Assembly: GCA_017983635.1 (NCBI GenBank)
Contig: JAGOBA010000004.1
Location: 310,001 to 374,000, forward strand
Direction of reading: 5' to 3'
Length of the DNA: 64,000 nt
DNA from: Alphaproteobacteria bacterium
Lineage (GTDB): Bacteria > Pseudomonadota > Alphaproteobacteria > Micropepsales > Micropepsaceae
Made by a program: the position numbers and the translations under genes. The notes below the pieces were generated by a model. It saw only the letters and a list, made by a program, of their open reading frames with translations, made no database searches and had not been told where the DNA came from. Positions 1 through 64,000 of the stretch are shown here, piece after piece (the stretch's first letter is position 1; each line of letters opens with the position of its first letter).

Positions 1-353
1 AGCGCCTTGTCCGCGTGCTCTGCCATGCCTGTAAGGAGCCGACGACTCTGGGCCCCGAATGGCGCGCCGAACTCAAGGCCATGAACGCGCCGCTGAGCGT
101 CCGCGTCTTCCGCGCGAAGGGCTGTCCGGCTTGCAACGGGACGGGCTACAAAGGCCGTACGGTGCTGTCGGAAATTCTGGTCCCAGACGAGCGCGTTCGC
201 CGCCTGGTTGCCGAGCGGGGCGGGGCCACACAGATCCACGCCGCAGCCATCGCGGGCGGCATGGAGAGCTTGCGCCGCAATGGCTTGCGAAAAGTTCTTG
301 AAGGTGTGACCACAGTGGAGGAAGTTTCCCGCGTCGCGCAGGAGGAAACATGA
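1..353 (+). CDS. gspE: Type II secretion ATPase GspE, C-terminal part (5' truncated by the window)
   Basis: Only the last ~117 residues are present; the frame is open back to the window edge. The visible part carries the tetracysteine zinc motif of GspE/PilB-type ATPases: a CHAC pair, then CPAC about 30 residues later, followed by GTGYKGRTVLSEIL, the usual sequence after the second pair. GspE is the cytoplasmic hexameric ATPase that powers pseudopilus assembly in type II secretion. The stop codon overlaps the start of the next gene (gspG) by 4 bp (ATGA), so the two are translationally coupled. The Walker motifs lie outside the window. A PilB/type IV pilus ATPase would look similar here, but the gspG neighbour favours GspE. 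Confidence 0.9.
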   Translation, partial: RLVRVLCHACKEPTTLGPEWRAELKAMNAPLSVRVFRAKGCPACNGTGYKGRTVLSEILVPDERVRRLVAERGGATQIHAAAIAGGMESLRRNGLRKVLEGVTTVEEVSRVAQEET

Positions 354-793
354 CCCCGTCGATTGCCAAGAAACGCCGTCGCCGCAGGTCGCAACGCGGC
401 TACTCGCTGCTTGAGTTGCTTGTCGTGCTCGCGATCATGGGCCTTCTCATCGCGATCGCAGGCCCGGTCATGATTGGTTATTTCGAAGCGTCGAAGGGCA
501 AGACCGCGAAGATCGAGATCTCCAACGTCTCGACGGCGCTCGACATGTACTACCTCGCTAACGGTTCCTATCCGACCGAGCAACAAGGTTTGAAGGCGCT
601 CATCGAACGCCCCGAAGGCGTGGCCACGTGGGACGGGCCGTACCTCAATCGAGCTGATGGCATCGTCGATCCGTGGGACCGCCCCTACCTCTACAAAATC
701 CCCGGCGCGCACGGAAAGTACGACATCTCCAGCCTCGGCGCGGACGGCAAAGAAGGCGGCACCGGCGATGATGCGGACCTTGGGTCTTGGTGA
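350..793 (+). CDS. gspG: Type II secretion major pseudopilin GspG
   Basis: A 147-residue major pseudopilin. A short, very basic leader (KKRRRRRSQRG) precedes a type III signal: prepilin peptidase should cleave after Gly, giving YSLLELLVVLAIMGLL with the conserved Glu at +5 of the mature protein. The C-terminal domain has the GspG landmarks YPTEQQGLKAL, DPWDRPYLYKIPG and a Gly/Asp-rich end (DISSLGADGKEGGTGDDADLGSW), which binds calcium in known GspG proteins. It polymerises into the periplasmic pseudopilus. The gene overlaps gspE by 4 bp. No further gsp genes follow: a convergent amidohydrolase ends 1 bp later, so the operon ends here or the rest lies elsewhere. Confidence 0.95.
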   Translation: MTPSIAKKRRRRRSQRGYSLLELLVVLAIMGLLIAIAGPVMIGYFEASKGKTAKIEISNVSTALDMYYLANGSYPTEQQGLKALIERPEGVATWDGPYLNRADGIVDPWDRPYLYKIPGAHGKYDISSLGADGKEGGTGDDADLGSW

Positions 794-794
794 G

Positions 795-1601
795 CTAGAC
801 CTTGAATACCCGGCGCGCGTTGCCACTCAGGAATGCAACCTTTGCCTCTTCGTCAAGGCCGAGCGACTCTAGCCCTTGAAGCGCTTTCGCGGGTGTGATC
901 ATCGGATAGTTCGTCCCGAACAGCACCTTTTGTCGGCCGTGTTCGCGCATGAACTGCACCAACTGTGGCGGATAGCGCATGGCGGTGTAGGCGGACGTGT
1001 CGATGTATACGTTGCTGTGCTTCGTCGCGACCGCAACGGCTTCGTCCGTCCACGGGTATCCAATGTGACCGCCGACAATGACCAGGTCGGGGAAGTCGAG
1101 CGCAACCTGATCGAGATAGATCGGCCGCCCGACCTCGGACGGCATCAGGGGGCCCGTATGCCCGATCTGTGTACAGAACGGCACGTTTAGTTCGCAACAC
1201 GCCACGTAGACCGGATAGAACCGCCGATCGGTCGGTGGAAGCTCCCACAACCAAGGAAGCACACGGATTGCTTTGAAACCGAGCTGTGTAACGCAACGTC
1301 GAATCTCCGCCACGGCCTGCATCGGCCGAGAGATGTCGACTGAGCCGACGCCGACGAGACGATCCGGCGCCTCCGCGATAAAGGCGGCAACTTCATCGTT
1401 TGAGATCATGACGTTGCGCGGCGCGACCCAAGCGCTGATGAGCGACTTGGTGACCCCAGCCTGATCCATCGCAGCCACCGTTGCCGAGACAGGAAGCGCC
1501 GATGTGAGGGCCGATGTTTTCGTCCAGCGCCGCAACGAATCGAAGATCGGATCTTGCGAATGCCGTAGCGTCGGATGTTGCGCCCAAGCGTCAATAATCA
1601 A
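795..1601 (-). CDS. Amidohydrolase-2 family metal-dependent hydrolase
   Basis: About 268 residues if it starts at the TTG at 1601, which is preceded by GGGAG at good spacing and begins (M)IIDAWAQHP. The longest open frame would run 46 bp into the upstream gene. The fold is that of the amidohydrolase-2 TIM barrel (ACMSD/dihydroxybenzoate decarboxylase type): GVGSVDISRP, GFKAIRVLPWLWELPP, a 'CTQIGHTGP' strand, GGHIGYPWTDEA and the late 'VLFGTNYPM' strand. The first His-x-His is not in its usual form, since IIDAWAQHP replaces DxHxH. Substrate is unknown. It follows the ATP-grasp/M32 fusion gene by 16 bp on the same strand, so the two probably share a transcript. Confidence 0.8.
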   Translation of the reverse strand: MIIDAWAQHPTLRHSQDPIFDSLRRWTKTSALTSALPVSATVAAMDQAGVTKSLISAWVAPRNVMISNDEVAAFIAEAPDRLVGVGSVDISRPMQAVAEIRRCVTQLGFKAIRVLPWLWELPPTDRRFYPVYVACCELNVPFCTQIGHTGPLMPSEVGRPIYLDQVALDFPDLVIVGGHIGYPWTDEAVAVATKHSNVYIDTSAYTAMRYPPQLVQFMREHGRQKVLFGTNYPMITPAKALQGLESLGLDEEAKVAFLSGNARRVFKV

Positions 1602-1617
1602 AAAGTCACTCCCGTGC

Positions 1618-4590
1618 CTAACGAAACTTCGCCTCGATATGCCGGAAGTAAGCACCGGCATCAAGCCCGCTCCCTGTCGCTCGTTGCATCAGATCGTCCG
1701 AAGGAAAGCGATCGCCCAGCCGATGCACTTTTTCCTGGAGCCAGCGGAGCAGCGGTGCAAATTCGCCACGGGCGACCTCGCCTTCGAGCTTATCGCGGCC
1801 ATAGCTTTCCACGAGTTGCGCGGCGTAGAGACTGCCGAGCGTGTAGGTCGGGAAGTAACCGAACATACCCGACGCCCAATGCCCGTCCTGGAGCACGCCT
1901 GTGCGATCGGTGTCCGGCTTGATGCCGATCAGGCTCTGACTGCGCTCCGCCCACGCGGCGGGTAGATCCGCCGTTTTGAGATCGCCCGCAATCAACGCGA
2001 CCTCAAGCTCGTACCGCAGCAGAATGTGCAGATGATATGAGAGTTCGTCCGCGTTCGCGCGAATGAAGCTGGGCTGCACGCGGTTCGTCGCTTGATAGAA
2101 TCTCTCCGCGTCTAACCCCGCTACCGCTTCGCCAAACAGCGGCTGCATCTTCGGAAACAGCTGTTTCCAGAATCCGCGCGAGCGTCCGACATGGTTCTCC
2201 CACAGCCGCGCTTGAGCCTCGTGCATGCCCATCGACGGCGCTTGCGCGAGCAGTGTGCCACGATCGCCCTTCGCCAGACCTTGGTCATAGAGCCCGTGTC
2301 CGCCCTCGTGCAGCGTTGTCAGCACCGCTTCGCCGAGGTCGTCGTCGTGCGTACGCAACGCAAGACGTACGTCGTCGAAACCGACGGCCGTCGTGCCCGG
2401 ATGCGTCGCGCGATCGAGATGCCCGCGCGCGAAATCGAACCCAATGCTCTTCAATACATCGCGGCAGAGTTCCCACAGCTTCGCCTCCGGAAACTTGCGC
2501 GTCCGCGTCAAGGCTTCCGGCCAATCGGCCGTTTTGCGCGTCGCCGCTTGCACCAGCGGCACCAACCGCGCCTTCAGGTCGTTCAGCACCGGATCGAGCC
2601 GAGCCCGCGTCATGCCGGGCTCGTATTCGTCGAGCAACACGTCGTAGGGATCAGCCTTTGCGTCGAGCGCCTGCGCCGACTCCCGCAACAGGCTTACGGT
2701 CTCCGCGAGGGCAGGGGCGAGCATCTTGAAGTCGTTCTTCGATCGGGCTCTTTCCCACGCTGCGGCGGAACGCGAGCGCGCATGCGCGAACGCGCGCACC
2801 AGATCGGCCGGTAGTGCAATCTCGCTGGTCCGCAAATCACGCAACAATTCAAGTTCCCGCCGCCACCGTTCGTCGCCGTCCTTCTCGGCCGCAACCTCTT
2901 CGATCAAGTCGCCGAGTTCATCCGACGTCAGCAGTGAGTGCCGCGCGGCTTCCAGGGTCGCCAGCTGTTCGCCGCGCTCCTCGCGTCCGCCTTCCGGAAG
3001 CACGGTCTCCTCATCCCACTCCAACACCGCAATCGCATTGTCGAAATGCTGCAGATCGCCGATCTGTTTGCGCAGCGTCTGCTCCGCACCGTCGGCACGA
3101 TTTTGCGAACGCTTCGGCACACGCAACTCGTCCGGCTGATGCCCGACCAGAACAGCCGCCATCCCGCCATGTTGTGCGACGTTGACGACCTGCTTCTGAC
3201 TGACCCGGCACATGATGCCGAGCCCGTTCTCCGTCGGTGCAAAGCCCATGACGGCATAGAACGGCTCGCTGAACACGCGCCCATCGGCACCGATGATCGG
3301 AAACTCGGAGACGGGCAGGCGGGTGATCGACTGCACTACCCAAGAGGAGTCGGCGCTGTCTGCACCGGCCACGGCCTCATTGATGATCCTTTCCCATTCC
3401 GATTGCTCCGTCGACGGTCCGATCGTGACCCCTTCGCCCCCGTACGCACGGTTCGGCTTCATCACCAACTGCTCGCGATGCGTGCGCACGAACTCCAGAA
3501 GATCGCCGTCCACATTGTGCGGCAGCGACGTGCGCCGGTCGCCGACGACCCGCGTCCACAGGACGTGGCGACGGAACACCCGGCACTCCTCGGCGCTGAA
3601 ATAGGTCTCGGCAATCGCCGGGTCGGTCAGAATCTCCCAGCAGCTCTTGTGATCGAAATCGCCAACCAACGACGACACGATCCGGTTCTGCTTGAACAGC
3701 ATCCGCATCGCATCCAACGGCTTGCCGAGTTCCGCCTCAAGTTCGATCAGATCGCGCGTCTCATAGTCGCGATAGGCCACATCCACGCAGACATCACCGT
3801 AGTAGACGTCCCCATCCTTGATCCGAAGCTCGCTCGGATCGGCATGCGTGATCGTCAGCCCGTGCTTCTTCGACAGGTACTCGCTCAACACCGACTGCTC
3901 GTTGATCCCATCTTCGGCATACTTCGGCTCGACGAACGACAACCGGCAGCCATTCCGCCCCAGCGCGCGCGAGTGGTCGATCAAAACCTGAATGAACAGG
4001 TCGCGCTGATCGCGCGGCAGTTCGATCCGCAAGCCGGGATCGTGCGCCAGCAGAGTCGGCACGATATCGCGCATGACGAGTTGTTCGGCCAGCGGCGAGT
4101 AGTTGATGCCACCCACGCCCGACAGGTTCGCCTCCATAAAGTGCAGTGTGTCCTGCCACCCGGCCGCCGTGAAATCGCATACGGCATCGAGCCGCCCATA
4201 GACCGTGTTCACCCGATCGTGCGCGGGCGTCCAGGTGTCGCGCAGCCACGCTTCTTCGCCCTCGGTGATGGCGATGACCTTCCGGATCTTTTCGACGTTC
4301 AAGTAGAGCGCGGGCAGCCGCTTCAGCGCCTCCGTCAGCCGCTGGCACACATGATGGACGTAAGCCAGCTGCTCGTTCATCGCCAGCAGCGGGCGGAGCA
4401 TCACCGGGATGGGCTCCATCTTGCCGTCCCGTTCATAGGTCAGGTCGTTCAGCAGAATATCGTCGCGCATGCGCTTTGAGATATGCGCGAAGGTCAGATC
4501 GCTCACATGCCCCGCCGCCCGCCGGACCCGGCTGTCCAGTGACGATCCCGCAAGACCCAGAGTCTCATTTGGGCTTAAGATAGCGGTCAT
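1618..4590 (-). CDS. Fusion of circularly permuted ATP-grasp ligase and M32 metallocarboxypeptidase
   Basis: A 990-residue protein starting at the ATG at 4590 (AAGGGGA upstream), not the longer frame at 4656. Roughly residues 30-490 look like a circularly permuted ATP-grasp ligase: FMEANLSGVGGINYSP, FVEPKYAEDGINEQSVL, YRDYETRDLIELE and the nucleotide-binding LVMKPNRAYGGEGVTIGP. From about residue 510 to the end it is a complete M32 carboxypeptidase (Taq type): LEWDEETVLPEGG, zinc site HEGGH at 761-765, third-ligand segment HEAQARLWENHVGRS, and the C-terminal GMFGYFPTYTLGS. M32 enzymes are usually ~500-residue stand-alone proteins. One domain should form amide bonds and the other remove C-terminal residues. 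There is no signal peptide, so it should be cytoplasmic. It is divergent from the alpha/beta hydrolase at 4660. Confidence 0.85.
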   Translation of the reverse strand: MTAILSPNETLGLAGSSLDSRVRRAAGHVSDLTFAHISKRMRDDILLNDLTYERDGKMEPIPVMLRPLLAMNEQLAYVHHVCQRLTEALKRLPALYLNVEKIRKVIAITEGEEAWLRDTWTPAHDRVNTVYGRLDAVCDFTAAGWQDTLHFMEANLSGVGGINYSPLAEQLVMRDIVPTLLAHDPGLRIELPRDQRDLFIQVLIDHSRALGRNGCRLSFVEPKYAEDGINEQSVLSEYLSKKHGLTITHADPSELRIKDGDVYYGDVCVDVAYRDYETRDLIELEAELGKPLDAMRMLFKQNRIVSSLVGDFDHKSCWEILTDPAIAETYFSAEECRVFRRHVLWTRVVGDRRTSLPHNVDGDLLEFVRTHREQLVMKPNRAYGGEGVTIGPSTEQSEWERIINEAVAGADSADSSWVVQSITRLPVSEFPIIGADGRVFSEPFYAVMGFAPTENGLGIMCRVSQKQVVNVAQHGGMAAVLVGHQPDELRVPKRSQNRADGAEQTLRKQIGDLQHFDNAIAVLEWDEETVLPEGGREERGEQLATLEAARHSLLTSDELGDLIEEVAAEKDGDERWRRELELLRDLRTSEIALPADLVRAFAHARSRSAAAWERARSKNDFKMLAPALAETVSLLRESAQALDAKADPYDVLLDEYEPGMTRARLDPVLNDLKARLVPLVQAATRKTADWPEALTRTRKFPEAKLWELCRDVLKSIGFDFARGHLDRATHPGTTAVGFDDVRLALRTHDDDLGEAVLTTLHEGGHGLYDQGLAKGDRGTLLAQAPSMGMHEAQARLWENHVGRSRGFWKQLFPKMQPLFGEAVAGLDAERFYQATNRVQPSFIRANADELSYHLHILLRYELEVALIAGDLKTADLPAAWAERSQSLIGIKPDTDRTGVLQDGHWASGMFGYFPTYTLGSLYAAQLVESYGRDKLEGEVARGEFAPLLRWLQEKVHRLGDRFPSDDLMQRATGSGLDAGAYFRHIEAKFR

Positions 4591-4659
4591 GGCATCCCCT
4601 TCAGTAGCGCGATTCCAGGGGATAGCATGGCCGCCCGCCGGCCGATAAGGGGACACGCT

Positions 4660-5337
4660 ATGGACGCCAAAGCCGTCACAATCAGCGTTGATGATACGCG
4701 CCGCGTTTCGGGCCTACTGCTTGCGCCGCGGAAGCCAAAGGCCTGCTATGTCCTCGCGCACGGCGCGGGCGCTGGGATGACCCACCCGTTCATGGACGCC
4801 GTCGCCCAAGCGTTGGCCGTGCGCGAGATCGCGACGCTGCGCTACCAGTTCCCGTATATGGAACAAGGCTCCAAGCGCCCGGACTCACCGAAACTCGCGC
4901 ACGCGACTGTCCGCGCCGCCGTCGCCACCGCAGCGAAGCTACTGCTGACGACGCCGCTCATCGCCGGCGGAAAGTCCTTCGGTGGCCGCATGACCTCGCA
5001 AGCCCAAGCTGCCCAACCGCTTGCCGGAGTCCGCGGTCTCGCGTTCCTCGGCTTCCCGCTCCATCCGGCAGGTGCCCCGTCGAGCGAGCGCGCCAAACAC
5101 CTCGCTGACATCCGCATTCCGATGTTGTTTCTCCAAGGCAGCCGTGACGCGCTGGCCGGCCTCGACGAACTGAAACCCCTCATCAAGAAACTCGGCGCCT
5201 GCGCAACTTTGTACCTGACCAACGATGCCGATCATTCCTTCCACATTCCCGCCCGAACCAGCCGTACGGACGCGGAGGTCTTGACGGAGATCATGGATGC
5301 CCTAGCCGCTTGGACCACGGAGACCATCGGCGCTTAG
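4660..5337 (+). CDS. Small alpha/beta hydrolase (COG3571-like / dienelactone hydrolase superfamily)
   Basis: About 225 residues from the ATG at 4660, which has AAGGGGA just upstream; an earlier in-frame ATG at 4627 lacks such a site. Visible are the oxyanion strand YVLAHGAGAGMTHPFM, the nucleophile elbow GGKSFGGRM (G-x-S-x-G), an acid-side strand MLFLQGSRDALAGLDEL and a catalytic histidine in DADHSFHIP. Proteins of this type are cytosolic serine hydrolases of unknown natural substrate. The gene diverges from the ATP-grasp/M32 fusion with only 69 bp between the starts, so both promoters are in that gap. Its 3' end overlaps the convergent downstream gene by 4 bp. Confidence 0.85.
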   Translation: MDAKAVTISVDDTRRVSGLLLAPRKPKACYVLAHGAGAGMTHPFMDAVAQALAVREIATLRYQFPYMEQGSKRPDSPKLAHATVRAAVATAAKLLLTTPLIAGGKSFGGRMTSQAQAAQPLAGVRGLAFLGFPLHPAGAPSSERAKHLADIRIPMLFLQGSRDALAGLDELKPLIKKLGACATLYLTNDADHSFHIPARTSRTDAEVLTEIMDALAAWTTETIGA

Positions 5338-5852
5338 TCGTCGATCGTCTCGCCTGTCGAAAGCCGGACCTTGCGCTCGATCCAACCACCGGGTGGATCC
5401 ATCTCCGCATCGAGCTTGACAATGTCGTCGCCGACACTGCCGATAATAACGCCGTCGACCGCCAAGTCGTCGCGCCGCCATAGGGCTGCGCCGTCCGCGC
5501 CGAGACGCACCAAGCCGCTATCGAATGCGACCAGACACCAATCGTCGCTCATTTGCAGCGATCCGAAATAGCCCCAGAACGTATGCATACCCTGCGCCCG
5601 CGTCGGCAGATGCACCCAATAGAGCGCGCTGCCATAACCCACGAGCAAGAGATCCCGCCAAATCTGCACGTCCTCAAAGACGCACGCTTGTTCCTTGAGC
5701 GGGTAGATGTCGCAGCGCAAGCGAACGCCGTCTCCCTCTACCAGCACATAGCACTCGGGCGTCCCCACGATTGCGGCTGGGTCGCCCACCCGCAGAGGTT
5801 CTGTCTCCGACCAAGCTTGGTCGAGGACATGGACAATTTTCCCACCAATCAC
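5334..5852 (-). CDS. Hypothetical protein, beta-rich
   Basis: A 172-residue protein that I do not recognise. It starts at a GTG (5852) preceded by GGTGAAGGAT. It lacks a signal peptide and membrane segments. It is rich in short hydrophobic strands separated by turns (VYVLVEGDG, LLLVGYGSALYWVHL, WCLVAFDSGLVRLGADG, GVIIGSVGDDIVKLDAEMDPPGGW), which suggests a beta-propeller-like or repeated-strand fold. The end DPPGGWIERKVRLSTGETIDD resembles small conserved hypothetical proteins of proteobacteria. The gene is convergent with the alpha/beta hydrolase (4-bp overlap) and divergent from murJ. Function unknown. Confidence 0.65.
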   Translation of the reverse strand: MIGGKIVHVLDQAWSETEPLRVGDPAAIVGTPECYVLVEGDGVRLRCDIYPLKEQACVFEDVQIWRDLLLVGYGSALYWVHLPTRAQGMHTFWGYFGSLQMSDDWCLVAFDSGLVRLGADGAALWRRDDLAVDGVIIGSVGDDIVKLDAEMDPPGGWIERKVRLSTGETIDD

Positions 5853-5949
5853 CTAGCGATCCTTCACCTGCCCTGTGACGTTTGCCCTTATCGCAGGCCC
5901 CCGGTTCCATGCCAATCTGGGGTACATCAGTTCGGATTCGCGCTCCCCT

Positions 5950-7458
5950 ATGTTTCGTTCCCTGCTTTCCGTCGGCGGTTTTACGCTCCTGAGCCGCATC
6001 GCAGGCCTCGTGCGCGACATGGTTATGGCGCCCATTTTGGGCCACGGCGCGTTATCGGACGCGTTCTTCGTCGCGTTCCGCTTACCAAACCATTTCCGCA
6101 CGATCTTCGCAGAGGGCGCGTACAACGCCGCCTTTGTGCCGATGTATACGGGCCTGCGCGCGGAAAGCCCCGCGAAGGCGCACCATTTCTCCCGCGTCAT
6201 GCTGGGCTGGCAAATCGCCGTGCAGCTCGTGCTGCTGGTGATCGCACTGGTTGCGACGGAGTTCTTCGTCGCAGTGCTGGCGCCCGGGTACATCGACAAG
6301 CCGGAGCAAATGGCGCTGGCCGTCAACCTTACGCGTATCACGTTCGTCTATCTCATCTGCATCGCGATCGTGACCCACCTGGGCGGCATGCTGAACGCGG
6401 AGAAGAAATTCTGGGCTGCCGCCGCGGCGCCGATACTCTTGAATATCGCCATGGCCGGCGCCCTCGGCATCGCTTTCCTCTTCCCGAGTGCGGGGCACGC
6501 GGCGGCCTGGGGTGTGGTCGCAGGTGGCTTCCTTGAAGTGCTGCTGCTCGTCGGCGCCGCCCGTGCCGCGAACCTCCCGGTCATGCCGGCGCTCCCCACC
6601 GGCGACGCCAACAGCCGCGAGTTCCTCAAACGCTTCGGCCCCGCGACGCTCGGTGCGGCCGGCGTGCAGCTCGCCCTTTTCGCCGACACGATCTTGGCGA
6701 GCTATCTCGGCGCCGGCGCCTACACCTCGCTCTACTATGCCGACCGCGTGAACCAGTTGCCGATGGGCGTGATCGCGATTGCGCTGGGCACGATCCTCTT
6801 GCCCGAAATGTCACGCAGCACCCACGCCGGTGACACGACCCAGACAGCCCGCGCCTTCAACCGCGGCACCGAAATGGGCCTGTTGCTGACCATGCCGTGC
6901 CTGGCGGCGTTTGTCGTGTTCCCTGAGGCGATTATGCAGGGTCTCTTCGCCCGTGGCGCGTTCGACGTCGAGGCTGCGAATGCCGCTGCCTCCGTGCTCG
7001 TCGCTTATTCGTGGGCGCTTCCGGCGTTCGTCGTCTTGCGGACGGTCACACCGCTGTTCCACGCCGGCGGCGACACACGGACGCCCGTCATCGCAACCAT
7101 GATCGCAATGGCCTGCAACCTCGCCGTCAAGTTCGGCTTGATCGTCGGCCTCCATTTTGGCGTTGAGGGTCTCGCGCTAGGTACGGCCGTCGGCACCTGG
7201 GTAAACGTCATCATCTTGGCGGCATTCGCCTGGTCGCGCGGCCTGCTGAAGGTCGATACGCAGCTCATCGACAACGGCTTGCGTATCATTTGCGCGACCA
7301 TGTTCGCTGCCATCGTTGCCTGGTTGTTGGCGGAGCCGCTTGCAGATTCGCTACCGGCGCTGCCGCACCTGCGCGCGTTGGTCTTCGCAGCGATATTGGG
7401 CGTGGCGACACTTGTCGCCTATGGCGTGTCCCTCGTCGGCTTTGGGTGGAAGCGTTGA
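5950..7458 (+). CDS. murJ: Lipid II flippase MurJ (MviN)
   Basis: About 502 residues from the ATG at 5950. The N-terminus FRSLLSVGGFTLLSRIAGLVRD and the following LSDAFFVAFRLPNHFRTIFAEGAYNAAFVP are the hallmark of MurJ/MviN. The protein has the expected ~14 membrane segments of the MOP-exporter fold, including the conserved region 'YYADRVNQLPMGVIAIALGTILLPEMSR'-like stretch around residues 255-285 and the late FHAGGDTRTPV loop. It flips lipid II across the cytoplasmic membrane for peptidoglycan synthesis. The longer open frame (from 5875) adds a non-membrane leader that does not fit the family. The stop overlaps the start of the next small gene. Confidence 0.96.
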   Translation: MFRSLLSVGGFTLLSRIAGLVRDMVMAPILGHGALSDAFFVAFRLPNHFRTIFAEGAYNAAFVPMYTGLRAESPAKAHHFSRVMLGWQIAVQLVLLVIALVATEFFVAVLAPGYIDKPEQMALAVNLTRITFVYLICIAIVTHLGGMLNAEKKFWAAAAAPILLNIAMAGALGIAFLFPSAGHAAAWGVVAGGFLEVLLLVGAARAANLPVMPALPTGDANSREFLKRFGPATLGAAGVQLALFADTILASYLGAGAYTSLYYADRVNQLPMGVIAIALGTILLPEMSRSTHAGDTTQTARAFNRGTEMGLLLTMPCLAAFVVFPEAIMQGLFARGAFDVEAANAAASVLVAYSWALPAFVVLRTVTPLFHAGGDTRTPVIATMIAMACNLAVKFGLIVGLHFGVEGLALGTAVGTWVNVIILAAFAWSRGLLKVDTQLIDNGLRIICATMFAAIVAWLLAEPLADSLPALPHLRALVFAAILGVATLVAYGVSLVGFGWKR

Positions 7459-7790
7459 CGCAGCTTGAGGCGATGGCGCTGACGTTCGCAATCGAAGCGC
7501 CGGTCGCGGCCGTGCTGGCGTTCTGGTTTGCACGAAAGCCGCTTCTCTGCGCCGGCGCCGCCATCGCTGGTACGACGATCACCCACCCAGTTCTTTGGGC
7601 AGTGTACTATGGCGCTCGCACAGCACTTGGTGCGCTCACCACGCCGATCCTGGAAGGCGTCATCATCGCCGTCGAAACGCTGGGCTATCGCGCCATCGCA
7701 ACGACGCGCTGGGATGAGGCTGCGCTGTTCTCCGTCCTCGCCAACGCTGCGTCCTGGGGGGGCGGCGAACTCATCTACGCAATGACGTGA
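7446..7790 (+). CDS. Small membrane protein downstream of murJ
   Basis: About 114 residues if it starts at the GTG at 7446 (alternatives: TTG 7455, ATG 7473), overlapping the end of murJ by 4 to 13 bp in the first two cases. Three or four hydrophobic segments are visible (ALTFAIEAPVAAVLAFWFA, an AGAAIAGTTITHPVLWAVYY region, a GVIIAVETLGYRAI region and the tail SVLANAASWGGGELIYAM), so it is an inner-membrane protein. I do not recognise the family. The overlap with murJ suggests co-translation. The 3' end overlaps the convergent membrane-protein gene by 20 bp. Confidence 0.65.
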   Translation: MEALTQLEAMALTFAIEAPVAAVLAFWFARKPLLCAGAAIAGTTITHPVLWAVYYGARTALGALTTPILEGVIIAVETLGYRAIATTRWDEAALFSVLANAASWGGGELIYAMT

Positions 7791-8748
7791 AGCCTTGGCC
7801 CACGGCCATGAGAAGGATTGGCAGTTCGATCCACGCATGGATCGCCGCCGCCACGCTGTAGCCCGCCCGCGCATCGGTATAGGCGACCGCGTAGATCCCA
7901 AACGCCACCGCCGAAATCGCCGCCACTGTGCCTGCGAACACATGCCAGCTCGGCCACGGCACGATCGTCTCGTGCCGCTCGCCGTTCTTCGCCTTTAGAA
8001 GTTGCGGCAGCAATACGATCACGGCGACATAGTGCATCGACTGCGCCACAACCGCCGCCGAGAACAGGTGCATGTCCGTGAACCCCGGCGGCAGGAAGGA
8101 GAGCAGGGGCTTATCGCCCGCGCCGAACATCGAGAGCGATTGCGTCGCCTCGACGTGGAACAACAATGCGCCCATCTGATGAAACACACCCGTCGCGACC
8201 AGCGCCGGCAACACGAAGAACGGCACACTCAGCAACAGCATCCACCGCCGCCGCTCCTCACCCTCCGTGGTCTCGGCGACAAAGGCCAACGGCGTCAGAT
8301 TGTGCACCCACGCCCAAACGACGAAGGTCAAGATCGGCTGATAGATCACGCCCAGCGCAAACACACACCCGATCGCCGCACCGAGGAGCCGTTTCTCGCG
8401 CATGAACGCCGCCGCGGCGAACGCCAGCAACGCGCCCAACGAAAACTCGTACCAAATGAACAGGTCACCCATCAGCCAGTGCAAGCCGTTCGCGATCCGC
8501 CCGGCCGCAATCAGCGCGACCAGCCCGCCGATAATCGCCAGCGCATGCCGCGGCGTGCGGGCGCTGAACCGCTCATCGACATAGCGCAGCTCGTAAAGAA
8601 CGTGCGGCAAACCGAATGCACTGATCATGAGAACGAACGCTGCGATCGGCGCGATCACCACGGAAACGACGGCGATCACGGAGACGCCCGCCCAAATCAG
8701 CGCTAGCCGTCTTGTGTTGGCGTCGAGCGCCCCAAAGGTCAGATTCAT
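7771..8748 (-). CDS. Polytopic membrane protein with intramembrane histidines
   Basis: About 325 residues from the ATG at 8748 (an ATG four codons earlier is also possible). Seven to nine hydrophobic segments are separated by short loops. Several histidines sit at membrane edges in motif-like settings: FGLPHVLYELRYVDERF, NGLHWLMGDLF, QSMHYVAVIVLLP and IHAWIELPILLM. This spacing recalls membrane iron oxygenases such as the Brp/Blh beta-carotene dioxygenases, but I cannot align it with confidence and give no symbol. It is transcribed away from the 8.8-9.2 kb non-coding region and converges on the murJ operon. Confidence 0.75.
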   Translation of the reverse strand: MNLTFGALDANTRRLALIWAGVSVIAVVSVVIAPIAAFVLMISAFGLPHVLYELRYVDERFSARTPRHALAIIGGLVALIAAGRIANGLHWLMGDLFIWYEFSLGALLAFAAAAFMREKRLLGAAIGCVFALGVIYQPILTFVVWAWVHNLTPLAFVAETTEGEERRRWMLLLSVPFFVLPALVATGVFHQMGALLFHVEATQSLSMFGAGDKPLLSFLPPGFTDMHLFSAAVVAQSMHYVAVIVLLPQLLKAKNGERHETIVPWPSWHVFAGTVAAISAVAFGIYAVAYTDARAGYSVAAAIHAWIELPILLMAVGQGFTSLRR

Positions 8749-9039
8749 GTGGAAAAGCATGGGCGCGCTCGGCCCGGGTCGTCAACCCGAAGAACATTTG
8801 AACGTGCGATGCGCGCCCAAGTTGCGTCATTGGAATGCGCCCGCTTTCTCGAGAACATCTGAGAAGCCATGGCAATGATGAGCGTTATCTGGCTGATCTG
8901 GCGTCGAAATGATGATCAGAAATTGAGTTCGATCGCTGCAGACATGCGATCAGTTTAGTCTCGGCCTATCAGCATGACCGGTTGCCATCGGATAGATGAA
9001 CACCCGGTGACACAGTGAAGTTCGCCCTGTGCCCCCTAT
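8749..9039. other. Non-coding stretch, upstream half of the 8.75-9.27 kb gap
   Basis: About 290 bp between the start of the membrane-protein gene (minus strand) and the putative small RNA. I see no credible reading frame, terminator or strong promoter. It must contain the promoter of the minus-strand gene at 8748 and probably that of the small RNA. A TTGCCA around 8982 could be a -35 element, but no matching -10 is evident. Confidence 0.4.
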
Positions 9040-9195
9040 TACGCTCCGGTGCGACTGCTAGAGTTGTATGTGCGAGTTGATTCTTTCGCGCCTAGAGACG
9101 GGATGCCCCCCTACCCAAGCGTTCCCGTCGAACCCATCGCCTAGGCGTCGAATGCGGCAGGTGTTCGCCCCCAACGACACCTGCCGCTTTTCTTC
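9040..9195 (+). ncRNA. Putative structured small RNA with C-rich loops and intrinsic terminator
   Basis: No gene fits here, yet the plus strand folds strongly. CGCCTAG (9089-9095) pairs with CTAGGCG (9141-9147), enclosing a second stem GACGGGA (9097-9103) with TCCCGTC (9123-9129). The apical loop of that stem is C-rich (CCCCCCTACCC). A third hairpin follows and is a textbook Rho-independent terminator (9154-9191), whose loop again holds CCCCC. C-rich loops that pair with Shine-Dalgarno sequences are typical of alphaproteobacterial trans-acting small RNAs (for example GsrN of Caulobacter). The 5' end is a guess, since no promoter is obvious. The terminator has no upstream protein gene on its strand to serve. 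Confidence 0.55.
9154..9191 (+). terminator. Rho-independent terminator of the putative small RNA
   Basis: GCGGCAGGTGT (9154-9164) pairs perfectly over 11 bp with ACACCTGCCGC (9177-9187) around a 12-nt loop and is followed by a T-rich tail (TTTTCTTCTTT). On the opposite strand there is no T-tract, so it acts on plus-strand transcripts. Confidence 0.85.
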
Positions 9196-9204
9196 TTTCG
9201 TCAC

Positions 9205-9238
9205 CAAAAACAAAAGCGGCGGGTCGTTAACCCGCCGC
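9205..9238 (-). terminator. Rho-independent terminator of the outer-membrane protein / TonB receptor operon
   Basis: Read on the minus strand, GCGGCGGG and CCCGCCGC (9216-9238) form an 8-bp perfect stem with a 7-nt loop, followed by TTTTGTTTTT. It lies 27 bp past the stop of the outer-membrane protein gene, so it ends that operon. It faces the small-RNA terminator 24 bp away. Confidence 0.88.
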
Positions 9239-9265
9239 CAGATAAAACTCGTGGCCTCCGATGCG

Positions 9266-10186
9266 CTATTCCAATTTGAACGTGATGCCCGCAGTGACGG
9301 ATTTATGGGTTACGTCATGGTCGAAGGATTTCTTGCCGCCGGCGAGAAGCGGGACATCCACTTCAACGGATCCACCGTCTAAGTATCGATAACCGACGTT
9401 GATTGATGTTGTTGCGTCAATCGAGAGGTTGACGCCTGCGCCCAATTGCCAAGCGAAATTTCCGTCGTCGCCTTTGAACATGTTGGACGCCTCGACGACG
9501 GATTGTGCGTATCCAACGCCGCCGCCGACATACGGTTTGATCCAGGATTCCATGTCGAAGTCGTACCAAACATTCGCCATCAAGGCGAACGTTCGAACGG
9601 CACCATCGTTCTGTTCGTTGCGGGTGGAGTTGAAGGTCGCAGCGAACGGAACCTGAGTGGTTCCGGTGATGAACTGAGGAAGCCCGCCGAAAAACGGAAA
9701 CGGGGATCCAATCAGCGGCGTCACGACACCCTGCGGATAGAATACCAGGTTACTCGTCGTAGACGGGAGTGTCGCGGTATCAGTGTCGACATCTGTCGCG
9801 TTGGCGCGTAGATGAGCGTTTCGCAAGGTGTTATTGCGGAAGGACGCTTCAAGCTCCCCCCTCAAACCAGGCAGGATCGCCGACAGGTCCTTGCCGACCG
9901 CAACTCCAACCACAAAGCCAGTCTCGGCTTTGGTCTTGTCGAGCGTGAAGGCGGTGTTGGCCGTGAAGCTAAAGTGCAGGATATCGGTAGCGCCAAAGTA
10001 GCCCGCAACTGTTGTCGAGAGGGCGTTATTGAGGACGCCACCTCCACCGGTCAGACCTCGTAGGTCGTTTGTATTGTTGGCTCCGCCATGGAACGAAAGG
10101 TAGTAGCCAGCGGCTTCGGCCGAGCCTGCGCCCGCTAGGACTGCCAACACCGCTGCAGAGTTCAAAAGCGCAAATTTCTTAGACAT
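9266..10186 (-). CDS. Outer-membrane beta-barrel protein
   Basis: About 306 residues from the ATG at 10186, preceded by GGGGG. It has a clear signal peptide (KKFALLNSAAVLAVLAGAGSAEA, cut near AEA-AGYY). The mature part alternates polar and hydrophobic residues with surface-loop-like insertions and ends in the strands GYRYLDGGSVEVDVPLL and SVTAGITFKLE, like OmpA/OmpW/Omp25-type porins. The segment MANVWYDFDMESWIKPYVGGGVGYA is typical of that superfamily. The last residue is Glu, not the usual terminal aromatic. The gene begins 25 bp after the TonB-dependent receptor stop on the same strand, so the two are likely one operon for outer-membrane uptake. A terminator follows. Confidence 0.85.
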   Translation of the reverse strand: MSKKFALLNSAAVLAVLAGAGSAEAAGYYLSFHGGANNTNDLRGLTGGGGVLNNALSTTVAGYFGATDILHFSFTANTAFTLDKTKAETGFVVGVAVGKDLSAILPGLRGELEASFRNNTLRNAHLRANATDVDTDTATLPSTTSNLVFYPQGVVTPLIGSPFPFFGGLPQFITGTTQVPFAATFNSTRNEQNDGAVRTFALMANVWYDFDMESWIKPYVGGGVGYAQSVVEASNMFKGDDGNFAWQLGAGVNLSIDATTSINVGYRYLDGGSVEVDVPLLAGGKKSFDHDVTHKSVTAGITFKLE

Positions 10187-10211
10187 GTGAAAACCCCCTG
10201 ATCCCTGCAAC

Positions 10212-13200
10212 TCAGAATTCTTTGGTCACGGAGATGAACCCGCGACGTCCGATGATGTCGTATGGCCCGCCGAACGCCGCCGAGTTGCCGGCGCGAATGT
10301 TGCCCTGGACGGAAATCGACGGCGGCGGTTCGTCAAAGATGTTCTGGACGCCGGCAATGATTTCCCAATCGGCGGCGCGATACCTGATCGAAGTGTCATG
10401 CGTGGCCATGAACTCGGTGTGGTACTTGTACCGGCCGTCGAAAGGCGTTCCGTTGTACAGAAACACGTTCCCTCCGACGTCTTGATCTTCCTGGTCCGAC
10501 GCGCGGCCGGCGAAGTCGGTGTGCCACGACCATGTCCAATCTTCGACGTCGAAGTAGAGGTCGAAGTTGCCGACGACGTCAGCGTTATATACTTCGCCGT
10601 TTATTTCGTTCGGACCATCACCGATTTCATCCACCTCGTGGTTGAGTGTCCACGTGGTTGCCGTGTCCAAACGCATGGTGCCGAAGCTGAACTCGTGCGT
10701 GAAGCGCGTGCGCAGGTCGATACCGTCCGCGAGTTCGCTTGGAAGGTTGCGGTACTGGCTGTTGACCGAAATGATCGAGCCGAAATTGGGTCCAGGTGTG
10801 GGATCGCGGTTTACGAGCGAGCAGAACCCGTTCGTCAACGGCGGGCTGCGAGTCAAACACAGGAACACAATGTTGCGAGCGCTAAACCGCTCGACCTGAT
10901 CCGAAACTTCGATGTTCCAGTAGTCAACCGCAGCCCGGAAGTTGATCCAGTCGGGCGTCCAAATGAAGCCCAATGTCTTTGCCTCCGAGGTCTCGGCCTT
11001 CAGGTTTCCAACGCCGCCGCCACCCGAAATGATAAGGGCCGACGATGTTCCACCCGCAAAGTTCACAGGTAGATTAAGGCCGCTGGGACCGCAGGCGCTG
11101 ACAATGCGCGGATCTCCCGAGTCATCCCAATTGATGCAAGGGTCGACCGACCGCTGATCAAGGAAGCCGGTCTGGTTGCCGAGGAACATCTCGAACAGCG
11201 CGGGCGCGCGGAATGAGGTGCCCGATGTCGCACGAATGCGGTACTCGGGCGTAATCTCCCAGTTGAGACCAAGCTTGTAAACTGTACCGGACCCGTAGCT
11301 GTCGTAGTTTGTATAGCGCCCGGACAGGTCAAGAGTCACCGATTGAGCTAGGAGCGTATCGGCGAGTAGCGGGATCGAGGTTTCACCGAAGACTTCGAAC
11401 ACTTTGTCCGAGCCTGCGGTCCTGTCGGCTGTTGTCTGGCCCCAATAGTTGTTGGCCCTCGCCATTGCTCCCGGTGTGTCGTCAATTTCGTCCTCGCGAG
11501 CTTCGAATCCAAGCGCGACGCCGACGGCACCTGCCGGGAGTTGGAACGCATCGCCGGTAATGGACCCGTTGATCAGCTTTTGATCATAGATCGTGCTGCC
11601 GGTCTCGTGCCCAAAGAGGAAAGCCCTCTGAGCGGGCGAGAAGTTGCCATCCAAGATCGACGCCGTTGTCCAATTGATCGTCGGGCATCCCGGTGCTGGG
11701 GCCGACTTGATGATCAATGACGGATCGCAGAAGCCTGGGACGTCAGCCAGCGCCGCATCCACGCGATCATCGTAAATGAAGTCCGTTCCATACGTTGCGT
11801 CGGAGCGGGACCACTGCGCGTAGAGGTCATAGCTCCAACCGTTCAGGAAGCCCAAGTCCGCTCCAAACTCTCCACGGATTCCCCAGACCCCGCGGAAAAA
11901 GTTGATGTCTTGTTCTTGATTGTTATTGACGAGAATGACCGGCACCGCGCCGCCGGGTACCGCGACGAACGGATTCATCGTATGGCCGATCGGAAGCGTC
12001 GGGAAGAGCTGCTGGAATCCAACCTGGCTCGATTTGCGGTTGTTGAACAGCATCTCGGTGTAGGCCTCGATGCCGCCGGAGATGTCGTAGTTGCCTTGGG
12101 CATAAAACGACAACCGTTCTGTCGGAGCGAGCAACGACGTTTGAAGTGCGCGCGGATCGTTCTGATCCAGCGCTGCTTGAGATTGACGCCACGCGGCTTC
12201 AACGGCGGTGCGCTTCGCCGGCGAGATCACTGCGTACAATTCCGAAGAAGAGCACGGGTGGAAGTCGAGACCGCAAAGGCCCGGACCAGCTGGTCCGCCA
12301 ATGTTCGTTCTTGCCAGCCGGTTCCAGCTGGTTCCAACGCGAACATAGTCCGGCACGTTCAGGCCGCCAAGACCGCTGCCATTTAGGGTGCCCGGTACGT
12401 TATAGAATGTCCCGCCAGTATCTCGTTGCAGCACACCTTCAAACGTGTTGATGCATTGTGACTGACCGGTCGCGGGATCAATGATGTCCAGTATGCTTCC
12501 AACGCCGCCTTGCGACTTACCGGTCGCGTCGGTCACCAGGTCCTGTGCGCAATTCAAATAGTCGCGATCGCCAAGGGTCAGGTCTTTGCGGTTGAAGTAC
12601 TCAGCCGCCAACGTGATGTTGCCTTTGTCGAACGTCGTGCCCCAGACGCCGCTGAGTTGGTATTGCTCGCCGCCGCTCTGCTCCGGCAGATTGAGGTTGG
12701 CACTGACGGACAGGCCGTCATAGCTCTGCCGCGTAATGACATTGATCGCGCCGGCCACAGCATCCGAGCCGTAAATCGACGAGCCGCCGTCCGTCATGAT
12801 TTCGAAGCGCTGGATCATCGATTCCGGCAGCGTGTTTAGGTCTGGGCTGCCCAACTGGCCGCGCGATCCGGCAGGCGCAAGACGGCGGCCGTTCACCAGA
12901 ACGAGTGTGCGCTGCGCGCCAAGGCCGCGAAGGGAGATCGTGTTGGCGCCTTGACCGCCGGCGGTCACGAAGCCGCCAAACGTGCTGTTGATCTGTTGGG
13001 AGCCGGCAGCCGGCGAGGAACTTTGGAGGATGTCGGCGGTATCCGCCAAGCCTTCCAACGTGGCTTCTTCGGTCGTAATGATCTGGATCGGCGAGGACGA
13101 GGTAAATTCATTCTTTTTCAAGCGCGAACCGGTAACGACAACTTTTTCGACGGGTTTCGTTTCTTCGGGCTTTTTCTCGGGTTCGGTTGCCGCCGGATCA

Positions 13201-13301
13201 GTCGCCGGCTGTGCTATCGCGTCGGTTGAAAATGCGAGAATCGAACCGGCAAACAGAACAAGTGCGGCCCGACCAAAGGCCCGCATCCGCTGAACTTTCA
13301 T
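10212..13301 (-). CDS. TonB-dependent outer-membrane receptor
   Basis: A 1029-residue receptor. A signal peptide (FGRAALVLFAGSILAFSTDAIAQ) is followed by a Pro/Glu-rich stretch and a TonB-box-like VEKVVVTGSRLKK. The plug domain shows ADILQSSSPAAG, GANTISLRGLGAQRTLVLVNGRRLAP and a SIYGSDAVAGAINVITR segment. The rest is a 22-strand-type barrel with AEYRIRATSGTSFRAPALFEMF-like strands near residues 680-700 and a terminal Phe (GFISVTKEF). This is the large receptor class abundant in Caulobacterales and sphingomonads, which imports peptides, glycans or metal complexes with TonB/ExbBD energy. The divergent S9 peptidase suggests, but does not prove, a peptide substrate. The promoter carries a perfect dyad. 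Confidence 0.95.
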   Translation of the reverse strand: MKVQRMRAFGRAALVLFAGSILAFSTDAIAQPATDPAATEPEKKPEETKPVEKVVVTGSRLKKNEFTSSSPIQIITTEEATLEGLADTADILQSSSPAAGSQQINSTFGGFVTAGGQGANTISLRGLGAQRTLVLVNGRRLAPAGSRGQLGSPDLNTLPESMIQRFEIMTDGGSSIYGSDAVAGAINVITRQSYDGLSVSANLNLPEQSGGEQYQLSGVWGTTFDKGNITLAAEYFNRKDLTLGDRDYLNCAQDLVTDATGKSQGGVGSILDIIDPATGQSQCINTFEGVLQRDTGGTFYNVPGTLNGSGLGGLNVPDYVRVGTSWNRLARTNIGGPAGPGLCGLDFHPCSSSELYAVISPAKRTAVEAAWRQSQAALDQNDPRALQTSLLAPTERLSFYAQGNYDISGGIEAYTEMLFNNRKSSQVGFQQLFPTLPIGHTMNPFVAVPGGAVPVILVNNNQEQDINFFRGVWGIRGEFGADLGFLNGWSYDLYAQWSRSDATYGTDFIYDDRVDAALADVPGFCDPSLIIKSAPAPGCPTINWTTASILDGNFSPAQRAFLFGHETGSTIYDQKLINGSITGDAFQLPAGAVGVALGFEAREDEIDDTPGAMARANNYWGQTTADRTAGSDKVFEVFGETSIPLLADTLLAQSVTLDLSGRYTNYDSYGSGTVYKLGLNWEITPEYRIRATSGTSFRAPALFEMFLGNQTGFLDQRSVDPCINWDDSGDPRIVSACGPSGLNLPVNFAGGTSSALIISGGGGVGNLKAETSEAKTLGFIWTPDWINFRAAVDYWNIEVSDQVERFSARNIVFLCLTRSPPLTNGFCSLVNRDPTPGPNFGSIISVNSQYRNLPSELADGIDLRTRFTHEFSFGTMRLDTATTWTLNHEVDEIGDGPNEINGEVYNADVVGNFDLYFDVEDWTWSWHTDFAGRASDQEDQDVGGNVFLYNGTPFDGRYKYHTEFMATHDTSIRYRAADWEIIAGVQNIFDEPPPSISVQGNIRAGNSAAFGGPYDIIGRRGFISVTKEF

Positions 13302-13368
13302 TTAAACTACCCCCACCAAAACCGATGATCGCAGCCACCGCTCCCAACGGCGTCACGGTCATTTGAAT

Positions 13369-13402
13369 AAATTACGATACTGGTCGGATCGTAATTTGAC
13401 AA
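13369..13402 (-). promoter_or_regulatory. Promoter of the TonB receptor overlapped by a perfect dyad (operator candidate)
   Basis: AAATTACGAT (13369-13378) and ATCGTAATTT (13388-13397) form a perfect 10-bp inverted repeat with a 9-bp gap. On the minus strand the same bases contain TTGTCA (13402-13397) and TATCGT (13379-13374) exactly 17 bp apart, a good sigma-70-type promoter pointing at the receptor gene. A protein bound to the dyad would cover both promoter elements. The dyad is also ~160 bp upstream of the divergent peptidase gene. Confidence 0.6.
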
Positions 13403-13556
13403 CCGTGGGTTTGCGGTCACGGTCTGGCGCAAGGTATTGTTGCATTTGGATCACAATCCGCGCATCTAGCGGCTCGCACAACCGTCGGCTGACTCAGCTT
13501 GACCCCGGAAGAACGGCAAGGATGCTGGGGTCCGCCATCTTTACGGAGAGCAAGAA

Positions 13557-15557
13557 ATGCGCGCGACGATTTTTGCCTTGGCTTTGATTTTCGGGGCTGC
13601 GGTCGCTCCTGCTGAGCCACTGCAAACCACGCCTCTTCCTATCGAGGCGATTGCGCAGCTGCCGGCGGTGGAGGGCTTGGTGCTATCGCCCGACGGCAAG
13701 CACTTGGCAGGCCTGGTCGGGACGCCGAACTACAAGTGGCCGGTTATTTCGGTTTGGGATGTCGACAATCTTGCAAAGCCGCCGGTGTGGATCCCCTCCA
13801 CCAACATGCGGCCAACTGGGATCGAATTCCTTGGAAACGAACGTTTGATATTCTTTGCCGACCAACCAATCACCGTGGACGGGGTGAAGGATCAGACGAG
13901 CCAAGCCATTGTGACCGATCTCGAAGGCAAGTCGTTCCAGCAGCCTTTCGCGACGAAAGGCACGATGTCCGATGCGGCGAAGGACGCAGAGAAATCAGGC
14001 ATTCTCTACGACGTCATTCAACGCGGCAATTTGCAGGACCCGAATCGGTATCTCGTTCTGCGGTTCAGCATTCCGCTATTGGCAGCGGAAATACTGGCGC
14101 TGAACGTGAAAACGATGAGCGTCGATCGGGTGATGAGGTTTGCCTACAACGAGTCGTTCGTGCTCGACGATCGGCGTGACGGTTCGGTAATGATCAAACA
14201 GAAGATTGTGACCACGAGTGATGGATTCAGGCTGGTGCGAGAAGTGCGCAATCGAAGCACTGGGGCCTGGGAAGAGCATCCGGAACTAGGGTACTTGGTG
14301 AAGGATCGCCGAACAATCGCGCCACTCGGCTTCTTTGATGCCGATCCGAACAAGCTTTATGTTGCTAGCAATCGAGCGTCTGAGTTCGCTGAAATCCGGT
14401 TGTACGATATCGCGTCGCGCACGTGGGTTAGCGAACCCGTATTCACGTCAGCCCAGGCGGATCTCGTCGGCGCCATGGGCTTGAGCGATCTTGAAGCGAA
14501 GGCGCCTGCTGGCGTCGCCGGCTATGTCGTTGCCGGTCCGAGCTTCGAGCAAGTGTTCGTCGATGGCTATTGGGGACCGATTCAGCGCGCACTCCAGAAG
14601 CAATTTGCGGGCAACACAGTTTCCTTCACCAGTCGCAGTCGGGAGGCCCAACTTGCTATTGTGATGGTGTCTGGACCTAAACAACCACCTATTTACTATT
14701 TGTTGAAGAACGGACGGGAGCTGAAGCTTCTTGGAAAATCGAAGCCGGCGATCAATCCGGGGGCGCTTGGAAATGCACAGTTCGTAAGATTTGCGGCGCG
14801 TGACGGCCTGCAAATTCCAGCATTTCTAACAACGCCGCCCGGTTACGATAAAGCGCGCCACGGACGGTTGCCCACTGTCATCCTTCCACACGGTGGACCG
14901 TGGGGGCGCGATAGTTTGGAGTGGGATCCAGCTGGGTGGACGCAATTTTTAGTGACGCGCGGTTACGCAGTCCTGCAGCCGCAATATAGAGGGTCGACCC
15001 AATGGGGCATGACTCTTTGGAAGGCGGGCGACAAAGAGTGGGGCCAGAAAATGTCGGATGACAACGACGACGGCGCCGCGTGGCTTGTCTCCCAAGGCAT
15101 CGCGGATCAATCGAAGCTTGCGATTTTCGGATACTCCTACGGCGGGTTCGCGGCCATGGCCGCGGTCGTTCGGGACAAACCGCCTTACCGCTGCGCAATC
15201 TCGGGTGCGGGCGTCTCCGACTTGCAGCGCCTAGGTAATTATTGGGGTCAAAACCATGTCCAGCGCGAGATTCAGGGTTGGACAGTCAAGGGAATGGACC
15301 CGATTGCCAACGTCGCAAAAGCATCAATCCCGATCATGCTGTATCACGGCGATCACGACACTCAGGCCGAGACTCGCCACAGCCGCGACTTCTATTCAGC
15401 GATGAAAGCCGCCGGAAAAGACATTGAGTATCACGAGATCAAGGGCATGTGGCACCAGCTGCCGTGGTATCCGGAATGGCATCGCGAGACGCTTGGGTTG
15501 ATCGAGAGCTATCTCGCCGGACCGAAGTGTTTCGGTGGTTCGGCGAAGCCGAACTGA
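13557..15557 (+). CDS. Secreted S9 family peptidase (prolyl oligopeptidase superfamily)
   Basis: A 666-residue protein beginning with a signal peptide (RATIFALALIFGAAVAPAEP). GGAGAGCAAGAA precedes the ATG. An N-terminal propeller-like part (LVLSPDGKHLAGLVG and later repeats) is followed by an alpha/beta-hydrolase domain from about residue 420: VILPHGGPWGRDS, FGYSYGGFAAM with the nucleophile Ser527, the acid strand MLYHGDHDTQAETRHS, and the catalytic His in MWHQLPWYPEWH. Enzymes of this S9C/DPP-like group cleave short peptides in the periplasm. It is divergent from the TonB receptor with a shared 255-bp control region, consistent with uptake followed by digestion of peptides (inference). An intrinsic terminator follows. 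Confidence 0.9.
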   Translation: MRATIFALALIFGAAVAPAEPLQTTPLPIEAIAQLPAVEGLVLSPDGKHLAGLVGTPNYKWPVISVWDVDNLAKPPVWIPSTNMRPTGIEFLGNERLIFFADQPITVDGVKDQTSQAIVTDLEGKSFQQPFATKGTMSDAAKDAEKSGILYDVIQRGNLQDPNRYLVLRFSIPLLAAEILALNVKTMSVDRVMRFAYNESFVLDDRRDGSVMIKQKIVTTSDGFRLVREVRNRSTGAWEEHPELGYLVKDRRTIAPLGFFDADPNKLYVASNRASEFAEIRLYDIASRTWVSEPVFTSAQADLVGAMGLSDLEAKAPAGVAGYVVAGPSFEQVFVDGYWGPIQRALQKQFAGNTVSFTSRSREAQLAIVMVSGPKQPPIYYLLKNGRELKLLGKSKPAINPGALGNAQFVRFAARDGLQIPAFLTTPPGYDKARHGRLPTVILPHGGPWGRDSLEWDPAGWTQFLVTRGYAVLQPQYRGSTQWGMTLWKAGDKEWGQKMSDDNDDGAAWLVSQGIADQSKLAIFGYSYGGFAAMAAVVRDKPPYRCAISGAGVSDLQRLGNYWGQNHVQREIQGWTVKGMDPIANVAKASIPIMLYHGDHDTQAETRHSRDFYSAMKAAGKDIEYHEIKGMWHQLPWYPEWHRETLGLIESYLAGPKCFGGSAKPN

Positions 15558-15582
15558 CGTTCCCGGATCGCACAGAATGAAG

Positions 15583-15609
15583 GGCCCCGGCGAATGCCGG
15601 GGCCTTTTT
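15583..15609 (+). terminator. Rho-independent terminator after the S9 peptidase
   Basis: GGCCCCGG (15583-15590) and CCGGGGCC (15597-15604) form a perfect 8-bp stem with a 6-nt loop followed by TTTTT. It lies 25 bp past the peptidase stop, between two convergent genes, and may also slow the opposing transcript. Confidence 0.9.
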
Positions 15610-15632
15610 GATTGTAAGGGGCGTGTGTCGGC

Positions 15633-17189
15633 TCAGGCCATTATCGCCTCGATCAAGTGCGGGCGGCCTTTTTCGGCCAACGCCCGCTTGAACGCGTTCA
15701 CGAACCCTGCCGCATCTTCCACGCGCACCGCGCTCGCACCCATCGCGCGGCCCAGCGCGGTGAAGTCGATGACAGGTTTGTCGAGCGAGAGCAGCGAGCG
15801 CGAGCGTTCGCTTTGTGCTGTCGCGCCCACGCGGTCGAGTTCCATGTTCAAGATGCCATAGGACTTGTTGTTGAACAGGATCGTGATCACGTGCAGGTTT
15901 TCGCGTGCCGCGGTCCACAGGCCTTGGAACGTGTACATCGAGCTGCCGTCGGCCTGAATGTTGATCACCGGGCGGTTGGGGCAAGCAACCGCTGCGCCCA
16001 CGGCCATCGGGATGCCGTCGCCGATAGCGCCGCCCGTCAGCGCCAGCCAATCGTGCGGCGCGGAATTCTGCGAGGCGATCTGTGCCCACGTACCGGACGT
16101 GATCGCCTCATCGGAGACAATCGCACCTTCCGGCAAGAGTGCCGCAAACGCGTCGCCAAATGTCTGTACGTTAAGCGGCCCGCTTGATGGTACCTCGGGC
16201 GTGCTGCCGCCGTCGGCGATCGGCCCCACCTTCGCGCCCACCTCTTCGGCGAGCGCGGTCAGCACGTCCATGACGTCGTTCTCTGTGTCCCAAGGCTGAT
16301 ACGTCTTGCATTCCGGCGACAGGAACGTTGACGGTTTTCCTGGATAGGCAAAGAACGCGACCGGCGCCTTCGTGCCCACCATCACCGCTTGCCGGTACCC
16401 CTGCATCATCATCACCGCCATCTCGCCGAGATAGGGCACGCGATCCGGCCGTGCCCGCCCGCGCCCGCGTGCAAGCCGCGGTACGAACGTGTCGGCAAAA
16501 AGCTTCGCCCCCGTTTTCTCCGCGATCGCGGCGGCTAACGCGAGCGGCCGCTCGAGCCCCGCGTGCCCGCCGATCAGAAGCATTCGCGGCTCGCTCGAAC
16601 GAAGTGCTGCCGCCGCCTCGCGCACGGCCGCCATGTCGACCGGCTTCGCCGGCGGCCGCTTCCATGGCGCAGACTTCGGTCCAGCCGTCATCTCCGACCA
16701 CGCGATGTCAGCCGGCACGATCAACGTCGACAGCCCGCCGTTCGGCCTCATCGCCACGTCGAAGGCTTGGCGCGTCTTCGCAACTGCATCCGGCCCCGAC
16801 ACCGGGTCGCCGATCCAATCGGAGATCGGCTTGGCGATTGAGTGAATGTCGCTTTGCAGAGGCGCGTCATATTTCCGGTGATAGGTCGCGTGATCGCCGA
16901 CCAGGTTGATCATCCGCGATTGCCCGCGTTTGGCGTTGTGCGTATTGGCAAACCCGTTCCCAAGGCCCGGCCCCAAGTGCAGAAGCGTCGCCGCAGGCTT
17001 GCCCGCCATGCGCGCATAGCCGTCGGCCGCGCCCGTGCACACGCCTTCGAACAACCCCAAGATCGGCCGCAACCCTCCAACCCGGTCGAAGCTCGCGACG
17101 AGATGCATCTCCGACGTGCCCGGATTGCCGAAGCAAGCCTCGACCCCAAGCCCGACGAGCTCGTGCAACACCGCTTCGCTGACATTCAT
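15633..17189 (-). CDS. ThDP-dependent enzyme (acetolactate synthase / benzoylformate decarboxylase-like)
   Basis: About 518 residues from the ATG at 17189, seven bases after GGAGGA. The N-terminal pyrimidine-binding domain has GLGVEACFGNPGTSEMHL and the activating glutamate in LGLFEGVCTGAADGYARM. The C-terminal pyrophosphate domain has ADGSSMYTFQGL and, 20 residues on, LFNNKSYGIL, the usual DG...NN cofactor motif. The group is often annotated as acetolactate synthase large subunit or MdlC-like, but no regulatory subunit is nearby and biosynthetic IlvB is usually longer, so a decarboxylase or lyase acting on a 2-oxo acid is as likely. It follows the flavin dehydrogenase gene by 39 bp in the same operon. 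Confidence 0.88.
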   Translation of the reverse strand: MNVSEAVLHELVGLGVEACFGNPGTSEMHLVASFDRVGGLRPILGLFEGVCTGAADGYARMAGKPAATLLHLGPGLGNGFANTHNAKRGQSRMINLVGDHATYHRKYDAPLQSDIHSIAKPISDWIGDPVSGPDAVAKTRQAFDVAMRPNGGLSTLIVPADIAWSEMTAGPKSAPWKRPPAKPVDMAAVREAAAALRSSEPRMLLIGGHAGLERPLALAAAIAEKTGAKLFADTFVPRLARGRGRARPDRVPYLGEMAVMMMQGYRQAVMVGTKAPVAFFAYPGKPSTFLSPECKTYQPWDTENDVMDVLTALAEEVGAKVGPIADGGSTPEVPSSGPLNVQTFGDAFAALLPEGAIVSDEAITSGTWAQIASQNSAPHDWLALTGGAIGDGIPMAVGAAVACPNRPVINIQADGSSMYTFQGLWTAARENLHVITILFNNKSYGILNMELDRVGATAQSERSRSLLSLDKPVIDFTALGRAMGASAVRVEDAAGFVNAFKRALAEKGRPHLIEAIMA

Positions 17190-17228
17190 GGGGCAATCCT
17201 CCGGTTTGTTCGGCCGCACGATAGCGGG

Positions 17229-18830
17229 TTAGCCTTTGATTATCGACTCCGCCGCGCGCCGTGCCGTGATCACGCAGGAGAGCAGAAACGTCCCCTCCAG
17301 CGCGCGATGCCCGTGACTGCCGCCGCCGCCAAATCCCGCCGCCTCGCCCACGGCATAGAGCCCCGGCACCGGCTGACCGGAACCGTTCAACGCCCGGCTG
17401 CGCAAGTCGGTCACGATCCCGCCCAACGACTTGCGCGTCACGATGTGCTCGCACATCGCGATCAACGGTCCGCCTTTGGCATCGAGAATCCGTTGAGGCT
17501 TTGCCAGCCGCATTTTGTCGCCGCGATAGCCGCGCAACTCTTCGATCAGCCGCCGCTGCTCGTCAGCCGTGCCGGAGGCCACGGTCAGATCGAACCGTGC
17601 GATCTCGTCGTGGAGCGCCTGCGCATCAAGCTGCGCCTTCGGCTTCAACGCGTTCATCTTCGCGACCAGATCGGTTACATTGTCGGCCACAAGCACATCG
17701 GGGCAGTTCGTCGTCAGATCGTCGACGAGCCACTTGTTGCCGGCCAACATATCCAACACGAACCGAACGATCCGCCGTTCGCGCAGGGCGGGGTTCCAAT
17801 CGGCTCCCGACGCCGCCAACTCCTTCAGAGCAATCCGGCGGTTCAAAATCTGCCAGGTAAATCCGAGCGGCGATCCGGCGACGCGTTGTACCAGATCGTA
17901 TGTGTCGAATCCCGACACCATCGGCGGTACCATTCGCTTGCCGTGCGCGTCGACCCACAGCGCCGACTTCGGTGGCACCAAGCTCACGCCATGCCCCGGC
18001 CAGCCCGGCCGCGGATGGCGAATGCCGCCGGCGTAGTTCCACATGCGCCCGACATTGTCGACGTTCGCACCCACGGCCTTCGCGGCATCGAGCGCCCGCC
18101 CGTCCGCGCCGGGATGCGTGCCCAGCAAGATCGTTTCCGGCACTTTCAAATCGTTGCCGGGGTCCCAGGCCTTGCGCACCTGTTTCAGATCGCCGCCGAT
18201 CCCGCCGGCCGCGATCACCACGACATCCGCCGACGCGCGAAACTCCTCACCGCCGTCGATCTCGCCGCTGCAGGCATAGACCTTGCCGTTGTGCATATCG
18301 ATGCGATCGACCCGGTGGCCGAAGCAAAGCCCCAGCCGCTCCCGCGCATGGCGGTGCGCGCGCAAGGCTTTGATTAGTTGCGTGATCAGGTGCTTCGCCG
18401 TACCCCAGGTCAGGTGAAACCGCGGTACGGAGTTGCCCCGCGGCGTCTGCCCGCGCTCGACCCACAAGACGACCGGCATCCAGCGAATGGCGAACGGCTT
18501 CAACCAATCGCGCCCATCGGGCGTCGAGCGCTCGACCAGATGCTTCGCCCAAATCGTGGGCCAGACTTCCCCCGGCTCGAACGCCGCAAAGCTCTTCCAA
18601 TCGGCATAGGCTTGCTCGGGCGAGTCCTTGATCTTCATCCGCCGTTGCTCGGGGCTGTCGACGAAGAACATGCCGCCGAACGCCTCCAGCGCCGACCCAC
18701 CGAACCGCGCCTCGTTTTCGCGCTCCAGAATGATAACGCGCTTGCCGGCATCGAGCAGCTGCAGTGCGGTCACGACACCCGCAATGCCGCCCCCCACGAT
18801 CGCCACATCCGCCTGATACGCCTTCGCCAT
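17229..18830 (-). CDS. FAD-dependent dehydrogenase (KSTD / fumarate-reductase-type flavoprotein)
   Basis: About 533 residues from the ATG at 18830 (GGAGAATCGGA upstream). The N-terminal Rossmann motif is DVAIVGGGIAGVVTALQLL, ending in the acidic ILERE. The C-terminus has the FAD-contacting LYAVGEAAGFGGGGSHGHRA and EGTFLLSCV. The layout matches the FAD_binding_2 family that includes 3-ketosteroid-delta1-dehydrogenase and the 'FAD-binding dehydrogenase' group COG3573. It probably removes two hydrogens next to a carbonyl of an organic substrate in the cytoplasm; the substrate is unknown. It is first in an operon with the ThDP enzyme at 15633, which suggests a shared degradative step (inference). 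Confidence 0.87.
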   Translation of the reverse strand: MAKAYQADVAIVGGGIAGVVTALQLLDAGKRVIILERENEARFGGSALEAFGGMFFVDSPEQRRMKIKDSPEQAYADWKSFAAFEPGEVWPTIWAKHLVERSTPDGRDWLKPFAIRWMPVVLWVERGQTPRGNSVPRFHLTWGTAKHLITQLIKALRAHRHARERLGLCFGHRVDRIDMHNGKVYACSGEIDGGEEFRASADVVVIAAGGIGGDLKQVRKAWDPGNDLKVPETILLGTHPGADGRALDAAKAVGANVDNVGRMWNYAGGIRHPRPGWPGHGVSLVPPKSALWVDAHGKRMVPPMVSGFDTYDLVQRVAGSPLGFTWQILNRRIALKELAASGADWNPALRERRIVRFVLDMLAGNKWLVDDLTTNCPDVLVADNVTDLVAKMNALKPKAQLDAQALHDEIARFDLTVASGTADEQRRLIEELRGYRGDKMRLAKPQRILDAKGGPLIAMCEHIVTRKSLGGIVTDLRSRALNGSGQPVPGLYAVGEAAGFGGGGSHGHRALEGTFLLSCVITARRAAESIIKG

Positions 18831-19012
18831 TCCGATTCTCCGGCCTTGCGGCGCAGCATAGTGTGCGAAATCCGGTCCCGGAACCGCCACCAGCCACTCA
18901 AGGGTTGGGAAATGACACCCTCGTGATCAGCCGGGCGGCGAGAGGTTGTTGCCATTGCACGCCATTCTTCCCAGTCTGCGGCCGTCGCTAACCCGGATTC
19001 TGCGAGACCTCC

Positions 19013-20839
19013 ATGCTGTCCCAGAAATTGCTGTCGGCCGCTGCCGCCATCGCCCTTTCGTTGCCGTTGACCGGCTGCCTCGACGATGTCGCGGTGCCCG
19101 CCGATCAGGTCGCCAAAGAGGCGACCCCAAGTGCCTCAAAGGCGCTGCAACAGATATTCGCCGACAGCGACGAAGCGTCCCTGAAGCTGAGCCCGATCGG
19201 CGCGCTGTTCCGCGGCGATCAGCGTTACGCGGGGGAGTTCGGCGACTACATCACCGACGCCTATATCGATCAGTCCCGGCGCGACGCGGAAGCCGATCTT
19301 AGGCGGTTGCGCGAGATCGACCGGAAAACGCTCTCGCCGCAGGATCAACTTGCCTACGACGTGTTCGAGTATCAGACGAAGCAGGCGCTTGAAGGCCTTT
19401 CGCCGGCGTTGGTGGTGCTGAGCGCCCCGCGACCGCTGAATCACCTGAACGGTTTGCATGTGCAGTATCCCGACATCAGTTCCGGTAAATCCGCGGCTCG
19501 CTTCCAAACCGTCGAGGATTACGACAACGGTCTGAAGCGCATGACGGGCTTTGTGACCTATATCGATCGCGCCATCGGCCGCATGCGCGAAGGGCTGAAG
19601 TCGGGCGTCGTCGAGTCGAAACTGACGATGCGCCTGATGCTACCCCAGCTCGACGATCTGATCTCGCAGGGTGTCGAGAAGAGTCCGTTTTACCAACCGA
19701 TCAGGGATATTCCAGCGACGTTCGCCGAGGCGGACAAGAAGCGCCTCGCCGCTGCATACCGTGCGATGCTGAGCGATCAGATCATCCCGTCTTACGAACG
19801 CCTGCGCACCTTCGTGAAGAAGGAATATCTGCCCGCTGCGCGGGCGGGCGTCGGTTTGGGCGCGATGAAAGGTGGCGACAAGCTCTACGCCTATTTGGTC
19901 GAGGCCAATACGACGACGAAGCTGACTGCCGACGAGATACACAATCTTGGCCTCAGCGAAGTTGCGCGGATCAAGGGCGAGATGGATGAGGTTCGCCGCA
20001 CCGTCGGATTCAAAGGATCGTTGCACGCGTTCTTCTCGCATCTGCGCACCGCCAAGCAGTTCGAGCCGAAATCGGAAGAAGACCTGCAAGCGCGTTATGC
20101 CGACATTGCCAAGCGGATCGAGGCGGCCATTCCGGGCGCCTTTTCGCTGACGCCCAAGACCAAGATCGAGCTTCGCCCCGTGCCGGACTATCTCGAGCAA
20201 AGCCAGGCGGGCGGCTACTATAACCCCGGAACGCCCGACGGCTCGCGCGCCGGCGTCTTCTACTTCAACAAGTACGATCTGCCGTCGCGCAAAACCTGGG
20301 GTATGGAGACGCTCTATCTGCACGAAGCTGAGCCTGGCCATCACTTCCAAATCAGCCTGGCGCAGGAGAACGAAGGTCTGCCGAAGTTCATGCGCTTCGG
20401 TGGTAACACCGCCTATGTCGAGGGCTGGGCGCTCTATGCCGAATGGCTCGGGCGTGGGCTGGGGATGTACAAGGACCCGTACCAGAAGTTCGGTCATCTC
20501 AACGACGAACAGCTGCGCGCGATGCGGCTTGTTGTCGACACCGGCTTGCACGCGAACGGCTGGAGCCGCGAGAAGGCGATCAATTACATGCTCGACAACT
20601 CGGCGCTCAGCCGGACCGAAACCGTGCAAGAGGTCGACCGCTATATTGCCAACCCCGGCCAAGCGTTGGGTTACAAGGTCGGCCAGCTCACAATCAAGCG
20701 CCTGCGCGCGGAGGCCGAAAAGGCCATGGGCCAACGGTTCGACTTGAAAGCGTTCCACGCCCAAATCCTCGACACCGGCGCCCTGCCGATGGACATCCTG
20801 GAGGCCAAGATCAAGGCCTGGATGGCGACGTCAAAGTAG
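19013..20839 (+). CDS. DUF885 family lipoprotein, putative zinc metallopeptidase
   Basis: A 608-residue lipoprotein: the leader KLLSAAAAIALSLPLTGC ends in a lipobox (L-T-G-C), so it should be anchored in the periplasm. The DUF885 signature is complete: YYNPGTPDGSRAG, the zinc-site-like LYLHEAEPGHHFQISLAQ (H-E-x-x-P-G-H-H), and further on YVEGWALYAEWLGRGLGMY and ANGWSREKAINYM. These proteins are thought to be metallopeptidases; their substrates are undefined. It stands alone, divergent from the flavin-dehydrogenase operon, and is followed by the SPFH gene 74 bp later. It is another secreted peptidase near the TonB/S9 locus. Confidence 0.92.
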   Translation: MLSQKLLSAAAAIALSLPLTGCLDDVAVPADQVAKEATPSASKALQQIFADSDEASLKLSPIGALFRGDQRYAGEFGDYITDAYIDQSRRDAEADLRRLREIDRKTLSPQDQLAYDVFEYQTKQALEGLSPALVVLSAPRPLNHLNGLHVQYPDISSGKSAARFQTVEDYDNGLKRMTGFVTYIDRAIGRMREGLKSGVVESKLTMRLMLPQLDDLISQGVEKSPFYQPIRDIPATFAEADKKRLAAAYRAMLSDQIIPSYERLRTFVKKEYLPAARAGVGLGAMKGGDKLYAYLVEANTTTKLTADEIHNLGLSEVARIKGEMDEVRRTVGFKGSLHAFFSHLRTAKQFEPKSEEDLQARYADIAKRIEAAIPGAFSLTPKTKIELRPVPDYLEQSQAGGYYNPGTPDGSRAGVFYFNKYDLPSRKTWGMETLYLHEAEPGHHFQISLAQENEGLPKFMRFGGNTAYVEGWALYAEWLGRGLGMYKDPYQKFGHLNDEQLRAMRLVVDTGLHANGWSREKAINYMLDNSALSRTETVQEVDRYIANPGQALGYKVGQLTIKRLRAEAEKAMGQRFDLKAFHAQILDTGALPMDILEAKIKAWMATSK

Positions 20840-20913
20840 CGGAAGCTGAGAGAATGTGGACGGGGAGGCTTCCAACCCGGTAGTCTGGGCGCAGCAATCT
20901 CAAAGATGCGCCC

Positions 20914-21828
20914 ATGTTCGGTTTCCGTTACTTCAAGTCCCGCCCCACCGACTACGTGATCCTCTATTCCGGTGGCCGCATTCGCCGTCAGGGCGTTGGC
21001 CTTGCGGGCTTTGTTTACGTGCCGTTCGCGACGGCCGCCGCGGTGCCGACGGATGCGCGCGACGAGATCTTTGCGGTTGAAGCGATGACCGTCGACTATC
21101 AGACGATCACGATCCAAGGATTGATCTCGTTCCGCATCAAGGATGCGAGCGTCGCTGGGTCGCGCCAAGACTTCTCGATCAATCTCGCCACCGGCGCCCA
21201 CACCGGCGAGCCGATGAAGCAGATCGTCGAGCGCCTGCGCGCGATCGCGCAAACTGCCTGTCGCGATGCGCTGGTGCGCTCCACGCTCGATGCTGCGCTG
21301 AACAAATCGGACGAGCTCAGCCAAGTCATCATGCGCGGCATAGCCGACGATAAACGCCTCGCTGCCGACGGCATCGGCGTCGACCGTGTGCTCGTGCTGG
21401 CGCTCAAACCAACCCCCGAGATCCGCAAAGCGCTCGAAGCGAATCTGCGCGAACAGCTGCTGCGCCAAGCCGACGCGGCGATGTTCGAACGCCGCCGGGC
21501 CGCCGCGACGGACGAGCACGACTTGAAGCTGCGTGAGGAAGCCAACAAGCGCGAACTCGCAGAGCGCGAACTCGGCAACGAGCAGCAACTCGAAGCCGAA
21601 CGCCGCAAAGTCGCCGAGGCGAAGGCCGAAACCCAAAAGGCCGAAGCGAACGCCGAAGCCGAAGCGCTGCGCATCCGCCTCAAACCCTGGACCGAGATCA
21701 GCGCGCAGCATATCGGCGCCATGGCGTTCAAAGATTGGGCGAACCGCAACACCGCGCTGACCTCGCTCTCGCTCGGCGCCGACGCGATGGAGCGCCTCGC
21801 CAATCAGCTGACGGCCAAGCCGGAGTAG
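20914..21828 (+). CDS. SPFH/Band-7 domain protein
   Basis: A 304-residue protein with an SPFH (prohibitin-like) domain in the first ~190 residues (SGGRIRRQGVGLAGFVYVPFATAAAVP, then VDYQTITIQGLISFRIKD) and a long charged coiled coil from about residue 190 to 260 (AMFERRRAAATDEHDL... rich in Glu/Lys/Arg/Ala). There is no clear N-terminal transmembrane helix, unlike stomatins. SPFH proteins build ring or cage scaffolds on membranes. The next gene, an NAD-kinase-like protein, starts 5 bp downstream and is surely co-expressed. Confidence 0.88.
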   Translation: MFGFRYFKSRPTDYVILYSGGRIRRQGVGLAGFVYVPFATAAAVPTDARDEIFAVEAMTVDYQTITIQGLISFRIKDASVAGSRQDFSINLATGAHTGEPMKQIVERLRAIAQTACRDALVRSTLDAALNKSDELSQVIMRGIADDKRLAADGIGVDRVLVLALKPTPEIRKALEANLREQLLRQADAAMFERRRAAATDEHDLKLREEANKRELAERELGNEQQLEAERRKVAEAKAETQKAEANAEAEALRIRLKPWTEISAQHIGAMAFKDWANRNTALTSLSLGADAMERLANQLTAKPE

Positions 21829-21833
21829 GGCGG

Positions 21834-22712
21834 TTGCGCCAGCGTGTCGTTCTTCTCACGCGGCCGTCGGCGAAGCAAAACTTCGTCGCGCGCTACGGCA
21901 GCGAGGGGCAGACGAAGTTCGTCATGGCCCAGTCCGTGCGCGGCCGCGCCGACTTCGCGAAGGCCGAAGTCGAAGACACCGCCCAATCGCGCGCCACCTG
22001 GCGCATCCGCAAAGCCATGCCGGCCGACGTGAAGCTCGCCGAGATCGACCGTTCGATGGTGGCGCAATTCCTGTTCGAGCCGCACGACCTCGTGGTGGCG
22101 ATCGGCCAGGACGGGCTGGTCGCCAACGTCGGCAAATACCTCGACGGCCAGCCGCTTGCCGGCGTGAACCCCGATCCCGGCTCGATCGACGGAAGCCTGT
22201 TGGCCTTCAATGTCGACACGTTCATCGCGTCCCTGAATGAAGTTCTGAACGACCGCCGCCCCGTCCGCGAGGCGACGCTGGCGCAGGCCGAAACTTCCGA
22301 TCGCCAAAGCCTGCGCGGCTTGAACGAAATTTTCGTCGGCGTGCCCAGCCATCAATCGGCGCGCTATCGCATCAGACTCGGCACCCAAGAAGAGGTGCAA
22401 TCGTCGAGCGGCCTGATCGTCTCGACCGGCACAGGCTCGACCGGCTGGCTGAAGTCGCTGCGCGGCGACGACGCCGTGTTCGACCCCGCCGCCGACGAGC
22501 TTCACTTCGTGGTGCGCGAAGCCTGGCCGGGCAGGGGCTTTGCTGCGACGCTCATCGAAGGCCGCGTCACCCGCGACGCCCCGCTCCTGATCGAGTCGCG
22601 CATGGAAGGCACGATCTTCGCCGATGGCATTGAAGCCGATGCCATCCGCTTCGACGCCGGCCTCACCGCCACAATAGCCCCGGCCGAACGCCGTGTGCGC
22701 CTGGTGCAGTAA
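21834..22712 (+). CDS. NAD-kinase-like protein coupled to the SPFH protein
   Basis: About 292 residues from a TTG at 21834 that sits just after GGAGTAGGGCGG; the longer frame runs far into the SPFH gene. The core fits the ATP-NAD/diacylglycerol kinase fold: a DLVVAIGQDGLVANVGKYL strand in place of the canonical GGDGT motif, then VNPDP, and the second signature SSGLIVSTGTGSTGWLKS, which matches the S-T-x-T-G-S-T loop of NAD kinases. The altered first motif (GQDG) makes NAD phosphorylation uncertain. It may bind a dinucleotide, or phosphorylate another substrate. It is tightly coupled to the SPFH gene. Confidence 0.78.
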   Translation: MRQRVVLLTRPSAKQNFVARYGSEGQTKFVMAQSVRGRADFAKAEVEDTAQSRATWRIRKAMPADVKLAEIDRSMVAQFLFEPHDLVVAIGQDGLVANVGKYLDGQPLAGVNPDPGSIDGSLLAFNVDTFIASLNEVLNDRRPVREATLAQAETSDRQSLRGLNEIFVGVPSHQSARYRIRLGTQEEVQSSSGLIVSTGTGSTGWLKSLRGDDAVFDPAADELHFVVREAWPGRGFAATLIEGRVTRDAPLLIESRMEGTIFADGIEADAIRFDAGLTATIAPAERRVRLVQ

Positions 22713-22718
22713 GGGCAA

Positions 22719-22814
22719 TTGGCACAAGTGGCACACCCCGACTGGGAGAAGAGCCCGTTGCTACTCAAGAACGAAGAAGGCGATTGGATCCAAAGCTGCA
22801 AGCTCTCGGAGTAG
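22719..22814 (+). CDS. Possible 31-residue small protein after the NAD-kinase-like gene
   Basis: An open frame of 31 codons starts at TTG (22719), 6 bp after the NAD-kinase-like stop, with AAGGG just upstream. It encodes (M)AQVAHPDWEKSPLLLKNEE and ends GDWIQSCKLSE. The composition (Trp, Lys, Glu, few Arg or Pro) is unlike the out-of-frame noise of this GC-rich sequence and resembles a real soluble peptide. It would be the third gene of the SPFH operon. No other support is available. Confidence 0.4.
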   Translation: MAQVAHPDWEKSPLLLKNEEGDWIQSCKLSE

Positions 22815-22934
22815 GCTTTTCCCGTGGGACGTTCTCGCCGTCCCGGCAAGGCCTGCCAGCCGCGAGCGCGGCCCCCATATCACTCCCCCCGAAATGATGC
22901 ACCCAAGTTCTATTGAAGCTCGCTGTTTCCGCCG

Positions 22935-23201
22935 TTAACCTGCGATGTAAAGTATGGCGCCCACCACGTGCAGGGCGGCGACGGCGATGAGGATGCCGCC
23001 AAAGGGTTGCTTGCGGGTCTTGTGGCGTAGGACCTGTTGGGCCGTTAGTGCGCCCAGACTGCCGCCAATGAATGCGAGGCTTAGCAACGTGAGTTCGGGT
23101 GTGCGGGGGCGGTTGCTCTCAGCAGCAGCCTTGTCCAGCGCAAAGGCGGCGAAGGTGAACAGATTGATCGCCGCAAGGTACGTCCAGAGGGTCAGAGGCA
23201 T
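22935..23201 (-). CDS. DUF1294 family small membrane protein
   Basis: About 88 residues from the ATG at 23201. PLTLWTYLAAINLFTFAAFALDK, the segment RTPELTLLSLAFIGGSLGAL and RHKTRKQPF are the standard DUF1294 layout: two or three membrane helices around a conserved basic 'KTRK' loop. Function unknown. The gene begins 8 bp after the DUF1330 gene stop and is co-directional with it. Confidence 0.88.
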   Translation of the reverse strand: MPLTLWTYLAAINLFTFAAFALDKAAAESNRPRTPELTLLSLAFIGGSLGALTAQQVLRHKTRKQPFGGILIAVAALHVVGAILYIAG

Positions 23202-23209
23202 AGGTTCCC

Positions 23210-23506
23210 TCACTGCCCGGGCAAGCCCTTCAGCAGTACGATCGGCCCGTCGGACGCGGCCTGGCGGTGGGTGACGATCTCGCGATAGGCGGGGGAGTCC
23301 CACCAGGCGCGCAGTGAGGCTTCGTCGGGGAAGGAGGCGAGGACCATGCGGGTGTGGGGCCACGTGCCTTCAAGGGTTTTCACGTTGTCGTCGACGGCAA
23401 GGAGTGTGCCGCCGAACGGGGCAAACACTTCCATGAAGCGCGATTGGTACGTGCCGTAGGTGGCGGGATCTTTGATCGTGAGTTGGGCAACGATGTAAAC
23501 GGTCAT
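23210..23506 (-). CDS. DUF1330 family protein
   Basis: A 98-residue ferredoxin-like dimeric alpha/beta-barrel protein. The N-terminus TVYIVAQLTIKDPATYGTYQ, the central GTLLAVDDNVKTLEGTWPHTRMVLASFP and the ending WWDSPAYREIV are diagnostic of DUF1330. Members are small cytosolic proteins with no settled role. It is followed 8 bp later by the DUF1294 gene. Confidence 0.9.
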   Translation of the reverse strand: MTVYIVAQLTIKDPATYGTYQSRFMEVFAPFGGTLLAVDDNVKTLEGTWPHTRMVLASFPDEASLRAWWDSPAYREIVTHRQAASDGPIVLLKGLPGQ

Positions 23507-23597
23507 GCGTGAGCTTACGTGCGGGATGCCCGTTCTGCCAAGTCAGGACGTGCACTGTATTGTTGTGACGGGGTCTTTTGATAACGGCTCCGGGGCA

Positions 23598-24068
23598 TCA
23601 TGCTGGCATCATCTCCTCAAACGCATCCAGCCGCCGTACCTCGCCGAGGCCGAGGGTGTCGAATTCATCGCGGGTGCCGCTTGGTGCAAGCCCGATCGCG
23701 CGGAGGGCGACGTTGATTGGGCCTTTCTCGTCGGCGGTGGGTGATAACACCACGCGTCCGCCGATCCATGCGGCGGCGCCTTGAACGCCCGCGCCGCCGA
23801 AGTAATCGGTTTCGATGTAGGCGACCGCGCCGTGCTCGGAGCAGGCGCGCGCAAGCTCCGCCAGGCCGTCTGTCAATCGCCAGAACTCGTGCGCGGCGAG
23901 TGCGGTGGGCCCTTGCGCCGCGACCAGCGCGTCGAAGGCGTCGTCGCTGACGGGGAGTACCAGGCATTCCGCGTGCCCGAGCCGGTAAAACGGCGCCTGG
24001 CCAAGTGCTGCGGACAATGCGGCGAGCGCGGGGCGCTTGCCCACGAATGCACTGATTGAATGCGCCAT
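23598..24068 (-). CDS. Hypothetical protein
   Basis: A 156-residue soluble protein with no signal peptide that I do not recognise. The start (AHSISAFVGKRPALAALSAALG), the central FWRLTDGLAELARACSEHGAVAYIETDYFGGAGVQGAAAWIGGR region around residues 63-106 and the end FDTLGLGEVRRLDAFEEMM look like a conserved family with a mixed alpha/beta fold, reminiscent of small uncharacterised actinobacterial and proteobacterial proteins. It is divergent from the DUF4359 gene, with starts 111 bp apart. Confidence 0.65.
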   Translation of the reverse strand: MAHSISAFVGKRPALAALSAALGQAPFYRLGHAECLVLPVSDDAFDALVAAQGPTALAAHEFWRLTDGLAELARACSEHGAVAYIETDYFGGAGVQGAAAWIGGRVVLSPTADEKGPINVALRAIGLAPSGTRDEFDTLGLGEVRRLDAFEEMMPA

Positions 24069-24179
24069 CCCAAACCTTCAAATCGAACGCGCGCGAGACT
24101 AGCATGCGCGCCGGGGCCTGCCACACTTCCGTCCCAATCGCCGGAAACAGTGCGCCTATCTAAACACGGGGGATTGCGA

Positions 24180-24512
24180 ATGAGCCGTTTGTTACTGGGT
24201 CTGATTCTCGTCGGCGGGTTGCTGTTCGCCACGAACCCATCGCGGCCGGAGTTCAACGCGTTCGTACAGAGCTACGTTGCCAACAAAATCTCGGACGAAG
24301 CGCGCAAGCGCGGCGAGGAGAGCCCCGAGAACGCCGGCCAAATCGGCGGCGCCCTCGTCGGCCTCGTGATGCCGGCACTTCCGATCGAACGCCGCAACTT
24401 CCTGGCCTTTTCGATCTATGACGTGAACCTGTCTCCGAACGAAGCGAAGAAATGCAGCTTCCTCGGCATTGCCGGTCAGTTCCTCCCGCTGAGCGAGTGC
24501 AAGTTGAACTAA
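24180..24512 (+). CDS. DUF4359 family protein
   Basis: About 110 residues from the ATG at 24180, preceded by GGGGG. A single N-terminal hydrophobic helix (RLLLGLILVGGLLFATNPSRPEF) acts as anchor or uncleaved signal. The FLAFSIYDVNLSP and KCSFLGIAGQFLPLSE stretches match the DUF4359 pattern, in which a 'TNP' N-terminus and an 'FSIY...LGI...F.P' end are conserved. It is membrane-tethered with most of the chain outside the cytoplasm. Role unknown. Confidence 0.8.
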   Translation: MSRLLLGLILVGGLLFATNPSRPEFNAFVQSYVANKISDEARKRGEESPENAGQIGGALVGLVMPALPIERRNFLAFSIYDVNLSPNEAKKCSFLGIAGQFLPLSECKLN

Positions 24513-24560
24513 GGATTCCTCACGTACCCAGGCGCAGACAGCGACGCCTCACGTCCAATG

Positions 24561-25085
24561 TTAGGTCAATGCCATCCATGTCAGGGCCAAAAAGGCGATG
24601 ATTGTCGGCACCACGGTCAGCGTCATTCCAAAGGTGCGCGCCATGGGGTGGACGATGTAGCCGGCCCAGAAGGTGACGCGGCCAACGGCAAACAACACCG
24701 CCATTCCGGGAATAAGAGTAAGGTCGTCGTGCGGCAGAGCCACGGCGAGTCCAGCCCACGCGATTGAAGCGAGGATGGCTTGCTCGATCGTGTTTTGATT
24801 GTAGCGAAGGTTGATCTCGAGCGTGGGCGCCGCTGGTGTGCGTGTGCCCTCGATGGCATCCGCAAAGAAGCCGCGTCGAGATGCCCCAAAGACACCAGCC
24901 AGGAGCATCCATCCAGGTACCAGCAGCCAGCGGGCAACGAACCCTAGTCGGCTCCCGGGATCGTCATCAGGGAGAGGGATGTCTTGAAGCAGCTGCGGTG
25001 CATATGCCCAGGCGAGGAGAACCAGTGCGACCGCAGGCGCAGCGCCGGCACCGCCGAGTAGTTGCTTTCGAAGGAGCGTGTTCAT
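24561..25085 (-). CDS. MAPEG family membrane protein
   Basis: A 174-residue protein with four membrane helices. The conserved MAPEG pattern is present: a long polar loop before TLEINLRYNQNTIEQAILA (the N-T-x-E-Q segment), then LFAVGRVTFWAGYIVHPMARTFGMTLT (the R-x-x-x-x-x-G-Y segment). MAPEG proteins include microsomal glutathione transferases and leukotriene synthases; bacterial members of this subgroup are mostly uncharacterised. It converges on the DUF4359 gene and diverges from the GH5 glycosidase gene. Confidence 0.86.
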   Translation of the reverse strand: MNTLLRKQLLGGAGAAPAVALVLLAWAYAPQLLQDIPLPDDDPGSRLGFVARWLLVPGWMLLAGVFGASRRGFFADAIEGTRTPAAPTLEINLRYNQNTIEQAILASIAWAGLAVALPHDDLTLIPGMAVLFAVGRVTFWAGYIVHPMARTFGMTLTVVPTIIAFLALTWMALT

Positions 25086-25163
25086 CGGACACCTTTCTGT
25101 CGGGTTTGAACCCGCGTGCCTCTCGGGTAATAGTCTTCACCGACCAAGAAGGAAAGCGCTGCT

Positions 25164-27131
25164 ATGGACCGCTTGAAGATCGCTGCCGACCGTTTCGTTG
25201 ATGCTGCAGGCCGGCAGGTCTTGCTGCGCGGGGTCAATCTGGGTGGCGATTGTAAGGTGCCGTTTCCGAGCGGGGGGACGAATTTTCCTTCGGACTTCTC
25301 CGATCATCGTACGGTGAGTTTTGTCGGCCGGCCGTTTCCGCTCAGCGAGGCGGACGAGCATTTCACGCGGTTGAAGTCTTGGGGCATGAACTGTCTGCGT
25401 TTGCTCACGACCTGGGAAGCGGTCGAGCACGCGGGGCCGGGGAAGTACGACACCGCCTACCTCGACTACTTCGCGGAGTTAACGCGCCGCGCGGGTGAAT
25501 ATGGGCTCTACGTTTTCATCGATTTTCACCAGGACGTGTGGTCGCGCATGTCCGGCGGCGACGGTGCACCAGGTTGGACGTTTGAGGCGGTGGGGCTCGA
25601 TTTTACGAAGTTCCACGACGCCGGCGCCGCGCATGTGATGCAGCACAAGTACGACTATGCGCGCGGCGGACGGCAGGAAGACCGCTATCCGATGATGACC
25701 TGGGCAAACAACTACCGCATGCCCGCCAACGCGATCATGTGGACGTTGTTCTTCGCCGGCGACATTTTCGTGCCCGACTTCAAGATCGTCGGCCGTACGG
25801 CGCAGGATTATTTGCAGAGCCATTATCTGGGCGCGATGCGTGAGATCGCCGAGCGCGTGAAGGGCATGCCGCACGTGCTGGGCTTCGACACGCTGAACGA
25901 GCCGGGGACCGGGTGGGTCGGCCAGTCGCTATCCTACCGCCACACGGAGCGCAGCGCCGAGAACCCCGACCCCGTGCGGCCGGGTCCAGCGTGGTCGGCG
26001 CTCGACGGGCTGCTCGTCGCGCAGGGTCAGCCGCGTACCATTCCGGAGCTGGCCTTCGATCCTGCTCAGATGCGCGTTGGCGTTGTCGGTGAGAACGAGG
26101 TGAACCGCGGGCGCGTCCACATCTGGCGCAAGGGTGCGTCGTGCCCGTTCGGGAAGGCCGGCGCCTACCGCATGACCGGCAACGGGCACGAAGTTCTGCG
26201 TGAAGACTTCTTTCAAGTCGCGCAGGGCCGCAAGGTCGACCTTGAAGGCGACGCGATGGCGCCGTTTTTCCAACGTGTGGCGCGCGAAATCCGCACGATC
26301 AACAACGATTGGCTGGTCTTTGCCGAGCTCGACCCGTTTCGCGGCATGACGGTGGAAGGCTTCCCGCACGGCACGCCGGAGCGCACCGTGAACGCGAGTC
26401 ATTGGTACGACATTGTCACATTGGTGACGAAGACGTTTATGTATCCGACCAGCCTGAACCCCTTCACGATGAAGACGTTGAACGGCGCGGCGGAGATTGA
26501 GGGACACTACGCCAGCCAGCTCGGCCGCATCAAAGAATCGTCGAAGACGATCCCCGGCGGCGCGCCGACCTTGATCGGCGAGTTCGGTATTCCCTTCGAT
26601 CTCGACGGCGCGGCTGCCTATCAGGCGTGGGCGGCGGGCGATCACTCGGCGGGGCCGTGGGAGAAGCACGTCACAGCGCTTGACCTCATGTACAACGCCA
26701 TGGACCGGCATCTGCTGAACTGCACGATCTGGAATTACACCGCTTCAAACCGCAACGACGTCTCGTGCGGCGACGGTTGGAACCAAGAGGATCTCTCGGT
26801 CTTCTCGCGCGATCAGCTGGACAACAACAAAGACATCAACTCCGGCGGCCGCGCCATCGAAGGCTTCGTGCGCCCCTTCGTGCGCGCGTGCCAAGGCATC
26901 CTGAAAGAAATGAAGTTCGATCGCGCGAGCGGCGAGTTCACGTTCACCTTCGACGCCGACCCGGCGGTCGCAGGCGTAACGGAAATCTACCTGCCGACGG
27001 TCCAATACCCGCAGGCCTTCGCGATTGCCGCACCCGGCTTGAAGGTCGAACCATCCGAGACCTCGCCCTGTGTCTCACTCCGCGCAACGAAGAGCGGCGA
27101 CCACAGAGTGATCGTGCGGCGGGCCAGTTAG
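25164..27131 (+). CDS. GH5 glycoside hydrolase, glucosylceramidase/sterylglucosidase-like
   Basis: A 655-residue GH5 enzyme. The N-terminus FVDAAGRQVLLRGVNLGGDCKVPFPS, the substrate-site motif HQDVWSRMSGGDGAPGWTF, the acid/base glutamate E246 in FDTLNEPGTGW and the nucleophile E473 in TLIGEFGIPFD are all present. HQDVWSR(M/F)SGG and the wide insertions fit GH5 subfamily 12-like enzymes, which in fungi cleave glucosylceramide and sterylglucosides. There is a C-terminal beta domain after about residue 570. No signal peptide is seen, so it should act in the cytoplasm on taken-up or endogenous glycolipid or glucoside. It is a single gene, and its 3' end converges on msrB. Confidence 0.88.
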   Translation: MDRLKIAADRFVDAAGRQVLLRGVNLGGDCKVPFPSGGTNFPSDFSDHRTVSFVGRPFPLSEADEHFTRLKSWGMNCLRLLTTWEAVEHAGPGKYDTAYLDYFAELTRRAGEYGLYVFIDFHQDVWSRMSGGDGAPGWTFEAVGLDFTKFHDAGAAHVMQHKYDYARGGRQEDRYPMMTWANNYRMPANAIMWTLFFAGDIFVPDFKIVGRTAQDYLQSHYLGAMREIAERVKGMPHVLGFDTLNEPGTGWVGQSLSYRHTERSAENPDPVRPGPAWSALDGLLVAQGQPRTIPELAFDPAQMRVGVVGENEVNRGRVHIWRKGASCPFGKAGAYRMTGNGHEVLREDFFQVAQGRKVDLEGDAMAPFFQRVAREIRTINNDWLVFAELDPFRGMTVEGFPHGTPERTVNASHWYDIVTLVTKTFMYPTSLNPFTMKTLNGAAEIEGHYASQLGRIKESSKTIPGGAPTLIGEFGIPFDLDGAAAYQAWAAGDHSAGPWEKHVTALDLMYNAMDRHLLNCTIWNYTASNRNDVSCGDGWNQEDLSVFSRDQLDNNKDINSGGRAIEGFVRPFVRACQGILKEMKFDRASGEFTFTFDADPAVAGVTEIYLPTVQYPQAFAIAAPGLKVEPSETSPCVSLRATKSGDHRVIVRRAS

Positions 27132-27148
27132 CCAGGAAACGTTCGAGG

Positions 27149-27538
27149 CTATTTCTCCAACTTCAGCGCGTGGCCGTTCATGCAGTAGCGCAGGCCCGTG
27201 GGTTTCGGGCCGTCGGGGAAGACGTGGCCTAGATGCGCATCACACCGCGCGCAAAGGACTTCCGTCCGCCGCATGAAGAACGTGTTGTCCGCCTTCTCGG
27301 CCACGTTTTCCTTGTTCAGCGGTGCCCAGAAGCTCGGCCATCCCGTCCCTGAATCGAACTTCGTGTCGGAGGCAAAGAGCGCCAGGCCGCAGCATTTACA
27401 GGCGTAGGTGCCCTTCTCCTTCGCGTCGTGATAGGGCCCCGTAAACGCCCGCTCCGTGCCATGCTTGCGGGTGATCTGATACTCCTCAGCCGTCAGCTGC
27501 GCGCGCCATTCGGCATCGGTCTTAATGATTTTTTCCAT
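27149..27538 (-). CDS. msrB: Peptide methionine-(R)-S-oxide reductase MsrB
   Basis: A 129-residue MsrB. Zinc cysteines are in [11 protein letters not shown] and [17 protein letters not shown]; the catalytic Cys119 is in [10 protein letters not shown]. It also has [11 protein letters not shown]. It reduces methionine-R-sulfoxide in proteins using thioredoxin. No signal peptide, so it is cytoplasmic. It stands alone on the minus strand. Confidence 0.97.
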
Positions 27539-27608
27539 CTTTCATCTCCATTCCACGCCCAGGAGATAGGGCGCGGGCGGGCGCACGACCAGGTATGCGT
27601 TCGATAGC

Positions 27609-28061
27609 TCACGGATAGACCAGGCTGATCGTCTCAGCGATGCAGGCAGGGCGATCTTGGCCTTCGATTTCGATCGTGACCTCGTTGGTCAGCTGCATAC
27701 CCGGGCCCTTCGGCTCGGCGCCGATCAGCTTCGATTTGGCGCGCACTCTGGCGCCCACCGGCACCATGTTGGTGAACCGCACCTTGTTCGAGCCGTAATT
27801 GATGCCGCGGCTGACGCCTTCGATGGTCGAGATTTTCGATGCCAGCATAGGGATCAACGACAAAGTCAAATAGCCGTGAGCGATCGTGCCTTTTGTCGGC
27901 AGCTCGCGCTTGGCGCGCTCGACGTCGATGTGGATCCACTGATGATCGCCGGTCGCGTCCGCGAACTTGTTGACGCGATCCTGATCGATCTGCACCCATT
28001 CCGACACGCCCAGCTCTTCGCCGACATGCTTGGCGATTTCGGCATATTTGATCCTTTTCAT
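27609..28061 (-). CDS. MaoC-like (R)-hydratase
   Basis: A 150-residue hot-dog-fold protein. The MaoC hydratase signature is present: FADATGDHQWIHIDVERAK with the Asp/His pair, followed by GTIAHGYLTLSLIP. FTNMVPVGARVRA marks the second half of the fold. Such proteins hydrate trans-2-enoyl-CoA to (R)-3-hydroxyacyl-CoA or act as related thioester hydratases. It is third in a run of co-directional genes (acyl-CoA ligase, ChaC, MaoC), starting 13 bp after the ChaC stop, and so probably belongs to fatty-acid or ligand CoA metabolism with the ligase. Confidence 0.9.
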   Translation of the reverse strand: MKRIKYAEIAKHVGEELGVSEWVQIDQDRVNKFADATGDHQWIHIDVERAKRELPTKGTIAHGYLTLSLIPMLASKISTIEGVSRGINYGSNKVRFTNMVPVGARVRAKSKLIGAEPKGPGMQLTNEVTIEIEGQDRPACIAETISLVYP

Positions 28062-28073
28062 TTCCAGGCTCCC

Positions 28074-28805
28074 TTAGGGTGTGTGATCGGTCAACGCGCG
28101 CACGCGCGCGTGAATGTCGTCAAGATACGTGTCGCTCACGCCAGCGCTCGTCAAGGCGGCTACGGTGCGAAACAGATAGTCGCGGTTCGTGCCGAGGTGG
28201 CCCTCAGCCTTCGCGATCCGCGCGGCCTTCTCGTCAAGGCTCAACCCCGGAAGATAGCGCGGATGGGCCATGTTGATCACAAACGTCACGCCCCGGACGT
28301 GCCGCGCACCCAAATCGAGGTCGACCCAGGTCGGCACGTATGCGCCCGACAACATCTCGCGCATCCAGAGAATCTTGCTCTCGCTCTCCACATGCTCCGG
28401 CGCGATGCGATGCGCGATCCCCGAGCACGCGCCGCCAGGCACGAGGCAAAGCATCAGTCCCGGATTGTCCGGCATCCCGCGCCCGAACATTAGGCGCATG
28501 CAAAAGCTCCGGCTGAAGCCTTCGATACGCGCGGGCAAGCTCTCGGCAACTTGGATCGCGGGGTTCCACATCAGCGAGCCATAGCCGAACACCCACAGGT
28601 CCGCGCCCGCCACATGTTGCGCCATGATCTCCGCGCGCGATTTCTCGCGTTCCTCTTCGGACAGGAATTGCGCGTCGCCGAACTGCTTGGCGAGCTGCGC
28701 GTAGGCGGCAATCCGCTCCGGCGTAAAGTCCTGTCGCGCGAGCTGTCCATCCGGGCCGGAGGCGCGGAGGGGAGGCGGGGCGGCGTCAGACGATTTTTGA
28801 GTCAC
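28074..28805 (-). CDS. ChaC-like gamma-glutamylcyclotransferase
   Basis: A 243-residue protein starting at a GTG (28805) that overlaps the acyl-CoA ligase gene end by 20 bp. The N-terminal ~65 residues are a family extension; then DLWVFGYGSLMWNP, the cyclotransferase core loop, and RRFCMRL-like SRSFCMRLMFGRG. A late PRYLPGLSLDEKA segment and C-terminal helices complete the ChaC fold. ChaC-type enzymes cleave the gamma-glutamyl bond of glutathione to give 5-oxoproline and Cys-Gly. Its position between an acyl-CoA ligase and a MaoC hydratase is probably only transcriptional. Confidence 0.9.
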   Translation of the reverse strand: MTQKSSDAAPPPLRASGPDGQLARQDFTPERIAAYAQLAKQFGDAQFLSEEEREKSRAEIMAQHVAGADLWVFGYGSLMWNPAIQVAESLPARIEGFSRSFCMRLMFGRGMPDNPGLMLCLVPGGACSGIAHRIAPEHVESESKILWMREMLSGAYVPTWVDLDLGARHVRGVTFVINMAHPRYLPGLSLDEKAARIAKAEGHLGTNRDYLFRTVAALTSAGVSDTYLDDIHARVRALTDHTP

Positions 28806-30324
28806 GATTGCCCCAGTAGCGGTCGCGGATCAGGCGCTTGTACAGTTTACCGGTCGGGTGACGCGGCAGCTCGCGTTCGAAATCGACGCTGCGGGGACAT
28901 TTGATAGCGGAGAGGTGCTGACGGCAATAGGCCATCAAGTCGTCGGCCAGTTCGGGCGTGGCATCCGCCCAATTCATCGGTTGTACGACCGCCTTTACTT
29001 CCTCGCCGAAATCCTCGTTCGGCACGCCGATCACGGCCACGTCCGCGACCTTTGGGTGATTGATCAGCACGTTCTCCGCTTCTTGGGTATAGATGTTCAC
29101 ACCGCCGGAAATGATCATGAACGCTTTGCGATCGGTCAGATAGAGATAGCCGTCCTTGTCGAGATAACCGACGTCGCCGAGCGTCGACCAACCCTTGTCG
29201 TTGCGCGCCTCGGCGGTCTTCTTCGGGTCGTTGTGGTACGAGAACTCCGGCCCGTTCGCGAAATAGATCGTCCCCGATTCACCGACTGCACATTCGGTGC
29301 CGTCTTCACCGACGATGTGTAGCTCGCCCAGCAAGGCCTTGCCGACCGAGCCCGGATGCGCGAGCCATTCGTCAGACCGGATGGCACAGAAGCCGTTACC
29401 CTCGGTGCCGGCGTAGTATTCATAGATCACCGGGCCCCACCACTCGATCATCTGTTTCTTGACCGGTTTGGGGCAGGGGGCCGCCGCGTGGATTGCGACC
29501 TTCATCGCGCTTACATCGTATTGTGTTCGCGCCGCCTCCGGCAGCTTGAGCATGCGAACGAACATCGTCGGCACCCACTGGCTGTGCGTGGTTTTGTATT
29601 TGCCGATGAGCGCGAGTGCTTGCTCCGGATCGAAGTGCTCCATCACGACGCTGGTGCCGCCGAAGACATGGACGGCCATGTTGTAGCGCAGCGGTGCCGC
29701 ATGATAGAGCGGCGCCGGCGAGAGATAGATCATGTTCTCGTCGAACTGATAGAGCATCTTCGTCAGCATCGTCAGCGGATTGGCCTGCACGAGCGCGCCG
29801 CCGGTGAGCGCGCGCTTCACGCCCTTCGGTCGGCCGGTGGTGCCGGAGGAATAGAGCAGGTCCGCGCCCGGCGTTTCGTCGGCAATGGGTGCCGCCGGCA
29901 TCCGGGCCAACGCCGGTTCGGCGCTCTCGTAACCGGGCATGGTGCCGCCCAACATGAACTTCTTCACGGCGGGCATCTTCGCGCCCAGCTCGCGCGCGAC
30001 GTCACCCATGTTCTGCGAAGTGATGAAGACCTTCGCCGCGCAATCGGCGACGATGTATTCGATCTCGCCCGCCGTCAGCCGCGACGAGATGCAGGTGAAG
30101 TAGAGCCCCGACCGCTGCGCTGCCCATACCAACGGTAGGTAGTGGACGTTGTTCTCCATGAAGATCGCGATACCGTCGCCGGCTTTGAGTCCGAGCTGGC
30201 GAAACAACTGTGCGCCCCGGTTCGACCGCTCCTCCATCTGCCCATACGTTACGGTTTCCCCGCTGGAAGCCATAATGAAAGCAGGCTTGTCGGGGTGCGT
30301 CTTCGCGTGGACGGAGGGATGCAT
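28786..30324 (-). CDS. Acyl-CoA synthetase (AMP-forming)
   Basis: A 512-residue member of the adenylate-forming family. The P-loop is in LLYSSGTTGRPKGVKRAL. Further motifs are EYYAGTEGNGF (A5), STLGDVGYLDKDGYLYLTDR (A7), the 'FMIISGGVNIYTQEAENVL' hinge, and the catalytic lysine in HPTGKLYKRLIRD (A10). It activates a carboxylic acid to an acyl-AMP, then to acyl-CoA. The exact acid is unclear; it resembles the 'acyl-CoA synthetase' group used in aromatic/fatty acid and bile-acid breakdown. It is divergent from a crotonase gene, with 146 bp between starts. Confidence 0.94.
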   Translation of the reverse strand: MHPSVHAKTHPDKPAFIMASSGETVTYGQMEERSNRGAQLFRQLGLKAGDGIAIFMENNVHYLPLVWAAQRSGLYFTCISSRLTAGEIEYIVADCAAKVFITSQNMGDVARELGAKMPAVKKFMLGGTMPGYESAEPALARMPAAPIADETPGADLLYSSGTTGRPKGVKRALTGGALVQANPLTMLTKMLYQFDENMIYLSPAPLYHAAPLRYNMAVHVFGGTSVVMEHFDPEQALALIGKYKTTHSQWVPTMFVRMLKLPEAARTQYDVSAMKVAIHAAAPCPKPVKKQMIEWWGPVIYEYYAGTEGNGFCAIRSDEWLAHPGSVGKALLGELHIVGEDGTECAVGESGTIYFANGPEFSYHNDPKKTAEARNDKGWSTLGDVGYLDKDGYLYLTDRKAFMIISGGVNIYTQEAENVLINHPKVADVAVIGVPNEDFGEEVKAVVQPMNWADATPELADDLMAYCRQHLSAIKCPRSVDFERELPRHPTGKLYKRLIRDRYWGNRDSKIV

Positions 30325-30470
30325 CGGTTGGCTCCTCGGTGCTTCAATGGCGTGTGTCCTAAAGGAATATGGGCAACGCCGCTCCTCGTCCAGCGCTTCC
30401 CGGATGACATCGGATTGATTGTTTCGCTAAGGTCCCCTCGTCCCGTCATCAGCGCAAGGAACCGCCGCCC

Positions 30471-31373
30471 ATGTCCTTCACCGAGATCAAGTACGACGTC
30501 GCCGATAAGGTCGCGACCATCACGCTGAACCGCCCGGATAAGTTGAACGCCTTCACCGGCGTGATGATGGCCGAATTGATCGAAGCGTTCGGCAAGGCCG
30601 ACGCCGACGACAATGTGCGCGCGGTCGTGGTGACGGGGGCGGGCAGGGGCTTCTGCGCAGGCGCCGATCTTTCGGCCGGCGCAAAGACGTTCGACTATGA
30701 CGCGCGCACCGATCGGCCCGAAAAGGCCGGCGTGCCCGTCAAGAACGGCGAGGTCGACTGGAGCCACGAAGGCGTGCGCGACGGCGGTGGCCGTGTGACC
30801 TTGCGCATCTTCGACTGTGTGAAGCCCGTCATAGCTGCCGTCAACGGCCCGGCGGTGGGCATCGGCGTGACAATGCAGCTGCCGATGGACATCCGCATCG
30901 CCAGTGACAACGCGCGCTTTGGCTTTGTCTTTGCCCGCCGCGGCATTGTACCAGAAGCCTGCTCAAGCTGGTTCCTGCCGCGCCTCGTCGGCATCTCGAA
31001 AGCGATGGAGTGGTGTGCAACCGGCCGCGTCTTTGACGCGAAGGAGGCGCTCGAGGGCGGTCTCGTCTCAAAGGTTGTGAAGCCCGAAGAACTGCTGCCC
31101 ACTGCCTACGCCTTGGCGCGCGAGATAGCCGACAACACGGCACCGGTATCTGTTGCGCTGACGCGCCAAATGCTCTGGCGCATGCTCGGCGCCGACCACC
31201 CGATGGAAGCCCACAAGATCGACAGCCGCAGCATCTACGCCCGCGGCCGCCAAGGAGACGCCAAAGAAGGCGTCGTCTCGTTCCTCGAAAAGCGGCCTGC
31301 CGCCTTCCCCGACAAGGTCACGAAAGATATGCCGCCGTTCTATCCGTGGTGGACCGAGCGGAAGTATTCCTAA
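30471..31373 (+). CDS. Enoyl-CoA hydratase/isomerase (crotonase) family protein
   Basis: A 300-residue crotonase: ATITLNRPDKLNAFTGVM, oxyanion-hole GRGFCAGADL and VNGPAVGIGVTMQLPMD, and the catalytic-region glutamate in RRGIVPEACSSWFLPRLVG. The latter corresponds to Glu164 of rat hydratase; the second hydratase glutamate is replaced in the VGIGVT loop, so isomerase or related activity is possible. It has an insertion after residue ~70 (KTFDYDARTDRPEKAG), as in a known alphaproteobacterial subgroup. It probably acts with the divergent acyl-CoA ligase. Its stop overlaps the convergent MFS gene by 4 bp. Confidence 0.93.
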   Translation: MSFTEIKYDVADKVATITLNRPDKLNAFTGVMMAELIEAFGKADADDNVRAVVVTGAGRGFCAGADLSAGAKTFDYDARTDRPEKAGVPVKNGEVDWSHEGVRDGGGRVTLRIFDCVKPVIAAVNGPAVGIGVTMQLPMDIRIASDNARFGFVFARRGIVPEACSSWFLPRLVGISKAMEWCATGRVFDAKEALEGGLVSKVVKPEELLPTAYALAREIADNTAPVSVALTRQMLWRMLGADHPMEAHKIDSRSIYARGRQGDAKEGVVSFLEKRPAAFPDKVTKDMPPFYPWWTERKYS

Positions 31374-32629
31374 TCCAATGCAATTGGCGCGGTCGCGTCT
31401 GCGATCGCGTCTTCGCGGCGGAATTCCCAGAGGCGGCTGAAGAAGCGGAAGCTCAGCCACAGCACCGTCACGCTGATCGGTACAACCAGCACAGCGTTGG
31501 TGATACCGATCCATTGGGCCAAGAAACCGTACATCAGTGATCCCGGCGGCCCGCCCGCGACGTTGGCGAACTGGAGCATCGACAGCACCCGCGCGCGGTA
31601 GGCATGCGGGGCCGCGACCTGAATCATTCCGCGTGTGACGGCCATCGCGACGCCGGAGGTCAGACCCCAAAAGAACATCAGCCCTGCGAACAGCCAAAAT
31701 GGCGGCACGAAATGCACCATGGCGAATACGAAAAAGTTGTTCAGCGAGAGCAGCATCATCAACCGCCCCGGCCGTTCCACCGGCGGAAGGCGCGAGAACA
31801 GGAAGGATGAGATCGTGAGGCCCAACAGGAACGTCGTGATGATCAACGACAACGCTGCGGAACTGCCTTGATAGACATCGCGCACCGTCAGCGGAATGCC
31901 AACCATGAACCAGCCGTTGAAGAGCGGCGCGCCGAGTACGAGATAGAGGATGATCGTGCGCAGCCGCTCATGTTGCCAGACCACGACGAATGCGTCCCGC
32001 GTTACGTGTAGCCAGCGCGCGAGAGGCGCCGGTTCGTTCGGCCGCATGGCATCGGGATTGTCGACGCTCAACCTGGATGTCAAAATCCCCGCGAGCGCCA
32101 ACAAGGCTGCTTGAACGCAAAGCAGAGGTACCGCGCCGACCGTTGAAGCTGCGGCCCCCGCGGCGGTTCCCAGCAACTGCCCGCCGAACGTCGCCGCGAT
32201 CGACATCGCGACCGCGCGCGGTAGTCCGAGGGAGGGCGGCACGACATGCGACAGTAACGAGTCGCGCGCCGGCATGATGAACGCCGCAAAGATCGACAGC
32301 ATGAACATGCAAGCCGTCACTGCCGCGAAGCTGACGAAGCGGGACGCGACGATAAGTGCGAGCAAGATGACAATGATGGCCGCGCCCAGTTGCAACCGCG
32401 CGAGATAGCCTCGCAGATCGCGCCCATCCGCCGCCGCACCACCGAACAGCACCAGCACCATCATCGGCACCGATGCCGTCGCCTGAGCGACGCCGACCCA
32501 CGCCTGACTCTCATGCAGTTCGTGCACGATCAGCCACGGAAACACGACGCCCATCATGCCGCCGGCCGCAAAATGGGCGGCCAAAGAGGCGAGGTAGGGT
32601 CGTATCGCGCGGTCGCTTTGAACGGTCAC
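31370..32629 (-). CDS. MFS transporter (second of an overlapping pair)
   Basis: A 419-residue major facilitator with 12 predicted helices. The loop 2-3 motif is FGGAAADGRDLRGYL (a variant of GxLaDrxGrR), and FIMPARDSLLSHVVPP is the helix-4/5 region typical of the MFS_3/EntS-like group. It overlaps the preceding MFS gene by 4 bp (ATGA). The two proteins are similar in layout and in the ITSxxGxxxG-type late motifs (GLTSGVAMAVTRGMIQVAAPHAYRARV here). Substrate unknown. Both may form a functional pair. Confidence 0.9.
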   Translation of the reverse strand: MTVQSDRAIRPYLASLAAHFAAGGMMGVVFPWLIVHELHESQAWVGVAQATASVPMMVLVLFGGAAADGRDLRGYLARLQLGAAIIVILLALIVASRFVSFAAVTACMFMLSIFAAFIMPARDSLLSHVVPPSLGLPRAVAMSIAATFGGQLLGTAAGAAASTVGAVPLLCVQAALLALAGILTSRLSVDNPDAMRPNEPAPLARWLHVTRDAFVVVWQHERLRTIILYLVLGAPLFNGWFMVGIPLTVRDVYQGSSAALSLIITTFLLGLTISSFLFSRLPPVERPGRLMMLLSLNNFFVFAMVHFVPPFWLFAGLMFFWGLTSGVAMAVTRGMIQVAAPHAYRARVLSMLQFANVAGGPPGSLMYGFLAQWIGITNAVLVVPISVTVLWLSFRFFSRLWEFRREDAIADATAPIALD

Positions 32630-33882
32630 GATGAAGCGTCCGGTTCGTGCTTGAGCGCGGTAATCGTCCAGAGCTTCGTGAATGTCAAAAGGCAGATCAA
32701 GACAACGGCCATTGAGCCTGCCGGAACCCAGGTTGCGTGACGGGCGCCGAGTGCGTCAACGACGAAGCCGATGAGGAGCGCGCCGATCGACATGCCGCCG
32801 GTGAAGCCGAGCTGGAAGATGGACATCACGCGGGCGCGATGGGCCGCCGGTGCATGTTCCTGCACGATCGTGCGCGACATCGAAATCATCACACCCGCAC
32901 CCAAGCCCCAAATAAAGACGAGCCCGTAAAGCACAGGCAGGGGCGCCTTGAAGCTGAGCAGGAACAGGATCGTTGTGCCGGTGGAAACCGCAAAGACGAC
33001 CATGCGGCCGCGATTGACGATATTCCCGAGGCGGCTGATGGCGATCGACGAGATGATCGAACCGCTCCAGAAGGCGATCTGCATTGACGAGATTTGCTGT
33101 ACGTTGCCGCCGAACTCTTCTCGCAGGATCACGGGCAATACGACGAGAAACGATCCGATGAACAAGATGCCGATCGCCGAGGTTATGATCGTGATCGGCA
33201 GCAGCGCGTAAGAGCCGGCGACCTCGCGAACACCGTCGGCGATACGTGCGATGACGCCCGCACCTCCCGCTTCGGTGGCGTGGATCGCCGTAGGCATCAG
33301 CCGGTACACCGTGTAGGCGCCGAAGAGTTGGATGCCCGCCTGGAACAGCATGATGGGCTCCGGGCCAATCTCGGCTGCAAACCGCGCCAGGAACATGCCC
33401 GCGATCTGGCCGAGAAACGTCACGCCGACCGTGGTGGTAACCGCGCGCTGAACAAAGGCGCGGCGGTCCGGGCCGATGACATCCGCCATCATCGCCTCGC
33501 GTGTGGGGATGACAAAGGCGGTCACGAGGCCCATCGCGAGGCCATAAGCGATTAGCCATTCGTAGCGTAGCGTGCCGGCGCTGACGACGGCGGCCAATGC
33601 GAGTGGCGGCAAAGCGGCAAAGAGGTGACATCGAATCAACAGCTGCCGCTTGTCGACCTGATCGGCCATGGCGCCGCCGAACAGCAGCAGAAAGGTCGAC
33701 ACAATGGTGAGCGAGGCTTGCGCCAGGCCAATCATGTTCGGCGCGGCGTGAAGAACGGTCGTCACCAAATAGGTGAACATCACCATTTGGATGCCGATCG
33801 CAACGAACCACGCCCCGGCCCCGAAGAGGTACCAGCTGAACTGTTCTTGCGCAGGGGGCGGGACGGGGACGGCAGTGGACAT
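32626..33882 (-). CDS. MFS transporter (first of an overlapping pair)
   Basis: A 418-residue 12-helix major facilitator. Helix 2-3 loop FGGAMADQVDKRQLLIRCH and the helix 4-5 segment VIPTREAMMADVIGPDRR belong to the MFS_3/EntS-like subgroup. GAGVMISMSRTIVQEHAPAAHRARVMSIFQ in the C-half aligns with the equivalent stretch in the next gene, so they are paralogues from a tandem duplication that has diverged. The gene overlaps the second MFS gene by 4 bp. It is divergent from the Na+/H+ exchanger gene. Substrate unknown. Confidence 0.9.
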   Translation of the reverse strand: MSTAVPVPPPAQEQFSWYLFGAGAWFVAIGIQMVMFTYLVTTVLHAAPNMIGLAQASLTIVSTFLLLFGGAMADQVDKRQLLIRCHLFAALPPLALAAVVSAGTLRYEWLIAYGLAMGLVTAFVIPTREAMMADVIGPDRRAFVQRAVTTTVGVTFLGQIAGMFLARFAAEIGPEPIMLFQAGIQLFGAYTVYRLMPTAIHATEAGGAGVIARIADGVREVAGSYALLPITIITSAIGILFIGSFLVVLPVILREEFGGNVQQISSMQIAFWSGSIISSIAISRLGNIVNRGRMVVFAVSTGTTILFLLSFKAPLPVLYGLVFIWGLGAGVMISMSRTIVQEHAPAAHRARVMSIFQLGFTGGMSIGALLIGFVVDALGARHATWVPAGSMAVVLICLLTFTKLWTITALKHEPDASS

Positions 33883-34066
33883 GGGTTACAACACGGTTAT
33901 CAGGCAAAGGCCGCCGACCCAAGTGGCCCTTGGGCGATTCCGGCGGAACTTTGACGGCTCACACGAACGTGGTAAGCGACACGGCGAGGGTGATTTGCTC
34001 TTCCATCGCTGGGGGGCCAGCGGACACAATGGCCCTCGTCGCGCACGATGCCGATCTCGGAACTAC

Positions 34067-36580
34067 ATGCCGCCAGTCATTCTCGTCGTCTTGGGCTTTG
34101 CCACGCTGCTCTTGCTGGTCAGCGTGCTCGTGCCCGTGGCCAAAAAGGTGCAACTGCCCTTCACGGTGTTGCTTGCCTTGGTCGGCGGCGGTTTGGGCTT
34201 GTTGGCCACGCAAGGCACGACTGGAGCGGTCTTCGTGCCCCTTGTGGTCGAATCACTGAGCTCGCTCAAAATTCCGGCAGAGGGCTTTCTCTACGTCTTC
34301 CTGCCGCCACTGCTCTTCGCCGGCGGCCTCACGGTCGACGTCCGACGGTTGCTTGACGACATCGCGCCGGTTCTGGTGCTGGCGATCATTGCCGTTCTCC
34401 TCTGCACGCTTGCGGTGGGGGCCACGCTGCACCTCGTCACCGGCGCGGCGCTGATCCTCTGTTTGATCTTGGGCTCCATCGTTGCGACCACGGATACCGC
34501 TGCCGTGCTCGGCATTTTCCGCGACATTGGCGCGCCCAGCCGCCTTAGCATCATCGTTGAAGGTGAAAGCCTCTTCAACGACGCCGCTGCCATCGCACTC
34601 TTCGTTGTGCTGCTGGAGGTCTTCCTCGGCGAACACAACATGACCCTGTTCTCCGGCGTGATGAAGTTTGCCTTCACTTTTATCGGCGGCATGATCTTGG
34701 GCTACATCATGGCGCAGATCGCGGGTTGGATGATTTCGCGTATGCGCGGTGCGGCCGTGACCGAAATCACGATCTCCGTCGGCTTCGCCTATCTGACATT
34801 CGTCCTTGGTAACGAGCATCTGTTGGACGTGTCCGGCATCATTGCCGTCGTCACCGCAGCGATGGTCTTCGCCTCCGACGTGCGGACCAGGCTCTCGCCC
34901 GGCACCTGGGATACGCTGCTCGTCACCTGGCGTCAGCTTGAGTTCTGGGCCACGTCCCTCATCTTCATCCTCGCCGCCATGTACGCCCCGGAGATTTTCC
35001 GGATGGGCGGTCTCGGCTGGATCGAAGCGGCCGGCATTGTGGCGGTGTTCTTTTCGGCGCTGGCGGCGCGGGCCTTGGTGCTCTGGGGGTTGCTGCCGGC
35101 GCTCTCCTGGTTCGGTCTCTCGCAGCCGATCAGCAACCAATACAAGGCGGTGCTTTGTTGGGGCAGCTTGCGCGGCGCGGTCACCGTCGCGCTGGCGCTT
35201 CTCGCGGCCGCTTTGATGTCGCAACCGAACGAGGCGACACCAGACGTGCAACTCGTCTTTACGGCCGACGCGCGCTTTTTGCTCGTCATCGCGATGGGTT
35301 ATGTCCTTGCCACGCTCTTCATCGCCGCGCCCACGCTTCGCCCATTGATGAAGTTTCTGAAACTCGACAAGCTGTCCGCGGAGGAGCGCCTCGTGCGCGA
35401 TCGCGTGATGGCGCTGTCGCGGACCCGCGTGCGTGAAGGTCTGGTTAAGGTCGCCCACACGCTGGGCCTCAGCGACTCGCTCGCGCCGCAACATCCGGCC
35501 GCCGCCGCCAACGCGAACCAAACCCTTACGCGCGACGATCTCGTCCGCGCCGGCCTTATCGTCGTCGCCAACCGCGAGACCGAACTCAGCCTTGAGTACC
35601 TGCAGCGCGGCCTCGTCGGGCGCACGGTCGCCGAACGCCTGCGCGCCGACGCCGGTCGCGTGCTCGACGGTGTCAGGCAGTCGGGTAACGTCGGTTATCT
35701 CTCCGCCGCGCTTGGGAACCAAAAGCTCAGCCTGCTGTTCCGCGCCGCGCTCTGGCTGCAGCGCCGTTTCGGCATCAGCAGCCTGCTCGCGGAAGAGATC
35801 GCCAACCGTTTCGAGCTTCTGCTTGTCAAGCAGCTGATGCTGCGCGAACTGATTGAATTCGCCGACGCGAAGGTGGCCGAGCTTATCGGCCAACATGCGA
35901 TCTTCACCGTCAAAGAAGCGCTTGAAGGCCGCTTGCAGGCGATCAGCGGTGCGATCGAAGCGCTCGACCTGCAGTATCCGGACTTCACGAAGGCGATGCG
36001 CGCCCGCTATATCGAGCGCCTGTCGATCGGCCTCGAAGAAGCGGAGTATCGCGGCCAGGTCGACCAGTCGCTGATTTCGAACGAGGTGTTTGAGAGCCTT
36101 GAGGAAGATCGCGCTGAACGCCGCCAAGTCGCCTCCGCACGTCCCTCGCTCGACCTTGGCTTGAAGCTGACAGAGATGCTGGCCAAGGTGCCGATCTTCG
36201 CCAGCCTCAAGGAAGATCAGATTTCACGTCTTGCGCAGGAACTCACCCCGGAGCTCTTCACCCCGGGCGAGCCGATCATTCGCGCGGGCGACCAGGGCGA
36301 CCGCATGTACTTCATCGCTTCCGGCACGGTCGATGTGATTGTGGCGCCGGACCCGGTGCGTCTGAAAGCGGGCGATTTCTTCGGCGAAATGGCGCTCTTG
36401 AACGATAAACCGCGGAATGCCGACGTCGTCTCCGCGGGTTACACGAATATGCTGGTCTTGAAGCGCCGCGACTTCGATGCTTTGCTCAAGGCCCACGCCG
36501 GCTTGCGCGAGAAGATCGAAGACATCGCCCGCAAGCGCGAGGCCGAAAACACACGGCCGCTCACTCTCGCCGGGAAGTAA
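34067..36580 (+). CDS. CPA1 Na+/H+ exchanger with C-terminal cyclic-nucleotide-binding domain
   Basis: About 837 residues from the ATG at 34067; the longer frame adds non-membrane noise. Residues 1-430 are a CPA1 (NhaP/NHE) antiporter: FLYVFLPPLLFAGGLTVD, the ion-site IVATTDTAAVLGIFRDIG and VEGESLFNDAAAIALF, and WGSLRGAVTVALAL. A cytosolic region of mostly helix (residues ~430-690) follows. The last ~130 residues are a CNMP-binding domain: LAQELTPELFTPGEPIIRAGDQGDRMYFI, then GDFFGEMALLNDKPRNADVVSA with the phosphate-binding-cassette position. The plan (exchanger + helical region + CNBD) is like plant SOS1 and sperm NHE. The cassette has RNADV where cAMP binders usually have RTA, so true ligand binding is uncertain. 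Confidence 0.92.
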   Translation: MPPVILVVLGFATLLLLVSVLVPVAKKVQLPFTVLLALVGGGLGLLATQGTTGAVFVPLVVESLSSLKIPAEGFLYVFLPPLLFAGGLTVDVRRLLDDIAPVLVLAIIAVLLCTLAVGATLHLVTGAALILCLILGSIVATTDTAAVLGIFRDIGAPSRLSIIVEGESLFNDAAAIALFVVLLEVFLGEHNMTLFSGVMKFAFTFIGGMILGYIMAQIAGWMISRMRGAAVTEITISVGFAYLTFVLGNEHLLDVSGIIAVVTAAMVFASDVRTRLSPGTWDTLLVTWRQLEFWATSLIFILAAMYAPEIFRMGGLGWIEAAGIVAVFFSALAARALVLWGLLPALSWFGLSQPISNQYKAVLCWGSLRGAVTVALALLAAALMSQPNEATPDVQLVFTADARFLLVIAMGYVLATLFIAAPTLRPLMKFLKLDKLSAEERLVRDRVMALSRTRVREGLVKVAHTLGLSDSLAPQHPAAAANANQTLTRDDLVRAGLIVVANRETELSLEYLQRGLVGRTVAERLRADAGRVLDGVRQSGNVGYLSAALGNQKLSLLFRAALWLQRRFGISSLLAEEIANRFELLLVKQLMLRELIEFADAKVAELIGQHAIFTVKEALEGRLQAISGAIEALDLQYPDFTKAMRARYIERLSIGLEEAEYRGQVDQSLISNEVFESLEEDRAERRQVASARPSLDLGLKLTEMLAKVPIFASLKEDQISRLAQELTPELFTPGEPIIRAGDQGDRMYFIASGTVDVIVAPDPVRLKAGDFFGEMALLNDKPRNADVVSAGYTNMLVLKRRDFDALLKAHAGLREKIEDIARKREAENTRPLTLAGK

Positions 36581-36581
36581 C

Positions 36582-37589
36582 ATGACGACATTCATGAAGA
36601 CCCTGCCCGCCGCTCTGATCTTCAGCGCAGCGGCGGCGACAGCCTATGCCAACGACTCGACGGCAGCGCTCGGCGCCGGCGGTCTTGTCCTGACCGAGAA
36701 CGCGGATATCCGCATGGCGAGCGAAGATCTCTTCGTCAGTCGCGAAGCTGTCCGGGTGCGCTACAGCTTCGTGAACGATAGCGCCGCGCCGATCACCACC
36801 CGCGTCGCCTTCCCGATGCCCGAAGCCGATATGGCCATTCTCTCGGAAAGCGATGTCGGTTGGCCGAGTAAAGACATGCGCAACGTTATCGACTTCCGCA
36901 TCCGCGTCGATGGCCGCGAGGTCAGACCCGATTTGGAAGAAAAAGCCGTGCTGAACGGCGTCGACGTGACGCCGATCCTGCGCAAATACCGCGTCCCGAT
37001 CGATTACGCCGTTCACAAGACGTTGGACTACGTGGCCAAGCTACCAGCCGCCGCCAAAAACGATTTGGTCGCGCGCAAGCTCATCATCGTCTTGCCGGAT
37101 TACATCCAAGCGACTTGGATCGTGAAGAACACGTTCCATTGGGTCCAAACGTTCCCGGCCGGACGCCCGCTCGCGGTTGAGCACGACTACAAGCCGGTGG
37201 TGGGCGGCTCGTTCCTGCCGGCCGGTGCGTTCTTCGAGTTGAAGGGAAAGGCGCTGAGCGACGACTACTACAAGAACTTTTGCATCGACGCCGGCACGCA
37301 AGCGGGCATCGCTTCCCGTTTGCGCGCGCTTCAGAAGCGCGATGGAGAGAACGCGATGCTGATCCAATGGGTCGTCGACTATGTGCTAACGACCGGCAAA
37401 AACTGGAAGGGCGCGATCGGCCGCTTCCGCCTGACCGTCGACAAAGGTCAACCGGACAATGTCATTTCGTTCTGCATGGACGGTGTTCGCAAATCCGGCC
37501 CGACGACGTTCGTTGTCGAGCGCACGAACTTCGAGCCCGACCGCGACCTCAGCGTGATGATCTTCGAGCCGCCCGTACCTAGCCGGTAA
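36582..37589 (+). CDS. DUF4424 family exported protein
   Basis: About 335 residues from the ATG at 36582, one base after the exchanger stop. It starts with a signal peptide (LPAALIFSAAAATAYA-NDS). The N-terminal GAGGLVLTENADIRMASEDLFVS and VRVRYSFVNDSAAPITTRVAFPMPE are the classical DUF4424 opening, with a beta-sandwich of repeated strands. Members are periplasmic proteins of unknown function; some contain lysine-rich conserved motifs late in the chain (KNWKGAIGRFRLTVDKG). It is probably co-transcribed with the exchanger. The 3' end overlaps the convergent small gene by 11 bp. Confidence 0.9.
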   Translation: MTTFMKTLPAALIFSAAAATAYANDSTAALGAGGLVLTENADIRMASEDLFVSREAVRVRYSFVNDSAAPITTRVAFPMPEADMAILSESDVGWPSKDMRNVIDFRIRVDGREVRPDLEEKAVLNGVDVTPILRKYRVPIDYAVHKTLDYVAKLPAAAKNDLVARKLIIVLPDYIQATWIVKNTFHWVQTFPAGRPLAVEHDYKPVVGGSFLPAGAFFELKGKALSDDYYKNFCIDAGTQAGIASRLRALQKRDGENAMLIQWVVDYVLTTGKNWKGAIGRFRLTVDKGQPDNVISFCMDGVRKSGPTTFVVERTNFEPDRDLSVMIFEPPVPSR

Positions 37590-37842
37590 CGCGGCCCGTC
37601 CAGTTCGAGAGCAACTCGCCCACGCACTGTCCGGTCGAACGATCGGCGATTTCCTTTCGCGCGTTGATCTCAAGGTCGCCGAACACGTTCTCGACCGTTA
37701 CGCCAAGTCCGCCGGCGGCCTCGGCCCGTGCCGCGATCTCCTTTGCCAGTGCGCGGCAGGGATCGACCTGGCCATAGAGAAAGTACAACGGGCCCAACGT
37801 GACGAGCTGAGCAAGCACGAAGAGAAAGGCGATGGTCCGCAT
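37579..37842 (-). CDS. Small exported or membrane-anchored protein
   Basis: About 87 residues from the ATG at 37842. The start RTIAFLFVLAQLVTLGPLYFLYG is a single hydrophobic helix or uncleaved signal. The rest (CRALAKEIAARAEAAGG, ADRSTGQCVGELLSNW) has two cysteines that could form a disulfide in the periplasm. I do not recognise the family. It starts 35 bp after the lipoprotein gene stop, co-directionally, so the two are probably an operon. Confidence 0.65.
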   Translation of the reverse strand: MRTIAFLFVLAQLVTLGPLYFLYGQVDPCRALAKEIAARAEAAGGLGVTVENVFGDLEINARKEIADRSTGQCVGELLSNWTGRVTG

Positions 37843-37877
37843 GGCAAAGTGCCTTCTTGGTAAAGAGGAAGTAGACG

Positions 37878-38147
37878 CTAGCGGCCCGGAATGTCCCCGC
37901 CGCCCGTGTTCGTGTTGCAGGAGGCGTAGCCCGCACGCCAACCGGCGCGGTAGCCCTCACTTAGGTCCCACAGCTGCTTGTCCTTGACGGCCTTCGTGGC
38001 GGGCGTACCGGTGCTGCGGTCCGTAGCGGTCTGGCAGCCGTCCTGAAAGCCCACGCCATAGTCTGGATCATCGTCAAAGTTCGTCGTTTCGCAGGCGGTG
38101 AGGCCGAAGGCCAAAATCGTAGCGGCAAGAAACGCGATCGCGCGCAT
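37878..38147 (-). CDS. Small lipoprotein
   Basis: 89 residues: RAIAFLAATILAFGLTAC ends in a lipobox (L-T-A-C), so it should be lipidated. The mature part (DYGVGFQDGCQTATDRSTG, then SEGYRAGWRAGYASC) has two further cysteines likely to be disulfide-bonded and a repeated G-Y-R-A-G-W-R-A-G-Y stretch. It looks like a small family seen in alphaproteobacteria with 'GY.DGC' near the start. Role unknown. It is followed by another small exported protein in the same direction. Confidence 0.75.
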   Translation of the reverse strand: MRAIAFLAATILAFGLTACETTNFDDDPDYGVGFQDGCQTATDRSTGTPATKAVKDKQLWDLSEGYRAGWRAGYASCNTNTGGGDIPGR

Positions 38148-38176
38148 GGGCAGGCCCCTCCGGGCTTGAAGAAAGT

Positions 38177-38191
38177 GTTAAGGCGCTTAAC
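38177..38191. repeat. Palindrome GTTAAG-GCG-CTTAAC upstream of the DUF2336 gene
   Basis: A 6-bp perfect inverted repeat with a 3-bp centre lies 87 bp before the DUF2336 start, in the gap shared with the divergent lipoprotein. Two more TTAAC boxes follow at 38240 and 38255, 15 bp apart. These resemble CtrA half-sites but not with the canonical TTAA-N7-TTAA spacing. An operator is possible. Confidence 0.4.
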
Positions 38192-38277
38192 CGCCTACGG
38201 CAGGCTGCGTCAAGTAAGCCGCCGCTTCCAACCCGAAATTAACGTGTTTGCGGTTAACTGGCACGCGAGAAATAACG

Positions 38278-39333
38278 ATGTCCGAGTTAGACGTGAACAG
38301 CGGCGAATTGCTCAATCTCAAGGCCTTGGCGGCGAACCGCGCCGGCTTTGCGCGAAACGCGTTGTTCGACCGTGTTGCCGGTTTGCTCTTCGAAGGCGAG
38401 GGCGAGCTGACCCCGGAGGTTCGCGCGCTCATCGACCAGATCCTGACAGGCTTGATCCACCAGGTCGAAGCGGAAGTTCGCCAGCAAGTTTCGCTACGCA
38501 TCTCGACGATCAATTCGGCGCCGCTCGAACTGACGAAACTACTTGCCAACGACACCATCGAAATTGCGCGTCCGATCCTGCATCACTCGCCGGTGCTCAC
38601 GGACGCGGATCTGATCGCGATCGTCAAAGCCAAGACCATCGACCACCGCGAAGCAATCGCGAAGCGTCCCGAAGTCCATGCCGAAGTCTCTGCCGCGCTC
38701 GCCGCAGCCAAAGAACCGAAGGTGGTGGAGGCGCTGCTCGCGAACACCGGTGCCGTCATTCCGCGCACTGTTTTCGCGGATTTGGTGGCGCTATCGGAAG
38801 CGGTGGAAAGCATCCGCAAGCCGCTGATCGCTCGGCGCGAGATGCCGAAAGACATCGCCCATCAGATGTTCTGGTTCGTTTCCGCCGCCATGCGCCACGC
38901 TATTCTCGAGCGCTTCGCCGTGAATCCGAAGGAACTCGACGCAATGTTTGCCGACATCATCGTCGAGAAATCTCAACAGCCCTCGAGCTGGCGCGGCGGC
39001 GAAGTGAGTGCCCTTCTTGCGAAAGTGAAAGCCGGCGACCTAGCGGGCTTCACCAAAGGCCTCGCCCAACTGACCGGCGTCGACCCCACGATCGCCGCCA
39101 AGATCGTAGCCGACAAGGGCGGCGAGCCGCTTGCTATCGCTTGCAAGGCGATTGGCACCGATCGCTCGCAGTTCACGACGATCTTTCTGCAACTCGACTA
39201 CAAGCGTTTCGGAAAAGCGCGGCCGCTGAGCCACGTCGAAATGGTTTCCAAAGTGTTCGATATGCTGCCCGCGGAGAAAGCGCTTTCGGCGATCCGCATG
39301 TGGAGCAGGCAAATGGTCGCAAAAGCCACATAA
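38278..39333 (+). CDS. DUF2336 family protein
   Basis: About 351 residues from the ATG at 38278. The all-helical sequence with HEAT-like repetition (LTDADLIAIVKAKTIDHREAIAKRP, VHAEVSAALAAAKEPKVVEALLANTGA) matches DUF2336, a family confined mostly to Alphaproteobacteria. There is no signal peptide or membrane helix, so it is cytosolic. It lies 197 bp before the c-di-GMP riboswitch-controlled parA-like gene, on the same strand, so it may be read from an independent promoter. Function unknown; a scaffold role is plausible from the repeats (inference). Confidence 0.85.
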   Translation: MSELDVNSGELLNLKALAANRAGFARNALFDRVAGLLFEGEGELTPEVRALIDQILTGLIHQVEAEVRQQVSLRISTINSAPLELTKLLANDTIEIARPILHHSPVLTDADLIAIVKAKTIDHREAIAKRPEVHAEVSAALAAAKEPKVVEALLANTGAVIPRTVFADLVALSEAVESIRKPLIARREMPKDIAHQMFWFVSAAMRHAILERFAVNPKELDAMFADIIVEKSQQPSSWRGGEVSALLAKVKAGDLAGFTKGLAQLTGVDPTIAAKIVADKGGEPLAIACKAIGTDRSQFTTIFLQLDYKRFGKARPLSHVEMVSKVFDMLPAEKALSAIRMWSRQMVAKAT

Positions 39334-39417
39334 CGCCGACAAGTTTCGACGATTTCAAATCAAACCGCGCCTCGCCGCTTAAAAGCGCTGCAATTCGGCT
39401 CCGCTATGGTCCCGCTC

Positions 39418-39515
39418 GGGATGGCCACGAAAAAGGCAAAGCGCCGGAGACGGCGTGACGCAAAGCCACCGGTCCTCGTCCGCGAATTTGCGGAACGGAC
39501 GGCGGAGCTGCCGAA
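39418..39515 (+). promoter_or_regulatory. Class I cyclic di-GMP riboswitch (GEMM-I)
   Basis: The aptamer core is conserved in order: GGCCACG, GGCAAA, a stem CGCCG-GAGA-CGGCG capped by a GNRA tetraloop, then GACGCAAAGCCACCGG, a second helix GTCCGC...GCGGAAC, and GCGGAGCTGCCG. Compared with the Vibrio Vc2 aptamer (GGUCACG ... GACGCAAAGCCUCCGG ... GCGGGGUUACCG), the closing GGU/ACC pair is replaced by GGC/GCC, a compensatory change. The next bases (AAAGGAG) are the Shine-Dalgarno site of the ParA-like gene at 39531, so control is probably at translation initiation. No terminator is seen in the gap. Confidence 0.85.
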
Positions 39516-39530
39516 AGGAGAGTTCGACTA

Positions 39531-40271
39531 ATGTCGCAGAATATGCGGGTCATCGTCTTCGCGTCGCAAAAAGGCGGCTCGGGCAAGACGACACTGGCGG
39601 GACATATCGGCGTGCAGGCGGAATTGGCGGGCGCGGGTCCCGTCGCGCTGATCGACACCGACCCTCAGGGCAGCTTGGCAAAGTGGTGGAACTGCCGCGA
39701 GCAATCGACGCCGGCCTTTATCCATTCGGTTTTCACAAACCTGGTGCACGACCTCGACGAGGCGCGCGCGCAAGGCTTCAAGCTCGTCGTCATCGATACG
39801 CCGCCGGCGGTTACCAAGGCGATCTCCGAAGTGGTCAGCTTCGCCGATCTTGTGATCCTGCCGACCCGTCCGAGCCCGCATGACCTGCGCGCGGTCGGTC
39901 CGACGATCGACATCTGCGATGCGCGCAAGAAGCCCATGATCTTCGCGCTGAATGCTGCAACGCCGCGCGCCAAGATCACGATGGAGGCCGCCGTCGCGCT
40001 CTCGCAGCACGGCACCGTCGCGCCTGTCACGATCTATAACCGCACCGACTTCGCCGCTTCGATGATCGATGGGCGCACCGTCATGGAGATCGAGCCGGAC
40101 GGCAAGTCGGCAGAGGAAGTGCGCGGCCTTTGGGATTATATCGACCAGCGTCTGTTGCGTCTCGACGCCAGCGTGAACGAGGCGGGCGAAGTGGTGCAGG
40201 CCGCACCTCTGTTCCGCAATGTGAATTCCCTGGGGCGCGAAGTGCCGATCTTCGGCCGGCGCGCAATGTAA
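39531..40271 (+). CDS. Orphan ParA-family ATPase under riboswitch control
   Basis: 246 residues. A deviant Walker A with the signature lysine is at residues 14-21 (KGGSGKTT), the switch region is LIDTDPQGSLAKWW, and Walker B is KLVVIDTPPA. It lacks the long N-terminal helix-turn-helix extension of plasmid P1-type ParA, so it is a small ParA (type Ib, ParF/Soj-like). Such ATPases partition DNA or position protein machines (McdA, PpfA, BcsQ) on the nucleoid. There is no parB next to it. Instead a protein with a ribbon-helix-helix-like C-terminus starts 27 bp downstream, as in parF-parG modules. It starts at ATG 39531, after the riboswitch and AAAGGAGAG. Confidence 0.88.
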   Translation: MSQNMRVIVFASQKGGSGKTTLAGHIGVQAELAGAGPVALIDTDPQGSLAKWWNCREQSTPAFIHSVFTNLVHDLDEARAQGFKLVVIDTPPAVTKAISEVVSFADLVILPTRPSPHDLRAVGPTIDICDARKKPMIFALNAATPRAKITMEAAVALSQHGTVAPVTIYNRTDFAASMIDGRTVMEIEPDGKSAEEVRGLWDYIDQRLLRLDASVNEAGEVVQAAPLFRNVNSLGREVPIFGRRAM

Positions 40272-40298
40272 GACCTCCCTCAACAGGGGCACCGATTC

Positions 40299-40889
40299 AT
40301 GTCGAAATTCGCATCGCTGACCGCGGGGTTGCTGGCGCGCAAGGGCGAAGCTGAACCAACCGCAACGCCGTTCGCCGACCAACTGCTGACCCGCGTCGGC
40401 ACGCCGTCGCCGGATCTGCGCGCACTAACCCCCATGCCACATCACGTGCACACGCACGTCGAAACGGTGCCGCCGAAGTCGCAAGGCCTCAAGCCGCCGC
40501 CTGCGAAATCGCTTGACAGTATGACGGCCGCCTTCGGCACCTTCGGCCGACGCCACATGCCCGATCCGAAACCGGCGCCTAAACCGGAAGCGGCACGGAC
40601 CGAACCGGTCAAAGTACCGCCGCTCGCAATCGTCCCGCATGCCGAAGAAGAAGAGCATATCGAGAACCACTGCGGCACTTGCCCGGGCCCGTCGCCGGAA
40701 GAGTCCACTAAGACCTTCCACGTGAACCTGCGCCTCAAGCGGCAGCGCTTCGTGAAGTTGAAACTTTCCGCCGCGCTGCTGCGCCGCCCGGTCCAAGACC
40801 TTGTCGCCGAAGCGCTTGACCAATGGTTCGACAAGCTGCCGCCCGACGTGATGGGTGACTGCGCGTGCTTGAAGGCCCGCGGTGACTAG
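40299..40889 (+). CDS. Partner of the ParA-like ATPase, with disordered N-terminus and RHH-like C-terminus
   Basis: A 196-residue protein. The first ~120 residues are Pro/Lys/Glu-rich and probably disordered (PPKSQGLKPPPAKSLDSM, KPAPKPEAARTEPVKVPP); they include a His/Cys patch HHVHTHVE and ENHCGTCPGP, which might bind metal. From about residue 138 a ribbon-helix-helix-like fold is visible: a strand TFHVNLRLKRQRF followed by KLKLSAALLRRPVQDLVAEALDQWF. It ends in DCACLKARGD. Partners of small ParAs (ParG, or the disordered McdB adaptors) have such an arrangement. It starts 27 bp after the ParA-like gene; its stop overlaps the convergent peroxiredoxin gene by 4 bp. Confidence 0.72.
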   Translation: MSKFASLTAGLLARKGEAEPTATPFADQLLTRVGTPSPDLRALTPMPHHVHTHVETVPPKSQGLKPPPAKSLDSMTAAFGTFGRRHMPDPKPAPKPEAARTEPVKVPPLAIVPHAEEEEHIENHCGTCPGPSPEESTKTFHVNLRLKRQRFVKLKLSAALLRRPVQDLVAEALDQWFDKLPPDVMGDCACLKARGD

Positions 40890-41584
40890 CTCCGCAGCGT
40901 TGCGATCAGGTCCTCGATCGCCATGCGCTTGCGGTAGTCGGGGTCGATGAAGCGCTGCTTCACGCGCCCGTCGGTGCCGACGACAAACGTAGCTGGGATG
41001 GGCAAGAACCACGCGTCGTTACCCTGCGCCTCGGTAGGGATGAAGCCGCCGGCGGTCATCAGCCGGCGCATTTCGTCGCCAACCCAGAACGCCAGGTTCA
41101 ACGACATCGCATAACCGTTGTCGAGATCGGTGAGCACCGGGAAGGTCGCCGACGCCTCATCCTTCATGTGTCCGGAAAACTTCGAGCGCTCCGGCGTAAT
41201 CGCGATGATCTCGCCGAGGTCGCCCAAGGTCCGTTGCGCATCGGCGAGCGCACTGGTGTTCAGCCGGCAATAGGGGCACCAATGACCGCGATTGAAAACG
41301 ACCGCGACCGGTCCTTTTTCAAGCTCGCGTTCCAGAGTGACGACGTTGCCCTTGTCGTCCGGTAACGAGAACGGCGGCATCACCTCGCCCGGATGCGGTG
41401 CGTCCAGCCCGACATCGGCATCTTTCAATCGCGCGACGAGCCGATCGACGCCATCGGCGAATTCGTCGCTCAAAGTGCGGACGGCCTTGGCGACGTGGTC
41501 GAGTCTTTCCCCCAACGACACGTCCATCGCGCGCGCTTCTTGGAAAGCGGCTTCAAGCTGCAGGGCGAGCGGGTTGGCTGTCAT
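40886..41584 (-). CDS. Peroxiredoxin-like (AhpC/TSA superfamily) protein
   Basis: A 232-residue protein with an N-terminal helical extension of ~65 residues, then a thioredoxin-fold core: PPFSLPDDKGNVVTLERELEKGP and the active site FNRGHWCPYCRLN, a CxxC in place of the single peroxidatic cysteine. The later LPIPATFVVGTDGRVKQRFIDPDY is typical of the redoxin family. It probably reduces peroxides or other thiol targets in the cytosol. It is convergent with the RHH-like gene (4-bp overlap). Confidence 0.88.
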   Translation of the reverse strand: MTANPLALQLEAAFQEARAMDVSLGERLDHVAKAVRTLSDEFADGVDRLVARLKDADVGLDAPHPGEVMPPFSLPDDKGNVVTLERELEKGPVAVVFNRGHWCPYCRLNTSALADAQRTLGDLGEIIAITPERSKFSGHMKDEASATFPVLTDLDNGYAMSLNLAFWVGDEMRRLMTAGGFIPTEAQGNDAWFLPIPATFVVGTDGRVKQRFIDPDYRKRMAIEDLIATLRS

Positions 41585-41646
41585 GGCAGTACAATACTAC
41601 GCTGCGACGAAACGCGCCACCCGCCCGCGGAGCTAGGATTTTCCGC

Positions 41647-42243
41647 TCAATAGTTCCGCATCATCGGGGTGTAGGAGGGCATCATGCTCGACTGGACCGA
41701 ATAGAGGACAATCGCGATGACAACCATCACGCCGATCACAGCCAGCGTATAGGTCAGGGCCTTGTCCTCAGGCGGCTTCATCAATTTGGGTAGCCCAACG
41801 AAGAGCAAGTAGAGCGTATAAAGCGAGCCCAATGCTCCGATGATGCCGAGCGCCGGAATGATCGCGAGGAGCCCCGCGACCCAGCTGGCCGTCGGTGCGT
41901 AGGCGGCGAGCTTGAACGCCTGTCCCATGTCCTGCGTCGCGCCGAAGGTTGGTGCGAGTGCGTTGATCACGAACGCAAGCACGTAGACCATGACCAGCCC
42001 GAGTACGATCTGCAAGATCATGGTGGTGAACGCCGATCCGATCGGCATGCGAAAACCGGCGATCCCGACGAGCGAGAATCCGATCGCGGACGCCACCGCG
42101 GCCGCGATCACCAGAGGTCCAACGTAGTTCATATAGATCTTCTGAACGTCCGCGGGTTCTCCGGCGATGACGTCCCATTCCGTTGAGGGCGATAAGATTA
42201 GACGCTGAGCGCGGCCGATGATGGCGGCGAAATCGAGTTCCAT
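41647..42243 (-). CDS. Yip1 domain membrane protein
   Basis: A 198-residue polytopic protein with five hydrophobic segments. The cytosolic start (LDFAAIIGRAQRLILSPSTEWDVIAGEP) and IYMNYVGPLVIAAAVAS are characteristic of bacterial Yip1/DUF1282 proteins, as is the later AYAPTASWVAGLLAIIPALG and GLPKLMKPPEDKAL. These are inner-membrane proteins of unknown role, structurally like eukaryotic Yip1. It is a single gene, divergent from the DUF1365 gene. Confidence 0.88.
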   Translation of the reverse strand: MELDFAAIIGRAQRLILSPSTEWDVIAGEPADVQKIYMNYVGPLVIAAAVASAIGFSLVGIAGFRMPIGSAFTTMILQIVLGLVMVYVLAFVINALAPTFGATQDMGQAFKLAAYAPTASWVAGLLAIIPALGIIGALGSLYTLYLLFVGLPKLMKPPEDKALTYTLAVIGVMVVIAIVLYSVQSSMMPSYTPMMRNY

Positions 42244-42421
42244 GGCTGGGTCCTCCCCGTCACGCGGAGCGCGTCACGAATCGCGAACCGCTCTGCCAAC
42301 GATCAGACTGCGATTCCCACCCCCTCCGCTAGCTTGACGGAGGCGCAAGGCGGGAGCGCGGTTTTCCGCCCGAATCGATGCGCCGGTTGATCCGATCCCG
42401 CAACGCCGCCGTAATAGAGCC

Positions 42422-43201
42422 ATGTCCGAACCCTCAACCATGGCGAGCGCCTCGTTCATCGCCGCCCGCGTAAAGCACGCGCGGCTGCGGCCGAAGAAAA
42501 ATCGCTTCCGCTACCAGGTGCCCTACCTGGCCGTGCCCGAGGGTCAACTCGCCGCCAAGCAGGGCAGGGGGCTTCTGTCGATTGATGGAACCAACCTGTT
42601 CAGCATTCGCACCTGCGACTACGGCGATACGGCATTTCAGGGAGCCGCCTTCGCGCGTGCGGCGCTTGAACGGCACCAGATCCGCGAAGCCGACGGAGAA
42701 CTTGTTCTGGTGACCATGCCGCGCGTGTTTGGTGTCGGGTTCAATCCCGTCAGCTTCTGGCTATGCCCGGACCGCACTGGCGCGCTACGCGCCGTGATCG
42801 CGGAAGTGAACAATACGTTCGGCGAGCGCCACTTCTACCTGTGTGCCCATGCCGATCGCCGGCCGATCGCGCCGCAAGACATCCTCCTCGCCGAGAAAGT
42901 CTTCCACGTTTCACCGTTTATGAAGGTCGAAGGTCACTATCGCTTTGCCTTCGCTTGGACCGGTCGCAGCTTCGGCGTGCGCATCGATCTGTTCGACGAG
43001 CAAGGTATGATCCTGACGACCGCCGTTGCAGGGGAACGCCAGCCGGTCACCAACGGCCGCCTCGCCTGGGCGCTGGCCGCCAATCCCCTGCTGATGATCA
43101 AGGTTTTAGGACTTATTCACTATCAGGCCGCGCGGCTTTGGCTGAAGGGCATCGCGCATTTCCGCAAGCCGCCACCGCCGGCCGAACAGCTCACGCGCTG
43201 A
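42422..43201 (+). CDS. DUF1365 family protein
   Basis: A 259-residue protein with the DUF1365 signatures ARVKHARLRPKKNRFRYQVPYL, GFNPVSFWLC, AVIAEVNNTFGERHFYLC and KVFHVSPFMKVEGHYRF. In many bacteria this gene lies between a flavin amine oxidase and a cyclopropane/furan-fatty-acid methyltransferase, and so is tied to fatty-acid modification. Those partners are not seen on either side here. No signal peptide is visible. A weak AT-rich element (TAATAG) lies just before the ATG, and no obvious ribosome site is present. Confidence 0.9.
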   Translation: MSEPSTMASASFIAARVKHARLRPKKNRFRYQVPYLAVPEGQLAAKQGRGLLSIDGTNLFSIRTCDYGDTAFQGAAFARAALERHQIREADGELVLVTMPRVFGVGFNPVSFWLCPDRTGALRAVIAEVNNTFGERHFYLCAHADRRPIAPQDILLAEKVFHVSPFMKVEGHYRFAFAWTGRSFGVRIDLFDEQGMILTTAVAGERQPVTNGRLAWALAANPLLMIKVLGLIHYQAARLWLKGIAHFRKPPPPAEQLTR

Positions 43202-43260
43202 CCTGTCTCTATCGGGGACAGTTTACCGGGCTTTGAGAGATGCGCGGCTAAGCTTCGCGC

Positions 43261-43497
43261 ATGATGGGGTGGGTATCGAAAGCAGCGCTGTTGGCGCTTG
43301 GTGGTTTGCTGCTGTGGCTGGGTGCTACGCAGCTGGTAGTGAGCACGTCTGCAATGTCGGCTCTAACAGGGTTGGTGGCCATTCTGCCCGGCGTCTTGTT
43401 CACCGGCCTTGCTTTTGCCTGCCGCGAGCCGAAGCCGGTTTCCGCACCGGTAACGCAGGCCGTCGTGCTTCCCTTTAAGCCGCGACCCCGGTCGTAA
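43261..43497 (+). CDS. Small membrane protein
   Basis: A 78-residue protein with two hydrophobic helices (AALLALGGLLLWLGATQLVV and ALTGLVAILPGVLFTGLAFAC) and a short polar, proline-rich tail. It looks like a real inner-membrane microprotein, although it has no recognisable family. It starts 59 bp after DUF1365, in the same direction, and could be its second cistron. An ATG three bases later is an equally good start. Confidence 0.55.
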   Translation: MMGWVSKAALLALGGLLLWLGATQLVVSTSAMSALTGLVAILPGVLFTGLAFACREPKPVSAPVTQAVVLPFKPRPRS

Positions 43498-43500
43498 TCC

Positions 43501-43725
43501 TTAGCGCCAGTAGTAACCGTCGCGGCGTTCCTGACGGCGTCTGCTGATGAAAACGATCGCGATCACGGCGGCGACACCGATCATTAAGAGAGCCCCCATG
43601 TTCCAGGCCTCGGCTTCGCTGCACGCCGACTGCTGGATCAAGAAGCTCGTCGCATCCGTCCCGACCGTGCAGACCTTGCTGCCGACCCACTGGACCAGAT
43701 CGAATTTGCTCAAGTTCTCGATCAT
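43501..43725 (-). CDS. Small single-pass membrane protein
   Basis: About 74 residues from the ATG at 43725, which has GGGGAG at good spacing; the longer frame from 43836 lacks support. An N-terminal soluble part with two cysteines (SKVCTVGTDATSFLIQQSACSEAEAW) precedes one transmembrane helix (MGALLMIGVAAVIAIVFI), and a basic tail (SRRRQERRDGYYWR) should sit in the cytoplasm. Family unknown. It is convergent with the small protein at 43261, 3 bp apart. Confidence 0.6.
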   Translation of the reverse strand: MIENLSKFDLVQWVGSKVCTVGTDATSFLIQQSACSEAEAWNMGALLMIGVAAVIAIVFISRRRQERRDGYYWR

Positions 43726-43913
43726 CGTCTGCACTCCCCGAATGGGACGGTAAGCGCAAACGCAATGCCAACCGCAGAAAACAGCGAATGAGATGTTAAC
43801 GTCGACGGTCTGCGTTCGGTCCTGGCACAGCCACAATGGTTTAGTGCGTGAGAGCGATCACATCGCTTAACCGTTCGCTCGACAGCGGCAGGACAGGGTA
43901 TTGATCGGGGCGA

Positions 43914-44342
43914 ATGGTTCGAGCCTTCGCGCGTGTATTCGTCCTACTGAGCCTCGCGGCACCGCTAGCGTCCGCCGGTCTGACCGTCGAACGGTTGGCC
44001 ACCGAATACCAAGCGCTTCGCAAACAACGCGGCCACTTCTCTGGCGGGGAGTTGAACGATGCCGTCGACCGCGCCGGTGGCCGAAAGGAGGAGCTGCTCG
44101 CCGAGCTGGGCGAGCGGTTGGGCAACGGCACACACAGCCGCGCCGACATCATCGCGCTGATGGGCGAACCCGACGCAGTACTGAAGCCTGGCGACCTGAT
44201 GTTCCGCCGCGCTTATGATCGCAAAGACCCGCGCGTGCGCGAGCTGCTTGTCTATCACTGGCGCGGCTGGCACGACTTCCTCTACTTCGCCAGCGATGAA
44301 ACGCAGGTGCTTGCATCCGGCTGGTGGGCCGCGTTTGAATAG
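43914..44342 (+). CDS. Hypothetical exported protein
   Basis: A 142-residue protein that begins with a signal peptide (RAFARVFVLLSLAAPLASA-GLTVE). The mature part is helical (YQALRKQRGHFSGGELNDAVD, KEELLAELGERLGNGTHS), then ADIIALMGEPDAVLKPG, which resembles the 'LG.PD' loop of BamE/OmlA-like proteins, and a beta end (LLVYHWRGWHDFLYFASDETQVLASGWW). I do not assign it to a family. It is followed by the metallo-beta-lactamase remnant. Confidence 0.62.
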   Translation: MVRAFARVFVLLSLAAPLASAGLTVERLATEYQALRKQRGHFSGGELNDAVDRAGGRKEELLAELGERLGNGTHSRADIIALMGEPDAVLKPGDLMFRRAYDRKDPRVRELLVYHWRGWHDFLYFASDETQVLASGWWAAFE

Positions 44343-44515
44343 CCTTCCAAAAGGCGTATCAGGATCGAAATGAGGCTTCAGCCCTCGCGCCCGGCGTCGC
44401 CGCATCGCAGTCGCAAAGCACCAACACAGGGGGCCGACAATGGTCGACAAGCTATTGAAATCGATGCCCCGGGTGGACAGTACCGGAGTGGGCAACGATT
44501 CCCTCAGCGCGTTCG

Positions 44516-44668
44516 ATGGTGATCGACGGTGACGACCAAGTTGCGCCCGGCATCACGGTGATGTTGACGCCCGGCCACACGCCGGGCCATCAGGCAGCCG
44601 ATAGTGTTGAGCGGCTCCGCGCGTTGCGACCCAACCGGGTCTTCCTGTCTCACGATGAGATCACTATC
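44516..44668 (+). pseudogene. Remnant of a metallo-beta-lactamase-fold hydrolase
   Basis: About 51 codons encode two separate pieces of an AHL-lactonase-like MBL protein fused after a deletion: GDDQVAPGITVMLTPGHTPGHQ (the central strand with its conserved T-P-G-H-T-P-G-H) runs directly into VERLRALRPNRVFLSHDE (the last helix and the F-x-S/G-H-D strand). About 50-60 residues normally separate these. The N-terminal HxHxDH zinc site is missing; upstream bases show no homologous frame. So this is a decayed gene with both 5' and internal loss. Its end abuts the stop of the LytTR gene on the other strand. Confidence 0.65.
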
Positions 44669-45524
44669 ACTCGTTCAACCAACCCGCTTCCTTCAGTTCG
44701 CTCGCGTAGCCCCGGCTGACGGGCACTTCCAAGTCGTTCAGCAGCACCAAAGCCAACCGACCGTTTGCTCGGCGGAGCTGCTTCACCGCGCCCTTGGCCA
44801 CCCACCATGAGCGGTGTGTCCGCGCGCCGGGCATCGCACCCATCTGGCTGATCGCATCGCCAAGCCGCGTCAGCACAAGATCGTTCCCCCGTGTGGTGTG
44901 CACTCGGACGTAGTGATCTTCACCTTGCAGCGCCAGGATCGCGCCGCTCCTCAGCCGGTCCGGCAACCGTGCAAGCAGAGACGGTGGCGTCTGGCTCGCG
45001 ACGTCGGGCACCGGGGCGGCGGCAGCCGAGACCCGGCGAGCCCGGATGATCGCGCTGATCAGGGAGACCACCATCGTGATGAACCAGACATAGAAGACGA
45101 AGGTCGCGCTGAACCGAACCGCGCCAGGCCCGAACACAAGCTGACCGAAACCCCACGCGACGCCGGTCATGGCCGCGGTCATTGCGACTGTGACGAACAC
45201 GAAACGGGCAATCGGTCGGCGCTCGAACAGAGGGGTCTGTTCGCTCCAAACAGTTAAGCCCGCTCCTATGGCCGCGCCGATCGCCATTGTCGGCACCCAA
45301 TAGGCAAACCGCATCCACAGCGGCGCCGAGAACGAGCCGAAGGGCCCCAACAGCGCCAGCACTACGCCGGGCAGCGTCGCAGTCAACGCAAAGCCCCACC
45401 ATGGCCGCTCCCAGAATTCAGCCCAGATCGTTTCCGTCCTTGGCGCTTCGCGAGTTGCGGGCGGCTGCGTTTCGCGAATTTGGGCCTGCATTTGGCGGAT
45501 TTGCGCGTGCGGCTCGTCGTTCAT
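44667..45524 (-). CDS. Membrane-anchored LytTR-family transcriptional regulator
   Basis: About 285 residues from the ATG at 45524 (a longer frame begins at 45569). Four hydrophobic helices (residues ~35-155: WWGFALTATLPGVVLALLGPF, FAYWVPTMAIGAAIGAG, a VFVTVAMTAAMTGVAWGF region and a FYVWFITMVVSLISAII region) precede a LytTR DNA-binding domain: AILALQGEDHYVRVHTTRG, THRSWWVAKGAVKQLRRANG and LVLLNDLEVPVSRGYASEL. Membrane LytTR proteins respond to signals at the membrane. It is divergent from the DUF2306 membrane protein, 76 bp apart, which is therefore a likely target or partner. Confidence 0.88.
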   Translation of the reverse strand: MNDEPHAQIRQMQAQIRETQPPATREAPRTETIWAEFWERPWWGFALTATLPGVVLALLGPFGSFSAPLWMRFAYWVPTMAIGAAIGAGLTVWSEQTPLFERRPIARFVFVTVAMTAAMTGVAWGFGQLVFGPGAVRFSATFVFYVWFITMVVSLISAIIRARRVSAAAAPVPDVASQTPPSLLARLPDRLRSGAILALQGEDHYVRVHTTRGNDLVLTRLGDAISQMGAMPGARTHRSWWVAKGAVKQLRRANGRLALVLLNDLEVPVSRGYASELKEAGWLNE

Positions 45525-45600
45525 CGCGGCATCTATCGCGGATCGCGGCCCGCGCGGCAATCCCGCCATCGGCCACCCTCAAGGATTAGGACAACTCGCT

Positions 45601-46176
45601 GTGGCAACAAAACCCGACACTTGGCCCACCGCCGCCTTCTGGATGGCATTTGTTGGTCGCCTGCTCCTCGGCCTGCTGCTGGTGTTCGCGATCCTCGGCG
45701 CCTGGTTGGCAGCCATGCCGGCGGGCAAGCGCGATGCGATCATAGGGTACTGGTTCAGCGTGAAGGTCACGGCGCTTTCGTTCGACGCCGCGCCGCTGCT
45801 CGCAGCACCGGCGTCCGTTCAGATCCATGTCGCTGCGGCCCTTGTGGCCATGGCAGTCGGCGCTGTCATTCTCCTTCTGCCCAAGGGGACGGGCTTTCAT
45901 CGGACGCTGGGCTGGATCTGGGTCGCGTCCATGATCATCGTAGCGGCCACTTCGATCATGATGATTTTTGACTTCCGCACGGGCGTCAATCCGCTGCACG
46001 CGTTCACCGCGCTGACGGTCATATCCCTCTGGGCCGGCCTAACCGGGATCCGGCGCGGCAACGTGCAGCGGCATGCCGGTAGCATGGTCGGCCTCTACAT
46101 CGGCGGTCTTTTCATCGCCGCGGCATTCGCCTTTATTCCCGGCCGCACCATGTGGCAGGTCTTCTTCGACGGCTAG
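45601..46176 (+). CDS. DUF2306 family membrane protein
   Basis: A 191-residue membrane protein starting at a GTG (45601). It has four or five helices. IHVAAALVAMAVGAVILLLPKG with the following HRTLGWIWVASMIIVA is the DUF2306 signature (H at helix start, then the 'PKGT..HR.LGW.W' turn), and NVQRHAGSMVGLYIGGLF a second histidine-bearing helix. The conserved histidines could bind haem or metal (inference; not established). It lies divergent from the LytTR regulator and is convergent with the NhaD-like antiporter gene 3 bp away. Confidence 0.88.
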   Translation: MATKPDTWPTAAFWMAFVGRLLLGLLLVFAILGAWLAAMPAGKRDAIIGYWFSVKVTALSFDAAPLLAAPASVQIHVAAALVAMAVGAVILLLPKGTGFHRTLGWIWVASMIIVAATSIMMIFDFRTGVNPLHAFTALTVISLWAGLTGIRRGNVQRHAGSMVGLYIGGLFIAAAFAFIPGRTMWQVFFDG

Positions 46177-46179
46177 AGC

Positions 46180-47601
46180 TTAGAGAAAGTACAGCCACGT
46201 CACCAAGGCGAAGCAGGGCAGCAAGAACACGATCGACCAAGCCATGTAACCGAAAAAGCTCGGCATCTTCACGCCGGCTTCTTCCGCGATCGCCTTGACC
46301 ATGAAGTTCGGGGCATTGCCGATGTATGTGTTGGCGCCCATGAACACGGCGCCCGCCGAGATCGCGACCAGCGTGCCCGCAAGCGGTCCCATCAACTCCT
46401 GTGGATCGCCGCCCGCCGCATTGAAGAACACGAGATAGGTCGGCGCGTTGTCGAGGAAGCTCGACAGGCCGCCGGTCAGCCAGAAGTACATCGCGTTGTT
46501 CGGCGTGCCGTCGGGGTTGCTGACCAGCGCGAGGACCGGCGAGAAGGCGCCTGCGTTCCCCGCCTTCAACATGGCGAGAACCGGAACGATCGTGACGAAT
46601 ATTCCCGCGAACAATTTCGCGACTTCCGCGATCGGTCCCCAGGTGAACTCGTTACCTCTGCGGAATTCGATCGGGGTGAGCCAGAGCGACAGTCCCGCAA
46701 GGCCGAGCAGCGCCAACCCGCGCGCAATGTTCGGGAAATCGACATGCACCCCGCCGACGTCCATATGCGCATCCGTCTTCCACACTGCCGAGCCCAAGAT
46801 CGCGCCGATCACGAGGAGCAGAAGGAACACGTTCAAGAGACCGCGGATGCGCACCGGTTCTTCGACCAACGGCCGTTGCGTTTTCTTTTCACGCGCGAAC
46901 AAGACGGTATCGAGCAGGAAGAAAACGCCGAGCAGAATTGCCGCCACCACAAGCGTCTTCTCGAGCAGGTGAACGGTCGGCCAGAAGAAGTCGACGCCCT
47001 TTAGGAAACCCAGATAGAGCGGTGGATCGCCGAGCGGGGTTAGAGAGCCACCGATGTTCGAAACCAGAAAGATGAAGAATACGACGACGTGCACGTTGTA
47101 CGTACGTTCCTTGTTGGCGCGCAGTACCGGCCGGATCAGAAGAACGGAAGCGCCGGTGGTGCCGGTGATGCTTGCGATTGCCGTACCTCCCGCCAATAGC
47201 GCGGTGTTCTTGAGCGGTGAGCCGTGAATGTGACCTTGGACGTAAACGCCGCCCGAGATCGCGTAGAGCGAGAAAAGCAAAACGATGAACGGCACGTAGT
47301 CGAGCAACATCACGTGCAGAAACTCGTAGTGCGCCAACTCAAACCCATAGATCGCGGCGAACGGGACCAAGAACGCAGCCGCCCACGCCATAGCGATCTT
47401 TCCATAATGGTGGTGCCAAAGATGCGGCGCCACGAGCGGCAGGATCGCGATCGAGAGTAAGAGGCCGATGAACGGCACGGCCCAAACGAAGCCCATCGAC
47501 GCGCCGTCCAGTTGAACGTCGGCAGTGGCAGCCAGCGCGGGCCCCCCCGTTAGAACGAGCGCGAGTGCCGCCAGCGCAGCATGAAGTGCAGTTCGAAACA
47601 T
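46180..47601 (-). CDS. NhaD-like sodium:proton antiporter (ion transporter superfamily)
   Basis: About 473 residues from the ATG at 47601 (GAGGGG upstream). The first ~25 residues look like a signal-like hydrophobic start (LAALALVLTGGPALAATADV). Then there are ~11 helices with the IT-superfamily motifs GGTAIASITGTTGASVLLIRP, SNIGGSLTPLGDPPLYLGFLKG (the N-x-G-x-x-T-P-x-G-D-P-P signature) and the mirrored LSSFLDNAPTYLVFFNAAGG with GANTYIGNAPNFMVKAIAEE. These match the NhaD/ArsB-like family of antiporters, which exchange Na+ or Li+ for H+. A single gene, divergent from mucR. Confidence 0.9.
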   Translation of the reverse strand: MFRTALHAALAALALVLTGGPALAATADVQLDGASMGFVWAVPFIGLLLSIAILPLVAPHLWHHHYGKIAMAWAAAFLVPFAAIYGFELAHYEFLHVMLLDYVPFIVLLFSLYAISGGVYVQGHIHGSPLKNTALLAGGTAIASITGTTGASVLLIRPVLRANKERTYNVHVVVFFIFLVSNIGGSLTPLGDPPLYLGFLKGVDFFWPTVHLLEKTLVVAAILLGVFFLLDTVLFAREKKTQRPLVEEPVRIRGLLNVFLLLLVIGAILGSAVWKTDAHMDVGGVHVDFPNIARGLALLGLAGLSLWLTPIEFRRGNEFTWGPIAEVAKLFAGIFVTIVPVLAMLKAGNAGAFSPVLALVSNPDGTPNNAMYFWLTGGLSSFLDNAPTYLVFFNAAGGDPQELMGPLAGTLVAISAGAVFMGANTYIGNAPNFMVKAIAEEAGVKMPSFFGYMAWSIVFLLPCFALVTWLYFL

Positions 47602-47902
47602 CGACCCCTCAAACTCCAGTAGCGTCAGTCGTAGCGGATGGGCCCGCAACACTGCAATTTGGCCGTTGCCGCGCGTGTTTCCGCCGTTTGACGGCTTCGA
47701 GTGTCCCTCACTTGGGCACTTGGTCGGCCAACCTGACACGAACACCAAGGTGCAGAGTACGGGCAACGGTCGTCAAAAAACCGTCGAAATACAATCGCCC
47801 GTTGTTTTTGAAGGCGATTCTGCAACGAGGAATGCTTGAACGCGGGATCACGCGGCACCTAGCCTTGGGCTGGGTTCGATTCAAACCAGCGCTCGGGGCT
47901 TG
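47602..47902. other. 301-bp intergenic region between the antiporter and mucR
   Basis: Divergent control region of the antiporter (minus) and MucR (plus). It includes an AT-richer patch (GTCAAAAAACCGTCGAAATA, about 47772-47791) and TTGAAG at 47815-47820, 17 bp before AATGCT, a weak promoter candidate for mucR. A near-perfect repeat CACTTGGT ... ACCAAGGTG flanks 47724-47753. MucR proteins usually bind AT-rich sites in their own promoters. No RNA gene or frame is evident. Confidence 0.4.
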
Positions 47903-48313
47903 ATGACGGAAGATGCAAGTAGCGTTCACATCGTAGCGCGCGTCGTTTCTGCCTACGTGGCGAACAATCGAATGATGGCGCAGGACCTCCCGGCGTTTAT
48001 CCAAGCGGTCCACGACACACTCTCTCAAATGCGGAATGCGCCAGGTGGCGACAGCGTCGGCGAGCCGCCGAAGCCGGCAGTGCCGATCAAACGCTCGGTC
48101 ACCGACGACTATATAGTCTGTTTGGAAGACGGGCAGAAGTTCAAGTCGCTCAAGCGCCACCTGCGATCGTCGTACAATCTAACGCCGGAGCAATATCGTG
48201 CGCGTTGGAACCTTCCCCATGACTACCCGATGGTCGCGCCAAACTATGCGGCGCAGCGGTCGCAACTTGCGAAGCAGATCGGCCTTGGGCGTAAGCGAAG
48301 CCGCCGCCGTTAG
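47903..48313 (+). CDS. MucR/Ros family zinc-finger transcriptional regulator
   Basis: About 136 residues from the ATG at 47903 (CGGGG upstream; a TTG one codon earlier is a less likely start). The C-terminal zinc finger is the alphaproteobacterial type: DDYIVCLEDGQKFKSLKRHL then SSYNLTPEQYRARWNLPHDYP and the basic end IGLGRKRSRRR. As in Caulobacter MucR1/2, the second metal ligand is Asp and the finger is single. MucR proteins are global repressors of exopolysaccharide, motility and CtrA-linked cell-cycle genes; they silence AT-rich DNA like H-NS. Its stop overlaps the convergent GIY-YIG gene by 4 bp. Confidence 0.93.
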   Translation: MTEDASSVHIVARVVSAYVANNRMMAQDLPAFIQAVHDTLSQMRNAPGGDSVGEPPKPAVPIKRSVTDDYIVCLEDGQKFKSLKRHLRSSYNLTPEQYRARWNLPHDYPMVAPNYAAQRSQLAKQIGLGRKRSRRR

Positions 48314-48711
48314 GCTGCGCGCGTTTTTGACTTCTGCTCGCCGCTTTCTTCTGCCGCGACAAGCCTGACGCGCTCGTCTTCGTTGAGCGGGGGCGCGTTG
48401 GTGAGGATCAGTCTATCCGCCAGATCGCGCCGTTCGCTGGCGTCTGCGTCCATCCGCAAGATGTGTATGTCAGTCGCGCCCGACAACAGCGCATCGGCTG
48501 CGATCTCATTGAATGCTAGCCGCGCACTCAGATTGGCACTCTCGCCGATATAGAGTGCCTGCCATACGCCCGCACGCTTGCGCGCGTAGATGAAGACACC
48601 CGCAGCCCGCGGCGCAGCCTCACCCAATCCCATGATCTCGAACGGCAGCAACCGCGCACCATCGGGGCCAAGCATGCTTAACGGCCATGAGTGCTTGTTT
48701 TCTGCACGCAT
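48310..48711 (-). CDS. GIY-YIG-like nuclease domain protein
   Basis: About 133 residues from the ATG at 48711; earlier in-frame starts exist but lack a ribosome site. The core is GIY-YIG-like: AGVFIYARKRAGVWQALYIGESANLSARL (first strand G-V-F-I-Y, then A-L-Y-I-G-E-S, then an Arg on the next helix). It lacks a downstream motif with a metal-binding Glu that I can identify, so nuclease activity is uncertain. It is a cytoplasmic protein with a basic C-terminal tail (EESGEQKSKTRAA). Convergent with mucR (4-bp overlap). Confidence 0.72.
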   Translation of the reverse strand: MRAENKHSWPLSMLGPDGARLLPFEIMGLGEAAPRAAGVFIYARKRAGVWQALYIGESANLSARLAFNEIAADALLSGATDIHILRMDADASERRDLADRLILTNAPPLNEDERVRLVAAEESGEQKSKTRAA

Positions 48712-49081
48712 TGGTTGATGTTCAAATTTGCTTCCCGCAAGCGAAGTGCGAAACCTGTGGAGAAAAGGCAAGGCCATGGTCCACCACCGTTTTCTGCCCC
48801 GGAAGCATCGGGGCGTTGATGCGGATTTGCTCAATCCACAACTCGAATCACCCTGGAGATGTTAGCGGCTCCCGCTTCTTTCGCTAGGCGACAAGCGCAC
48901 ACCCACTGCATCTAGTGGGTGTGGCGAATCAGAGGCATAACAACGGCAATATTTCAAGCCAGGAGAAATTGAAAAACGAAAACACTTCTGCGATGTTTAT
49001 CCGCAACAAATGGGGGGTCTCCACAACAGCCTTGGGGGGCGGTGGTGGAGGCCGGGGCTTCGTTTCCCGGGTTGGGTCTTC
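48712..49081. other. 370-bp intergenic region with a perfect inverted repeat
   Basis: Divergent gap between the GIY-YIG protein and the cysteine-rich protein. CACACCCACT (48898-48907) and AGTGGGTGTG (48914-48923) form a perfect 10-bp repeat around GCATCT. No T-tract follows on either strand, so it is not an intrinsic terminator; an operator or a structured leader is more likely. The segment 48935-49005 is AT-richer than the rest and may hold the plus-strand promoter. No other gene is seen. Confidence 0.5.
48898..48923. repeat. Perfect 10-bp inverted repeat
   Basis: CACACCCACT-GCATCT-AGTGGGTGTG. It lies ~160 bp before the cysteine-rich protein gene and ~190 bp before the GIY-YIG start (opposite strand). 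It could be a regulator-binding site or the stem of a leader RNA. I found no second copy in the window by eye. Confidence 0.55.
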
Positions 49082-50767
49082 ATGCGTTTTGTGGCCGCTG
49101 TCGTCAGCGTAATCATCGTGTCGTTGGGCCTTGGGGGCGCCGCCGCTTATTTGAGCGTCGACCTCACGCCGCCCGGACTTGAGCTGTTGCGGCCTGCGCC
49201 GTCGGCGACCGTGGCTCGTGTTGAACGCGAAGAGAAGCAGCGCACCATTCAAGTTGAAGCCAGCGGCTGCAAGTACTGCGCCGCTCTAGCCGAGATGGCC
49301 AAGACGTTCTCGCGCCGCGCGGAGATCGCGCGCACGCACGCTGCGGCGTTGCAGAAGGCGCTTCCGCAAGTATCGGATGAAACGCAACTTGCGGCTCTCC
49401 GCCAAGACGAACTCAAGGCAGCCAAAGCGGCGGCATCTCGTGCAGAGGCCGCCGCTTCCGTTTTGACCGGCTGGGCCAGCCGCTGCAAGTCGGAAGACTT
49501 CTGCAAGGCGCCGATGGTCACGAAGGTTGCGTGTACGGCCAACGAATCTCATGCAGCGTCCGCGCTGCTCATCGCCGCAGCGGTCCACAATGCTGCGCAG
49601 CAATGCGCAGGTGCCTCATGCCCGGCTGTCGACTGCCAAGCATCGGCGGCCCTTCGAGCCGACATGGGGCGTGTCGCGCAAGAACTTGGAATCTCTGGCG
49701 CCGCGATAGCACAGCTCCCCGTCGGACCATCGACCGTCAAGGCCGAGTTGACGCGGATCACGGACGAAACGAACTACGTCGCGAACATGCTGCCGCTGAT
49801 GCTCGATTCGAAGCGCGCCACCGAAAGCAGACTGAACAGGCTCGCGCCCGAGCTTGCCGACGAACGCGCGGTGTCTGTGGCGCAGCTCGCTTCCGTGATG
49901 GAACAGGCTGCGGCGGTTAGCGACAGCAAGAGCGACCCACGCACGGAAGCGGCTTGGCGTCTAAAGTCCCTAGCCACGCATCTTGCGGCCCTTGGCAAGT
50001 TGACCTCCACCGACAGTGCGGCGCTTGATTGGCAAGCGACGGCGGACTCCTTAGGCGCTGCGCTCACCGACCTTGCGCGCCTTCAAGCAATGCTCGACCG
50101 GCCCGGCCCCAACGCGTCTTGCGCGACGGCCAATATTGCCGCCCAGCAACTGCGCGAAGCTGGCGCCATGCTTGACGTGTGCCGTATGCGCTCGGCCTGC
50201 ATCGGCCGTGGTGGCGCCGGCATGACCAAGGCATCTGCGGGCGACATCGACACGGCTATTCAGCGTGCGAAAACCACGGCCGACGGTCTGATCGTCAACG
50301 AGATTAGTGCGGAAGAAAACGTCATTCAGGCCGCGGCAGGTGGCGAGCCGAAGCTAATCGATGTGCTGCGTTCGCAAGGCGTTTGCCGGCGGGCCGGCCA
50401 ACTCATACAGGCTTCCACGGCAGCCCCCGTTGTGACCCAAGCCGTGGCAACGGCGGCCGTGCCGCCAGCCCTTGCTCCGGCAGCCGGCGTGATGTCGCCC
50501 CAGGATGTGATCGCCGGTGCCGTGGACACAGCGCTGAACGCTCCCGCCGTTGTCGACGGGGCCGCGCCGCCGAGCGAGGAGATCTTGCCGGCAGCAGTTC
50601 AACCGCGGCCCATGGAGGCGAGCGATCCGGAGCTGCTTCCCGCCGCAGCCCCGCCGCGTACGGCTGCAGCGCCGAAAGTCAGCGCGCCAACCGTGTCTTT
50701 TGTTTCGGGTGGCGAGGGCGGGCCGGTGCTGTCTGCGCCCCCGATGGAAAAGCCGAAGGGCAAGTGA
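49082..50767 (+). CDS. Cysteine-rich exported/anchored protein of unknown function
   Basis: About 561 residues from the ATG at 49082. A single N-terminal helix (RFVAAVVSVIIVSLGLGGAAAY) anchors it. The body is mostly helical, Ala-rich with long amphipathic segments, and carries paired cysteines at intervals: GCKYCAALAE (residues 63-66), SRCKSEDFCK, CAGASCPAVDC, SCATAN, VCRMRSAC and GVCRRAG. These would form disulfides in the periplasm. A proline-rich, probably disordered tail of ~110 residues follows (AVPPALAPAAG..., EILPAAVQPRPMEAS, PMEKPKGK). I do not recognise any family. It may be a periplasmic scaffold or cell-envelope linker (speculation). Confidence 0.7.
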   Translation: MRFVAAVVSVIIVSLGLGGAAAYLSVDLTPPGLELLRPAPSATVARVEREEKQRTIQVEASGCKYCAALAEMAKTFSRRAEIARTHAAALQKALPQVSDETQLAALRQDELKAAKAAASRAEAAASVLTGWASRCKSEDFCKAPMVTKVACTANESHAASALLIAAAVHNAAQQCAGASCPAVDCQASAALRADMGRVAQELGISGAAIAQLPVGPSTVKAELTRITDETNYVANMLPLMLDSKRATESRLNRLAPELADERAVSVAQLASVMEQAAAVSDSKSDPRTEAAWRLKSLATHLAALGKLTSTDSAALDWQATADSLGAALTDLARLQAMLDRPGPNASCATANIAAQQLREAGAMLDVCRMRSACIGRGGAGMTKASAGDIDTAIQRAKTTADGLIVNEISAEENVIQAAAGGEPKLIDVLRSQGVCRRAGQLIQASTAAPVVTQAVATAAVPPALAPAAGVMSPQDVIAGAVDTALNAPAVVDGAAPPSEEILPAAVQPRPMEASDPELLPAAAPPRTAAAPKVSAPTVSFVSGGEGGPVLSAPPMEKPKGK

Positions 50768-50768
50768 T

Positions 50769-51182
50769 CTAGCTTGAGGCGCGCGCGTCTGCGCGAATGC
50801 GTTCCACCATCGCGAAGAGGCCGTTCGACCGCTGCTGACTTAAGTGCGTGTCGAGCCCCAACGTGTGCAGCACGGCGCGGGCATCGATCGCCAAGATCTC
50901 GGCCGACGTCTTACCCGAGTAGAGCTGGAGCAAGATCGCGATCAACCCCCGCACGATGTGTGCGTCGCTGTCCCCCACGAATGTCAGCACCTCGTGGCCG
51001 TTGGCGGTTTGGCGCTTTGATACCAACCAAACCTGACTGGCACAGCCTCGAACCTTTACGGCGTCCGTGCGCAACGCGGGATCCAGCGGCGTCATCTTCC
51101 GGCCGAGCTCGATGATGTAGCGGTAGCGCTCATCCCACTCGTCGATCACGCCGAAATCGTCAATGATCTCTTGGATGCCCAT
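50769..51182 (-). CDS. sufE: Cysteine desulfuration protein SufE
   Basis: About 137 residues from the ATG at 51182 (a GTG three codons earlier is also possible). The SufE fold is clear: IQEIIDDFGVIDEWDERYRYIIELGRKM, the reactive cysteine in VRGCASQVWLVSK, and LIAILLQLYSGKTSAEIL, HLSQQRSNGLFAMVERIR. It accepts persulfide sulfur from SufS for Fe-S cluster assembly. No suf genes are nearby, as is common for lone sufE. It follows a MaoC gene by 12 bp. Confidence 0.95.
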   Translation of the reverse strand: MGIQEIIDDFGVIDEWDERYRYIIELGRKMTPLDPALRTDAVKVRGCASQVWLVSKRQTANGHEVLTFVGDSDAHIVRGLIAILLQLYSGKTSAEILAIDARAVLHTLGLDTHLSQQRSNGLFAMVERIRADARASS

Positions 51183-51194
51183 CAAACCCACGGT

Positions 51195-51677
51195 TCAGGG
51201 CGTCGTGCCCCTCAGGCGCAACAGATAGACGTGGCGGCCCTCCAGCACCAGGGTCCGGTCCTGATTGTGAACCGTGGCCCTCATGGCAACCAAACCGGTT
51301 GTCCGCTGGGCCGTCAGCTCCGTCACGGTTAGAGCGGGGTAGAGCGTGTCGCCGGCGTAGACGCCTTTCAAGAACTTCGCCTGCACCTCGACAAAGCCGA
51401 TTAAGGCATCGCCGATCATATGGGGAAACAAGCCGGCCCCGGCTGCGGTGAAGCTCAGCACTTGCAGCCCGTGCGCCAGGAGCCCTTTGTGCCCATGCGC
51501 ACGGCAATACTCGACGTCGTAATGTATCGGATGGTTGTCCTGCGACACCGTCTGAAACGCAGCAAAATTTGCCTCGCCGATCGTGCGCGAGGGCAGGGCA
51601 AAGACCTCGCCGACTCTCAGATCTTCGAACGCGCGCTGCGGAACGACCCGGTGCTCTGCCGGATCGAAGGCACTCAC
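51195..51677 (-). CDS. MaoC-like dehydratase (hot-dog fold)
   Basis: A 160-residue protein starting at a GTG at 51677 which overlaps the GNAT gene stop by 4 bp (GTGA). The hydratase motif is VSQDNHPIHYDVEYCRAHGHKGLLAHG, with the Asp/His pair and the GH.G..aHG turn; then FLKGVYAGDTLYPALTVTEL. A second MaoC homologue lies at 27609, but with a different neighbourhood. It probably acts on CoA thioesters; substrate unknown. It sits in an operon GNAT - MaoC - SufE. Confidence 0.9.
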   Translation of the reverse strand: MSAFDPAEHRVVPQRAFEDLRVGEVFALPSRTIGEANFAAFQTVSQDNHPIHYDVEYCRAHGHKGLLAHGLQVLSFTAAGAGLFPHMIGDALIGFVEVQAKFLKGVYAGDTLYPALTVTELTAQRTTGLVAMRATVHNQDRTLVLEGRHVYLLRLRGTTP

Positions 51678-52198
51678 CGCTCCATCTCCACCAACTTCTT
51701 CAACGCCGGCGCATCGAGGCGATAGTGCAGCAAGTCGTCCTGATGCACGAAGCCGATCCGGTCGAGCGATGAGCGCGAGGGGTTGGCGTGCACCATGTTG
51801 AGCTGAAGCCCCTTGCAGCCGCGGTCGCGCGCGATGCGCGCCACCTCCTGCACTAGGTGAAACCCGACGCCCGTGCCGCGCACCGCCTCATCGACGAAGA
51901 GGTCCGTGATTTGCAGCGACGACGCGCCTTCCCAAATCGAATAGTTGGTCTGGAACATGGCGAGGCCCACCGGCGCGCCAAAGCGCTCCGCGATCAGTGC
52001 CTCGAATTGCGGCGTCGCACCGAAGCCCGCGCGCCGCAGCTCCGCGGCGCTCGCCGATACGCGATTGTCGACGCCTTGATATTCGGCCAGCGCATGAACC
52101 ATGCGAAGCATCGCTTCGCAGTCGTCGGTGTTGGCTTTGCGGATTGTGACGGACGTGTTCGTGGCTGGAAAAACTACGCTTGCGGCTGTTGCCGGCAT
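51674..52198 (-). CDS. GNAT family N-acetyltransferase
   Basis: A 174-residue acetyltransferase: an N-terminal strand TSVTIRKANTDDCEAMLRMVHALAEYQG, then the acetyl-CoA region LQITDLFVDEAVRGTGVGFHLVQEVARIARDRGCKGLQLNMVHANPSR (the motif A Q/R-x-x-G-x-G/A variant is VRGTGVG), ending in DRIGFVHQDDLLHYRL. The layout resembles diamine/thialysine N-acetyltransferases (SSAT-like), but this is not certain. First gene of the GNAT - MaoC - SufE operon. DUF5330 is 109 bp upstream. Confidence 0.9.
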   Translation of the reverse strand: MPATAASVVFPATNTSVTIRKANTDDCEAMLRMVHALAEYQGVDNRVSASAAELRRAGFGATPQFEALIAERFGAPVGLAMFQTNYSIWEGASSLQITDLFVDEAVRGTGVGFHLVQEVARIARDRGCKGLQLNMVHANPSRSSLDRIGFVHQDDLLHYRLDAPALKKLVEMER

Positions 52199-52274
52199 TT
52201 TTGTTGTGCTCCAAACGCGAGTACTGGTTTCGCCTCAACAACGCCCGGGAAGGAACAGCTTTGGGTTGTTTGAG

Positions 52275-52303
52275 GCGGCGGAGAATAGGTAGGCCTCCGC
52301 CGC
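52275..52303. repeat. Perfect inverted repeat between GNAT and DUF5330 genes
   Basis: GCGGCGGAG (52275-52283) and CTCCGCCGC (52295-52303) form a 9-bp perfect stem with an 11-nt loop, directly beyond the DUF5330 stop on the minus strand. No T-tract follows, so if it is a terminator it is a weak or Rho-assisted one. Confidence 0.45.
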
Positions 52304-52306
52304 GTG

Positions 52307-52660
52307 TCACTCAACGCGGGCGTGAATTTTTTTCGACGGTCCGAAGTGCGTTTCCGCACTTGCGAGCGGTTCTTTGGGCACACTGGCAAAGCGGCCAGCG
52401 ATATCGACCGCTAACGTGTTCGCAGCTGCAAAAGAAGCGTCAACCAGATCGTTTCCCGCCTCGCACAACTGAGGATTGGTATCGCAGACGTTCGCGGCTT
52501 GCGCGCCGAGTGCCCACAAACCATAAGTGACATTGTGCAGCTCGAACCCGAGGTCGACATCGCGGAAGTCCGCTGCGCCGTCCCCGCCCAAGCGCGCTTT
52601 CGGTGGCAGGATCACCATTGCGAGCCCGAGCCAAAAGACCGTGCGAAAAATGAATCCCAT
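52307..52660 (-). CDS. DUF5330-like small exported protein
   Basis: A 117-residue protein with a single N-terminal hydrophobic helix (FIFRTVFWLGLAMVILPPKA) followed by a soluble part with two cysteines (VCDTNPQLCEAGNDLVDAS). The start and the CDTNPQLC pattern match DUF5330, an alphaproteobacterial family of short periplasmic or membrane-tethered proteins. Function unknown. It is upstream of the GNAT operon on the same strand but separated by a hairpin. It is divergent from the DivJ-like kinase. Confidence 0.75.
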   Translation of the reverse strand: MGFIFRTVFWLGLAMVILPPKARLGGDGAADFRDVDLGFELHNVTYGLWALGAQAANVCDTNPQLCEAGNDLVDASFAAANTLAVDIAGRFASVPKEPLASAETHFGPSKKIHARVE

Positions 52661-52894
52661 GAGCCTTTTGCTCCCAACTTGGCGGGAGTTTGGCCGACGG
52701 CCGTTCGAAAGTGCTCAAAAACAAAGGCAAAATTGAACCGAACTCGCCTGCTTTCGTCGTGAACGGCGATTAGCCTGAATACGTGGTGCGGGTCGGGTGG
52801 TGCGTTTGAATCAACAGTGCCTCGAATTCGCTGCTCACTTAAACCGATCTTGCCGAAAATTGTCCGGGTCCAGGCCGGCTGCGGCCGACGCGCT

Positions 52895-52910
52895 TTAACA
52901 CTCCGTTAAC
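52895..52910 (+). promoter_or_regulatory. CtrA binding box TTAA-N7-TTAAC
   Basis: TTAA-CACTCCG-TTAAC at 52895-52910 matches the full CtrA consensus TTAA-N7-TTAA(C) of Alphaproteobacteria. It lies 44 bp before the kinase ATG at 52955, near where a promoter would be. Another half-site, TTAAC, follows at 52931. The other TTAA pairs that I checked between genes had different spacing. It suggests cell-cycle control by CtrA; this was not tested. Confidence 0.65.
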
Positions 52911-52954
52911 CTTTGCAAACCAGCCTGGCGTTAACGATTGGGGGAACGAGTCGG

Positions 52955-54705
52955 ATGGCTGCGGAGTCTAGTTTGCGTTCAATTTTAGCCAATTTTCTAC
53001 TCGATGCGTTCGACGGCGTTCTGGGGGCGGAGCCGGCGGGCGAAGCCGAAAGACGCGAGGCGTTCGTTTCGGCAAATCTCATGGCCGGCACCATAGGCGT
53101 GGCGCTTTGGCCGTTACACTGGGCACTCATCGGGCCCGTCGACGCCGTGTCCGGCGTTGCGATCTTTTTCTTGATGGTGCCGCTGTTCCTAGCGATCTGG
53201 GTGAAGGCCTGGGACGGCGATTTGGCGCGGGCCGAGACGTGCTCGGCACTTTGCCTCGCGGCATTTGTGGGGTTCATCGCGCTCGTCACCGGCGGGCTGG
53301 CATCGCCGGCGTTGCCGTGGTTGCTGGTTGCGCCAATCGAAGCAGCGGTGTCGGGGCGTCGCTCCGCCGTGTTCACGTCGACCCTTCTGGCGGGTGCAGG
53401 TTTCTTCCTTTCGGCGTGTCTCAGCTTGGTCGGTTGGCTGCCCGAGAGCCGCCTGAGCGCGGAGCTGCAGAGCGTCGTCTACCCGGTCTCGCTTTTCGCC
53501 GCGTTGATCGTGAGCATGTTTTCCCTGCGTGCCTTCCAGCGCCGCCACGCGCAGGAAGCTGCCCGCACAAAAGCGGACGCCGATATGCACCGCGCGCTCA
53601 CCGACCACTCGCTCGATCTCATCACGCGCCATACCACGAACGGTACGGTCCTCTACGCGTCACCCGCGGCCGAGAATATGTTGGGGCTCAGCGCACACGA
53701 GCTTGAGGGCTTGAGCCCGGCGATGATCGTGCACATCCAGGACCTGAAGCAGGTCGAGCAAGCCTTCGCCCGCGCCGCGCGCGGTGAGACGCAGAACATC
53801 GCGTTCCGTCTGCGCCGCCGCGATGGCTCTTACGTGGCGGTCGAGATGCGCGCCCAGCGCGCCGGCGACGCCATTGTTGCCGTCACGCGCGACATGTCGG
53901 CGGCCAGCGCCGAGCGTGTTGAGCTTGAAACAGCGCGCGACAAGGCCGAAGAGGTCAGTCGCGCCAAGTCGCGCTTCCTCGCTTCCGTCAGTCACGAGCT
54001 TCGCACGCCGCTGAACGCCATCATCGGCTTCTCCGACGTGATGCGGCACGAAGTGATGGGGCCGATCGGCACGCCGAAGTACCGCGAGTATGCCGAACTC
54101 ATCCGCAACTCCGGCGCTCACCTCGTTGATCTGATATCTGACCTGCTCGATATGTCGAAGATCGAGGCTGGCAAGTTCACCATCGAACGCCGTCTCGTCG
54201 AATTAAAGCCTCTCGCCGAAGAATGCGTCGCGATGGTGCAACTTGCGGCCAACGAAGCGGGCGTCGAGCTGAGTTGCGATGTGGCCGAGGGGCTCAACCT
54301 CATGGCCGATCGACGCGCTTTGAAGCAGAGCATGATCAACCTGCTGTCGAATGCGATCAAGTTCACGTTGACCGAAGGCCGTGTCGTCCTTCGCGCCCGC
54401 CGCGCAGGCACCGACATCGAACTGTCCGTCAGCGACACGGGCGTCGGCATTCCTGAACAGGATCTCGCCCGCATCGGCAAGCCGTTTGAGCAGGTTGAAG
54501 GCGGCCTACAGCGCGCACACAAAGGCACCGGCCTTGGTCTGTCGCTCGTAAAGGCCTTGGCCGAGCTCCACGGTGGCTCCATGGATATTCAAAGCGCACT
54601 CGGCGACGGCACCACCGTGACGCTGCGCCTGCCCATCGCGGCCCGCGACGACGTCCCGGCCGAAGAAGGGACGCTGGTCTATCCGGAACGCTTCCGGGTG
54701 AGGGC

Positions 54706-54709
<4 letters not shown>
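52955..54709 (+). CDS. Membrane PAS-domain sensor histidine kinase, DivJ/PleC-like
   Basis: About 584 residues from the ATG at 52955. Five or six hydrophobic segments in the first ~200 residues (ALWPLHWALIGPVDAVSG, AIFFLMVPLFLAIWV and more) precede a PAS domain (~residues 212-325), then HisKA with FLASVSHELRTPLNAIIGFSDVM (H347) and HATPase (SMINLLSNAIKFT, SVSDTGVGIPEQDLARIGKPFEQ, HKGTGLGLSLVKALAELHGG). 'GP.GTPKYREYAELI..SG.HL..LI.DLLDMSKIEAGKF' is the pattern of the DivJ/PleC/PdhS group that phosphorylates DivK and PleD. The membrane-PAS-kinase plan fits DivJ best, but the orthologue was not verified. A CtrA box precedes it. Confidence 0.9.
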
Positions 54710-55794
<1,085 letters not shown>

Positions 55795-55799
55795 GCGCG

Positions 55800-56630
55800 T
55801 CAGGCGACTCCTACTTTGCGCTCGGTCGTGCCGAGTTGGCGAACCCACTCGGCCAGGACGACAAGCGCGCATGAAACGATCAAGATCAGCGCACCCAGCG
55901 CCAGCACGCTGGGCAGTTTGTTCGGAAAGCGCAGCTGGCTCCAGATATAGACGGGCAGCGTCGGCTGTTGTCCCTGCAGGAAGAACGAAAGCAGGAACTC
56001 ATCGAACGACACGATGAACGACAACAGCAAGCTCGACACGATTCCAGGCGCAACCAGCGGAAACGTCACCCGCCAGAACGTCATCCACGGCGTCTCGCCC
56101 AGATCCATCGACGCCTCCTCGAGGCTCTTGTCGAAACCATCGAGGCGCGACGTCAACACCGCCATCGCAAACGGCGTGCACAGCATCACGTGCCCGATAG
56201 TGATCGTGATCAGAGAGAGCGAGATCGAGAGCGCGTTGACCAGAATGAGGAGCGCAATGCCCAAGATGATCTCAGGAATGAACAGTGGAAGCATAATGAG
56301 CCCGGTGACCGCCGCCTGGCCCGGCATTCGATAGCGCGTCACCGCCTTTGCGCCCAGCAGCCCCAAGATCGTGGCGACGATCGATGCCACGGCGCCGACT
56401 TTCAGGCTCGCATACAGTGCCCGCAGCATGTCTTGATCCGCGAACGCCTGCTCGTACCATTTGGTCGTGAAGCCCTTGAGCGGAAACGCCACGAAGATCG
56501 AGTCGTTGAGCGAAAAGACCGGCAGGAACAGGACCGGGATGTAAAGAAACAGCAGATAGGCAACGGCGAACGTGCCCAAGAGACCGCCGGTATCGCCCAT
56601 CCGCTTTGCTTGGCGCGTGGGTTTTGTCAT
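55800..56630 (-). CDS. Polyamine-type ABC transporter permease (PotC-like)
   Basis: About 276 residues from the ATG at 56630, overlapping the first permease by 4 bp (ATGA). Six or seven membrane helices. The EAA loop is EEASMDLGETPWMTFWRVTFPLVAPG, and the N-terminal LFLYIPVLFLPVFSLNDS is typical of PotC/YdcV permeases. A conserved DEFLLSFFLQG segment follows. Together with the ATPase and PotB-like permease it should form a complex importing polyamines or a similar solute (e.g. putrescine or spermidine). Confidence 0.9.
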   Translation of the reverse strand: MTKPTRQAKRMGDTGGLLGTFAVAYLLFLYIPVLFLPVFSLNDSIFVAFPLKGFTTKWYEQAFADQDMLRALYASLKVGAVASIVATILGLLGAKAVTRYRMPGQAAVTGLIMLPLFIPEIILGIALLILVNALSISLSLITITIGHVMLCTPFAMAVLTSRLDGFDKSLEEASMDLGETPWMTFWRVTFPLVAPGIVSSLLLSFIVSFDEFLLSFFLQGQQPTLPVYIWSQLRFPNKLPSVLALGALILIVSCALVVLAEWVRQLGTTERKVGVA

Positions 56631-57544
56631 CGGATCTGCCTCACGGCGAGCTGCATCGCCGTTACGAATAGGATCACGAGGATAGCGACCGCCGCCATCG
56701 CCGAGAGTGCCAAGGCTGCGCCCAGCGGCCAGTCGTTGATCTTCAAGAACAGCACCTGGATGCTGTAGGCGATCATCTGTCCCGTAGGGCCCCCGACCAA
56801 CTGCGGCGTTACGTAGTCGCCTGTGGTGGGAACGAATATCAGCACCGATGCGCCGATCACACCGGGTAGCGATAAGGGAAACGTCACCCGCCAGAATCGA
56901 GCCCACGCACCGTCGCCGAGATCCGCGGCCGCCTCCAGCAAGGTCCGGTCGATCTTTTCCAACGACACGTAAATCGGCAGGATGGCAAACGCCGCGTAAG
57001 CATGCGCGAGCGTGATCACTACGGCGGACTGATTGTAGAGCAGGAACTCCAGCGGTTCATTGATCAAGCCGAGCGAGATCAACCCGGAATTGATCACGCC
57101 GTTGAAGCCTAATATCACCTTCCACGAAAAGGCGCGCAGCAAGTAGCTCGTCCAGAAGGGAATCGTGAGCAGGATGAGCCATACGAACTTGTATTTCTTT
57201 ACGCCGAACGCGACGTAGTAGGCCATTGGGTAGGCCAGCCCGACCGTCACCAGTGTGACCAGACCTGACGTACCGATTGTGCGCCAAAAAATCGCCCAGT
57301 AACTTTCTTTTGCGATCACGTCCCGATAGCGGTCGGCGGTGAACGTGGTGTCGACCTGCAAACCGGTCTGCGTCCAAAACGAGTACAGCCCCAGCATGAT
57401 CAGCGGCGCTGCGAGTAGCACCACCATCGTGATCATCACCGGCGAGAGCAGGGCATAGCCCTTCGCCGCGTCGGAGCGCAGGTAGAACGCCCTCAACCGG
57501 TCGAGGAATCCAGGCGCGGCGCTTGGCTGCGTGGTTGCCGTCAA
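56627..57544 (-). CDS. Polyamine-type ABC transporter permease (PotB-like)
   Basis: A 305-residue permease starting at a TTG (57544) six bases after GGGGA. Six or seven helices; EAA loop EAAADLGDGAWARFWRVTFPLSLPG and the FWTSYLLRAFSWKVIL and PTTGDYVTPQLVGGPTG stretches typical of PotB/PotH. It is first in a three-gene operon (PotB-, PotC-, PotA-like). A periplasmic substrate-binding protein (PotD/PotF), normally in such operons, is absent here and must lie elsewhere. Confidence 0.9.
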   Translation of the reverse strand: MTATTQPSAAPGFLDRLRAFYLRSDAAKGYALLSPVMITMVVLLAAPLIMLGLYSFWTQTGLQVDTTFTADRYRDVIAKESYWAIFWRTIGTSGLVTLVTVGLAYPMAYYVAFGVKKYKFVWLILLTIPFWTSYLLRAFSWKVILGFNGVINSGLISLGLINEPLEFLLYNQSAVVITLAHAYAAFAILPIYVSLEKIDRTLLEAAADLGDGAWARFWRVTFPLSLPGVIGASVLIFVPTTGDYVTPQLVGGPTGQMIAYSIQVLFLKINDWPLGAALALSAMAAVAILVILFVTAMQLAVRQIR

Positions 57545-57708
57545 GTCAGTCCCCGTGCGGCCCGTGCCTCGAGCCCGATGGCCCCCATCTTGTGAGAATC
57601 CGGCGGCGCCCGCAACAGTCCGTTCCGGCCCTGGGGTTAACCCATCCCCGGATTTGTGTCGCCGGCTGCGTGTGCCTTAACATCGGGCCAAAGAGGATCG
57701 AGCGATCG

Positions 57709-59025
57709 ATGACCAAGAAAGCGACCCATATCTCCGCGGCAGAGGCTGCAAAGCTGGTTAAGCCGGGCATGTGGCTCGACTATGGCGTGACGCTGAATCA
57801 ACCCGATGTCTTCGACAACGCCTTGGGCTCACGCGCCAGCGAACTCAGCGGCGTCAAGATCCGCTCTTGCCTCTCGCTGCGGCCCCGCGCGATTCTGGAA
57901 AGCGATCCGCAGGGCAAATCGTTCCATCTCTTCAATTGGCACTTTAGCGGCTACGACCGCCAGAAGCACGACGGCGGACGCTGCACCTACATCCCGCTCA
58001 ATCTGGGCGAAGTGCCCGACTATTATCGCCGCTTCCTCGATCCGGTCGACATCGCCATCGTTAAGGTGTGCCCAAAGGACAAGAGTGGCTTCTACAATTT
58101 CGGCCCAACCAACGCTTGGCACCGTGCGATGATCGAATGCGCAAAGGCGGTGATCGTCGAAGTGACGCCGTCCATGCCGTCCGTCTTTGGCGTCGACAAC
58201 GGCGTCCACGAGAGCGAGGTCGATTTCGTGATCGACGGCAATGATCTGCCGATGCCCGAACTTCACAACCCGCCGCCGAGCGACATCGACCATGCGGTCG
58301 CAAACCGCATCGTCGGTGAGATTGAGAACGGCGCGTGCGTGCAGATCGGCATCGGCGCCATGCCGAACGCGGCGTGTTCGCTGCTTGCGGAGAGTGGCGT
58401 GCGCGATCTCGGCATCCACACCGAGATGCTGACCGACGGCATCATCGATCTGATCAAAGCGGGCAGGGTGACGGGCGCGCGCAAAAAGTTAAACCCTGGC
58501 AAGACGGTCTACACCTTCGCGCTCGGTTCGAAGAGGATGTACGACACGCTGGCGAACAATGCGGAGTTCGAGTGCCGTCCTGTCGATTACACAAACATGC
58601 CGCACATAATTATGCAGAACGACAAGATGGTCTCGATCAACAACACGACGCAGATCGATTTGCAGGGACAATGCGCGTCGGAGTCCGACGGCCATCGCCA
58701 CTTGACCGGGACGGGTGGCCAACTCCAGTTTGTGCGCGGCGCTTATGCGTCGAAGGGCGGCAAGTCGTTCATGCTGCTCTCTTCGACCTATGAGAAAAAG
58801 GGCCAACGCAAGAGCCGTATCGTCCTCGACCTAACCCCCGGCAATATCGTTACCACGCCGCGCTCTGACACGATGTACGTGGTGACCGAGCACGGCATGA
58901 CGAACCTCAAAGGCAAATCTGTCGCCGACCGCGCCAAAGCCCTGATCGCACTCGCCCACCCCGACTTCCGCGAAGGCCTGGAACGCCAAGCCCACCAGCA
59001 CGGGCTATTGCGCGCTCACAATTGA
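57709..59025 (+). CDS. Acetyl-CoA hydrolase/CoA-transferase family protein
   Basis: About 438 residues from the ATG at 57709 (AAGAGGA upstream); the longer frame from 57523 does not fit. It is a two-domain CoA transferase of the Cat1/AbfT family: VQIGIGAMPNAACSLL (oxyanion hole), the catalytic Glu239 in LGIHTEMLTDGIIDLI, and later DLTPGNIVTTPRSDTMYVVTEHG. The probable reaction is transfer of CoA between acetyl-CoA (or a short acyl-CoA) and acids such as butyrate, succinate or 4-hydroxybutyrate. It stands divergent from the ABC operon, with 164 bp of intergenic DNA. Its stop overlaps the next gene's stop by 10 bp. Confidence 0.9.
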   Translation: MTKKATHISAAEAAKLVKPGMWLDYGVTLNQPDVFDNALGSRASELSGVKIRSCLSLRPRAILESDPQGKSFHLFNWHFSGYDRQKHDGGRCTYIPLNLGEVPDYYRRFLDPVDIAIVKVCPKDKSGFYNFGPTNAWHRAMIECAKAVIVEVTPSMPSVFGVDNGVHESEVDFVIDGNDLPMPELHNPPPSDIDHAVANRIVGEIENGACVQIGIGAMPNAACSLLAESGVRDLGIHTEMLTDGIIDLIKAGRVTGARKKLNPGKTVYTFALGSKRMYDTLANNAEFECRPVDYTNMPHIIMQNDKMVSINNTTQIDLQGQCASESDGHRHLTGTGGQLQFVRGAYASKGGKSFMLLSSTYEKKGQRKSRIVLDLTPGNIVTTPRSDTMYVVTEHGMTNLKGKSVADRAKALIALAHPDFREGLERQAHQHGLLRAHN

Positions 59026-59453
59026 TCGATCAGCAAAGCTGCAATTGGTGTCGCGACCGCGCAGACGACACCGACAGCACGGATGCGGGTGAAGCTTGCG
59101 CGCTCCCTATAGTGGAACCAGATCGCTCCAGCGATCGCGATCAGGGCCACATACGGCAGCACCGAACTCGCCCCACGCAAGCTGACGGAATCCGCGATTC
59201 CACCGAACAACAGGCCGGCCAGAAGACCTGAGAAAACCGTCAGAACGACCCCGGCGATTCCCGCATTCAACGCGCGTCGCTCGATGATCGGCCAATGCGC
59301 GGCGGCGATCACCAGGAGCACCGACCCGATCGCGGGCGACATCGCGAGTACCGAGAAGATGAATATGGCGATCTGGCCCAGCGCTTCGCCCAGGCCGCCG
59401 GCAAACGCGCCGACGATCGCGTTCACGAACTGCTCGATTGGATTTTGCTGCAC
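59016..59453 (-). CDS. Small polytopic membrane protein
   Basis: A 145-residue protein starting at a GTG (59453) with GAGGGG upstream. Four hydrophobic helices (AIVGAFAGGLGEALGQIAIFIFSV, a VLLVIAAAHWPIIERRAL region, GIAGVVLTVFSGLLAGLLFGG and SVLPYVALIAIAGAIWF), then a helix near the C-terminus. No recognisable family. Convergent with the CoA-transferase (10-bp overlap) and divergent from the GST gene, with 135 bp between starts. Confidence 0.6.
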   Translation of the reverse strand: MQQNPIEQFVNAIVGAFAGGLGEALGQIAIFIFSVLAMSPAIGSVLLVIAAAHWPIIERRALNAGIAGVVLTVFSGLLAGLLFGGIADSVSLRGASSVLPYVALIAIAGAIWFHYRERASFTRIRAVGVVCAVATPIAALLIDQL

Positions 59454-59588
59454 CGCGCCCCTCTAGTATCGCTGCCTGTAGGTCTAAAGCGGCCGGACCC
59501 GGCCGCGCAATGGCGCCGAGCAATAGCAGGTAGTTGACCGGCGGCCCGCAGCTGTGCCCCATGCGCCCGAACAACGGAGGCCTGCCCC

Positions 59589-60242
59589 ATGAAACTCTAC
59601 GATGCAAAGCTCTCCCCCTATGCTAACCGCGTGCGCTTGCAACTCTATCTGAAGGGTATCAAAGCCGAGCTTATCGATGTGCCCCAGGGCGGTTCGCACA
59701 CTGCCGAGTATGCGAAAATGAACCCGCTGGAGAAGATCCCTACCCTCGACGACAACGGCTTCTATCTGCCGGAGTCGAGTGTGATCGGTGAGTACATTGA
59801 AGACACGCACCCGACTCCCTCGCTCCGGCCCGCCGACCCGAAGGATCGCGCCCGCATGCGCGTGATGTTCAACATCGCCGACCAATACATCCTGTCGCCG
59901 CTGTTCGAACTCTTCGACCAAGTCGATCCGAAGGTGCGCAACGCCAAGGTCGTCGACGAACAGCTCACCGATCTCAGCAAAGCGCTGAAGGGTCTCGAAC
60001 ACTTCATCTCGACCGGCAAATACGCGATGGGCGCAAGCCCGTCACTCGCCGACTGTGCGCTCGTGCCGTCGCTGTTCTTCGTCAGCGGTATCGGACCCAT
60101 GTTCGGCCAAGCCGACATCATGGGCGCGACGCCGAAGGTGAAGGCTTACTATGCCGCCATCCAAACCGATCCGCACGCCGCGAAGGTCATCCAGGAGATG
60201 GCAGCCGCCTTAGCCGCCTATATGAGCCGCGGCCCGCAATAG
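59589..60242 (+). CDS. Glutathione S-transferase family protein
   Basis: A 217-residue GST. The N-terminal thioredoxin-like domain begins KLYDAKLSPYANRVRLQLYL (catalytic Ser region S-P-Y-A-N-R-V-R), with NPLEKIPTLDDNGFYLPESSVIGEYIEDTHP marking the glutathione-site cis-Pro and E-S/T motif. The C-terminal helical domain follows, with GASPSLADCALVPSLFF. The substrate is unknown. It starts a co-directional run GST - HAD - OPT with gaps of 10 and 46 bp. Confidence 0.93.
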   Translation: MKLYDAKLSPYANRVRLQLYLKGIKAELIDVPQGGSHTAEYAKMNPLEKIPTLDDNGFYLPESSVIGEYIEDTHPTPSLRPADPKDRARMRVMFNIADQYILSPLFELFDQVDPKVRNAKVVDEQLTDLSKALKGLEHFISTGKYAMGASPSLADCALVPSLFFVSGIGPMFGQADIMGATPKVKAYYAAIQTDPHAAKVIQEMAAALAAYMSRGPQ

Positions 60243-60252
60243 GAGCACCACG

Positions 60253-61005
60253 ATGCAAACGCCGGGGAAGGGCTGTCGTGCAACGACCGCGCTTCCCCGC
60301 GCGATCCTGTTCGACCTCGACGACACGATCATTTCCGCCTACCGCAACCCGCACCTCGCCTGGGGCAAGGTCGCGGCGGAGTTTGCCGCTCACCTGGGTG
60401 TGCATCAACCCGCCGGCATCGCCGCCGCCATCGTCGCGCACGCGCAAGAATTTTGGGGCGATCATGCACGCGGCAAGCATTGGCGCATGCAACTCTTCGA
60501 AGCCCGCCGGCGGATCGTGGCGACCGTGCTGTCCCGCCATGACGGGATCGCTCACTTGGCGCAGCCGATTGCCGATCGCTACACGTCACTGCGCGACGAG
60601 GAGATGCACTTGCACGCCGGCGCCATCGATACGCTGAAGGCATTCAACGAGCGTGGGGTTCGCCTGGCCTTGGTGACAAACGGCGATGGGGCAGGGCAGC
60701 GCAAGAAGATCGAACGCTTCAACCTGGCCCCGTATTTCGAGCACATCCAGATCGAAGGCGAGCAGGGCTTCGGCAAACCGGAGGAGCGCACCTACCGCCA
60801 CGCGCTCGAAACCTTGAACGTGGCGCCCGCCGAAACCTGGATGGTCGGTGACAATCTCGAATGGGAAGTGGCCGCGCCGCAGCGCCTCGGCATCCACGCC
60901 GTTTGGTTCGACGGCGAGGGCGCTGGTCTACCGCCGGGCGCCACCGCCCGGCCGGACCGCATTGTCCAGGCGCTGCCGGAGTTGCTGCAGGACGCTTCAT
61001 CTTAA
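60253..61005 (+). CDS. HAD-superfamily hydrolase
   Basis: A 250-residue phosphatase of the HAD class: AILFDLDDTIISAYRNP (motif I, DxDDT), LALVTNGDGA (motif II), GFGKPEERTYRHAL (motif III lysine) and WMVGDNLEWEVAAPQRLG (motif IV). The cap domain lies between motifs I and II, as in phosphoglycolate or nucleotide phosphatases. It starts 10 bp after the GST stop, so they are co-expressed. Substrate unknown. Confidence 0.92.
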   Translation: MQTPGKGCRATTALPRAILFDLDDTIISAYRNPHLAWGKVAAEFAAHLGVHQPAGIAAAIVAHAQEFWGDHARGKHWRMQLFEARRRIVATVLSRHDGIAHLAQPIADRYTSLRDEEMHLHAGAIDTLKAFNERGVRLALVTNGDGAGQRKKIERFNLAPYFEHIQIEGEQGFGKPEERTYRHALETLNVAPAETWMVGDNLEWEVAAPQRLGIHAVWFDGEGAGLPPGATARPDRIVQALPELLQDASS

Positions 61006-61051
61006 CGCTTTTCTATGGGAAGTTTGGCGCCGAACGAGTAGCGGGGCGCCG

Positions 61052-62989
61052 ATGAAAGAGACTGAGCTGACGATCCGGGGCCTCCTCCTCGGTGCTGTGA
61101 TCGCGGCGGTGTTCACCGCGGCTAACATTTATCTGGGCCTGAAGGTCGGCATCACGATTGCCTCGTCGATCCCGGCGGCGGTCATTTCGATGGGCATCCT
61201 GCGCGCCTTCAACACCGGCACGATCCGCGAGAACAATATCGTCCAGACCGTGGCCTCGGCCGGCGGCACGCTCTCCGCCATCATCTTCGTGCTGCCCGGC
61301 CTGGTGATGATCGGTTGGTGGCGCAATTTCCCGTTCGTGGAAACATTCCTGGTCTGTGCGCTCGGCGGCGTTCTGGGCGTGCTGTTTTCGATCCCGCTCC
61401 GCCGCGCCCTCGTCGTCAACTCGCCGTTGCCTTACCCCGAAGGCGTCGCCGCAGCCGAGGTTTTGAAAGTCGGCGCCCGGGCTGACGAAGCTCCCGCCAA
61501 CATCATCGAACGCACCCGCGGCCCGTTGGTCGTGCTCTATAGCGCTATCGCCGCCGCCGCGATGCAGGTCGTGGCCTTCACCGGTATCGCCGCCACCGGC
61601 TTCGCAACCTATTTCCGTCTCGGTGCAGGGGTCAGCGGTCTCAGCACGTCCTTCTCGCTCGCCCTGATCGGGGCCGGCCACCTCGTCGGTATCTCCGTCG
61701 GCGCAGCGATGCTGGTCGGCATCGTCATCGCCTGGGGCATTTCGATTCCCTACCTGAGCGCAGGTCTCGAGGGTGAGATCGCCGAACTCGCGAACAACGT
61801 TCGCGGTAGCCAAGTCCGCTTCATCGGCGCCGGCACTATAGGGATCGCCGCGATCTGGAGCTTGCTCGCGCTTGCGAAGCCTGTCTTCGAAGGCCTGATC
61901 GCGACCGCGCGTGCCAAAGCGGCGAACGGCGGACAAGCTGACGGGCACGATCGCGACCTCCCGCTCGCCGTGATCGGCATTTTGAGCGTCCTTTGTCTCG
62001 TCGCGATCGGCGGCTTGTTGTTCAATTTCATTGGTGACGGTCCACTTGCTGCGCTCGGCTGGCCGCTCGTCATCGGCGGCGTGCTCTTCACGATCGTCAT
62101 TGGCGCCTTCATCGCGACGGTCGCCGGTTACATGGCGGGACTGATCGGTGCTTCGAATAGCCCCGTATCCGGCATCGGCATTCTGGCGATCGTCTCCGGC
62201 TCCCTCATGCTGGCGCAGTTCGTGCAGCCGCTCGTCGGACCTGATGCGACGAACGCTCTGATCGCGTTCGCGCTCTTCACAGTCGCTATCGTTTTTTCGA
62301 TCGCGACGATATCGAACGACAATCTGCAGGACCTCAAGACCGGACTGCTCGTCGGCGCCTCGCCCTGGAAGCAGCAATTGGCACTCATCGTCGGAGTCAT
62401 CGCGGGGGCGATCGTCATCGGCCCTGTGCTCGATCTGCTGAACCAAGCCTATGGCTTCCCCGGTGATCCGAACCGGAATGCGATCGCGGAGCAACCGCTC
62501 GGCGCGCCGCAAGCAGCGTTGATCTCCACGCTCGCACGCGGCGTTCTGAACGCGGAGCTGAACTGGGGCCTCATTGGAGCGGGTGTGTTGATCGGCCTCG
62601 CCGTCATCGCCTGCGACGAAACGCTCGGCCGTTTCAAACTGATGCGCATACCGCCGATGGCGGTCGGCATCGGCATCTATCTGCCGATGGATTCGACGTC
62701 GCCCGTCATCTTGGGCACGATCATCGCCTGGTTCTACGGCCGTGCCATCGCGCGCTCGCCCGATCAGCCCATGCTCAACCGCTTCGGTGTGCTCTTGGCG
62801 TCGGGCTTCATTGTCGGCGAAAGCATGCTCGGCATCGTGAATGCGGGCCTGATCGTCTCGAGCGGGAGCGAAGCCCCGCTGGCGCTGGTTGGCACCGACT
62901 TCGCACAGGCTCCGTTCATCGGCGCAGCTCTCTTCGCCGCGCTGATCTTGCTCAGCTACGCTTGGGTCAGCCGTCAGGCGAAGGCGTGA
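61052..62989 (+). CDS. OPT family oligopeptide transporter
   Basis: About 645 residues from the ATG at 61052. Roughly 14-16 membrane helices. KETELTIRGLLLGAVIAAVFTAANIYLGLKVG, NIVQTVASAGGTLSAIIFVLPGL, NSPLPYPEGVAAAEVL and FGVLLASGFIVGESMLGI are characteristic of the bacterial OPT family, which imports peptides or metal-chelator complexes by proton symport. The open frame starting further upstream overlaps the HAD gene and lacks the right start. With the TonB and S9/DUF885 proteins it adds to the peptide-use theme of the window (inference). Confidence 0.94.
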   Translation: MKETELTIRGLLLGAVIAAVFTAANIYLGLKVGITIASSIPAAVISMGILRAFNTGTIRENNIVQTVASAGGTLSAIIFVLPGLVMIGWWRNFPFVETFLVCALGGVLGVLFSIPLRRALVVNSPLPYPEGVAAAEVLKVGARADEAPANIIERTRGPLVVLYSAIAAAAMQVVAFTGIAATGFATYFRLGAGVSGLSTSFSLALIGAGHLVGISVGAAMLVGIVIAWGISIPYLSAGLEGEIAELANNVRGSQVRFIGAGTIGIAAIWSLLALAKPVFEGLIATARAKAANGGQADGHDRDLPLAVIGILSVLCLVAIGGLLFNFIGDGPLAALGWPLVIGGVLFTIVIGAFIATVAGYMAGLIGASNSPVSGIGILAIVSGSLMLAQFVQPLVGPDATNALIAFALFTVAIVFSIATISNDNLQDLKTGLLVGASPWKQQLALIVGVIAGAIVIGPVLDLLNQAYGFPGDPNRNAIAEQPLGAPQAALISTLARGVLNAELNWGLIGAGVLIGLAVIACDETLGRFKLMRIPPMAVGIGIYLPMDSTSPVILGTIIAWFYGRAIARSPDQPMLNRFGVLLASGFIVGESMLGIVNAGLIVSSGSEAPLALVGTDFAQAPFIGAALFAALILLSYAWVSRQAKA

Positions 62990-62993
62990 GGCG

Positions 62994-63857
62994 CTACGCC
63001 TTCACCAAGCGTTCGATCCACGCCGGCAACGCGAACGCGGCGCGGTGGACGGCGGGCGTGTAGTAGTCCGTCCTCAGACGCGCGGCGGCGAATGAAGCGT
63101 CGAGGCCTGTCCACTTCGCGGGGTCGCCCAAGATCGCGTCGTTCGAAACCCACGTCAGCGCCATGAAGCCGCCGATGTAGCTCGGGACCACCGCGAGGTA
63201 GACGCCGCAGTAGCGGAACGTGCGCTGCATTTGCTTCAGCGTGTCGACGAGTTCCTCCGGCTGGAAGAATGGCACGCCGTTCTGGAACACGGCAAAGCCG
63301 CCGGGCGCAAGCGCCTTGGCGATGCGCTCGTAGAACGTGTCGCCGAACAGTACTTCGGCGGGGCCCACCGGGTCCGGCCGGTCGGCGATGATCAGGTCGA
63401 AGCGGCCGTGACTCGCCTTGTCGGCGAGGAAGACGAACGCGTCCTCGATCTGGATCTTGAGGCGCGGATCGGCGAAGGCGGCGGCGTTAACCTCGCTCAA
63501 GTGACGGCGCGACAAATCGACCACCTTCTCGTCGATTTCTACGTTGAAGACCGTGTTGACGCCGCGGTGTTTGAGCGCCTCTTCGGCGATTGCGATGTCG
63601 CCGCCGCCAACGATCATGACCTCCTTCACGGCGCCGTGTTCGAGCATCGGTACATGCGTCAGCATCTCGGAGTAACCGCACTCGTCGCGCGTCGTCAGCT
63701 GCACGATATCGTCGAGCACGAGCACGCGCCCGTTGCGCTTCGAGTCGAAGATCTTGATGTCCTGAAAACGGCTCTTTTCCGACACAATCGGCTTGCCTTC
63801 GATCTCGATCGTCTGAGCGAAACCGGGATGAAGTTTCTCCAGAAAAGTGTTCGTCAT
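62994..63857 (-). CDS. speE: Polyamine aminopropyltransferase (spermidine synthase)
   Basis: About 287 residues from the ATG at 63857, with AGGAG at a better distance than for the earlier ATG at 63863. Spermidine synthase landmarks: SRFQDIKIFDSKRNGRVLVLDDIVQLT, DECGYSEMLTHVP, the SAM-site IVGGGDIAIAEEALKH, VEIDEKVVDLSRRHL, the active-site IIADRPDPVGPAEVLFG and GGFMALTWVSN. The usual GGGDGG loop is GGGDIA here, and the usual 'DSxDP' is DRPDP. It transfers an aminopropyl group from decarboxylated SAM to putrescine. It may be functionally linked to the polyamine-type ABC operon 5 kb away. Confidence 0.93.
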   Translation of the reverse strand: MTNTFLEKLHPGFAQTIEIEGKPIVSEKSRFQDIKIFDSKRNGRVLVLDDIVQLTTRDECGYSEMLTHVPMLEHGAVKEVMIVGGGDIAIAEEALKHRGVNTVFNVEIDEKVVDLSRRHLSEVNAAAFADPRLKIQIEDAFVFLADKASHGRFDLIIADRPDPVGPAEVLFGDTFYERIAKALAPGGFAVFQNGVPFFQPEELVDTLKQMQRTFRYCGVYLAVVPSYIGGFMALTWVSNDAILGDPAKWTGLDASFAAARLRTDYYTPAVHRAAFALPAWIERLVKA

Positions 63858-63945
63858 CGGCATCGACTCCTGTGCGGTAAGCGGGATCGGAGAGAGGCAA
63901 GTTCGAAGCGTTCGAGTGGTGCTGTGCGGCGCTTCGGAGGCGCGC

Positions 63946-64000
63946 TCATATACGGCTGGTGAGTCGCTCGCGCAACGCCTGCAGCTGTCGCTCGTTATCC
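63946..64000 (-). CDS. C-terminal end of an unknown gene (5' cut by the window)
   Basis: On the minus strand an open frame enters from the window edge and ends with DNERQLQALRERLTSRI then TGA (63948-63946). The last 17 residues are a charged, helical tail of the kind that ends a real gene. It would precede speE in the same direction, with 88 bp between. Too short for a family assignment. Confidence 0.4.
   Translation of the reverse strand, partial: DNERQLQALRERLTSRI

Follow-up and report, generated by a model that had tools for sequence, protein, structure and literature searches.

A small RNA locus and its fold

The DNA analysed here, hereafter the window, is a 64,000 nt stretch from a member of the Micropepsaceae (contig JAGOBA010000004.1 of GCA_017983635.1, positions 310,001–374,000 of the forward strand). 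On its plus strand lies a gene that very probably encodes a genuine bacterial small RNA (sRNA) not described before, located between a divergent gene for a polytopic membrane protein and a convergent gene for an outer-membrane barrel (Table 1). The transcript is predicted to begin at ~9072, about 7 nt past a conserved −10 block, while its putative 3′ end near 9190–9196 is set from the terminator. The region from 9040 to 9205 folds at −63.9 kcal/mol, compared with −46.4 ± 3.5 for shuffled sequences (z −4.94), and none of 200 shuffles folded as well.

Table 1 Features of the sRNA locus and its flanks, in window positions.
Feature	Position	Strand	Remarks
-35-side CTATT (putative)	9036-9040	+	weakly conserved: 5/8 homologues, TTTTG-like in the rest
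-10 block TGCTAGAGT, candidate extended -10	9056-9064	+	conserved across eight genomes
small RNA gene (very probable), ~125 nt	9072-9196	+	R1 covariance-model matches in eight genus genomes, and alignment
5' leader GATTCT	9079-9084	+	invariant in 8/8; leader mostly single-stranded; unpaired probability 0.36-0.95
stem-loop 1	9085-9152	+	pairs kept in 97.5-97.7% of cells; each helix has one pair with a double compensatory change
outer stem, 11 pairs, one bulge	9085-9095/9141-9152	+	
inner stem, 10 pairs	9097-9106/9119-9129	+	
apical C-rich loop CCCCCCUACCCAA	9106-9118	+	proposed main seed
internal unpaired 3' strand GAACCCATCGC	9130-9140	+	unpaired probability 0.82-0.97
intrinsic terminator hairpin and U-tail	9154-9196	+	100% of cells paired; four pairs with double changes
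terminator loop CCCCCAA	9168-9174	+	invariant, open; proposed second seed
329-aa polytopic membrane-protein gene	7771-8760	-	divergent to the sRNA
outer-membrane barrel gene	9266-10210	-	convergent neighbour in the window

The nested stems, the C-rich apical loop (the loop proper, at 9107–9118, reads CCCCCUACCCAA) and the terminator loop all lie where the original prediction had placed them. That prediction had also described an 11-bp terminator with a T-tail, and a terminator is present, albeit with a stem of 13 pairs (9154–9167/9175–9187) and an interrupted tail (TTTTCTTCTTTC, the U-tail beginning at 9188). A simple terminator scan did not flag this terminator. Among the homologues described below, the tail is T-rich in six of seven and poor in L005.

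Phylogenetic range

In a nucleotide search of 120 related genomes, seven besides the window’s own, all of the same genus, matched strongly. From the eight sequences we built a covariance model, R1, which scored 135–152 bits in 8 of the 11 genus genomes; each of the eight, the window’s own genome included, carries one copy. The three genus genomes in which no match was found have completeness values of 64, 92 and 82%, so that the missing sRNA may reflect either assembly gaps or real loss. R1 found nothing comparable in score in the remaining 88 of the 96 family genomes and no convincing match among 385 genomes sampled across the class. An exact-pattern scan of ~85,000 species genomes recovered the loop region from metagenome-assembled Alphaproteobacteria only, in seven contigs whose lengths correspond to those of loci already identified. 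Neither a plasmid collection nor viral contigs contained a match. The weak R1 hits outside the genus that were inspected proved to be terminators or chance and were rejected: L039 is only the terminator of a gene, its loop reading CCCCAAC, and L040–L043 and L051 have no stem-loop. The blast matches L009, L010 and L012 fall elsewhere, in sequence that lacks the RNA.

Rfam models gave no match to the locus at their gathering scores and, with E up to 10, chance-level matches only on or beside it. The identity with 6S RNA was likewise discarded, as the genome’s own 6S lies at C3:13667-13826 (53.7 bits) and the sRNA locus has no RF00013 match. The sole Rfam match in the window is a c-di-GMP-I-GGC riboswitch (RF03167, 39426–39516, plus strand, 62.9 bits). 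As judged from these searches, the sRNA is a family restricted to one genus of uncultured alphaproteobacteria and absent from Rfam.

Covarying stems and invariant loops

Over the 34 pairs in the alignment of the eight sequences, 98.5% of the cells hold standard pairs, all three helices are kept, and six pairs show double compensatory changes. The observed covariation was reached by none of 500 shuffles, a lenient control given that it involves only eight related sequences, two of which (L007 and L008) carry most of the changes; when the partner strand was slid by 1–3 columns, pairing fell to 34–50% and the covariation was lost. Since the fold is conserved with covariation in eight genomes, it is more than a product of chance. 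Covariation in relatives had been set beforehand as the test of the original prediction, and both stems are indeed kept by compensatory change. Columns 98/111 and similar pairs pass through U-A, U-G and C-G, which favours the plus strand as the RNA because such G-U intermediates pair only if it is this strand that is transcribed.

The apical loop has no variable column among its 12 (L005 has one extra C just before it), the terminator loop has none among 7 and the internal strand 1 among 12; in the stems 17 of 68 paired positions vary, and the DNA upstream varies too. As the overall contrast between paired and unpaired positions is not significant (Fisher p 0.21), our claim of protection concerns the two loops specifically. 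Both are predicted to be open in all eight sequences, with unpaired probabilities of 0.92–1.0 (apical loop) and 0.98–1.0 (terminator loop).

Promoter and neighbouring genes

The −10 block sits inside otherwise unconserved DNA, with 7 of its 11 columns invariant across the eight genomes (64%) versus 13% upstream and 8% in the spacer between −10 and +1. We take this block to resemble the Caulobacter-type GCTANA −10; it is consistent with an extended −10 element accompanied by a weak −35 side. No plus-strand gene needs the sRNA terminator, as both flanking genes (7771–8760 and 9266–10210) are on the minus strand, a point that had been made in the original prediction and that holds. With its conserved −10 block, its terminator and no gene on the same strand, the sRNA would form its own transcription unit, and the expectation of a new small RNA is thereby borne out by a stand-alone plus-strand gene that has no match in Rfam.

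The divergent membrane-protein gene adjoins the sRNA in all eight genomes (identity 54–73%), at a distance of about 200–350 bp, while the convergent flank differs between genomes, being the outer-membrane barrel gene in the window and other genes elsewhere. The sRNA is thus tied to one neighbour, and there is no conserved convergent gene of which it could be the antisense RNA or the leader. The gene at 9266–10210 has an intrinsic terminator of its own on the minus strand (9205–9239), which stands back to back with that of the sRNA. The 329-aa membrane protein matched no family in Pfam or NCBIfam, and its AlphaFold model has a mean pLDDT of 57.7. It shares many invariant residues with its orthologues (L054–L060), several histidines among them, in the motifs GLPHVL-ELRY-DERF, WAW-HNLTP, MHY and AAIHAW-ELP. 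The Bac_rhodopsin model gave no match in the genus but none in the controls either, so that its negative is uninformative.

Candidate mRNA targets

The original prediction had proposed that targets could be predicted from the C-rich loops, and this did yield leads, none of them conserved genus-wide. GGGTAGGGG precedes an ATG 30 times in the 11 genus genomes versus 9 times for the reversed pattern, although start sites would be rich in G in any case. Two orthologue pairs have this motif in common. One is a TolC-like gene for outer-membrane efflux, whose start sites carry 11–12 nt complementary to the apical loop in two genomes (G001 and G002); the other is FliJ, with 9-nt loop complements at its start sites in two others (G006 and G009) and variation among the remaining FliJ orthologues. 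The TolC-like start sites (L122–L127, L133) have an unusual G-run, which reads GGGTAGGGGG in two species and TTGGGGGAC in five; the latter complements the terminator loop and is also present in two genomes in which the sRNA was not detected. Apart from the sRNA gene itself, the window’s own genome has a single CTTGGGTAGGG, ~10–20 nt before the ATG of a 436-aa unknown gene (C10:255090). This 12-nt site is confined to one species, there being no 11-mer match before the orthologues in other genus genomes. The TolC-like, FliJ and C10:255090 sites are thus to be read as target leads only.

A duplex-energy search over 759 crudely called genes (0.85 Mb) gave 48 start sites versus 28 coding sites with duplexes at −16 or better, a difference no larger than permuted loops may show. 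For the apical loop, pairing to start regions (20 versus 0 ± 13 for permuted loops) was not clearly above that control, and in the same 759 genes neither the internal ACCCAUCG strand nor the terminator loop nor the 5′ leader gave a start-site excess. A hydrophobic N-terminus is more frequent among genes that have GGGG close to their start (50 of 99 versus 199 of 637, p = 2e-4), so that envelope genes are what a C-rich seed would be prone to encounter. No target set conserved across the genus was found, and the earlier suggestion that the RNA probably silences several messages is not supported.

Comparison with known sRNAs

Pairing of C-rich single-stranded loops with G-rich mRNA sites is a principle also used by RsaE and LhrC of Gram-positive bacteria, although their sequences and hosts are unrelated and their motifs are usually shorter and of the UCCC type. 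Closer at hand is GsrN, which likewise has a 5′ stem-loop with six tandem C in an open, most conserved loop, a second exposed region in its 3′ part and a 3′ terminator (PMC5869019). GsrN differs in being activated by sigma-T (EcfG) and in usually lying near ecfG/nepR/phyR (gsrN of C. crescentus is itself distal to these genes; PMC5869019), while the sRNA in the window has no such promoter. The sigma-EcfG pattern GGAAC-N15-18-CGTT has a single match in the window, at 20733, and none at the sRNA. A NepR model found nothing in the window’s own genome (G000, 4.59 Mb, 100% estimated completeness) though it did match Caulobacter vibrioides; so short a model may miss the gene. GsrN homologues recognizable by sequence have been described only in Caulobacteraceae, and the class-wide R1 search returned no relative; homology with GsrN is not supported, and we set the two side by side by description.

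PmaR of Agrobacterium is also genus-restricted and has an accessible C-rich loop, but it is spoon-like, with one long stem, and comes from another family (PMC6234868). The alpha-R8/SisA-D RNAs, which are Hfq-bound, share the alphaproteobacterial host range, a conserved pyrimidine-rich core and a terminator; their core (UUUCCUCCCU), however, is of the anti-Shine-Dalgarno type and lies in a linear single-stranded stretch, and they occur in several copies per genome (PMC12559287), whereas the sRNA in the window has one copy and no Rfam match. By analogy, GsrN and PmaR would be the closest working models. The original prediction had named GsrN among regulators that pair with Shine-Dalgarno regions and had inferred probable silencing for the sRNA, but GsrN activates katG, by pairing with the 5′ end of the katG leader (PMC5869019). 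PmaR, too, is mostly an activator, and most of its pairing takes place at a distance from ribosome-binding sites (PMC6234868), so that neither Shine-Dalgarno pairing nor silencing is the lesson of these precedents. The sRNA described here is likely a new family of a kind already known, that of the trans-acting C-rich-loop sRNAs, which is not a homology family.

Proposed mechanism and alternatives

We consider it probable that the locus encodes a stand-alone, genus-specific sRNA that acts in trans through its C-rich loops on G-rich stretches of mRNA. Transcription of the plus strand would start near 9072 from the conserved −10 promoter and would end near 9190–9196 at the RNA’s own intrinsic terminator. 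The invariant, open apical loop would then pair with G-rich stretches of several mRNAs, probably assisted by the open C-rich loop of the terminator. The paired sites may often lie near ribosome-binding sites and, probably often too, in envelope-protein genes; pairing would alter the translation or stability of the target mRNAs. Invariant, open C-rich loops on covarying stems have the look expected of an mRNA-pairing sRNA with loop seeds, which makes this the best mechanism suggested by the sequences; the trans action that had been predicted is plausible given that the loops are invariant and open in all homologues, and is itself inferred. No Hfq gene was found in the part of the genome searched, and a U-tail is present in most homologues. 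A bolder version, which we regard as doubtful, would make the RNA a lineage-specific master regulator of the envelope, whose two invariant C-rich seeds pick outer-membrane and secretion genes by their G-rich start sites and whose targets turn over between species while the seeds stay frozen.

The invariance of both C-rich loops, and likewise of the internal ACCCAUCG strand, would also be explained if the RNA mainly bound or titrated a protein (a binder of C-rich RNA or a regulator of the CsrA/RsmA type) with the loops as recognition sites, and the target searches, which found no conserved mRNA target, agree with such a role. CsrA/RsmA binding needs GGA, and titrating RNAs show several GGA in hairpin loops; the unpaired loops here have none, and where alphaproteobacterial RNAs with loops of this sort are known, their pairing partners are mRNAs, so we hold protein binding to be unlikely. 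A sponge, whose C-rich loops would capture other small RNAs by their G-rich parts, is very unlikely. Loop invariance could reflect one fixed partner, and sponging between sRNAs is documented in Caulobacter, where CrfA sponges SisA-D, albeit with the opposite polarity (PMC12559287); yet a G-rich partner sRNA is not known here, and the only CTTGGGTAGGG elsewhere in the genome precedes a coding start.

The constant presence of the divergent membrane-protein gene is what would be expected of a cis element, be it a leader or attenuator or an antisense RNA to either neighbour. Against this, there is no plus-strand gene downstream, the transcript would lie ~300 bp from the divergent gene and stop before the convergent gene’s own minus-strand terminator, and the convergent neighbour varies between genomes, all of which makes such an element highly improbable. 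An untranscribed DNA structure or mobile-element relic is more improbable again, in view of the single copy per genome, the conserved −10 block and terminator, and the compensatory changes whose G-U intermediates pair only in RNA. Two reading frames are open in the window, one of 13 codons (ATG CCC CCC TAC ... TAG, 9104–9144 region) and one of 104 codons (9068–9382), but a gene for a tiny protein is scarcely credible: the frame is shifted by extra bases in L004 and L005, L007 and L008 lack the stop and have changes that alter amino acids yet preserve base pairs, and the ATG lies inside a stem with no Shine-Dalgarno before it. The 13-codon frame was rejected as coding on the grounds of these losses.

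Significance

The locus adds a well-supported sRNA family to a genus that is represented here by metagenome-assembled genomes alone. Going by the precedents of GsrN and PmaR, activation is as open to an RNA of this kind as silencing. Its frozen loop seeds on covarying stems provide a clean comparative case for the origin of an sRNA within a single genus, in which the family may keep a fixed seed while its targets change.
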